Origin: Verrucomicrobiota bacterium
GTDB lineage: Bacteria; Verrucomicrobiota; Verrucomicrobiia; Chthoniobacterales; UBA10450
Direction of reading: 5' to 3'
Assembly: GCA_003221195.1 (NCBI GenBank)
Contig: QHQO01000039.1
Span: forward strand, 1-35,026
DNA: 35,026 nucleotides
Below are positions 1-35,026 of the stretch, in pieces. Position numbers and translations under genes: made by a program. Positions within the stretch are counted from its first letter, which is position 1, and each line of letters begins with the position of its first letter. The notes under the pieces were generated by a model that did not search any database, had not been told where the DNA came from, and worked only from the letters and a program-made list of their open reading frames with translations.

Positions 1-62
1 GTTCCCGTTGATCCCGCGCCGTATTTGAGCGTGTAGTCTAGAAGACACAATATCGAAATAGA

Positions 63-596
63 ATGAGACCAGAAAAAGCCAGCGTTGTTTTGGATCTTAC
101 CGAGAAGCTAAAACGCTCTCCGTTCGTGCTCGTAACCGACTATCAGCGAATGAAAGTTGGCGATTTTAGCGAGTTGCGGAACCGACTAGCGCCAGCCGGC
201 GCGGAAGTGCACGTTGTGAAGAACAATTTCCTCAAACGTGCCATGACCGATTCCGGTTTTCCGGAAGCAAACGAGACGCTGACTGGTCAAACAGCGGTTG
301 TTACAGGCGACAAAGATGTAGCGCCAGTTGCAAAAATTTTCAAGACATTCGCGGCCGAATTCAAGGTCGCCGCGCTGAAGATTGGCTTTGTCGATCGGGC
401 GATTCTTTCCGCCGCAGAATTGGAAACGCTGGCGGACCTGCCAGCGCGCGAAGTTATGCAGGCGCAATTGCTGGGACTGTTGTTGTCTCCCGCAACGCGC
501 TTCGTGCGATTACTGAACGAACCGGGCTCCGCATTTGCGCGGCTATTGAATGCAAAGGCAGAAAAGGAGGGCGCGGCTGCGCATGCGACGGCGTAA
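63..596 (+). CDS. rplJ: Large ribosomal subunit protein uL10 (L10)
   Basis: The 177-residue product is ribosomal protein L10, which forms the base of the ribosomal stalk and anchors L7/L12 dimers to 23S rRNA. The N-terminal half shows the L10 pattern: a helix ending in LVTDYQRM, then the NRLAPAGAEVHVVKNNFLKRA stretch and GQTAVVTGD. The C-terminal helix that binds L12 is Ala/Leu-rich (RLLNEPGSAFARLLNAKAE). Length is normal for the family. The ATG has only a weak ribosome-binding site. rplL, rpoB and rpoC follow on the same strand in the classic order; rplK and rplA, if present, lie left of the window. Confidence 0.97.
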   Translation: MRPEKASVVLDLTEKLKRSPFVLVTDYQRMKVGDFSELRNRLAPAGAEVHVVKNNFLKRAMTDSGFPEANETLTGQTAVVTGDKDVAPVAKIFKTFAAEFKVAALKIGFVDRAILSAAELETLADLPAREVMQAQLLGLLLSPATRFVRLLNEPGSAFARLLNAKAEKEGAAAHATA

Positions 597-649
597 AACA
601 GGTTTTCCGCTCGCGATGGCGGGTTGGGAAGTGAAACGAAAACTGTCCG

Positions 650-667
650 GGCCAATGGCTATTGGCC
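650..667 (+). promoter_or_regulatory. Stem-loop in the rplJ-rplL gap (possible attenuator)
   Basis: A perfect 7-base stem (GGCCAAT with ATTGGCC) closes a 4-base loop and is followed by TTAATTTT. It looks like a weak intrinsic terminator or a translation-modulating hairpin. L7/L12 is needed in about four copies per L10, so control at this gap is plausible, but function is inferred from position only. Confidence 0.5.
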
Positions 668-673
668 TTAATT

Positions 674-691
674 TTCCGAAAGCTTTCGGAA
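674..691. promoter_or_regulatory. 18-base perfect palindrome just upstream of the rplL ribosome-binding site
   Basis: Bases 674-691 read TTCCGAAAG then CTTTCGGAA, a perfect palindrome centred on AAGCTT. It ends nine bases before the GGAGG of rplL. It could be a protein operator or an RNA hairpin; as RNA the innermost pairs would have to open to form a loop. It follows the stem-loop at 650-667, giving two symmetrical elements in tandem. Confidence 0.5.
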
Positions 692-713
692 GCGGCAATT
701 GGAGGAAATAAAA

Positions 714-1109
714 ATGGCAGACACAGATAAATTGGTGGAGCAACTCAGCAACCTATCGGTGCTGGAGATTGCTGGGTTGGTCAAGCAACTGGAAGAGAAG
801 TGGGGTGTAAGCGCAGCTGCCCCAGTGGCAGTGGCTGCGGGCTCAGCCGCCGGCGGTGCAGCGGGCGGAGCGGCAGCTCCGGCAGCGGAAGAGAAAACCA
901 CGTTCGACGTAATCTTGAAAGAAATGGGCGCGAACAAGATTGCTGTGATTAAGGAAGTTCGCGGCGCGGTGCCTGGACTGGGCTTGGCTGAAGCAAAGGC
1001 GCTTGTCGAAGGCGCCCCAAAGACAATCAAGGAAGGCGTGACAAAGGAAGAGGCGGACGAGATGAAGAAGAAGATCGAGGCCGCTGGTGCAAAAGTCGAA
1101 GTCAAATAG
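714..1109 (+). CDS. rplL: Large ribosomal subunit protein bL12 (L7/L12)
   Basis: This 131-residue protein is the multicopy stalk protein that recruits translation factors. It has the usual three parts: an N-terminal dimerisation helix ([20 protein letters not shown]), an Ala/Gly-rich hinge at about residues 40-60, and the C-terminal factor-binding domain (EKTTFDVIL, then [10 protein letters not shown] and [16 protein letters not shown]). The ATG at 714 is chosen because a strong GGAGG lies at 701-705 with 8-base spacing; the in-frame TTG at 699 would put the ribosome-binding site inside the gene. Two hairpin-like elements precede it, and a long gap with a probable attenuator separates it from rpoB. 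Confidence 0.97.
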
Positions 1110-1427
1110 CGACGCCTCGATAGGTCGCGGTTGTTTGTCGCCGTCCATTCAAACGGATGGGTACAGACCACCCATGGCACATTTTCCTTGCGGAGCAGAA
1201 ATTTTAAGCTACTGTCCTTTTCTGTTAGAAGCAGGCAGAACTTATTTTTAACCCGGCGCTCAACGGCAAAGCACAAGAATGGCAGCTCAACGGTGGTCAA
1301 TTTGACAGACCGCCGTTTTGGGTGCATTTTTGTGCCCTTCGCTCGTTGCTGAGCCCCTAAAATCTTGCCCGTTTCGTCCACGATTGGTGCGTGAACGTAG
1401 CGAGGCCTAACTCTTGACCAGTGACTT
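1110..1427 (+). other. 318-base rplL-rpoB intergenic region
   Basis: No gene is supported here. The interval has a strong stem-loop at 1289-1317 and a weaker one at 1320-1337 (GGGTGC with GTGCCC, two wobble pairs). No convincing -35/-10 pair and no Shine-Dalgarno immediately before rpoB could be picked by eye. In enterobacteria the matching gap carries an attenuator that lowers RNA polymerase synthesis relative to ribosomal proteins. Confidence 0.6.
1289..1319 (+). terminator. Probable rplL-rpoB transcription attenuator
   Basis: AACGGTGGTC (1289-1298) pairs with GACCGCCGTT (1308-1317), a 10-base stem with one U-G wobble and a 9-base loop. The 3' arm runs into TTTT. Its place between the ribosomal and the polymerase genes matches the well-known partial terminator in E. 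coli. The U tract is short, so partial read-through is expected. Confidence 0.65.
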
Positions 1428-4400
1428 ATGTCGGAACGTATTTACTTTGGAAGCATCAAGGAAGGGATCGAACCGCCGAATCTAATTGAGGTTCAGGCCA
1501 ATTCGTACGTTGATTTTCTTCAGAAGGACACTCCTTTTTCTAAGCGAAAAAATCAGGGACTCCAGGCTGTTTTCAAGGAGGTCTTTCCGATCGAGAGCTA
1601 TGACGAAAAAGCGGTGCTCGATTTTAGCCACTATGAGATCGGGGAGCCCAAGTTAAGCGCCTTGGAGGCGCAGCGGGAAGGACAGACCTACAGCGCGCCG
1701 TTGCATGTCACGTTCCAATTGCGCGAAGAAAAAGGCACGAAGGAAGAGAAAGTCTATATGGGTGAAATCCCCCTGATGACGCCCCAAGGGACTTTCGTTA
1801 TAAACGGCGCAGAGCGTGTAGTGGTAAGCCAGTTGCATCGCTCTCCGGGGATTGCTTTTGAATCTACTATCCACGTAAACGGCAAGGTCCTTTACAGCTT
1901 CCGGATCATTCCGGATCGGGGATCCTGGATTGAGGTCCAATTTGATACGGCCGATCTCCTTTACATTTATCTCGACCGACGCAAGCGGCGCCGGAAGTTT
2001 CTTGCCACCACGTTCCTGCGCGCTCTGGGCTATGGATCTGACGAAGACGTCATCAAGCTTTTTTATAACATCGAGACGCTGAAGCTAAGCGAGAAACTCG
2101 ATGAAGAGAAGCTCGCCACTAAAGTGCTGACTGCTGAGATCCGCGACGGCGAGGTGACCGTGGCGCGCGCGTTCGAACCGCTTACCCTGGCGACCGTTCG
2201 CCAGATCATGGCGCTTAAAATTCACGAGGTGAAAGTGATCGACATCTCTAACGATGACACCGTCGTGAAGGCGCTTCGAAAAGATCCGGCGCACGATCAG
2301 GAAGAAGCGCTCAAGGACATTTACCGCCGTCTCCGCCCTGGCGACCCGCCGACTGTGGCCAATGCGCGTGCCTTGCTGAAAAGGCTCTTCTTTGATCCAA
2401 AAAAATACGACCTCGGGCGGGTCGGCCGTTACAAGATCAATCAAAAACTTGGGATCAACGTTGATCCTACCGAGCGGATCCTAACAGACAAAGATTTTAT
2501 CGCTGCCATCAAATACCTGATCAATCTGCGACGGGGCGAAGGTACCCTTGATGATATTGATCACTTGGGTAGCCGTCGCGTGCGCACCGTCGGTGAACTA
2601 TTGGCGAACCAATGCCGTGTTGGTCTTGCTCGCACCGAGCGTCTGGTCAAGGAGCGAATGACTCTGTTCGACATCAATGTGGACGGCATGACCCCGCAAA
2701 AGCTTATCAATCCAAAGGCGCTCAGTGCGGTCATCCGCGATTTCTTTGGCCGGTCGCAGCTTTCGCAGTTCATGGATCAAACGAATCCGCTCGCAGAATT
2801 AACGCACAAGCGCCGTTTGTCGGCTCTTGGGCCTGGTGGCCTCAGCCGGGAGCGTGCCGGGTTCGAGGTGCGCGATGTTCATCCATCCCATTACGGGCGC
2901 ATTTGTCCCATTGAAACACCGGAAGGTCCAAACATTGGCCTGATTAGTTCGATGAGCACCTTTGCGCGCATCAATGAGTTCGGCTTTATCGAAACGCCCT
3001 ATCGTAAGGTGGAAAAGGGCCGCGTGACCGATCAGATCGAATATCTTACTGCTGATCGCGAGGAGAATTTCCTCGTTGCGCAAGCCAATGCGCCTGTTGA
3101 CGGACGCGGACATTTCACAGGCGAAAAGGTATCGGTGCGTTACCGTGGCGACTTTCTGGAAGTCGATCCGTCCAAGGTGAACTACATGGACGTCTCGCCG
3201 AAACAGCTTGTATCAGTGGCGGCCGGCCTGATCCCGTTTCTCGAACACGATGACGCAAACCGGGCGTTGATGGGCTCTAATATGCAACGCCAAGGCGTAC
3301 CTCTCGTGGTTTCCGAGGCGCCGCTGGTGGGCACAGGTTTGGAAGACAAAGTAGCGCGAGATTCTCACGCGGTTGTCCTGGCAACCGACAGCGGAAAGGT
3401 CGCTTCGGTTACGGCAGACCAAATCGTGGTCACGAAAGATGGTCATCTTCCCGAGAGCAAGAAGAAGCTTAAGACTGATCCGGAGGCTGGGATCCACGTT
3501 TATGAACTCCGCAAATTCATGCGGTCCAATGCCGGCACGTGCGTGAACCAGAAGCCGATTGTGCACAAAGGTCAGCACGTGAAACGGGGTCAAGTCATCG
3601 CCGACGGTCCAAACACCGATCAGGGCGAGCTGGCTCTGGGACGCAACGTGCTCGTCGCATTTATGCCATGGAATGGATACAACTTCGAAGACGCTATCAT
3701 GATTTCAGAAAAAGTGGTCAAGGAGGATGTTTACACCTCCATCCACATTGATGAATTCGAGATCGGCGCGCGAGATACCAAACTCGGACCCGAAGAAATC
3801 ACGCGCGATATTCCGAACGTCAGCGAAGAAGCTCTGCGCAACCTCGGACCTGATGGGGTTGTGCGGGTCGGCGCGGAAGTGAAGCCGGGCGACATTCTGG
3901 TCGGCAAGATCACCCCGAAGAGCGAAACCGAATTGGCGCCGGAAGAACGCCTGCTGCGTGCAATTTTTGGCGAGAAAGCAGCGGACGTGAAGGACACGTC
4001 GCTCACTGTTCCCTCAGGCACCTATGGGATTGTGATGGACGTAAAGGTCTCCTCCCGCCGCGAAGTTTCGCGCGAAAAACTCACGCCGGCGGAAACCAGA
4101 CGACAACTCAAAACCATTAGTGAAGAACACAAGCGCAAGAAAGAGACGCTCGTCGAACAGTTGACTGACTCGCTATCGAACGTCCTGCTCGGCGAAAAAG
4201 TTCCTCTCGACGTCGTCAACGCCAAGAACGGCGAGATCATTATTCCAGCCAATCGCAAGATTACCAAGACCCTGTTGCGAAAGCTGGCGACAGCGCACGA
4301 TCACATCGAGATCGATCCGAGTCCGATCCGCAATAAGATCCGGGAAATCATCGGCGCATATGAACACAAGTTCGCCGAGCTCGAACTCGAACGCGATCGC

Positions 4401-5222
4401 GCCATGGACCGGGTAGAAAGCGGTGACGATATCGATCCCGGAATCATCAAACAGGTCAAGGTCTATATCGCCAGCAAACGCAAACTGAGCGTCGGTGACA
4501 AGATGGCAGGGCGGCACGGAAACAAGGGTGTCGTCGCCCGCATTGTGCCCGAAGAGGACATGCCTTTCCTGGCAGACGGAACGCCGGTTGAAATTGTGCT
4601 TAATCCGTTGGGTGTGCCCAGCCGCATGAACGTGGGACAAGTTCTCGAAACACACCTGGGAGTTGCCGCGAGGGCACTCGGATTTAAGGTCGCCACCCCG
4701 GTGTTTGATGGAATCAAAGAAAAACAGATTCGCGAATATTTGCATGATGCCCGGAAGAAGGAGGGATTTACCTGGGTGCAGGAAAGCGGCAAGGCAAAGC
4801 TTTTCGACGGACGCACCGGCGATCCTTTCGATCAGGAGGTGGTGGTTGGCTACATCTATATGATGAAGCTCGGCCACTTGGTGGCGGACAAGATTCACGC
4901 TCGCGCGGTAGGCCCGTACTCGCTCGTCACTCAACAACCGCTCGGCGGGAAGGCCCAATACGGTGGCCAGCGTTTTGGTGAAATGGAGGTGTGGGCGCTG
5001 GAAGCTTACGGAGCCGCCTATACTTTGCAGGAACTGCTCACCGTTAAATCCGACGACGTGCAGGGGCGAACCCGGATTTATGAGTCGATCGTCAAGGGTG
5101 ATAATTCGCTTGAAGCCGGTACACCTGAATCTTTCAACGTTCTAATCAAAGAAATGCAGAGCTTGGGCCTCGACGTGAAGGTCGGCGGCCAACCTCCTAC
5201 GTTTCTGGAGAGCGTCGCGTAA
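1428..5222 (+). CDS. rpoB: DNA-directed RNA polymerase subunit beta
   Basis: The 1264-residue protein is the beta subunit, forming one side of the active-site cleft and the rifampicin pocket. The rifampicin region reads [13 protein letters not shown] at residues 443-455, then [13 protein letters not shown]. The positions most often changed in resistant mutants are wild type here: Q447, D450, H460 and S465 (E. coli 513, 516, 526 and 531). The conserved [10 protein letters not shown] starts at K1025, and the C-terminal clamp segment ([18 protein letters not shown]) is intact. The start codon lacks an evident Shine-Dalgarno. rpoC follows after 28 AT-rich bases, so the two are surely co-transcribed. 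Confidence 0.99.
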
Positions 5223-5250
5223 TTTTTAAATTGTAAATTATTTGTAAAAA

Positions 5251-8200
5251 ATGAACGAACATTCCTGGCGTGAGTTAGTGGGCGAAGAGCGGCCCGTGGG
5301 TTTTGATCAAGTCGCGATTGGTGTCGCGTCGAGTGACACGATGCGCTCGTGGAGCAAAGGCGAAGTCAAAAATCCTGAGACAATCAATTATCGGACTTTC
5401 AAACCGGAAAAGGGAGGTCTTTTCTGCGAACGCATTTTTGGTCCGACGCGCGACTGGGAATGCTCATGCGGAAAATACAAGCGTATCAAGCATAAGGGCG
5501 TCATCTGCGATCGGTGCGGCGTCGAAGTTACGTTGGCTCGGGTCCGCCGTGAACGGATGGGTCATATCGAATTGGCCGTACCCGTCTCGCACATCTGGTT
5601 TTACAAATGCATGCCCTCGCGAATCGGGCTCATGCTGGATATGAGCGCCCGGCAGCTCGAACGGATCATCTATTACGAGGATTACATCGTCATCGATCCG
5701 GGCAAAACGCCACTACAGAAAACACAACTGCTTAACGAAGTCGAATACCGGGAGGCGCAGGAGCAGTACGGCGAAGATTTCGTTGCGGGCATGGGCGCGG
5801 AAGCGATCAGAAAACTTCTGGCCGAGATCGATCTCAACAAGCTCAACAAAGAGCTTGAGAAGGCGATGGCCGCCACCAAGAGCAAACAGATTCGCAAGAA
5901 ACTCGCGAAGCGTCTCAAGCTCATCCAGGGCTTCCAAAATTCGCATGCGCGTCCGGAATGGATGATTCTGGACGTATTGCCGGTCATTCCGCCGGATCTG
6001 CGCCCTTTGGTTCCCCTCGAGGGCGGACGATTCGCCACCTCAGACCTGAACGACCTTTATCGCCGGGTTATTAATCGTAATAACCGGTTGAAAAACCTGC
6101 TCATGCTTAAAACGCCGGACGTCATCATTCGGAATGAAAAGCGGATGTTGCAGGAGGCGGTGGACGCTTTGTTCGACAATGGCAGACACGGTCGCGCTGT
6201 GACTGGCGCCGGGAATCGGCCTCTGAAGTCCCTGAGCGACATGCTAAAGGGCAAGGGTGGGCGTTTCCGTCAAAATTTGCTCGGCAAACGCGTCGATTAC
6301 TCAGGCCGCTCCGTAATTGTGATCGGTCCGGAGCTAAAGCTGCATCAGTGCGGATTACCGAAGAAGATGGCGCTGGTGCTTTTCGAGCCGTTTATTATCC
6401 GGCGGCTGAAAGATTTGGGCTACGTGCACACCGTGCGCAGCGCGAAAAAGATGATCGAGCGTCAGACGCCCGAGGTATGGGACATTCTCGATGAAGTGAC
6501 CAAAGGTCACCCGGTGCTGCTCAATCGCGCGCCCACTCTGCATCGATTGTCCATTCAGGCTTTTGAACCGCAATTGATCGAAGGCGAAGCCATTCGCATT
6601 CACCCCTTGGTTTGCACAGCTTACAATGCGGACTTCGACGGGGACCAGATGGCAGTGCATGTGCCGCTCTCAGTGGAGGCCCAGATGGAAGCACGCATGC
6701 TAATGCTCGCGCCGAATAACATTTTTTCCCCATCCAGTGGCAAACCCATCACGACGCCTTCCCAGGATATCACCCTCGGTTGTTACTACCTCACCCAAAA
6801 CCCTCGCGGCGGCAAAGATGGCCAGCGGCTCCCGCTCTTCGGCGATGCGGCCGAGGTAGAATTCGCAATGGCAGAAGGAAGCATTCGCGCACATGACCGT
6901 ATCCGGATTAAGAACCCGGATATCGGTAAGCAAACGATCTATGGAAATGCTGAAGCCAAAACGATCGAAACCACCTCGGGTCGCGTCGTTTTTAATGAGA
7001 TTTGGCCTAAGCAGCTTGGATTTTTCAACAGACCCGCCGGCAAGAAGCAGCTTAGCGACATTATCTGGCGCTGTTATCAAATTGCAGGACCAGCAGAAAC
7101 TGTCGCGACGCTGGACAAATTAAAAGAGCTCGGCTTTGCCGAGGCCACTAAAGCTGGCATCTCTATTGGGATTTCGGACATGATCATTCCGAAGGAAAAA
7201 GAGACCGAGCTGGAAAACGCATATAAGCAGATTCGACAGGTTGATCAGCAATATCGCAAAGGCATCATCACCGATGGCGAGCGCTACAATAAGATTATCG
7301 ATATCTGGACGCACGCTGGTGACGAAATTTCCAGTGCCATGTTCCGCACTCTGGAACACAATGACGGGCGCAAGGAGTTGAATCCTGTTTTCTTGATGGT
7401 CGATTCCGGTTCACGTGGCAACCGCCAGCAGGTCCGTCAGCTCGCAGGTATGCGCGGTTTGATGGCCAAACCTTCGGGTGAAATCATTGAGCGGCCGATC
7501 ACGTCGAACTTCCGCGAAGGGCTGAGCGTGCTCGAGTATTTCATTTCTACACACGGTGCTCGCAAGGGTCTTGCGGACACCGCGCTAAAGACGGCTGACT
7601 CCGGGTATCTAACGCGCAAACTGGTCGACGCTGCACAGGACGTCATTATCAATGAAAAGGACTGCGGCACCGTAAACGGCATCGTAGTGCGCTCAATTTA
7701 CGAGGGCGACGAAGAAGTAGTCGATCTTGGTCAGCGCATTATCGGACGCGTAAGCTGCGAAACGATCGCTGATCCGGTGGACAAAAAGAAGAAGATCGTT
7801 AAAGCGAATCAGTTGATTGATGAAAAGATCGCTGCGGACCTTCAGCGAGTGGGCGTCGAGAGCTTGAAGATTCGTTCGGTTCTTACCTGTGAGTGTGGCC
7901 GAGGCGTCTGCGCAATGTGCTATGGGCGCAATCTGGCTACGGGCCAATTCGTTAAGCTTGGCGAAGCGGTAGGGATTATCGCAGCCCAATCGATTGGCGA
8001 GCCGGGAACGCAATTAACGATGCGCACGTTCCATATCGGCGGCACGGCCAGCCAGACGTTCAAGCAACCAATCATCAAGGCCAAGAACGATGGCACCGTC
8101 CGCTTCAACGACTTGCGGACAGTGCAGGCGCTCGACGGCAGCTGGATCGCTTTGAACAAGAACGGTTCGATCAGTGTGCACAACGAAGAGGGCCGCGAAC

Positions 8201-9366
8201 TCGAGCGTTACAACGTGGTGATCGGATCAATGATCTCCAAAGGTGACGGAGGCGCGGTTAAGAAGGGCGAAACCTTCGTTCAATGGGATCCATACAATGT
8301 GCCTATTCTCACCGACAAGGGTGGCAAGATCGAATTCCGCGATATGATCGCCGGTGTCACGATCAAACGCGACGTCGATGAGGCGACCGGCCTGATGGGC
8401 ACCGTTATTATTGAGCACAAGGAGGATTTGCATCCACAAATCGTTATCGTGGATGACAAGAAGGAAGTGCTCGCGAGTTATTCCATCCCAGCTGGCGCCC
8501 ACGTGATCGTGGAAGAAGGCCAAAAGGTGCGTGGTGGCGCGCTACTGGCCAAGACGCCCCGGAAGGTAGCAAAGACCAAAGATATTACTGGCGGTTTGCC
8601 GCGTGTGGCCGAATTATTCGAAGCGCGTCGGCCAAAAGATGCCGCAGAGATTGCGAAGATCGACGGCGTTGTCGAGATGGGCGGCACCGTCCGCGGAAAG
8701 CGACGCTTGATTTTGAAGGATCCCGACACCGGAGCCGAGGAAGAACACCTGATCCCGCTTAACAAACACATTATCGTGTTTAAGGGCGATTTCGTAAAGA
8801 AGGGTCAGCAACTTACCGAGGGCCCTGTCGTCCCCCATGAAATTCTCGAGGTCTGCGGACCGCAGGATTTGCAAGAGCACCTCGTCAATGAAGTGCAAGA
8901 GGTATATCGGTTGCAGGGTGTGGAGATTAACGACAAGCACATCGAAATCATCGTGCGTCAAATGTTGCGAAAAGTGAAGATTACCGATCCTGGCGATACA
9001 TCATTGCTCTGGGGCGATCAGGTCGACAAGCTCGATTTCGAGGAGGAAAACAAGAAGGTCGTCGAGAAGGGTGGTAAGCCGGCAGAAGCCGTTCCGGTCT
9101 TACTCGGCATCACGAAGGCTTCGCTCGAGACGGACAGCTTTATCTCGGCTGCTTCATTCCAGGATACGACCCGTGTTCTTACAGAAGCGGCTACACTGGG
9201 TAAGGTGGATAGGCTGCGCGGCTTCAAGGAAAATGTGATTATGGGTCACTTGATCCCCGCCGGTACCGGTTTCCCCGAGCACCGCGAGATCAAGTTGGTA
9301 GAAAAAGGTGAGCCAATTGGTGCGCCGGTGATGGAAGAAGCCGAGCCACATCCGGCCATCGGGTAA
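5251..9366 (+). CDS. rpoC: DNA-directed RNA polymerase subunit beta'
   Basis: The 1371-residue beta' subunit carries the catalytic magnesium site NADFDGDQ, with D461, D463 and D465 as ligands. The N-terminal zinc site has C71, C73, C86 and C89. The second zinc site has C805, C880, C887 and C890. The bridge-helix and trigger-loop region includes [16 protein letters not shown], and the C-terminal part ends in the expected [10 protein letters not shown] segment. Length is close to the proteobacterial protein, with no large lineage insertion obvious. The 28 bases before it are AT-rich without a Shine-Dalgarno, suggesting coupling to rpoB. An octamer inverted repeat lies just after the stop codon. 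The rpsL-rpsG genes that often follow rpoC are absent. Confidence 0.99.
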
Positions 9367-9372
9367 GTTCTG

Positions 9373-9445
9373 GGAGTAGCGGAGTAATGAAGTAATGGGC
9401 GACAACAAATCCCATTACTCTCTTACCCTATCGCTCCAATACTCC
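9373..9445. repeat. Inverted pair of degenerate octamer tandem arrays
   Basis: The left arm has three 8-base units of the type GGAGTAAT (from 9373, 9381 and 9389). The right arm, read on the minus strand, has four units of the same type, the last at 9445. The two arrays face each other across an 11-base loop, and the inner part is a perfect 9-base stem (AGTAATGGG at 9391-9399 with CCCATTACT at 9411-9419). There is no U tract, so a terminator role is doubtful. It fills almost the whole gap between rpoC and the next gene. Confidence 0.8.
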
Positions 9446-9458
9446 ACCTAGAGTCGTC

Positions 9459-10004
9459 ATGTCGATCGTCACCAAAACGGGCGATAAAGGCGAAACGTCT
9501 CTGATGTACGGCCATCGCGTATCGAAGGGTGATCCACGCGTCGATGCGTATGGCTGTGTCGATGAGCTGACTGCAGCCCTAGGCTTAGCCAGATCCGTTT
9601 CGACTGACAAATTTATTTCAGACAAAATTCTCGCCGTACAAAAAGACTTAATCGTTCTCATGGGAGAACTGGCAACCGCGCAAAACGATCGGGAGCGTTA
9701 TGTCAAAGATGGTTTTCAACTCACCACAGCAGCGATGGTCGATAGGGTCACCGCCGTGATTGTCGTTCTCGAGAAGGACGATTCGCTTTATCCGAAAGAT
9801 TGGGTGATTCCCGGAGCAACATTGGTGTCTGCTGCCCTTGATTTTGCTCGCGTAACGTGCCGCCGCGCCGAGCGGCAGATCGCCGGTTTCAGCACCAGTG
9901 GCCCGGAGTTTAACATCGAGATTTTGCGGTACCTAAATCGTCTGTCGGATCTCTTGTGGATCCTGGCGAGGTACGTCGAGAAAGACTCTCGGAATTCCCA
10001 TTAG
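9459..10004 (+). CDS. Corrinoid adenosyltransferase, PduO type
   Basis: The 181-residue product matches PduO-type ATP:cob(I)alamin adenosyltransferases, cytosolic trimers that make adenosylcobalamin. The N-terminal ATP-binding motif is VTKTGDKGETSLMYG at residues 4-18. VDELTAALG follows, and the C-terminal half has the family signature around CRRAERQIA and RYLNRLSDLLWILAR. Length is typical of the family. The ATG at 9459 begins four bases after the repeat-filled gap behind rpoC. No cobalamin riboswitch was recognised in the short upstream gap. No B12-dependent enzyme or other cobalamin gene is nearby, so the physiological user of the cofactor cannot be read from the window. Confidence 0.93.
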   Translation: MSIVTKTGDKGETSLMYGHRVSKGDPRVDAYGCVDELTAALGLARSVSTDKFISDKILAVQKDLIVLMGELATAQNDRERYVKDGFQLTTAAMVDRVTAVIVVLEKDDSLYPKDWVIPGATLVSAALDFARVTCRRAERQIAGFSTSGPEFNIEILRYLNRLSDLLWILARYVEKDSRNSH

Positions 10005-10027
10005 CGGCGTATTGCTGTGGCGCACCT

Positions 10028-10046
10028 TGAATTGCGCTGCAATTCA
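10028..10046 (+). terminator. Stem-loop after the adenosyltransferase gene
   Basis: TGAATTGC (10028-10035) and GCAATTCA (10039-10046) form a perfect 8-base stem with a 3-base loop. No U run follows, so it is only a candidate terminator or mRNA-stabilising hairpin separating the adenosyltransferase from the next gene set. Confidence 0.35.
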
Positions 10047-10108
10047 GCGTCAAAAATTGGCAAGCCTCCGGCAGCAACATTCATCGTTGCGTGTTATGCA
10101 TCGTCGCA

Positions 10109-11020
10109 ATGAAGTTCGGATTAACGCTTGTCGCTGCTCTTTTGTTCGCTGTTTCCACGTCGCACGGGCATGAAGCGATCTTTTCGTGGACTTACACGAC
10201 TGACCTTACGCCGAAAGGTCATGGCGAATTTGAGCAATGGATTACCACTCGTTGGGAAAAGGAGCATGGTAGCTATAGCGTTATCGATTTTCGTGAGGAG
10301 TTCGAATACGGCGTGACGGATAATTTCCAGCTCGCGATCTATCTCAACCATCATTACGTCCACGCGAATGACGATGTTCCGGCTGAAGATCCGGCGCATC
10401 CTGGCAATCGTTTGCGTGGCGCTTACGAAACCGGCGGTGAAGACGTGCACGCCGGACACAATCCGGCGACGACGTTCGACAGTTATCATTTTGAGTCGGT
10501 TTCGCTCGAAGGGATTTATCGGCTCCTGAGCCCTTACAAGGATCCAATTGGTCTCGCGCTTTATTTCGAACCATCGGTGGGTGATCAGGAAACAGAATTG
10601 GAATGGAAAATTCTGCTACAAAAGAACTGGCTCGAAGACCGGCTTGTTTGGGCGTTAAACGTCAATTACGAGCTCGAATTCGAAAAGGAGGACGGTGGCG
10701 GCTACGAGCGCGACGGCATGTTCGAATGGTTCACCGGACTTTCTTACCGCTTTGTGCGCAATTGGTCAGCAGGTTTGGAATTTTGGAATCATCACGAATT
10801 TGCCGATGCCACCATCCACGAGCATTCAGCCTACTTTTTGGGGCCGACGATTCATTATGGCGGCGAACGCTGGTGGGCTACCCTTGGATTCCTTCATCAG
10901 CTACCAATCGGAGAGGCGTTTAGTCACGATAACAAGGAGTTTGCCGCGCACGACGGCTACATCTTTGGCGACGAGCACGAAAAATACTACGTGCGCTTCA
11001 GAATGGGAATTAACTTCTAG
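10109..11020 (+). CDS. Exported His-rich protein, probably an outer-membrane barrel
   Basis: The 303-residue product begins with a signal peptide (MKFGLTLVAALLFAVSTSHG). The ATG at 10109 is preferred to the in-frame GTG at 10091 because it starts this peptide directly. The mature part is rich in alternating aromatic and polar residues and ends in an aromatic (FRMGINF), as outer-membrane beta-barrels do. It has many His, Asp and Glu residues, for example NHHYVHANDD, EDVHAGHN and WNHHEFAD, suggesting metal contacts. It may belong to the DUF6662-like group, but that name comes from memory and is uncertain. The FMN-binding protein gene starts six bases after its stop codon, so it is probably part of the flavin module that follows. 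Confidence 0.72.
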   Translation: MKFGLTLVAALLFAVSTSHGHEAIFSWTYTTDLTPKGHGEFEQWITTRWEKEHGSYSVIDFREEFEYGVTDNFQLAIYLNHHYVHANDDVPAEDPAHPGNRLRGAYETGGEDVHAGHNPATTFDSYHFESVSLEGIYRLLSPYKDPIGLALYFEPSVGDQETELEWKILLQKNWLEDRLVWALNVNYELEFEKEDGGGYERDGMFEWFTGLSYRFVRNWSAGLEFWNHHEFADATIHEHSAYFLGPTIHYGGERWWATLGFLHQLPIGEAFSHDNKEFAAHDGYIFGDEHEKYYVRFRMGINF

Positions 11021-11026
11021 CGCGTG

Positions 11027-11551
11027 ATGAAATCGGAGTTCGCATTCATCGCGCTGCCTATTTCCGCGCTGGTCGTGCCATCCGCGTTTGCCGTTCGATA
11101 CCTCACAGTCGATCAAGCGCAGCAGGCGATTTTTCCCGGCAAATCATTCACGGCGGCGCCGGTAAAGCTGACGAGCGTTCAACGCAAAGCCATTGAGCAG
11201 GCCAGCGGCGTCCGCGTCTTGCATGACGAGCAGCAGGTCTGGCGCGTCAGCGGCGGGGGTTGGTTTATCGTCGATGAAGTTGTCGGCAAACACGAATTCA
11301 TCACTTATGCGGCCGGACTCAATCCCGAGGGTTCGGTCAAGCAGATTGAAATCATGGGTTATCGCGAGACTTATGGAGGCCAGATTCGCGATCAAAAATG
11401 GCGAGCCCAATTTGTGGGAAAGACCAGCAAATCCACGCTTAAACTCGATAGCGACATCAAAAACATCAGTGGAGCAACTTTGAGTTGCCGGCACATCACC
11501 GACGGCGTGAAACGCCTTCTGGCATTTTATGAGATCGCACTCAGGCATTGA
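11027..11551 (+). CDS. Exported FMN-binding domain protein (ApbE substrate)
   Basis: The 174-residue protein has a signal peptide (MKSEFAFIALPISALVVPSAFA) and an FMN-binding domain like that of NqrC and RnfG. The flavinylation motif is ISGAT, with T151 as the predicted attachment site for FMN, followed by the usual helix (CRHITDGVKRLL). The middle part (GWFIVDEVVGKHEFITYAAGLNPEG, then GYRETYGGQI) matches the domain's core. The ATG at 11027 is preferred to the GTG at 11024. The gene overlaps apbE by 23 bases, and ApbE is the enzyme that would attach the flavin outside the cytoplasm. It probably carries electrons between the membrane protein encoded downstream and an unknown acceptor. Confidence 0.88.
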   Translation: MKSEFAFIALPISALVVPSAFAVRYLTVDQAQQAIFPGKSFTAAPVKLTSVQRKAIEQASGVRVLHDEQQVWRVSGGGWFIVDEVVGKHEFITYAAGLNPEGSVKQIEIMGYRETYGGQIRDQKWRAQFVGKTSKSTLKLDSDIKNISGATLSCRHITDGVKRLLAFYEIALRH

Positions 11552-12425
11552 AATTCGTCGCTGCCGCCCATTACTCGGCACGCTTGTGGAGATTGCATGT
11601 CAGGGATCGCCTCACGATATCGATTGCGCCTTCACCGCGATGGAAAAGGTGCAGCGGCTGATGAGTTTTCACGATCCTACCAGCGATGTCGCGCGAATGA
11701 ATCGCCATGCTTCGCGCCGCCCGGTCAAAGTTCATCCATGGACCTGGCGCGTTTTGAAATCCGCACAGGAATTTTCACGTAAAAGCGATGGCGTCTTTGA
11801 CATCACAATGGCCCGGCAACTGGTGAAATGGGATTATCTTCCGAGATCTGGCACGCGGCTTTGCAGTGCCGGAAGCTGGCGCGACATCGTTCTAGACGAT
11901 GAACACAACGTTCAATTCCGCCACCGGCTGATCGTTGATCTAGGAGGCATTGCCAAGGGCTTTGCGGTTGATCGCGCTGTTGCAGCGTTGAAAAATAATT
12001 CTGTCACGGCCGGAATCGTAAACGCGGGCGGTGATCTGCGAACATTTGGATCGGCCTCGGAGGTTGTTTATGTGCGTCATCCCGTCGAGCCGACACGCAC
12101 TGCCGGCGCGGTGCGTCTGCGCGAGCGTGCCATGGCGACCTCGGGAGTCTATTTCGAGCGTCGAAAATATCGCGGCAAGTATGTGGGCCCAATACTTGAC
12201 GGGCGTACTGGTCAATCTGCCTGCGAACTAATCAGCGTGACCGTCGCGGCTGCTGAATGCATGATAGCGGATGCGCTGACGAAACTTGTTTTTACGCTGC
12301 GTGAAAAGGTCGCGGGCTTGCTGGCGCAGTATCGTGCAGACGCACTGTTGCTTGAGCGCAATGGTACGCCATCCTGGATGTTTCACTCGCCATGCGACAC
12401 CCGCGACCAGACTCGATTCGATTGA
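11529..12425 (+). CDS. apbE: FAD:protein FMN transferase
   Basis: The 298-residue protein is an ApbE-family enzyme, which moves FMN from FAD to a threonine of an exported protein with magnesium as cofactor. Family landmarks are visible: VDLGGIAKGFAVDRA (FAD binding), NAGGDLRTFG, ATSGVYFE, ILDGRTG and the C-terminal ADALTK with a metal-binding Asp. No lipobox or clear signal peptide is seen at the N-terminus, which is unusual because most ApbE proteins act outside the cytoplasm; the export route or the start site may need revision. It overlaps the FMN-binding gene upstream by 23 bases and the membrane gene downstream by 34 bases, so the three are almost certainly one operon. Confidence 0.93.
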   Translation: MRSHSGIEIRRCRPLLGTLVEIACQGSPHDIDCAFTAMEKVQRLMSFHDPTSDVARMNRHASRRPVKVHPWTWRVLKSAQEFSRKSDGVFDITMARQLVKWDYLPRSGTRLCSAGSWRDIVLDDEHNVQFRHRLIVDLGGIAKGFAVDRAVAALKNNSVTAGIVNAGGDLRTFGSASEVVYVRHPVEPTRTAGAVRLRERAMATSGVYFERRKYRGKYVGPILDGRTGQSACELISVTVAAAECMIADALTKLVFTLREKVAGLLAQYRADALLLERNGTPSWMFHSPCDTRDQTRFD

Positions 12426-12976
12426 AGCCCTTGCAGAGATATTTTCTCTACGCCGTCGTAGCGCTGCTTTTTTTTAGCGGCGTCGCGTGGGCATATTGGA
12501 ATTATCTGGCTGTGTCGCCCGGCGATTTTGAAACAAGCGCGAAAACCTGGGCGATGAAGCTCCATGGCGCGGCCGCGATGGCGATTCTGGTATTGATCGG
12601 CATGCTGTTGACTGGCCATGTGAGATTCGCATGGCGCGCGGGCCGTAACCGCCTAAACGGCTCGGTGTTTCTGAGTGCGTTCGCTGTTTTGACCATCACC
12701 GGCTACGGTCTTTATTACGCGGGCGGCGAAAGACTGCGTGCGTGGACCAGTTGGATTCATCTCGCTATCGGCCTGGTTTTGCCGATCTTACTGCTGATCC
12801 ACATCTTTCTGGGAAGGAGGACACGCCCTTTGGGTCAATCTCGAACCCGATCGCGTCTGGCGTCCCAGGGCGCGACAGACAGACATCCAAAGCCCTTTAC
12901 CACGAATCCCAATACGGCACTAAGTGAAGCCAGTAATAACGCTGAATTTCGGGTTGCACATCGACCCTTGCTGTAG
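12392..12976 (+). CDS. Four-helix membrane protein with paired histidines (DUF4405-like, probable cytochrome b)
   Basis: The 194-residue product has four predicted membrane helices at about residues 15-37, 56-77, 90-110 and 118-140, then a polar tail of about 54 residues. Helix 2 has H58 and H76, and helix 4 has H123 and H137. Such spacing fits two stacked b-type haems, as in DUF4405- and PepSY-related electron-transfer proteins. Haem binding is inference from the histidine pattern. The ATG at 12392 overlaps apbE by 34 bases; an in-frame TTG at 12422 overlapping the apbE stop codon is an alternative start. It is a likely route for electrons from the quinone pool to the FMN protein encoded two genes upstream. 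Confidence 0.75.
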   Translation: MRHPRPDSIRLKPLQRYFLYAVVALLFFSGVAWAYWNYLAVSPGDFETSAKTWAMKLHGAAAMAILVLIGMLLTGHVRFAWRAGRNRLNGSVFLSAFAVLTITGYGLYYAGGERLRAWTSWIHLAIGLVLPILLLIHIFLGRRTRPLGQSRTRSRLASQGATDRHPKPFTTNPNTALSEASNNAEFRVAHRPLL

Positions 12977-13024
12977 CATCTTCACCGTCCCGCTCTGAAG
13001 TTCCCCTCTTGCGGATTTTCTCCT

Positions 13025-13756
13025 ATGGCCGATACGACAGAATTAGTACCTGAGCTTTTGGAAGCTGGTGTTCATTTTGGACATCAGACGAAGCGCTGGA
13101 ATCCGAAGATGAAGGCGTTCATCTTCGAACAGCGGAATCAGATTTACATCATTAATTTGGACGAGACCGTGCTTCAGCTTCGGCGGGCCACGGAATTTCT
13201 GCAGGAAGTCACACGCCGTGGAGGCAGAATTTTATTCGTTGGTTGCAAGAAACAGGCGCAGGAAGCGATAAAGGAGGCTGCTCTGGCCTGCGGTCAGTTT
13301 TACGTCAATCAGCGTTGGCTGGGCGGTACATTGACCAACCTCGCGACCATTCGCAAGAGCATCGGGCGACTGCGATACATCGAAGAGATCGAGAAATCAC
13401 CCGAATACAAGAAGATGGGCAAGCAGGAACTGGCTGCTCTTAATCGTGAGGCGGCAAAGCTCCGGCGTAATCTCGAGGGCATCATCGAGATGTCGCAATT
13501 GCCCGACGTCCTTGTGGTGATCGATACGATTCGTGAACAAAACGCCGTGAACGAAGCGCGGCGCCTTGGGATTCCAGTGGTTGCCATCGTGGACACGAAT
13601 GCGGACCCAGACATCATCGATTACCCAATCGCTGGCAACGACGACGCGATCCGCGCGATTCGCGTGATTCTGCAGAAGCTTGTGGATGCTATTGTATCGG
13701 CGAGCAACGAAGCGCGCATCCGCGAGCAAGTCGAAATGGCTGGCGTTTCAGCGTAG
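13025..13756 (+). CDS. rpsB: Small ribosomal subunit protein uS2
   Basis: The 243-residue protein is S2, a late-assembling 30S protein. It shows the family's opening LLEAGVHFGHQTKRWNPKM, the QRWLGGTLTNL segment, LPDVLVVIDT and the ending motif VDTNADPDIIDYPIAGNDDAIRAI. The Shine-Dalgarno is poor. It begins 48 bases after the membrane protein gene, so its own promoter probably lies within the tail of that gene. tsf follows after 73 bases, part of which is a heptamer array. The pair rpsB-tsf is near universal in bacteria. Confidence 0.98.
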   Translation: MADTTELVPELLEAGVHFGHQTKRWNPKMKAFIFEQRNQIYIINLDETVLQLRRATEFLQEVTRRGGRILFVGCKKQAQEAIKEAALACGQFYVNQRWLGGTLTNLATIRKSIGRLRYIEEIEKSPEYKKMGKQELAALNREAAKLRRNLEGIIEMSQLPDVLVVIDTIREQNAVNEARRLGIPVVAIVDTNADPDIIDYPIAGNDDAIRAIRVILQKLVDAIVSASNEARIREQVEMAGVSA

Positions 13757-13762
13757 CCAGCC

Positions 13763-13790
13763 GATAGCCAATAGCCGATGGTTGATAGTT
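13763..13790. repeat. Degenerate heptamer tandem array between rpsB and tsf
   Basis: Four 7-base units in a row start at 13763, 13770, 13777 and 13784. The first two follow GATAGCC and the last two follow GATRGTT. The array begins six bases after the rpsB stop codon. No spacer or open reading frame is involved. It is one of four short tandem arrays in the window, each made of a different word. Confidence 0.75.
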
Positions 13791-13829
13791 AACCTGCGCT
13801 GGATTCTCTTTTAAGGCTCTAATCAATTC

Positions 13830-14447
13830 ATGAAGACAACAGCTGAGATCGATCCCCAACTAGTTAAACAACTCCGCGAAAAAACCAACGCAGGTTTTAT
13901 GGATTGCAAGCGCGCCCTTGTGGAGAGCGCTGGCGATCTGGAGAAAGCGGAGACGATTTTGCGGACCAAGGGAATTGCCAGCGCGGGAAAGAAAGCTTCG
14001 CGTGCAACGAAAGAAGGGGTCGTCGCTTCTTATATTCACCTGCAAGGGAAGGTTGGCGTGCTAGTGGAGGTGAATTGTGAGACCGACTTCGTGGCGAGGA
14101 ACGAGAACTTTCGCGAATTCGTGAAGGATATCACACTGCATATTGCGGCAGCCCACCCGCTTTACGTCAGCCGTGCAGATGTGCCAGGCAATCTCATCGA
14201 AGCCGAACGCGAAATTTACAAAGCCCAGGTCAAAGGCAAACCGGCGAACGTTGCCGACAAAATTGTCGAAGGAAAACTCGACAAATTCTACAGCACCGTT
14301 TGCTTGCTCGAACAAGGTTTCATCAAGAATCCTGATGTGACCATCAAGGATTTGCTCAACACCAAGATTTCCGAGCTGGGCGAGAATATCATCATCCGCC
14401 GTTTTGTCCGCTATCTCGTCGGCGAGGCGCTACCGAGTGAAGCGTAG
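13830..14447 (+). CDS. tsf: Elongation factor Ts
   Basis: The 205-residue protein is EF-Ts, the guanine-nucleotide exchange factor for EF-Tu. The N-terminal UBA-like part is VKQLREKTNAGFMDCKRAL, and the core has the signature CETDFVARNENFREFVKDI. At 205 residues it is the short form with a reduced C-terminal half, unlike the roughly 280-residue E. coli protein. The ending GENIIIRRFVRYLVGEAL is typical. pyrH and frr, which often follow tsf, are absent; a REP-like palindrome and the ligD gene come next. Confidence 0.97.
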   Translation: MKTTAEIDPQLVKQLREKTNAGFMDCKRALVESAGDLEKAETILRTKGIASAGKKASRATKEGVVASYIHLQGKVGVLVEVNCETDFVARNENFREFVKDITLHIAAAHPLYVSRADVPGNLIEAEREIYKAQVKGKPANVADKIVEGKLDKFYSTVCLLEQGFIKNPDVTIKDLLNTKISELGENIIIRRFVRYLVGEALPSEA

Positions 14448-14451
14448 GCCG

Positions 14452-14476
14452 TTGTAGCGGCGTTCGCCGCTGCGAA
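14452..14476. repeat. REP-like palindrome, copy 1 (after tsf)
   Basis: The element opens with TTGTAGCGGCG. AGCGGCG (14456-14462) and CGCCGCT (14465-14471) form a perfect 7-base stem around TT. The same TTGTAGCGGCG opening occurs at 23234, and a related inverted form lies at 33385, so it probably belongs to a dispersed palindromic family. It could also help end tsf transcription, although no U tract follows. Confidence 0.65.
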
Positions 14477-14563
14477 CATCGGACGTAGTCATAGGCTGCT
14501 TGATACAAGCAACCTCCATAACGTCGCGTGCACACGGCTAATCCGCAGTTAAGTTGCCGTGGA

Positions 14564-16285
14564 ATGGGACTGGCCGAATACAAGCGGAAACGGGACTTCA
14601 AGAAAACAGCCGAGCCTGCCGGAGGCAAGCCATTGCCCGAGAAAATCAAAGGTGCGTCGCGTTTCGTCATTCAAAAGCACGCTGCGCGCCGCTTGCACTA
14701 CGACTTCCGCTTGGAGATGGAGGGCGTGCTAAAATCATGGGCATTGCCCAAAGGGCTTCCCTGGAAACGAGGTGAAAAACATCTCGCAGTGGAAGTGGAG
14801 GATCATCCGATCGAATACGCAGACTTCGAAGGAATTATCCCGGAGGGGCAATATGGCGGCGGCACGGTGATGGTGTGGGACCGTGGGAATTACCGCGTTT
14901 ATGGCGAACAACCTGTGAAATCGCTTAAGGAAGGCAAGCTGCATCTCGTTCTCGAAGGCGAAAAAGCAAAAGGCGAATGGACACTTGTGCGAATTCGCGG
15001 TCGTGATGATGAAAAAAATCAATGGCTGATCCTGAAAACGGGAGGCGATGCGAAACCGATATCAAAAAAAAAGGAAGACCATTCGGTCAAAACAGGACGC
15101 ACCATGGAGCAAATCGCAGAAGCTCGCGATGCCGAGTGGGAATCCGGTCGCGAAGCGGACGAGAGCTCTTCATCAGAATTCAAAGCTCGCGTCCGTGCCG
15201 CCATAAAAAAAAAGACGAAAGACGCGGTTGTAGGACAGGCACATCGCATGCCGGCCGCAAAGCGCGTCGACCGAACCGCTCGCTCTGAAATAGCGTCCCT
15301 ACCAAATTTACCCTCGGCAAAAGCTCGTTTCAGCGAGCCGATGAAAGCGAAGCTGGTCGAGGAACCACCGGCGACCGGCGATTGGATTTACGAACTCAAA
15401 TTCGACGGTATCCGTCTGATCGGAGTCAAAAGGGACGAAAAAGTTTCACTGCTATCGCGAAATGAAAATGAATTGACTGGGCGCTTCCCCGAGATCATCG
15501 AAGCGATAAAAACTTTGCCAGCGCGTGAATGTGTAATCGATGGCGAAGTGGTAGCGCTCGACGAGGAGGGGCGTTCTTCGTTTCAACTCCTGCAAGCACG
15601 CGAGATGGAGGGGCGAAAGACACCAGTTTATTTTTACGCTTTCGATCTGCTCCAGCTCGACGGGAAGAGTCTGATTTCGCTTCCATTAAAGGCGCGCAAA
15701 AACGCTCTGGAAAAACTCTGCGCTGACGCCGGTGACCCGATCCGTTACTCAGGCGCGATCGGCGGCGATGCCAAACGACTTCTCGAAGAGGTAAGGCGCC
15801 GGTGCTTGGAAGGCATTATCGGCAAACAACCTAACTCTGTTTACGAATCCGGGCGCAGAAGCGGCGCGTGGATAAAGCTCAAATGTGTCAACGAACAGGA
15901 ATTCGTTATCGGCGGATACACGCCGCCGCAAGGCTCTCGCAAATATTTCGGTGCGATCCTCGTTGGTTACTATGAGAACAAGAAACTCACTTTCGCCGGC
16001 AAAGTTGGCACTGGCTTCACTGTGAAATCATTGTCGACCTTGTACAAGAAATTTCAGAAAGAAGCGCGCGATCATTGCCCTTTTGTCGATCTACCATCAA
16101 AGCAAAATGGGCAATGGATTCAAGACATCACGCCTTTGATGATGCGCAAAATGCATTGGGTAAGGCCAGTTTTCGTTTGCGAAATCAAATTTGCGGAGTG
16201 GACCCGCGACGGGAAACTCCGCGCGCCGGTTTTCCTTGGGTTGCGTGAAGATAAAAATCCGACCGACGTTGTTCGCGAAGTCTAA
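14564..16285 (+). CDS. ligD: LigD-type ATP-dependent DNA ligase with 3'-phosphoesterase domain
   Basis: The 573-residue protein has two of the three LigD modules. The N-terminal 3'-phosphoesterase domain spans about residues 30-160, with FVIQKHAARRLHYDFRLE and HPIEYADFEGIIPEGQYG. After a basic, low-complexity linker (about 165-255) comes the ATP-dependent ligase domain. Its nucleotidyl lysine is K279 in ELKFDGIRL; motif III is YFYAFDLLQLDG, motif IV is EGIIGK and motif V is WIKLKC. An OB fold follows. The domain order is phosphoesterase then ligase, without the polymerase, which is encoded separately at 26844-27761. The role is end-joining repair of double-strand breaks. The ATG at 14564 is preferred to the in-frame GTG at 14528. 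No Ku gene is in the window. Confidence 0.93.
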   Translation: MGLAEYKRKRDFKKTAEPAGGKPLPEKIKGASRFVIQKHAARRLHYDFRLEMEGVLKSWALPKGLPWKRGEKHLAVEVEDHPIEYADFEGIIPEGQYGGGTVMVWDRGNYRVYGEQPVKSLKEGKLHLVLEGEKAKGEWTLVRIRGRDDEKNQWLILKTGGDAKPISKKKEDHSVKTGRTMEQIAEARDAEWESGREADESSSSEFKARVRAAIKKKTKDAVVGQAHRMPAAKRVDRTARSEIASLPNLPSAKARFSEPMKAKLVEEPPATGDWIYELKFDGIRLIGVKRDEKVSLLSRNENELTGRFPEIIEAIKTLPARECVIDGEVVALDEEGRSSFQLLQAREMEGRKTPVYFYAFDLLQLDGKSLISLPLKARKNALEKLCADAGDPIRYSGAIGGDAKRLLEEVRRRCLEGIIGKQPNSVYESGRRSGAWIKLKCVNEQEFVIGGYTPPQGSRKYFGAILVGYYENKKLTFAGKVGTGFTVKSLSTLYKKFQKEARDHCPFVDLPSKQNGQWIQDITPLMMRKMHWVRPVFVCEIKFAEWTRDGKLRAPVFLGLREDKNPTDVVREV

Positions 16286-16381
16286 AGGCAAGCGACAATA
16301 ATTGCTCGTGGGCTAGTGGTTACGTGCGGATTTATAAGCGACTGATCAACAACAGACAGGAGTATTGGAGGTTCTCGTTTA

Positions 16382-18559
16382 ATGGCAAGGGAAGTTATCC
16401 GCGTCCGGGACGCGTTTTACATTCGCTCGTCGTCATCTCGCATCGACGTTCGTACCCGCGTTCTCAAACAGGGAGACACGTTCGCGGTGTTCGATCGGTT
16501 CGGCGACATCGACACATTCGGTACCGGCGAACTCGGCATATACTACCAGGACACCCGATTTTTATCCCGCTTGACCTTGAAGCTTGGGAAAGATCGGCCC
16601 CTGTTGCTGAGTTCCACCGTCAGAGAAGACAATGCCGTTTTGGCGGTGGATTCAACAAACCCGGATGTATTTCGCAACAGTGAGATAGTGATCCCGCGAG
16701 GCATAGTCCACATCTTTCGCTCGAAAATTTTGTGGAAGAGAACGTGTCAGGAGCGGCTTCGAATTCATAACTACGGACGCGCGGTAATGGATTTTTCTTT
16801 CTCGATCGAATTCGATGCCGATTTTGCTGACATTTTCGAATTGCGAGGCACGATGCGGGAGCGCCGCGGCCGCCGCTTAGAGACAAAAATTGCGCAAGAT
16901 GAGGTGGTGCTCGCATACGAGGGATTGGATGGACGACCTCGTCGAACGCGAATCGTTTTCGAACCGCCGCCCACTCGATTAAGCGAATCTGCGGCCAACT
17001 ACCAAATTCGGCTCGAGCCTGGCGAAGACGCCAGTTATCGATGGGTAATCGCCTGCGAGGTGGATGCTGACTCACGAGGACAGATCGAGCCTTGTTATGA
17101 AAAGATCGTCCAGGAGGCGGCGACCGCTCTGGAATCGGCGCATGCACGTCAGCCTCTGATTTTTACCTCAAATGAGCAATTCAACGATTGGCTGAATCGC
17201 TCGCTCGCCGATCTTGAAATGATGCGGACCGAAACTCCGTATGGATCGTATCCTTACGCTGGTGTTCCGTGGTTTAGCACGGAATTTGGGCGAGACGGAA
17301 TTATTACCGCGCTCCAGTGCATGTGGTTCGATCCCACCCTCGCGCGCGGCGTCCTGGCGTACCTAGCTGGTACGCAAGCGGATGCAGAGAACGCCGAGCA
17401 AGATGCACAACCAGGCAAAATCCTTCATGAAACACGCGCGGGCGAGATGGCCGTCTTGGGCGAGATTCCGTTCAAGCGTTATTACGGAACGATCGACGCA
17501 ACCCCACTTTTCATCATTCTTGCCGGCGCGTACTACAGGCGCACCGGTGACCGCGCATTTGTCGAGTTAATTTGGCCGAACGTGGAGCGAGCGCTCGCAT
17601 GGATCGATCATTATGGCGACATCGATGGCGACGGCTTTGTGGAATATACTCGCAGATCGAAACTTGGGCTTATTCATCAAGGCTGGAAGGACTCTCACGA
17701 TGCAGTTTTCCACGCGGACGGCACTTCTGCCGAGGGACCAATCGCTCTGTGCGAAGTGCAAGGCTACGTTTACGCTGCAAAGCTGGCGGCGGCCGCATTG
17801 GCTGAACTCTTCGGCGATGATGCACGGGCGCGTGATTTGTCGAAGCAAGCCAAAACCCTCCGCCAACGATTCGAAGAGAGTTTCTGGTGTGATGAGCTTT
17901 CCACCTACGCGCTTGCGCTCGATGGCAGGAAGCAACCCTGCAGGGTCCGCACGTCGAACGCGGGTCATTGCCTTTTTGCCGGAATCACATCCGCAGAGCA
18001 TGCGCGTCGTATTGCTGCGACACTGACACATGAAACGTGCTTCTCCGGTTGGGGAATTCGGACAGTCGCTACCAGCGAGGCGCGTTACAATCCGATGTCG
18101 TATCACAACGGATCGGTCTGGCCCCATGACAACTCGTTAATCGCCGCCGGGTTCGCCCGCTACGATCTGAAAGAATCAGCAGCGATCATCCTAGCCGGTC
18201 TGCTCGATGCGAGCCTGTTCTTTGATCTGCACCGTCTTCCCGAGCTGTTTTGCGGTTTCCCCAGACGCCCCGGTGAAGCCCCGACGTTGTATCCTGTAGC
18301 TTGTGCTCCACAATCCTGGGCGTCGGCCGCTGTGTTTCTTCTGCTAGAAGCTTGCCTGGGCCTGAGCGTTTCGGCTTCGGAACGAAGACTGACGTTCTCG
18401 AAGCCGGTCTTACCGCGTTTCCTCAAGCAGGTGACGATCCGTGGTTTAAAGGTAGCCGCCGGACGCGCGGATCTTTTGCTTACCAGACACGACGCCGGAG
18501 ACGTCGGCGTCAATGTGCTTCGGCGTGAAGGAGCGTTGGACGTCGTTGTTTTGAAGTAG
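16382..18559 (+). CDS. Amylo-alpha-1,6-glucosidase / glycogen-debranching-like protein
   Basis: The 725-residue protein matches bacterial glycogen-debranching-type enzymes with an N-terminal bis domain (about residues 25-220) and a C-terminal (alpha/alpha)6 barrel. The N-terminal part has VFDRFGDIDTFGTGELGIYYQDTRFLS. The barrel carries PWFSTEFGRDGIITALQ (about residues 296-312), the DGDGFVEY motif near 415, GWKDSHDAV near 435 and SYHNGSVWPHDNSLIA near 571. These segments hold the acidic residues expected for catalysis. The substrate is probably an alpha-glucan or glucoside; the exact bond is not certain. No signal peptide is seen. GGAGG at 16367-16371 lies 10 bases before the ATG. No other glycogen gene is nearby. 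Confidence 0.88.
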   Translation: MAREVIRVRDAFYIRSSSSRIDVRTRVLKQGDTFAVFDRFGDIDTFGTGELGIYYQDTRFLSRLTLKLGKDRPLLLSSTVREDNAVLAVDSTNPDVFRNSEIVIPRGIVHIFRSKILWKRTCQERLRIHNYGRAVMDFSFSIEFDADFADIFELRGTMRERRGRRLETKIAQDEVVLAYEGLDGRPRRTRIVFEPPPTRLSESAANYQIRLEPGEDASYRWVIACEVDADSRGQIEPCYEKIVQEAATALESAHARQPLIFTSNEQFNDWLNRSLADLEMMRTETPYGSYPYAGVPWFSTEFGRDGIITALQCMWFDPTLARGVLAYLAGTQADAENAEQDAQPGKILHETRAGEMAVLGEIPFKRYYGTIDATPLFIILAGAYYRRTGDRAFVELIWPNVERALAWIDHYGDIDGDGFVEYTRRSKLGLIHQGWKDSHDAVFHADGTSAEGPIALCEVQGYVYAAKLAAAALAELFGDDARARDLSKQAKTLRQRFEESFWCDELSTYALALDGRKQPCRVRTSNAGHCLFAGITSAEHARRIAATLTHETCFSGWGIRTVATSEARYNPMSYHNGSVWPHDNSLIAAGFARYDLKESAAIILAGLLDASLFFDLHRLPELFCGFPRRPGEAPTLYPVACAPQSWASAAVFLLLEACLGLSVSASERRLTFSKPVLPRFLKQVTIRGLKVAAGRADLLLTRHDAGDVGVNVLRREGALDVVVLK

Positions 18560-18612
18560 TCCCGTTTTTGAATTGCGCTTGTTCGCACGACGCAGGCAAA
18601 TATGGTGAAGAA

Positions 18613-18915
18613 GTGAAAGCAAAGGTCATCGTCATGCCGAAGGCTGCCGTGCTCGATCCTCAGGGTAATGCGGTGCGTGATGCCATGCGGCACCTGGGAA
18701 TGCCGGAAGTCCGCAGCGTTAGAATTGGGAAATACATGGAGATAGATATCGATGGGCAAAATGGTGATCTTGAAACGCGATTGCGCGGTCTTTGTCGCGA
18801 TTTGCTTTCAAATCCGGTCATTGAAGATTACCAGTTGAAAAAAGCGGAGGACGAAGAGGAAAGGAAAATGCCCAACTCTCAACTGCGCAAATCAAAGGCA
18901 AGGAAACGAAAATGA
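18613..18915 (+). CDS. purS: Phosphoribosylformylglycinamidine synthase subunit PurS
   Basis: The product of 100 residues is PurS, the small subunit that bridges PurQ and PurL in the fourth step of purine synthesis. The family's opening is KAKVIVMPKAAVLDPQGNAVRDAMRHLG, followed by VRIGKYMEIDIDG and LLSNPVIEDYQL. The GTG at 18613 is chosen because it starts exactly where the domain starts; the open frame reaches back to 18568 without similarity. A Lys/Arg/Glu-rich tail of about 20 residues extends beyond the usual end (about 80 residues). The last four bases overlap the start of the next gene (ATGA). Confidence 0.93.
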   Translation: MKAKVIVMPKAAVLDPQGNAVRDAMRHLGMPEVRSVRIGKYMEIDIDGQNGDLETRLRGLCRDLLSNPVIEDYQLKKAEDEEERKMPNSQLRKSKARKRK

Positions 18916-19094
18916 AGGCGCTGCGATATTTTTTCTGCGTTGTGTTGCCACCGCTTGCCGTGCTGTTGACGGGTCGCATCGCCAGTTTCTTTCTCAGCCT
19001 CGTTTTGACGTTGCTGGGCTGGATTCCAGGAGTTATTCACGCTTGCCTGGTCGTCAATGATTATCACGCGGAGCAGCGTGCTGCGGCGCACTGA
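18912..19094 (+). CDS. YqaE/Pmp3-family small membrane protein
   Basis: This 60-residue protein has two hydrophobic helices (about residues 5-20 and 24-47) and the Pmp3 pattern: a short N-terminus, LPPLAVLLTGRIASFFLSLVLTLLGWIPGVIHACLVV. Members of the family are small inner-membrane proteins linked to salt and stress tolerance and membrane potential. It starts inside the purS stop codon (ATGA overlap) and ends seven bases before purQ, so it is embedded in a purine operon. Why a stress-type membrane protein sits there is unclear. Confidence 0.88.
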   Translation: MKALRYFFCVVLPPLAVLLTGRIASFFLSLVLTLLGWIPGVIHACLVVNDYHAEQRAAAH

Positions 19095-19101
19095 ATTGAT
19101 G

Positions 19102-19836
19102 ATGAGATTCGCGGTCGTCCAGTTTCCCGGTTCAAATTGCGATCAGGATTGCGTTGCGGCGATTAATGGACTCGACGGATTGCACGCCGAATACGTTTGG
19201 CACAAGGAAACCTCGCTGGACGATTTTGAAGCAATTGTGCTGCCGGGTGGCTTTGCATACGGCGATTACCTGCGTTGCGGCGCCATTGCTCGCTTTTCGC
19301 CGATCATGAAGGCGGTGATTAGTGAGGCGGGCGCTGGGAAGCTTGTCCTCGGGACATGTAACGGATTCCAAGTTTTATGCGAGGCCGGTCTGCTACCGGG
19401 CGCGCTGGTTCGCAATCGCTCGTTGCGTTTCGTGTGTGACATGGTCAATACCCGCGTAGAAGTAGATGACTCACCATTCACTCACGGTTGCCCAAAGGGG
19501 ACCCTTCTCCGACTGCCGGTAGCCCATGGCGAAGGCTGTTTCTACGCAGACGCAGCGACGTTGCGCGAGCTGAACGCAAATCGACAAGTGATTTTGCGTT
19601 ACACTGACAACAAAGGTTGCATTGTGCCGGAAGCAAATCCAAATGGGTCGATCGAAAACATCGCAGGCGTCTGCAGTCGCGAGCGAAACGTGTTTGGCCT
19701 CATGCCTCATCCTGATCGTGCATCGGATGCGCGACTTGGCAGTATGGATGGTGCGAAGATCTTCCGCTCAATGGTGCAAAGTATCAGTGCGAGTCGTGCG
19801 GCGCGCAGATCAGAGCGCGTCAAGCAGGTTGCGTGA
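19102..19836 (+). CDS. purQ: Phosphoribosylformylglycinamidine synthase subunit PurQ (glutaminase)
   Basis: The 244-residue PurQ releases ammonia from glutamine for PurL. It has the opening RFAVVQFPGSNCDQDC, the GGFAYGDYLRCGA segment and the nucleophile C86 in GTCNGFQ. The catalytic His is H203 in LMPHPDRAS. The position two after it is Asp (D205), where the family normally has Glu as the third member of the triad. The rest of the domain is intact, so it is probably active. The start at 19102 gives the canonical N-terminus; an ATG three bases upstream is possible. It shares a GTGA overlap with bioD. purL is not in the window. Confidence 0.96.
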   Translation: MRFAVVQFPGSNCDQDCVAAINGLDGLHAEYVWHKETSLDDFEAIVLPGGFAYGDYLRCGAIARFSPIMKAVISEAGAGKLVLGTCNGFQVLCEAGLLPGALVRNRSLRFVCDMVNTRVEVDDSPFTHGCPKGTLLRLPVAHGEGCFYADAATLRELNANRQVILRYTDNKGCIVPEANPNGSIENIAGVCSRERNVFGLMPHPDRASDARLGSMDGAKIFRSMVQSISASRAARRSERVKQVA

Positions 19837-20483
19837 GCCTTTTCGTCACCGGGACGGACACGGGTGTAGGCAAGACGTATACTGCCACCCGGCTTTTGCA
19901 GCTATTGCGCGCATCGGGCGCGTCCTGTGCGGGGATGAAACCGATCTGCTGCGGAGACCGTCGAGATGCAGAGCTTCTCCTAGCCTCTGGTTGTGACGGT
20001 CTGACAATCGAAGAAATCAATCCGGTTTGGTTAAAGACGCCTGCGGCGCCTATCGTGGGCAGCTTGGTTGAGAAAACGAATATCCATATCGAAAATATAC
20101 TCGCTGCTTTTCATGCTCTTCAGAACCGGGTTGAACACGTCATCGTCGAAGGGGCAGGTGGCTGGATGGTACCGATTCGTCCTGATTATTTCATCAGTGA
20201 CCTGGCTGTGGCGATGGAGCTGCCAGTCCTGGCGGTCGCATACAATCGGCTCGGTTGCCTCAATCATGCGGCGCTTACTGTCCAAAGCATCGTGGGACAC
20301 GGACTCCCTTGTGTGGGGCTCGTGTTGAACAACGCGCAAGATATCGGCGACATAGCGGCTCTGACCAATGCCGATATTCTCAGAAAAATTCTGGATGTTC
20401 CAGTGCTCTGCGGACTAGGGAAAAACCTTACAGAATTGCCTGTTGACTGGCGACTTATGCTAGATTCGACAATCGACTCCTAG
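19833..20483 (+). CDS. bioD: Dethiobiotin synthetase
   Basis: The 216-residue protein is BioD, which closes the ureido ring of dethiobiotin from 7,8-diaminopelargonate, CO2 and ATP. The P-loop GTDTGVGKT is at residues 7-15, GMKPICCG carries the lysine for substrate binding, and VEGAGGWMVPI is the second nucleotide motif. VAYNRLGCLNHAALTVQ matches the family. The GTG start overlaps the purQ stop codon by four bases, so it is translationally coupled to the purine genes. No other biotin gene (bioA, bioB, bioF) is in the window, so this is a stand-alone copy in a pur operon. Confidence 0.95.
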   Translation: MSLFVTGTDTGVGKTYTATRLLQLLRASGASCAGMKPICCGDRRDAELLLASGCDGLTIEEINPVWLKTPAAPIVGSLVEKTNIHIENILAAFHALQNRVEHVIVEGAGGWMVPIRPDYFISDLAVAMELPVLAVAYNRLGCLNHAALTVQSIVGHGLPCVGLVLNNAQDIGDIAALTNADILRKILDVPVLCGLGKNLTELPVDWRLMLDSTIDS

Positions 20484-20609
20484 CGTGTCGCGTCGATACA
20501 GAGTTGTAAAAAAAACGAACACTTTCCTCGGGATTCTGTGTGCGCTCCTACCGGGAAATGAGATTGGCATCCCTGTTGCTCTCTTTATCCCGAAAAATCG
20601 CTTATTTTT

Positions 20610-21086
20610 ATGCTCTTACAAAAAACCTTACACATGAGTCAACCGGTGCCAGAGTGTAAAGCACGTCTTGCCAGCATTCAGTCATATCGGCGGCAGTTTC
20701 TGATGGTCACGCGAGCAACTGTCACTTCGTCCAAGACGGTCGATTTCAGCTTCCGAGGCCCGCTGGGCTTCGAAGCTCATACAGTGCTCTTGTCGGTCGA
20801 GAGCGACTCACCTGACCAATACGCATTCGAGTCCGTCGGCGGAAATATTGCGCTGATGGGCATCGTTGATTTTGCTGAGATTCGACCAAATTGCACCGAA
20901 GTCACGCTAGCGGTTCACTACGACATCAAGAATAAGCTGTTTGCCTGGCTGGATCGGCGCTTGCATTTTGTCGACAATTTTGTCACCGCCGAACTGCGCA
21001 GTATCCGTGCGCACTTTGAAGGCATCGCTGCTAGTTACCTGGATCACGCGCGCGTTATGCCGATGTTCCAAACGGCCACCGCCTGA
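20610..21086 (+). CDS. Conserved protein of unknown function (possibly SRPBCC-like)
   Basis: The 158-residue product is not recognised with confidence. It has alternating beta-like segments (VDFSFRGPLGFEAHTVLLSVES, then NIALMGIVDFAEIRPNCTEVTLAVHYDI) and an amphipathic C-terminal helix (FVDNFVTAELRSIRAHFEG). This order resembles small lipid- or ligand-binding folds such as SRPBCC, but that is a guess. There is no signal peptide or membrane segment. An ATG at 20634 (giving MSQPVPEC) is an equally good start. The gene faces tyrS tail to tail. The 126 bases upstream hold an A-rich run but no clear promoter. Confidence 0.6.
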   Translation: MLLQKTLHMSQPVPECKARLASIQSYRRQFLMVTRATVTSSKTVDFSFRGPLGFEAHTVLLSVESDSPDQYAFESVGGNIALMGIVDFAEIRPNCTEVTLAVHYDIKNKLFAWLDRRLHFVDNFVTAELRSIRAHFEGIAASYLDHARVMPMFQTATA

Positions 21087-21144
21087 CAAAGCCAGTACCT
21101 GAAACAGTGGAATGCCGTTCGCGCCGCGTTGCGCGCGCTCTGGA

Positions 21145-22329
21145 TCAGTGCACTCGCACCGCGTGTTTTCTATCGAGGCGAAGAGTTTGACCTGACTTAA
21201 CGGTAAGCGTGGCTTTAGGGTCGCGAATTTTCGCTCCGTCGATTTCTACGCTTCCCTGTTTAATCAGTCGCGAGACTTCGCTGTGCGATTTTTCCAGATT
21301 GAATACTTCCCGATAAATCTTCGAAACGAGCGTCACCGCTGGTAGATCCTCTCCTGAAATCACTGGAAACGCCGGCAGATCGGCGTGTTCCAAATCGCGT
21401 TTGCTGAAGCGGATATTCCACTCATCGAGCGTTTTTTGAGCAACAGCAGTCGAGTGGTACGTCTGAACAATCTCGAACGCGAGCTGCTTCTTGGCTTCGA
21501 GCGGATGCACTTCAACCGGTGGAGTGCGTCCCAGGAGCAAGTCATAATATGGCGCCATCAAAGCGTCCGAGATGCTCATCAGTTTTCCGAACATCTCAGA
21601 GGCCGGTTCGTTAATTCCGACAAAGTTGCCGAGGCTCTTACTCATTTTCCTGGAGCCATCCAACCCCTCGAGAATCGGGAGCAGAAAAACAACCTGCTGC
21701 GGCAATCTTTCCTCTTTTTGGAAATCGCGCCCGATTAAGATGTTGAAGAGCTGGTCCGTTCCCCCAAGTTCCACGTCAGCCTTTACCATTACTGAATCCC
21801 AGCCCTGCATGATTGGATATTGAATTTCGTGAGCGCGAATCGATTGCTCGTTATCGATTCGCGTCTTGAAGTCTTCTCGCTGCAACATTTGCTGCAATGT
21901 GACCCGGCTATTGAGTCGAATAACATCTTCAAACGACATGGTTCGAAACCAGTCGCCGTTACAGACGGTTTCTGTTCGCTCCGGATCGAGAATCTTAAAA
22001 GCCTGCTCGCGATAAGTCGCCGCATTCGCTTGGACGTCATCGTGCGTCAATTGTGGCCGCGTCACAGATCGACCACTCGGGTCGCCAATCATTCCCGTGA
22101 AATCGCCGATGATTAGAATTGCCTGGTGCCCCAGGTCTTGAAACTGCCGCAGTTTTCGCAAAACAATGGTGTGCCCAAGGTGAATATCGGAGGTAGTTGG
22201 ATCGACACCTAATTTCACACGCAACGGGCGGCCCAGCGCGAGTTTGTCGCGCAGTTCTTTTTCGTCGATGAGTTGGGCGGCGCCTTGCTTTAGCAACGCC
22301 AGAGCTTCATCCGGTTGCATGATCAACAA
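21145..22329 (-). CDS. tyrS: Tyrosyl-tRNA synthetase
   Basis: The 394-residue protein is a class I TyrRS that charges tRNA-Tyr. The HIGH motif appears as HLGH in TTSDIHLGHTIVL, the tyrosine and tRNA site includes GGTDQLFNILIGRD, and the KMSKS loop is GSRKMSKSLGNFVG. A C-terminal S4 RNA-binding domain is present (VSRLIKQGSVEIDGAKI). The motif style and length fit the TyrZ-like form of the enzyme. The first ATG (22327-22329) is used; one three codons later is also possible. It sits 20 bases behind the secreted-protein gene and is probably co-transcribed with it. It converges with the unknown gene at 20610. Confidence 0.97.
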   Translation of the reverse strand: MLIMQPDEALALLKQGAAQLIDEKELRDKLALGRPLRVKLGVDPTTSDIHLGHTIVLRKLRQFQDLGHQAILIIGDFTGMIGDPSGRSVTRPQLTHDDVQANAATYREQAFKILDPERTETVCNGDWFRTMSFEDVIRLNSRVTLQQMLQREDFKTRIDNEQSIRAHEIQYPIMQGWDSVMVKADVELGGTDQLFNILIGRDFQKEERLPQQVVFLLPILEGLDGSRKMSKSLGNFVGINEPASEMFGKLMSISDALMAPYYDLLLGRTPPVEVHPLEAKKQLAFEIVQTYHSTAVAQKTLDEWNIRFSKRDLEHADLPAFPVISGEDLPAVTLVSKIYREVFNLEKSHSEVSRLIKQGSVEIDGAKIRDPKATLTVKSGQTLRLDRKHAVRVH

Positions 22330-22349
22330 TAGCGCGCCCGGCCTGCGCG

Positions 22350-22868
22350 CTACTTGTTTTTGTTCAGCAACCCGCGCACCTGGTCGATCGTGAGCGGTGC
22401 GTTTTGCCGGTTGAGCGACTTTTGACTTTTGCCCTGATCCAGAAAAGGTCGGTTCTGGGCGTATGCGCGGCTGGCAATCTTTTTGTCGGATTGAGAAGCT
22501 TCGCGGGGCCCGCGGGCCGATTGAGTGGGATAAGCAAGTCGAGAATTTCCCGCAGCTTGCTGCAATGAATTCTGAAATGCGCTGCGGCTACCGTGGAAAG
22601 GCTGGGAATTGAATTGCTGCGTCGAGAGTTCACGTGTTCCCAAAAACGTTTTCGACTTAGATTTTTTCTCGACGTAAAACGTACTGACCCTCGCCTTCTT
22701 GTTTATTGACGTGCCATCAGCGATGAATTTCTTCTTCTGTTCGCTGCTTTGCAGGGTCATGTCCGGCCTAAGCAGGCGATCGACGAGCTTGCGCTCTTGG
22801 TCCTGAGCGCGGAGGCAGGAAAGAGCAGTCAGCAGCAGTGATACTGAGATCGCCAGCGATTTCCCCAC
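22350..22868 (-). CDS. Secreted basic low-complexity protein of unknown function
   Basis: The 172-residue protein begins with a signal peptide (MGKSLAISVSLLLTALSCLRAQ). The mature part is rich in Ser, Gln, Lys, Arg and Asn and has no recognised domain. It contains a KKKF...KKAR basic stretch, a Gln/Ser-rich middle (TQQFNSQPFHGSRSAFQ), and a more ordered C-terminal end (PLTIDQVRGLLNKNK) that may be a short helix. A cysteine at residue 18 lies before the likely cleavage site but does not form a convincing lipobox. It precedes tyrS by 20 bases on the same strand, yet nothing in it hints at translation. I do not recognise the family. Confidence 0.65.
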   Translation of the reverse strand: MGKSLAISVSLLLTALSCLRAQDQERKLVDRLLRPDMTLQSSEQKKKFIADGTSINKKARVSTFYVEKKSKSKTFLGTRELSTQQFNSQPFHGSRSAFQNSLQQAAGNSRLAYPTQSARGPREASQSDKKIASRAYAQNRPFLDQGKSQKSLNRQNAPLTIDQVRGLLNKNK

Positions 22869-22927
22869 GCGCCGAGGCTGCCGAAATTACAATGTGTTTG
22901 TAAAGCAAATTCGCTGGCGACTCGGCA

Positions 22928-22965
22928 GGCGAGGCCGCTCGCCGGCTCCACGGACAAGGTCCGTG
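22928..22965. repeat. Double hairpin in the gap upstream of dodecin
   Basis: GGCGAG with CTCGCC (22928-22943) forms one perfect 6-base stem around 4 bases. CACGGAC with GTCCGTG (22949-22965) forms a second perfect 7-base stem around AAG. The two are five bases apart in the 155-base gap between divergent genes. Tandem hairpins of this kind are typical of dispersed REP/BIME-like elements; whether they repeat elsewhere cannot be seen here. Confidence 0.5.
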
Positions 22966-23023
22966 CCAGCTGAGACTCGCCTTTTTATTGTTTTTCCCTA
23001 CGCTCTCAGGAAATAATGGGCCC

Positions 23024-23233
23024 ATGTCTGATCATGTTTACAAAAAGATTGAGGTCGTCGGCTCTTCGCCGACTGGATTTGAAGACGCAATAACGAATGC
23101 GCTGGCACGCGCTGAGAAAACCGTACGTAATATGCGGTGGTTTGAGGTGACTGAGACGCGCGGATACATCGAAAACGGCAAGGTCGGTCATTGGCAGGTG
23201 ACACTCAAGATTGGGTTCACCTTGGAGGGCTGA
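23024..23233 (+). CDS. Dodecin family flavin-storage protein
   Basis: The 69-residue protein matches dodecin, a dodecameric shell that binds flavin (or related cofactors) between aromatic residues. The opening [43 protein letters not shown] is the family pattern, with the Trp of MRWFEV as the stacking residue, and it closes with [15 protein letters not shown]. The ATG at 23024 is chosen because the domain starts there; the open frame continues 12 codons upstream without similarity. It stands alone, divergent from the secreted-protein gene, and ends beside a REP-like element. Confidence 0.95.
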
Positions 23234-23299
23234 TTGTAGCGGCGTCTGTGTCAAACGCCGATCAGGAGCTCAGCGCTTGCCGCAGCCGGCCGCTTACAG
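23234..23299. repeat. REP-like palindromic element, copy 2 (dodecin 3' end)
   Basis: The element opens with TTGTAGCGGCG directly after the dodecin stop codon. CGGCGT (23240-23245) pairs with ACGCCG (23255-23260) around a 9-base loop. A near-complementary outer end (GCCGCTTACA region near 23299) pairs with the opening TGTAGCGGC, giving a larger folded unit. It fills the gap between two convergent genes and shares its opening with copy 1 at 14452. Confidence 0.6.
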
Positions 23300-23301
23300 C
23301 A

Positions 23302-23583
23302 TCATTCTTCTTCCTGCGCCGCCTGATACAGCTTGGCGGCGCCGTAAATTAGAATGGCGGGTCTCAGGGCCACAACGAGCAATCGAAAAAGACCGCCCAA
23401 AATTCGGCCCAGCGGCAGCCGGTTCAAAACGTAGCCGGCCATAAACGCACACAGAAGTGATTGTGCCGGTTTTTCCCGAATGTAATCCTCAGTTTCGCTA
23501 AGAGCTGTCTCGACCTGTTCTTTCACCCAATGCAGTCCGCGTTCCGGAAATTCAGCGGCGACTTCAGCAGTTGATCGGTCCAT
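23302..23583 (-). CDS. Small protein with C-terminal membrane segment (YqjD/ElaB-like layout)
   Basis: The 93-residue protein has an amphipathic, charged N-terminal half (EFPERGLHWVKEQVETALSETEDYIREKP) that could form a coiled coil. Two hydrophobic stretches follow (about residues 43-58 and 62-83), and the end is acidic (QEEE). This layout recalls DUF883/YqjD/ElaB proteins, which tie ribosomes or other partners to the inner membrane, but sequence identity to that family was not confirmed. It lies 48 bases downstream of the methyltransferase gene on the same strand. Confidence 0.65.
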   Translation of the reverse strand: MDRSTAEVAAEFPERGLHWVKEQVETALSETEDYIREKPAQSLLCAFMAGYVLNRLPLGRILGGLFRLLVVALRPAILIYGAAKLYQAAQEEE

Positions 23584-23631
23584 TTCGTTTAATGATTCGG
23601 ATTCTGATCCAGTCCTGCGCGCATCTAGCTG

Positions 23632-24543
23632 TCAACGCAAGGTCAGCCAAATCGAGCTTGCACCCGTGCCGGGTGGGAAATCAGGGAGTGGAGACGAGCG
23701 GCGCAGTGTGCCGGCGCGGCGTGCTGCCTTGAGTCCGTAGCGGGCCATCACTTCTAACGCATGCTCACCTAATGTAGAGCAATTAGTAGACACTAGAACA
23801 TGGCTGTTTCGTTCTGTCAGTTCGAGGGAATCAACCAGTAATTTTTCAAAATCGTCTTCAACGTGAAAGGTTTTTCCTCCGGGCGACCGCGAAAAAGTTG
23901 GCGGATCGAGAATGATGACGTCAAATTTCTCACCTTTCCCAGCTAACCGCGGTAGTACCGCCATCACATCGTCGGCGATGAAGCGATGGCCCATCGTTGG
24001 CAGGCCATTCAATACAAAGTTCTCGCGTCCGCGTGCCAGAGATTTCTTGGAAAGATCGATGTTGAGGGTCGTTGCTCCGACGTAGGCCGCGCCCACAGAA
24101 AAGGAGCAAGTGTAGGCAAAGCAGTTCAACAGGCGCTTGGGCGCGATGTGACGGACGAAGCTGCGATTTTCTCTCTGATCTGGAAATAGGCCCACCGAGA
24201 AGCCCGCGCCGAAGTCGATCCCAAATTTCAAACGCCGCTCGGTAGTGATCGTCTGTAGATTTTCAGCCGGGTTTCCACATATGAGCCGAGGCGGTTCGCG
24301 TAGTTCACTTTTTCGAGGAACGAATCGGGCGAAAATGCGTTCAAACTTGAAAGGGATACTGTCTCCCCATTCCTTCAATTCCTGAATGAGCCGCTCGCGA
24401 ACCAAGACTCGCTTGAACGAGATGAGAATGTCGTGCCCGAAGCGCTCCACCCAGCCATCATCCATTGTGCAGAGCCGATGCGCGTCCGTCCCCTCGGCTT
24501 GAAAATCGCGAAACAAGCTTGCATCAATCCAGCCAGGACTCAT
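23632..24543 (-). CDS. Class I SAM-dependent methyltransferase, RlmI/RlmK-like
   Basis: The 303-residue protein matches the catalytic part of RlmI/RlmK-type 23S rRNA cytosine/guanine methyltransferases. The SAM-binding site is LLNCFAYTCSFSVGAAYVGA with the acidic end of the next strand in LNIDLSKKSLARG. The catalytic motif is ILDPPTFSRSPGG. An upstream signature FPDQRENRSFV matches the family. The PUA domain usually found at the N-terminus of RlmI is missing, so the RNA target is uncertain. A class I fold for another RNA or protein substrate cannot be excluded. It is divergent from thrB, with 95 bases between starts. Confidence 0.85.
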   Translation of the reverse strand: MSPGWIDASLFRDFQAEGTDAHRLCTMDDGWVERFGHDILISFKRVLVRERLIQELKEWGDSIPFKFERIFARFVPRKSELREPPRLICGNPAENLQTITTERRLKFGIDFGAGFSVGLFPDQRENRSFVRHIAPKRLLNCFAYTCSFSVGAAYVGATTLNIDLSKKSLARGRENFVLNGLPTMGHRFIADDVMAVLPRLAGKGEKFDVIILDPPTFSRSPGGKTFHVEDDFEKLLVDSLELTERNSHVLVSTNCSTLGEHALEVMARYGLKAARRAGTLRRSSPLPDFPPGTGASSIWLTLR

Positions 24544-24638
24544 TTTCGTCAGCCGTATCTACGGGCATACTTTCGATTCGGCATGGCCTAACGGATCGGT
24601 TGCCGCTGAAGCTGGGCGCCGCTACACTCCGTCTCCGA

Positions 24639-25580
24639 ATGCAGCAAGTTACCGTTCGCGTTCCGGCGAGCACCTCGAATCTCGGTCCTGGCTTCGATTG
24701 CCTCGGTGTCGCGCTGTGCATTTATAACAGCGTAACAGTTACTCGCTGTCGATCGCGCGAACAACCCCATCCGCAAATTGTCTCGCAGGCAGCCGGCCGG
24801 TTTTTCAAACAGGCACGTCGCCGCGCGTTTTCGTTTTCTTTTTCAATTGTAGAAAAAATTCCGCGTTCGCGTGGCCTTGGTAGCAGTGCAACCATTCGCC
24901 TCGGCATTTTGTATGCGCTCAACCAGCTCAGTGGCAATCCGCTCGACCGACTGACGATTTTCCAATTGTGCGCTGACTTGGAAGGTCACCCTGATAACGC
25001 TGCACCGGCGGCTTTTGGTGGGTTTACGGTAGTGGCAGGTTCGGCGCGCTGCGCCGACTCCCGAAAGTCCGTCACGGGACGAGTCCGCCTGACTGGCGGA
25101 CTTTTGGAGCGCGGCGTCCCTACGTTTCAACGCTTCGAAGTTTCCCTGCGCTTGTACTTCGTCTTACTGGTTCCAGACCTCGAAATTCCAACTTCGACAG
25201 CGCGAAAGCTTCTGCCATCGAAAATTTCGCATGCCGCCGCGGTTGCAAATTGTGCAAATGCGTGTGCGATTGCTGCTGCCTTCGCCTCAAAAGATTACAA
25301 AAAACTGCGCGGCGCCTTTACCGATTATCTGCATCAGCCGTTTCGCGGAAAACTGATTCCATTTCTTCCAGGGGTCATCGCCGGCACGGAAAAAGAAGGT
25401 GCGCTTGGTGCTTTCCTTAGCGGAAGCGGGTCGACAATCTGCGCGATAACGTTGCAACAGCCAGATCGGGTTGCTGCGGCCATGAAGCGTGCTGCCCGGT
25501 CGTCGCTGTCGCGTACAATCGTCACGCGTGCCGACAACCAAGGCGCGCGTATTATCCGATCACCGATCACGGATCACTGA
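24639..25580 (+). CDS. thrB: Homoserine kinase
   Basis: The 313-residue protein is a GHMP-family homoserine kinase in the threonine pathway. The three family motifs are visible: VRVPASTSNLGPGFDCLG near the start, PRSRGLGSSATIRLG as the phosphate-binding loop, and GAFLSGSGSTICAI near the C-terminus. The open frame extends 58 codons upstream, but the ATG at 24639 starts exactly at the conserved N-terminus, and the longer version would overlap the divergent methyltransferase gene. The C-terminal residues SPITDH and the stop codon lie inside a heptamer repeat array, so the array has been recruited as the protein's end. lpxK begins 12 bases later. Confidence 0.93.
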   Translation: MQQVTVRVPASTSNLGPGFDCLGVALCIYNSVTVTRCRSREQPHPQIVSQAAGRFFKQARRRAFSFSFSIVEKIPRSRGLGSSATIRLGILYALNQLSGNPLDRLTIFQLCADLEGHPDNAAPAAFGGFTVVAGSARCADSRKSVTGRVRLTGGLLERGVPTFQRFEVSLRLYFVLLVPDLEIPTSTARKLLPSKISHAAAVANCANACAIAAAFASKDYKKLRGAFTDYLHQPFRGKLIPFLPGVIAGTEKEGALGAFLSGSGSTICAITLQQPDRVAAAMKRAARSSLSRTIVTRADNQGARIIRSPITDH

Positions 25581-25584
25581 TCAC
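25557..25584. repeat. GATCAC heptamer tandem array at the thrB 3' end
   Basis: Four 7-base units of consensus NGATCAC start at 25557, 25564, 25571 and 25578. Only the first base of each unit varies (C, C, G, T). The first three units encode the end of ThrB and the fourth contains its TGA stop codon. The array ends eight bases before the lpxK start codon. Confidence 0.8.
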
Positions 25585-25592
25585 CATTTGCC

Positions 25593-26783
25593 ATGGGCCG
25601 GCGGCTTGAAAATCTGGAACAGTTTGGAATCGACGTTGTGCTCGAGCGCCGTCATGGCGTACGCGCCTCGATTTTGCGGGGAATCCTCTACGCGCTTTCG
25701 TTCGCTTACGATCGGCTCGTCCAAATGCGGCTTTATTTTTATCGCAAAAGAATTTTTCGCGAGCGCGCGCTTGGCGTTCTCGTGATCAGCGTGGGCAACC
25801 TGACTGTGGGAGGTACAGGCAAAACGCCTATTGTGGAAAAGATTGCCCGCGCGCTGCAGACGGGCGGGCGCCGGGTGGCGATTCTTAGTCGCGGCTACAA
25901 AAGCATGCCGCGCAGACGAAGCTTGCTAAGTCGCCTCTACAACAGAAATCCTGATCCTCCCCGAACTGTCTCCGATGGCACTTCGCTCTTGCTTGATTCG
26001 CGTACAGCTGGTGATGAGCCGTACATGCTGGCGCACAACTTGAAGAACGTGATCGTCCTCGTGGACAAAGATCGCGTCAAAAGTGGTCTGCTTGCCATCG
26101 ACAAATGGAAAGTCGATACCCTCCTGCTCGACGACGGCTTGCAGTATCTCCATCTCAAACATCGGCTGGACATCGTGCTTGTGGATCGGCAGGCGCCGTT
26201 CGGCAATGAATTTCTTCTTCCGCGTGGCACGCTGCGTGAGGCGCCGCGAAATCTTCGACGCGCCAGTTACATCTTTATCACGAAAAGTACAGGGGAATCC
26301 AACGACGTGCTTGTGAAACGGATTCGCCGTTACAATCGCACCGCGGAGATTATCGAATGCGCGCACAAGCCGCTCTATCTGCAGAATGTTTTCACCGGCG
26401 AAAAAGTGCCACTGGAGCGTTTGCGTGACACTTTTATTGGTTCGATCAGCGCCATCGCCGCGCCTGAAAGCTTCGAAGGCGCACTGGAAAAGCTCGGCGC
26501 GTACGTCGACCTGGCCAAGCGTTACATCGATCACCACTACTATACCGAAGCGGAGCTAATCAGTTTCATCAAACGTTGTATCCGACGCGATCTGGAGATG
26601 ATTGTGACAACTGAAAAAGATTCGGTGCGCATGCCGCGTTTGCCCGACGCTAAACTAAAAGTACCCATTTATTTTTTGCGGGTGGAGATTGAAATTCTTA
26701 GCGGACATGAAAGCTGGGAGCATTGTGTGGCGCGCATTTGCAAACCACAGCCCCTGCTGCCTCCCGAGAGGTTCTTCGCCTGA
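25593..26783 (+). CDS. lpxK: Tetraacyldisaccharide 4'-kinase
   Basis: The 396-residue protein is LpxK, the inner-membrane-associated kinase that phosphorylates the lipid A precursor. The Walker A is [14 protein letters not shown] at about residues 65-78, SRGYK follows, and the Walker-B-like DDGLQYLHL (about 175-183) carries the paired acidic residues. [10 protein letters not shown] near residue 340 is a late family motif. The N-terminal segment ([27 protein letters not shown]) fits the membrane-associating helix. It shows that the organism makes lipid A. It is spaced 12 bases behind thrB. Confidence 0.96.
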
Positions 26784-26799
26784 TGGTTTTCTCAATTCA

Positions 26800-26834
26800 A
26801 CGTTGGACGTTGGGCGTTGGGCGTTGGACGTTTG
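26800..26834. repeat. CGTTGG heptamer tandem array between lpxK and the polymerase gene
   Basis: Five 7-base units of consensus RCGTTGG start at 26800, 26807, 26814, 26821 and 26828. Only the first base varies between A and G, plus one change in the last unit. It occupies most of the 60-base gap and ends 9 bases before the ATG of the polymerase gene. Confidence 0.85.
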
Positions 26835-26843
26835 CCTAAATCA

Positions 26844-27761
26844 ATGCCTCAAAAAGCGGAGCTAATTGTCGAAGATCGCAAGATTCAGGTATCGAATCTC
26901 GAGAAGGTGCTTTATCCCAAAGCCGGATTCGCGAAGGGGCAGGTGATCGATTACTACATCCGCATCGCGCCAGTCCTTTTGCCGCATCTAAGGGACCGTC
27001 CGCTCACCATGAAACGGTACCCCGACGGTGTGGACGGCGAATTTTTCTACGAAAAGAACTGTCCGTCCCATCGCCCGAAATGGGTCCAGACGGCAAAGGT
27101 GTGGAGTGAAGGTAACGAACGTACGATGAATTATTGCCTCGCCAACGATTTGCCGACGCTCGTCTGGGCTGCAAACCTCGCAGATCTCGAACTCCACACA
27201 TCGCTGTCACGCAAAGACGACCTCGACCGCCCGACGATGATGGTGTTCGATCTCGATCCCGGCCCGCCCGCCGACATCGTCCAATGCTGCCATGTGGGCC
27301 TATGGCTTCGCGATTTGTTAGCCAAAATGAAACTTGAATCGTTCGCAAAAACGAGCGGATCCAAGGGACTGCAAGTTTACGTGCCGCTGAATACCTCGGT
27401 GACCTACGATCAAACCAAGGATTTGTCGCGCTCTCTCGCTCAATATCTGGAGCACGAGCATGCGAATTTGGTCACCTCGAACATGTCCAAGGCCGTGCGC
27501 AAAGGCAAAGTGTTCGTCGATTGGAGCCAGAACGACGAACACAAGACCACCATTTGTGTCTATTCACTCCGTGCCAGAGAAGAACCGACCGTTTCAACTC
27601 CAGTCACCTGGAAGGAGGTTGAAAATTGCCTGAAAAAGAAAAAAGCCGAGCTGTTGAAATTCCGTTCAGATCAAGTCCTTGTTCGCGTGGACAAACTCGG
27701 CGACCTCTTCGAACGGGTCGAAAAACTGAAACAAAAACTGCCGAAGAAGTGGAATATTTAG
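26844..27761 (+). CDS. LigD-type primase-polymerase (stand-alone POL domain)
   Basis: The 305-residue protein is the archaeo-eukaryotic primase-type polymerase module of LigD, which fills or extends ends during non-homologous end joining. Landmarks are VSNLEKVLYPKAGFAKGQVIDYY, DRPLTMKRYPDGVDGEFFYEKN, and the metal-binding VFDLDPG with its Asp pair. Later comes TSGSKGLQVYVPL and FVDWSQNDEHKTT. The ligase and phosphoesterase modules are encoded separately at 14564-16285, so the trifunctional enzyme is split. The ATG at 26844 is chosen because the in-frame TTG upstream lies inside the heptamer array. Confidence 0.93.
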   Translation: MPQKAELIVEDRKIQVSNLEKVLYPKAGFAKGQVIDYYIRIAPVLLPHLRDRPLTMKRYPDGVDGEFFYEKNCPSHRPKWVQTAKVWSEGNERTMNYCLANDLPTLVWAANLADLELHTSLSRKDDLDRPTMMVFDLDPGPPADIVQCCHVGLWLRDLLAKMKLESFAKTSGSKGLQVYVPLNTSVTYDQTKDLSRSLAQYLEHEHANLVTSNMSKAVRKGKVFVDWSQNDEHKTTICVYSLRAREEPTVSTPVTWKEVENCLKKKKAELLKFRSDQVLVRVDKLGDLFERVEKLKQKLPKKWNI

Positions 27762-27788
27762 GATTCACACCGAAAAACATTTTTGAGC

Positions 27789-28043
27789 ATGAACAATCAA
27801 ATATGGTTCGATGCGATCGGATGGGCGGGAGCAGCTTTTCTCCTGGTGGCGTACGCGATGGTTTCCTCTAGAAAATTGGAGGCAGACTCAACTGTTTACC
27901 AACTCCTCAACATCATCGGCAGCCTTCTCTTGGTTGCTAACACCATCTTTTATCGGGCATATCCTTCCTCTTTTGTGAACGTGATTTGGGCTGGGATAGC
28001 AGTTGTTTCGATTGCGGCTAGAAGGCGACTCTCATCTGGATAG
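27789..28043 (+). CDS. Small three-helix membrane protein (CBU_0592-like)
   Basis: The 84-residue protein has three hydrophobic segments at about residues 8-25, 37-56 and 61-78 with short loops. The pattern DAIGWAGAAFLLVAYAMVSSRKLEADSTVYQLLNIIGSLLLVANTIFYRAYPS resembles the family of small membrane proteins named after CBU_0592, whose function is unknown. The ATG at 27789 is preferred to the TTG at 27783. It lies 27 bases after the polymerase gene and 17 bases before the first cupin gene. Confidence 0.8.
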   Translation: MNNQIWFDAIGWAGAAFLLVAYAMVSSRKLEADSTVYQLLNIIGSLLLVANTIFYRAYPSSFVNVIWAGIAVVSIAARRRLSSG

Positions 28044-28060
28044 ATTCAAAATTTCTCAAC

Positions 28061-28561
28061 GTGCGCAAAGCAAATCTCAAAGATATTCCGGAGCAGGAAC
28101 GAAAATCGCCGAAAGGAAAGTTTGGGCGATTCATGAAACATATTTCCATCGCTCTCGGACGCAAGCCGGACTCGCTCGATCTATCAAAGCGGCATCCGTT
28201 TGACCTCACGCTGGTCCGAATTCCAAAAGGCAAATTCCTTTGTCCCTATCACGCGCATGCCGCCGAATCGGAGCTTTACCTGGTCGTTTCCGGCCGCGGC
28301 AGCGTTCGCGACAAGGATGGGACAATCGAAGTTGGACCGGGAGACGCATTTTTGTTTCAGCCAGGTGAAGCGCACCAGCTTTGGAATGCGAGCGATGAGG
28401 ACTTTGTTTATTACGTGATCGCCGATAACCCGCGTAGCGGCGGCAGCACGGGTGATTCTTGTTATTATCCTGACAGCGGAAAATGGGCGGTGACAACAGA
28501 TGCGCGGGACGAAGTCGTCGTGAAGGGGACCGAGACCGATTATTTCGACGGCGAAGAATGA
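28061..28561 (+). CDS. Cupin domain protein (first of two tandem paralogues)
   Basis: The 166-residue protein is a single-domain cupin. The metal-binding pattern is CPYHAHAAESELYLVVSGRG (two His and a Glu) with the late His in GEAHQLWNASDEDF. The conserved opening SLDLSKRHPFDL precedes the barrel. It ends with YYPDSGKW and DYFDGEE, a tail shared with the next gene. The start is a GTG. No catalytic partner identifies a substrate; the family includes dioxygenases, isomerases and sugar-binding sensors. Confidence 0.88.
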   Translation: MRKANLKDIPEQERKSPKGKFGRFMKHISIALGRKPDSLDLSKRHPFDLTLVRIPKGKFLCPYHAHAAESELYLVVSGRGSVRDKDGTIEVGPGDAFLFQPGEAHQLWNASDEDFVYYVIADNPRSGGSTGDSCYYPDSGKWAVTTDARDEVVVKGTETDYFDGEE

Positions 28562-28583
28562 ACCGATGTTGGTTTAGGCAGTT

Positions 28584-29072
28584 ATGCGCAAAGTAAATTT
28601 AGACCAGATCAAGGACGAGGCATGGCAGTCACCTGGTGGGAAATACGCCGTGTCGTTCAGGGGAATTTCGGAAGCGCTCGGACGCGAACCGACTTCCCTT
28701 GATTTGTCGAAGCGTCATCCTTTTGACCTGGAATGGAATCAAGTGCCTCCGGGGAAACGAGCTTTTCCCTATCACGCGCATTCGGCGCAATGGGAGCTCT
28801 ATTTAGTGGTCTCTGGAAAAGGGAGCGTTCGTCACAAGGATGGAGCGACCGAGGTCGTGCCTGGAGATGCGTTCGTTTTTGGCCCGGACGAACCGCATCA
28901 ATTGAGTAACTCAGGGCAGGAAGACCTCGTCTATTACGTGATCGCAGACAACCCAATTGGCGAATCGAACTACTACCCGGATAGTGGGAAGTGGAAGGTG
29001 AACAAGTCATCCGCTGCGGATCGGGTTGTCGTAAAAGGCGAAGAAACGAATTATTTCGATGGCGAAGAGTAA
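28584..29072 (+). CDS. Cupin domain protein (second tandem paralogue)
   Basis: The 162-residue cupin is roughly 60% identical by eye to its upstream neighbour, with the same SLDLSKRHPFDL opening, the metal-site FPYHAHSAQWELYLVVSGKGSVRHKDG, the late His in DEPHQLSN, and the same YYPDSGKW and NYFDGEE ending. The stretch between the two barrels differs by a short gap near residue 133. The genes are 22 bases apart and surely arose by tandem duplication. The start ATG follows a weak ribosome-binding site. Function is unknown. Confidence 0.88.
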   Translation: MRKVNLDQIKDEAWQSPGGKYAVSFRGISEALGREPTSLDLSKRHPFDLEWNQVPPGKRAFPYHAHSAQWELYLVVSGKGSVRHKDGATEVVPGDAFVFGPDEPHQLSNSGQEDLVYYVIADNPIGESNYYPDSGKWKVNKSSAADRVVVKGEETNYFDGEE

Positions 29073-29078
29073 TCAATT

Positions 29079-29242
29079 GTCATGTGGAGCGAAGTCGAGA
29101 CATCTTTCGATTCACTGGCATGCAAAGAAAAATCCAGAGATTGATTCGTTCGTCCCGACTCTCTAGCCGCTACCCTCGCGGCGCCACCGTCTATGTCGCT
29201 CATTCCGGTCGCTCCATTCCTCGACTTCGCTCGGAATGACAG
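29079..29242. mobile_element. MITE-like or REP-type element with terminal inverted repeats
   Basis: The left end TGTCATGTGGAGCGAAGTCG (29079 onward) and the right end, read on the minus strand from 29242, are inverted copies matching at 21 of 26 positions. Both contain the core GAGCGAAGTCGAG. The 112 bases between hold no gene. Elements of this type, with an AGCGAAGTCGAG core at the ends, occur widely as non-coding dispersed repeats; the transposase that moves them, if any, is not in this window. It fills most of the 242-base gap between the second and third cupin genes. Confidence 0.6.
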
Positions 29243-29314
29243 AAAACGAATATTCCACGCTCGTGTGAAGGAGAACCCTTTGCTCGGGGCCTGCTTTATG
29301 TCCAAATTCCAATC

Positions 29315-29701
29315 ATGGATCCAAACAAAGCAGCGCAAGATTTTCCGTACAAGACTTACCTCAACATTTTGCACGGACCGCTTGGGCTTATCGATGTGCA
29401 GAAATTAGCCGATGCCTGCACCGACAAGTGGTATAACCAGACGCTCTGCAAGGTGAACGACTCGGTCGTCAGGCTGGCGGTGATCGAGGGCGAATATCAT
29501 TGGCATGAACATAAAGATATCGATGAATTCTTTTTCGTGCTCGATGGACATTTCCTAATCGATCTTGAAGATCGCGTTGTCGATCTTGCGCCGAGACAAG
29601 GCTTCGTTGTGCCTAAAGGTGTGCGCCATCGCACACGCGCGCCTGAACGAACGGTGATCTTGATGGTGGAACGTGCGGACATTGTTCCTACCGGCGACTA
29701 A
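29315..29701 (+). CDS. Cupin domain protein (third, unrelated subtype)
   Basis: The 128-residue cupin differs from the twin genes upstream. The N-terminal part is DPNKAAQDFPYKTYLNIL, and the barrel has IEGEYHWHEHKDIDEFFFVLDGHFLIDLED, with HWH and EH residues as probable metal ligands, and PRQGFVVPKGVRHRTRAPE with the late His. This is the compact single-barrel form often annotated as a mannose-6-phosphate-isomerase-like cupin. The putative molybdenum carrier follows after 14 bases on the same strand, so the two may be one transcript. Confidence 0.85.
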   Translation: MDPNKAAQDFPYKTYLNILHGPLGLIDVQKLADACTDKWYNQTLCKVNDSVVRLAVIEGEYHWHEHKDIDEFFFVLDGHFLIDLEDRVVDLAPRQGFVVPKGVRHRTRAPERTVILMVERADIVPTGD

Positions 29702-29715
29702 ATGCACTGAAGGCA

Positions 29716-30189
29716 GTGAAAATCATTTCGGGTGGACAAACGGGTGTGGATCGCGCGGCTCTCGATGCCGCGCTAAGACATGGAATCAAATCCGGCGGTT
29801 GGTGTCCAACTGGACGTCTCGATGAATTCGGTAGAATTCCGGATCGTTATGCAGTTAAGGAGTTGGAAAACGGTGGATCGACTGAGCGAACTTTGCAGAA
29901 TGTCAAAGATTCCAATGGGACCGTTATCATTTACCCTGGTAAACTGAGTGGCGGAACCGAGCAAACACTTCATTTCTGCGTTGAGCAACGACGGCCGCAC
30001 GAACTGATCGCTGCCTCCAACGTTTCCACTGAAAAGGCCGCGCAGTTAATCGCCGATTTTGTCCGCGAGACCAAGATCGACATCCTTAACGTGGCAGGCC
30101 CGAGGGCAAGCGAATGGCCGGAAGGATACGATTACGCGTTTCGCGTCTTAGATGCCCTTCTCCTAGCTCTTAATGCGAGCGGAACCTAG
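29716..30189 (+). CDS. Putative molybdenum carrier protein (YpsA-like fold)
   Basis: The 157-residue protein matches the family of putative molybdenum-cofactor carriers, Rossmann-like folds related to YpsA/SLOG proteins. The nucleotide-binding opening is KIISGGQTGVDRAALDAALRHG, followed by GGWCPTGRLDEFGRIPDRY and later SNGTVIIYPGKLSGGTEQTL. The last part LNVAGPRASEWPEGYDYAFRVLDALL fits the family. Cofactor binding is known only by analogy. The GTG start directly follows the cupin gene. Its stop codon shares the palindrome CTAG with the stop codon of the antitoxin gene on the other strand. Confidence 0.85.
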   Translation: MKIISGGQTGVDRAALDAALRHGIKSGGWCPTGRLDEFGRIPDRYAVKELENGGSTERTLQNVKDSNGTVIIYPGKLSGGTEQTLHFCVEQRRPHELIAASNVSTEKAAQLIADFVRETKIDILNVAGPRASEWPEGYDYAFRVLDALLLALNASGT

Positions 30190-30380
30190 CGCAATGACAG
30201 TCCCAGTTCACTTCGCACTTCGTCAGTTGTGTATGTTCGCTTGCCTTTATTTTTTGCGCGCGCCTCGAGCAGATCCAGATAGTCCATTAAATCCTCAACT
30301 TCTTCGCGAAGCCGTGAAATTTCCTTAACGATGCGCCGCTTCTGTTTTGCAAATGTGGTCTTTTTCTGGGTGCTAATCAT
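30186..30380 (-). CDS. Candidate antitoxin of a RelE/ParE-type module
   Basis: The 64-residue protein begins basic (MISTQKKTTFAKQKRRIVKEI) and has a long acidic, Leu-rich helix (SRLREEVEDLMDYLDLLEARAKN) followed by a short C-terminal element (RTYTTDEVRSELGL). Its start overlaps the toxin stop codon by 8 bases, so it is translated in concert with the toxin. It has no obvious DNA-binding domain, so autoregulation is not evident. Assignment as antitoxin rests mainly on its partner. Its stop codon overlaps, by sharing CTAG, the stop codon of the convergent gene. Confidence 0.72.
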   Translation of the reverse strand: MISTQKKTTFAKQKRRIVKEISRLREEVEDLMDYLDLLEARAKNKGKRTYTTDEVRSELGLSLR

Positions 30381-30615
30381 ATGCTTGGTCGCGTTTTTTG
30401 ATCCTCTGAATGACTATGCGATCACCAACGACGTCAAATAAGATTCGATAGTTGCCGGAACGCAAACGATAACCAAAGTCGCCGGCTTGAAGTCGCTTGA
30501 TGTCACCCATCAGACCGTGTTCGAGTCGCGAAATCTTTCGCACTATCTGATCAGCGAAACGTCGTGGGAGAATTCGCAAGTTGTCGAGCGCTTCTTGCGA
30601 GTAATCGATGTGCAT
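30373..30615 (-). CDS. RelE/ParE-family toxin
   Basis: The 80-residue protein has the compact RelE/ParE fold signature. It starts with MHIDYSQEALDNLRILPRRFADQIVRKISRLEHG, continues with RLQAGDFGYRLRSGNYRILFDV, and ends with GDRIVIQRIKKRDQAY. The conserved arginines of YRLRSGNYRILF and the closing basic patch match toxins that cut mRNA on the ribosome or poison gyrase; which of the two cannot be told. The gene starts three bases after the stop codon of the upstream permease, in toxin-then-antitoxin order. It has an intact reading frame. Confidence 0.82.
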   Translation of the reverse strand: MHIDYSQEALDNLRILPRRFADQIVRKISRLEHGLMGDIKRLQAGDFGYRLRSGNYRILFDVVGDRIVIQRIKKRDQAYD

Positions 30616-30618
30616 TCC

Positions 30619-31911
30619 TCACTCGTAGCGCAGCGCTTTAACTGGATCGAGACGGGCGGCGAAGTACGCGGGAATGAGCGCGGCAATCGAGCAGATGAAA
30701 AACGCAGTAATACAAATGATGGCGACATCTCGCGGGATGACTTCCGCGGGAATCGACGAAAACTGATAGACTTCGCGCGGGAAGACCTCGATGTGAAATG
30801 TAGACGCGAGCCAGTGGCTGAATTCGTTGCGGTAACGGATTAACGTCATTCCGAGGCCTAATCCTGTCAGAGTTCCAAAGAGCCCAACGACGGTTCCCTG
30901 TCCAAGAAAGACCCAGATGATTTGGGCAATGTTTGCCCCGAGTGCTTTCACGATTCCGATCTCCCGCCGCTTTTGAACCGTTACCGTAATGAGCGTGCTC
31001 ATGATTCCGAAGGCCGCAACAACCACGATGAAGAACAACAGGAAAAACATCACAGTCCGCTCGAGCCGCACCGCTTCGAAAAATTGGCTGTTCATGTCGA
31101 TCCAGGTTTGCGCGTATCGCGGTGGTTCAAGAAATTGTTCGATTGCTTGTTTCACGCGCTCAGCACCGTAGGGGTTCTCAGTCCTGACGGTGATGCCATG
31201 TAATCCGTCTCCCAGTCCGTATAACTCCTGTCCGACATAGATCGGCACTAGCAGAAACTCCGAATCGTGCAGGTAATGACCTGTCTCAAAAATACCAGTA
31301 ACAGTCAGTTCTTTCGGCAGGATTACGTCGCGCAATTGATCGATCGCTTTTTTTTCCTCTTCTCCCTGGGCATTTTCCAATTTTTTGATGCCATCGAGAA
31401 TCTGTCCAAGATTGCCCGGCGAATAGACTGTGATTTTGTCCCCGACGTTTGCCTGCAGTTTTCGCGCAAGCTCAATCCCAAGTACGGTCGATTCGCCTTC
31501 CAGATTGAGATTGCCGTATTTGATGAATTTTCTCAGAGGGATGACCTTCTCCTCTTCTGCGGGATCGACACCGCGAATCATTGGGGCGACGCGCTTGTTT
31601 TGAAATTCGACGATCACCGGTCCCTGGATGTAGGGAGCCGTCGCAACCACGCCCGGCGTGTTGTCGATTTTTGCTTTGAGTATTCGCCAGTCGCGCAACA
31701 CGTCCTCCGTGCTCACGAGAATGTGTGCATCGAAATCGATCACTTTCTGACGCAGCTCGCGATCGAACCCGGTCATGACAGAAATCACCAGGATCAGCAC
31801 TGTTACGCCCAGCGTCACGCCGAGAATTGAGATCAGTGTGATAATCGAGAGAAACGTGCGCTTTGGTTTCAGGTAGCGCAGCGCCAGAAAAAGACTAAAC
31901 GGCAGTTTCAA
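30619..31911 (-). CDS. LolC/LolE-family lipoprotein-releasing ABC permease
   Basis: The 430-residue protein is an FtsX/MacB-type permease of the LolC/E family that extracts lipoproteins from the inner membrane. A membrane helix lies at about residues 20-45, followed by a large periplasmic domain with GVVATAPYIQGPVIVEF and RGVDPAEEEKVIPL. Three more helices form the FtsX domain near the C-terminus, with QKRREIGIVKALGA and the ending PVKALRYE. A Lys/Glu-rich stretch (GIKKLENAQGEEEKK) sits in the periplasmic part and may be a lineage insertion. The ATPase gene lolD is not next to it. The toxin gene follows directly. Confidence 0.9.
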   Translation of the reverse strand: MKLPFSLFLALRYLKPKRTFLSIITLISILGVTLGVTVLILVISVMTGFDRELRQKVIDFDAHILVSTEDVLRDWRILKAKIDNTPGVVATAPYIQGPVIVEFQNKRVAPMIRGVDPAEEEKVIPLRKFIKYGNLNLEGESTVLGIELARKLQANVGDKITVYSPGNLGQILDGIKKLENAQGEEEKKAIDQLRDVILPKELTVTGIFETGHYLHDSEFLLVPIYVGQELYGLGDGLHGITVRTENPYGAERVKQAIEQFLEPPRYAQTWIDMNSQFFEAVRLERTVMFFLLFFIVVVAAFGIMSTLITVTVQKRREIGIVKALGANIAQIIWVFLGQGTVVGLFGTLTGLGLGMTLIRYRNEFSHWLASTFHIEVFPREVYQFSSIPAEVIPRDVAIICITAFFICSIAALIPAYFAARLDPVKALRYE

Positions 31912-31958
31912 TTCGGCGTTAGCGTGGCTGCAAACGGACTCTTATTCAACCGCGCACG

Positions 31959-32321
31959 CTACGGTGAGAGCGCGAGCGCCTTTAGTTCTTCCAGCGTGAC
32001 GAATTCGAGAGCGGAGGCATGCGTGGCTTCAAGGTCAATCGGAGCCGCGCGATTGTGATCCAGAGCGCTTTTCCAGCGCGTCACGCACACGCACCATTTG
32101 TCACCCGGCTTCAGTCCGGGGAAGCCCCATTCCGGATGCGGCGTGATAAGGTCGTTTCCATCGAGCATCGAGAAATCGAGAAATTCCTGCGTGACTTTCA
32201 CGCAGACCGTATGAAGGCCAATGTCTTCAGGGCCCGTTCGACAAAATCCGTCCCGGTAAAATCCAGTCATCGGATCCCGACAACAATATTTCAGTTCAGT
32301 TCCAAGAACATTGGTCGGCAT
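31959..32321 (-). CDS. DUF2237 family protein
   Basis: The 120-residue protein matches the DUF2237 family of unknown function throughout: NVLGTELKYCCRDPMTGFYRDGFCRTGPEDIGLHTVCVKVT near the start, then FSMLDGNDLITPHPEWGFPGLKPGDKWCVCV, and LEATHASALEFVTLEELKALAL at the end. It has five conserved-type cysteines that could form a redox or metal site, but this is not known. It lies 47 bases upstream of the permease on the same strand, divergent from the VOC gene. Confidence 0.92.
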   Translation of the reverse strand: MPTNVLGTELKYCCRDPMTGFYRDGFCRTGPEDIGLHTVCVKVTQEFLDFSMLDGNDLITPHPEWGFPGLKPGDKWCVCVTRWKSALDHNRAAPIDLEATHASALEFVTLEELKALALSP

Positions 32322-32372
32322 AAAGGAAGATCACGCGCTAGTATCTGAAAGACTTTAGCAAAGGAGACGATA

Positions 32373-32828
32373 ATGCCAATCCGCGCCGAATACGTTCACA
32401 CAAATCTGATTGCCAGAGATTGGAAAAGACTGGTTCGATTCTATTCCGAAGTCTTCGGATGTAAGCCTAAGCCTCCGAAGCGCGATATGTCTGGCGCCTG
32501 GCTGGATCAATTGACTTCGCTTCGGAACGCTCATCTTAGCGGCGTTCATCTGCAATTGCCCGGCTATGGCGATGATGGTCCAACGCTTGAGATTTTCAGC
32601 TATAATCAATTGGTCGAGCCCGACCTGCCTTCCGCGAACCAGTGCGGGTTCGGTCACATCGCATTTGCCGTGGACGATGTAGACGAGGCGTTGCGGGCAG
32701 TGGTTGCGGCTGGCGGCAGCACAGTCGGAAACACTGTTACCACAGAAGTAGATGACGTCGGTATTCTTCGAGTCGTGTATGCGCGAGATCCGGAAGGAAA
32801 TATTGTTGAACTGCAGAACTGGAGTTAA
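32373..32828 (+). CDS. VOC-superfamily (glyoxalase/bleomycin-resistance-like) protein
   Basis: The 151-residue protein has the paired beta-alpha-beta-beta-beta units of vicinal oxygen chelate proteins. The opening RAEYVHTNLIARDWKRLVRFYSEVFGCKP supplies a metal-type His, GFGHIAFAVDDVDEALRAVVAAGG is the second unit, and VYARDPEGNIVELQNWS provides the C-terminal Glu. AGGAGA precedes the ATG by about 6 bases. Substrate is unknown; roles range from glyoxalase-type isomerases to dioxygenases and drug-binding proteins. Confidence 0.9.
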   Translation: MPIRAEYVHTNLIARDWKRLVRFYSEVFGCKPKPPKRDMSGAWLDQLTSLRNAHLSGVHLQLPGYGDDGPTLEIFSYNQLVEPDLPSANQCGFGHIAFAVDDVDEALRAVVAAGGSTVGNTVTTEVDDVGILRVVYARDPEGNIVELQNWS

Positions 32829-32853
32829 CCGCAGATTGTTCTGCGCCCCGACT

Positions 32854-33393
32854 GTGTCTAGACGAACCGTTATTGCTCACTGGCTCATACCGGCTGAGCC
32901 GGCGCACCGCTTCTTTCAGGATTTGATTAACGATCTCGCGCGCCGATATGATGCGCCTGTTTTCTTGCCGCACGTGACAATTTACGTCGGAGCGGACAGC
33001 ACAGATGCAGTTGATGCAACGCTTTCAATGGCCGCTCGAAATTGCGAGCCTATCGTGCTCCAATCGCTCGAGGTCAGCCATTCCGATGAATTTATCAAAA
33101 CGCTTTTTGTGCAGTTCGCTATGAACAGACAATTGCAGCAGGTTAATCAAAGCATTCGTGCCGAGGTCCAAGATTCCTCTGATTACCAGCTCAATCCGCA
33201 CTTGAGTCTGCTCTATAAGAGAATGTCGATTCAGGAGAGGTGCTTGCTGACGCGTTCGATTGAAGTGCCGCTTCCGGAAGTGGCGTTTGATTCATTGAAA
33301 GCTGTCCGATGCGTCTCCCCGACACGAAACCGCGCCGATGTAGAAGCATGGCGCGTTATCGGCGAGAAACCGCTCGGATCGATTGGCGTCTGA
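32854..33393 (+). CDS. 2H phosphoesterase (cyclic phosphodiesterase / 2'-5' RNA ligase-like)
   Basis: The 179-residue protein has the two HxT/S motifs of 2H phosphoesterases: HVT at H40 (LPHVTIYVGA) and HLS at H116 (NPHLSLLYK). Together they would hydrolyse or ligate 2',3'-cyclic or 2'-5' phosphodiester ends of RNA or small cyclic nucleotides. The GTG at 32854 starts close to the domain; the open frame reaches back to 32752 but would overlap the VOC gene. It converges with the metallophosphoesterase gene, and the two stop codons are 10 bases apart within a REP-like palindrome. Confidence 0.82.
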   Translation: MSRRTVIAHWLIPAEPAHRFFQDLINDLARRYDAPVFLPHVTIYVGADSTDAVDATLSMAARNCEPIVLQSLEVSHSDEFIKTLFVQFAMNRQLQQVNQSIRAEVQDSSDYQLNPHLSLLYKRMSIQERCLLTRSIEVPLPEVAFDSLKAVRCVSPTRNRADVEAWRVIGEKPLGSIGV

Positions 33394-33408
33394 CACAGAC
33401 GCGCTATA
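33385..33408. repeat. REP-like palindrome, copy 3 (between two convergent genes)
   Basis: GCGTCTG (33386-33392) and CAGACGC (33396-33402) form a perfect 7-base stem around ACA. Read on the minus strand it resembles the TTGTAGCGGCG...TGTGTCA element at 23234. It overlaps the 2H phosphoesterase stop codon and reaches the metallophosphoesterase stop codon, so it could act as a two-way transcript end. Confidence 0.6.
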
Positions 33409-34123
33409 ATTCGACAATCCGAAAAGGTTTGCCGGTTTTGCGAAGCGCGGGCGCAGAGACATTGTAAACGGGAATACCGGTCGAAGTCTTACCTTCCAGA
33501 ATGCCGTTGTGGGCATGGCCGTGAAACACAGCGTCGACGCGAAACCGGTTGATCGGTTCTTCTAGTCGGCTGGAACCAAGGAAAGCAAGAATTTCGGGAT
33601 GTTCCCCTTTTAACGTGGCGCGGATAGGGGAGTAATGTAGTACTACGATTCGCCGTTCCGCTTGTAGCTTAGCCAGCGCCTGTTCCAGCCGCACAGCGTG
33701 TCTGATGGATTCCTGTACAAATTGTTTAATGAGCGGTTCGCCCCATGCGTTTAACATTCGCCGGCCGAAACCACCGCCGAAACCAGCGATGCCTGCGAAG
33801 CCGACGCCGGCGACTTCGACGGCTTCGCCGTCAAGCATGTTCACTCCCGCGTCATCAAGAACTTTGCAAACCAATTCCGCCTGTCCCGATTCGAAGTCGT
33901 GATTGCCCAGCACCCCGAGCATTGGGATTTTTACGGCGGCGCGAATATCGGTGACGAGTGCCTCAGCTTCCTCAGGAAGTCCATAATCGGTGAGGTCGCC
34001 GCAAAGCAACAGGATATCAGCGCTGCTTGAAATCTCGGCGAACGCCTCATGCAACGTGCCACGCGAGTGTTTACCGTAATGAAGATCCGCGGTCGCAGCG
34101 ATTCGTAGCGCTCGCTTAGCCAT
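33404..34123 (-). CDS. Metallophosphoesterase
   Basis: The 239-residue protein is a calcineurin-like metallophosphoesterase. Its five metal-site motifs are DLHYG near residue 13, CGDLTD, GNHDFE, HYSPI and GHAHNG, in the usual order. The class covers nucleases, cyclic-nucleotide and diadenosine-polyphosphate hydrolases and protein phosphatases; the substrate is not clear from sequence. The ATG at 34123 (MAKRALRIAATADLHYG) follows an AAAGAGA and is preferred to the ATG at 34147. No signal peptide is seen. It converges with the 2H phosphoesterase and is divergent from the nucleotidyltransferase. Confidence 0.9.
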   Translation of the reverse strand: MAKRALRIAATADLHYGKHSRGTLHEAFAEISSSADILLLCGDLTDYGLPEEAEALVTDIRAAVKIPMLGVLGNHDFESGQAELVCKVLDDAGVNMLDGEAVEVAGVGFAGIAGFGGGFGRRMLNAWGEPLIKQFVQESIRHAVRLEQALAKLQAERRIVVLHYSPIRATLKGEHPEILAFLGSSRLEEPINRFRVDAVFHGHAHNGILEGKTSTGIPVYNVSAPALRKTGKPFRIVEL

Positions 34124-34251
34124 TCTCTTTGAGAAACGTAATCGCACACTTCAATGGACGCTTTGGAGCAGGAAAGCTTTGCGACGCCTTTGTGAACGCG
34201 TTCGCCGGAACTTAGCCCCTCCATGCGCGCGTCACGCGCTTTAGTTGCGTT

Positions 34252-35026
34252 ATGATGGTGATGACGCCAGCGAGGGCAGCAGCCAAGAGAAGGAAAGACA
34301 AAAGTGATCGCCTTCATCGCAGATCGGTGGTCGCATTGCAGGATGCGGACATTCCGTTTTTGATCGGCGGCGCTTACGTGGTGGAGGCTTACGCAGGCGT
34401 CTCGCGTAAGACAAAAGACTTCGATCTATACTTGCGACCGCAGCATGTCGATTTGGCCCTCGACGTACTTAAGCGCACGGGCTACAAGACGAAAAAGACT
34501 TTTCCGCATTGGCTCGCCAAGGCCGGGCGCGGTCGCGATCATGTTGATCTGATTTTTCGCGCCGGAAACGGATTGTGCGAAGTGGATGACACATGGTTCG
34601 AGCGGGCGCGTGGTCACAAGTTCCTTGGCTTGTCGGTGAAGCTTTGTGCGCCAGAGGAAATGATTTGGATGAAGGCGTACATTATGGAACGCGAGCGGTT
34701 CGACGGCGCCGATATTGCGCACATCTTTCAAAGCTGCGCAGAGAAACTCGACTGGCCGCACCTCGTTCGTCGCTTCGGTCCGGACTGGCGAGTGTTACTT
34801 AGCCATTTGGTGTTGTTCGGTTACATTTATCCAGGCGAGCGCGATAAAATTCCCGCCGCGGTCATGGACAATTTGGTCGCGCGGTTGCGAAGCGAGAGGC
34901 GCACTGCCGGAGCTGACCCCATTTGTCGCGGCACCCTGCTTTCGCGAAAGCAATATCTCATGGACATTCAAGAGCGAGGATTTCGCGATGCGAGACTGCA
35001 GCAACGCGTCCATATGAATGCCAACG
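34252..35026 (+). CDS. Nucleotidyltransferase-like protein, 3' end cut by the window edge
   Basis: The reading frame runs open from the ATG pair at 34252 to the last base, at least 258 residues. After a basic lead (about residues 6-25), the motif FLIGGAYVVEAYAGVSRKTKDFDLYL has the nucleotidyltransferase-type GG and the Asp pair D56 and D58. Later segments are DDTWFERARGHKFLG, APEEMIWMKAYIMERERFDGADIAHIF, and a Leu/Trp-rich helix. Start codons at 34252 and 34261 are both possible. The substrate of this family is unknown. The short antisense ORF opposite it is a shadow. Confidence 0.82.
   Translation, partial: MMVMTPARAAAKRRKDKSDRLHRRSVVALQDADIPFLIGGAYVVEAYAGVSRKTKDFDLYLRPQHVDLALDVLKRTGYKTKKTFPHWLAKAGRGRDHVDLIFRAGNGLCEVDDTWFERARGHKFLGLSVKLCAPEEMIWMKAYIMERERFDGADIAHIFQSCAEKLDWPHLVRRFGPDWRVLLSHLVLFGYIYPGERDKIPAAVMDNLVARLRSERRTAGADPICRGTLLSRKQYLMDIQERGFRDARLQQRVHMNAN

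Follow-up and report, generated by a model that had tools for sequence, protein, structure and literature searches.

A conserved gene set for an outer-membrane-type barrel, an FMN_bind protein, ApbE and a small b561-like membrane protein: a candidate extracytoplasmic ferric reductase in Verrucomicrobiota and other bacteria

The membrane partners of flavinylated proteins were sorted by Meheust 2021 into five classes, and in that work the PepSY-like and MsrQ-like systems were tied to iron reduction, the PepSY-like ones also to Fur (PMC8238504). Huang 2024 added the DUF4405 cytochromes, including FezC, for which a link to iron exists through ferrosomes (PMC10979944). The four-gene set that we describe here would work like these known flavinylated systems and differs from them in its small cytochrome, in a channel-like barrel that belongs to its core, and in an unusual ApbE. 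With the PepSY-like and MsrQ-like systems (PMC8238504), which were proposed to be assimilatory ferric reductases as we propose for the present set, it shares ApbE, an exported and presumably flavinylated protein, a putative haem-bearing membrane protein and associations with iron; in contrast to them, its membrane protein is b561-like with four helices and matches neither PF01794 nor PepSY, its core includes an outer-membrane barrel, and its ApbE has neither a signal peptide nor the general-base histidine. With the DUF4405/FezC systems (PMC10979944) it shares a small membrane cytochrome with four conserved histidines, encoded near apbE, but the published DUF4405 proteins have six helices whereas there are four here, the protein studied here scores below the DUF4405 cut-off, and the published clusters carry a flavodoxin or a flavin transporter, with no mention of DUF6662. 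Among open-licence papers we found no description of the four-gene set, nor any paper on DUF6662.

The window, i.e. the whole stretch of 35,026 nucleotides that was analysed, is an entire contig of a metagenome-derived genome. It belongs to a soil bacterium of the Verrucomicrobiota that stands close to Candidatus Udaeobacter, and the genome comprises 3.10 Mb in 276 contigs and is 86.8% complete. The four genes (Table 1) lie between the gene for a PduO-type cobalamin adenosyltransferase (cobA) and rpsB. There are 3 bases between the barrel gene and the FMN_bind gene, which in turn overlaps apbE by 23 bases, while apbE overlaps the gene for the four-helix protein by 34 bases; thus the row of four genes with overlaps among the last three, as given in the initial annotation, is confirmed by ORF coordinates and Pfam domains alike. 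Three of the families proposed there were also recovered above cut-off, namely DUF6662 (PF20367, 64 bits vs 27), FMN_bind (41.8 vs 22) and ApbE (179 vs 25.6). Both ApbE and FMN_bind occur once in this genome. A further gene for cobalamin adenosyltransferase (74% identical) was observed on another contig (G000:C276:6832-7350); it may be a duplicate, or the metagenome bin may be contaminated. PADLOC gave no match to phage defence genes, and a search for RNA families found none.

Table 1. Position and predicted identity of the four genes of the set in the window
Feature	Position	Strand	Evidence
DUF6662 outer-membrane beta-barrel, 303 aa, signal peptide, His-rich form	10109-11020	+	Pfam, AlphaFold2, PDB fold matches
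FMN_bind protein, exported, 175 aa, SGAT at S149-T152	11024-11551	+	Pfam, alignment
ApbE, FAD:protein FMN transferase, 298 aa	11529-12425	+	Pfam, alignment to solved ApbEs, clade survey
b561-like membrane protein, four helices, 194 aa	12392-12976	+	Pfam, model, His conservation

Related loci were picked by a scan for the FMN_bind subfamily alone; it confirmed 498 relatives, and the analysis used the best 80 of these. Since one gene alone chose the loci, finding the other three there tests the set independently. The complete set in the same order was found at 68 of these best 80 of 498 loci (66 counted directly, plus L174 and L175, where the first start of the ApbE ORF lies too far upstream), and six more have a different predicted barrel in the first slot. 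We call this alternative barrel "Porin_O_P-like", rather than a Porin_O_P member throughout, because nine proteins were tested and the Porin_O_P cut-off was passed by three. The remaining loci comprise L127, the one locus of the 80 where ApbE is missing at the site (ApbE is present at the other 79), L157, which stops before the cytochrome, and others with a contig edge or a slot without a barrel. A second Porin_O_P-like predicted barrel, with a coiled-coil-like stretch at its N-terminus, was observed downstream of the module at L133, L134, L137, L148, L159, L162 and L175. The hosts belong to Verrucomicrobiota, Proteobacteria, Acidobacteria and Omnitrophota, one is a Chlamydiae MAG, and there are others; Dyella japonica, Luteibacter rhizovicinus and Chthoniobacter flavus are among the carriers available in culture. 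The distances within the four families co-vary (Mantel r of 0.61-0.75, compared with a maximum of 0.13 in permutations), and each of the four genes is kept by purifying selection (dN/dS 0.04-0.34). Because the order holds across phyla and selection acts on all four genes, the set is more than a chance association. The first gene thus keeps company with the other three in relatives, a point on which the initial annotation could have failed, and its view that barrel, FMN_bind protein, ApbE and a di-haem-like cytochrome make up a real module is supported.

In a survey of the genus the set occupies the cobA-rpsB site in eight genomes, whereas in nine cobA directly adjoins rpsB; the identical order recurs in two other genera of the family (G043, G046) and in another family (G084). 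Within Verrucomicrobiota as a whole DUF6662 exceeds its cut-off in only 9 of 337 genomes, as opposed to 207 of 337 for FMN_bind, a difference that fits horizontal spread. Plasmids carry the genes as well: a Sphingomonas plasmid has the full set, with DUF6662 annotated, and plasmids of Methylocystis and Bradyrhizobium have a larger hypothetical protein followed by FMN_bind, ApbE and a small third gene.

The first protein had been described as barrel-like, and structure prediction agrees: the AlphaFold2 model (pLDDT 91.6, pTM 0.86) is an outer-membrane barrel of 12 strands, and the C-terminal residue is Phe. Searching the sequences of the PDB with a profile of the barrel gave no significant match, while the model itself resembles 4rl8 and 5o65 (Z about 21.6), so that a 12-strand channel of the COG4313/FapF shape is confidently predicted. 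The likeness to the COG4313 channel Pput2725 (4rl8, PMC4493636) and to FapF (5o65) lies in this outer-membrane channel fold; identity is about 10% and the genomic partners are different. The richness in histidine named in the initial annotation (20 of 303 residues, 6.5%) turned out to be a trait of the lineage, since the family median is 2.6% and a single histidine, H249, is invariant in the family; for the same reason we rejected the idea that a His-rich barrel is the metal-binding heart of the system.

Could the barrel of the window organism instead be a resident general porin, with a job separate from that of an acquired three-gene reductase? The His-rich barrel does occur without the other three genes in several genomes, standing alone between cobA and rpsB in G010, G014, G021 and G031 (further cases are a disrupted copy in G022 and a contig end in G015). 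Moreover, the module's own barrel appears to have been broken or lost in two genomes. In G028 a second DUF6662 barrel (L084:8348-9194), split over two frames and 72-82% identical to the barrel of G046, lies next to fmn and behind an intact His-rich barrel, and in G017 a remnant of this same second barrel (L088:6475-6648), which keeps just its two ends, about 33 residues of the N-terminus and 31 of the C-terminus, is located between the His-rich barrel and fmn. The simplest reading of these sequences is that the module came with its own barrel, landing behind a resident His-rich paralogue which would later have taken over the slot. On the other side, a barrel 71% identical to that of the window heads a complete module at L130, where a Fur gene lies 63 bp upstream, and therefore the His-rich form can be the module's own; the 3-base gap and the strong conservation among module carriers also speak against separate jobs. 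Overall we regard separate jobs as rather unlikely, and consider below the barrel as a working part of the set.

The FMN_bind protein has RnfG as its nearest solved relative and resembles RnfG and NqrC in having an FMN_bind domain with an SGAT-type site. Here, however, no Rnf or Nqr subunits adjoin the set in the window and the scores are far under the family cut-offs (23.1 vs 102 bits for RnfG, 18.4 vs 144 for NqrC); membership in Rnf/Nqr was therefore rejected, in agreement with the earlier statement that Rnf/Nqr partners are lacking. The SGAT site is S149-G150-A151-T152 when counted from the GTG start, and is invariant in 81 of 81 sequences, the best 80 of 498 included. The site named in the initial annotation is thus real, but its threonine is T152, T151 being the number counted from the second Met. 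ApbE lies beside an exported substrate with an [ST]GA[ST] motif, the pattern of an ApbE-flavinylated protein, and from the sequence covalent FMN is predicted on T152. A hydrophobic leader is found in 74 of the 81 FMN_bind partners, and one has a Tat-like motif. Five residues past the target threonine, His157 is 92% conserved within the subfamily, and the corresponding residue of RnfG is Ala.

The ApbE of this set is unusual in two respects. No signal peptide or lipobox was found in it, the 13 residues ahead of Pro14 of the first strand being too few to hold a signal peptide, and no strongly hydrophobic leader was found in its clade. In addition, alignment to solved ApbEs places Pro221 at the position of the general-base histidine (His257 in other ApbEs, PMC12052999), and H-x-x-D-P is found in 2 of 80 members of the clade, whereas most other ApbEs of the order retain this motif; the Asp and Ser of the triad are conserved. 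The clade also has ADALTK where other ApbEs have ADALST. The question thus arises how an ApbE with neither signal peptide nor general base acts on an exported protein: either flavinylation would take place ahead of export, or ApbE would be exported by another route.

For the fourth protein the initial annotation had suggested DUF4405, which was rejected (18.1 bits, cut-off 26.7), as was an MsrQ-like identity, there being no Ferric_reduct (PF01794) match in the protein. It narrowly passes the cut-off of Ni_hydr_CYTB/cytochrome b561 (PF01292; 32.7 vs 30.1 bits), and its model has four long helices. His58/His76 and His123/His137 are 100, 100, 99 and 95% conserved in 79 sequences, and sequence and model together suggest that they are haem ligands, which would make two bis-His haems. 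The model gave no Foldseek match at E < 0.001, and the VIA-align Z values of 9-12 against di-haem cytochromes b support a helical bundle weakly. A four-helix protein with two histidine pairs, as originally described, is hence upheld by the model and the conserved histidines; losses of the pairs or of SGAT in orthologues were looked for as evidence against the module, and conservation was found instead.

A metal had been mentioned as a possible acceptor; we find a metal likely, and the relatives narrow this to iron. Of 73 loci, 27 have Fur-box-like sites (at most 4 mismatches of 18) upstream of the operon, compared with 14 of 1465 other windows and, at the same threshold, 5 of 252 promoter-matched controls (p 3e-15), although such p-values overstate certainty, because related loci are not independent. 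Scored against the 19-base Fur consensus, at least 14 of the 19 positions match at 17 loci, whereas 200 permuted palindromes average 0.79 loci; two permuted palindromes with near-equal counts are themselves near 7-1-7 Fur boxes. Among the best 80 of 498 loci, the recurrent neighbours include bacterioferritin (10 loci), FeoB (8), Fur (6) and ExbB (4), representatives of which were confirmed by Pfam, as well as putative TonB-dependent-receptor-like proteins (4). In six loci bacterioferritin stops 99-159 bp short of the set's first gene, and in four FeoB begins 20-266 bp downstream of the set. The loci that share common iron genes are partly related and hence not independent, and at the majority of loci no iron gene adjoins the module. 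Neither FeoB nor Fur nor Ferric_reduct was found in the window genome (86.8% complete), and its operon has no Fur box ahead of it, the best site matching 12 of 19 positions of the Fur consensus; an iron role there therefore follows by homology.

The same data bear on two other explanations. One may consider extracellular electron transfer, in which barrel and flavoprotein would form a conduit to an external acceptor, e.g. iron oxide, either in respiration or to keep redox balance. An outer-membrane barrel gene directly upstream of the flavoprotein gene is indeed seen in nearly all of the best 80 of 498 loci, and several carriers bear names of iron- or sulfur-oxidising genera. Nonetheless, the barrel is modelled as a narrow 12-strand channel, the flavoprotein is one small domain, no multihaem or multi-flavin carrier was seen among the recurrent neighbours, and Fur control with FeoB and bacterioferritin neighbours better fits assimilation, so that a conduit seems to us distinctly improbable. 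Alternatively, the target could be another periplasmic one, such as copper, a protein or an organic oxidant, with Fur control reflecting a general need under iron limitation. The failure to find Fur and FeoB in the window genome would suit this, as would the two-component system genes beside some copies and the Methylocystis plasmid copy amid multicopper oxidase genes. Yet that plasmid locus also carries a ferritin-like gene and the recurrent functional neighbours are iron genes, and we consider a target other than iron unlikely.

We therefore lean, with slightly more confidence than doubt, towards the four genes encoding a stand-alone extracytoplasmic reductase, most likely a ferric reductase for iron assimilation or homeostasis. 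In such a reductase, the four-helix protein would take electrons from membrane quinol and hand them, by way of its two bis-His haems, to the periplasmic side of the membrane. There the FMN of the exported FMN_bind protein, attached to Thr152 by the neighbouring ApbE, would accept them and pass them on in the periplasm to Fe(III) or to a ferric chelate, which would thereby be reduced. The iron species would enter through an outer-membrane channel formed by the DUF6662 barrel, or in some loci by a Porin_O_P-like one, and Fe(II) would be taken up afterwards, via FeoB where it is encoded. We infer that electrons run in this direction, from quinol to haem to FMN, that iron is their acceptor and the cargo of the channel, and that the window copy does the same job as its relatives. 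A bolder reading is less likely than not: a distinct, horizontally spread, Fur-regulated ferric reductase, in which a DUF6662 channel and an FMN_bind protein would be joined by a four-helix cytochrome of minimal size and by an ApbE that is cytosolic and lacks its general base; flavinylation would then precede export, perhaps aided by the clade-specific H157 of the substrate.

With this gene set DUF6662 obtains its first functional setting, and a predicted outer-membrane channel is added to flavin-based electron transfer. The assignment as a ferric reductase also predicts that many soil and freshwater bacteria own a further iron reductase, partly annotated as hypothetical genes.
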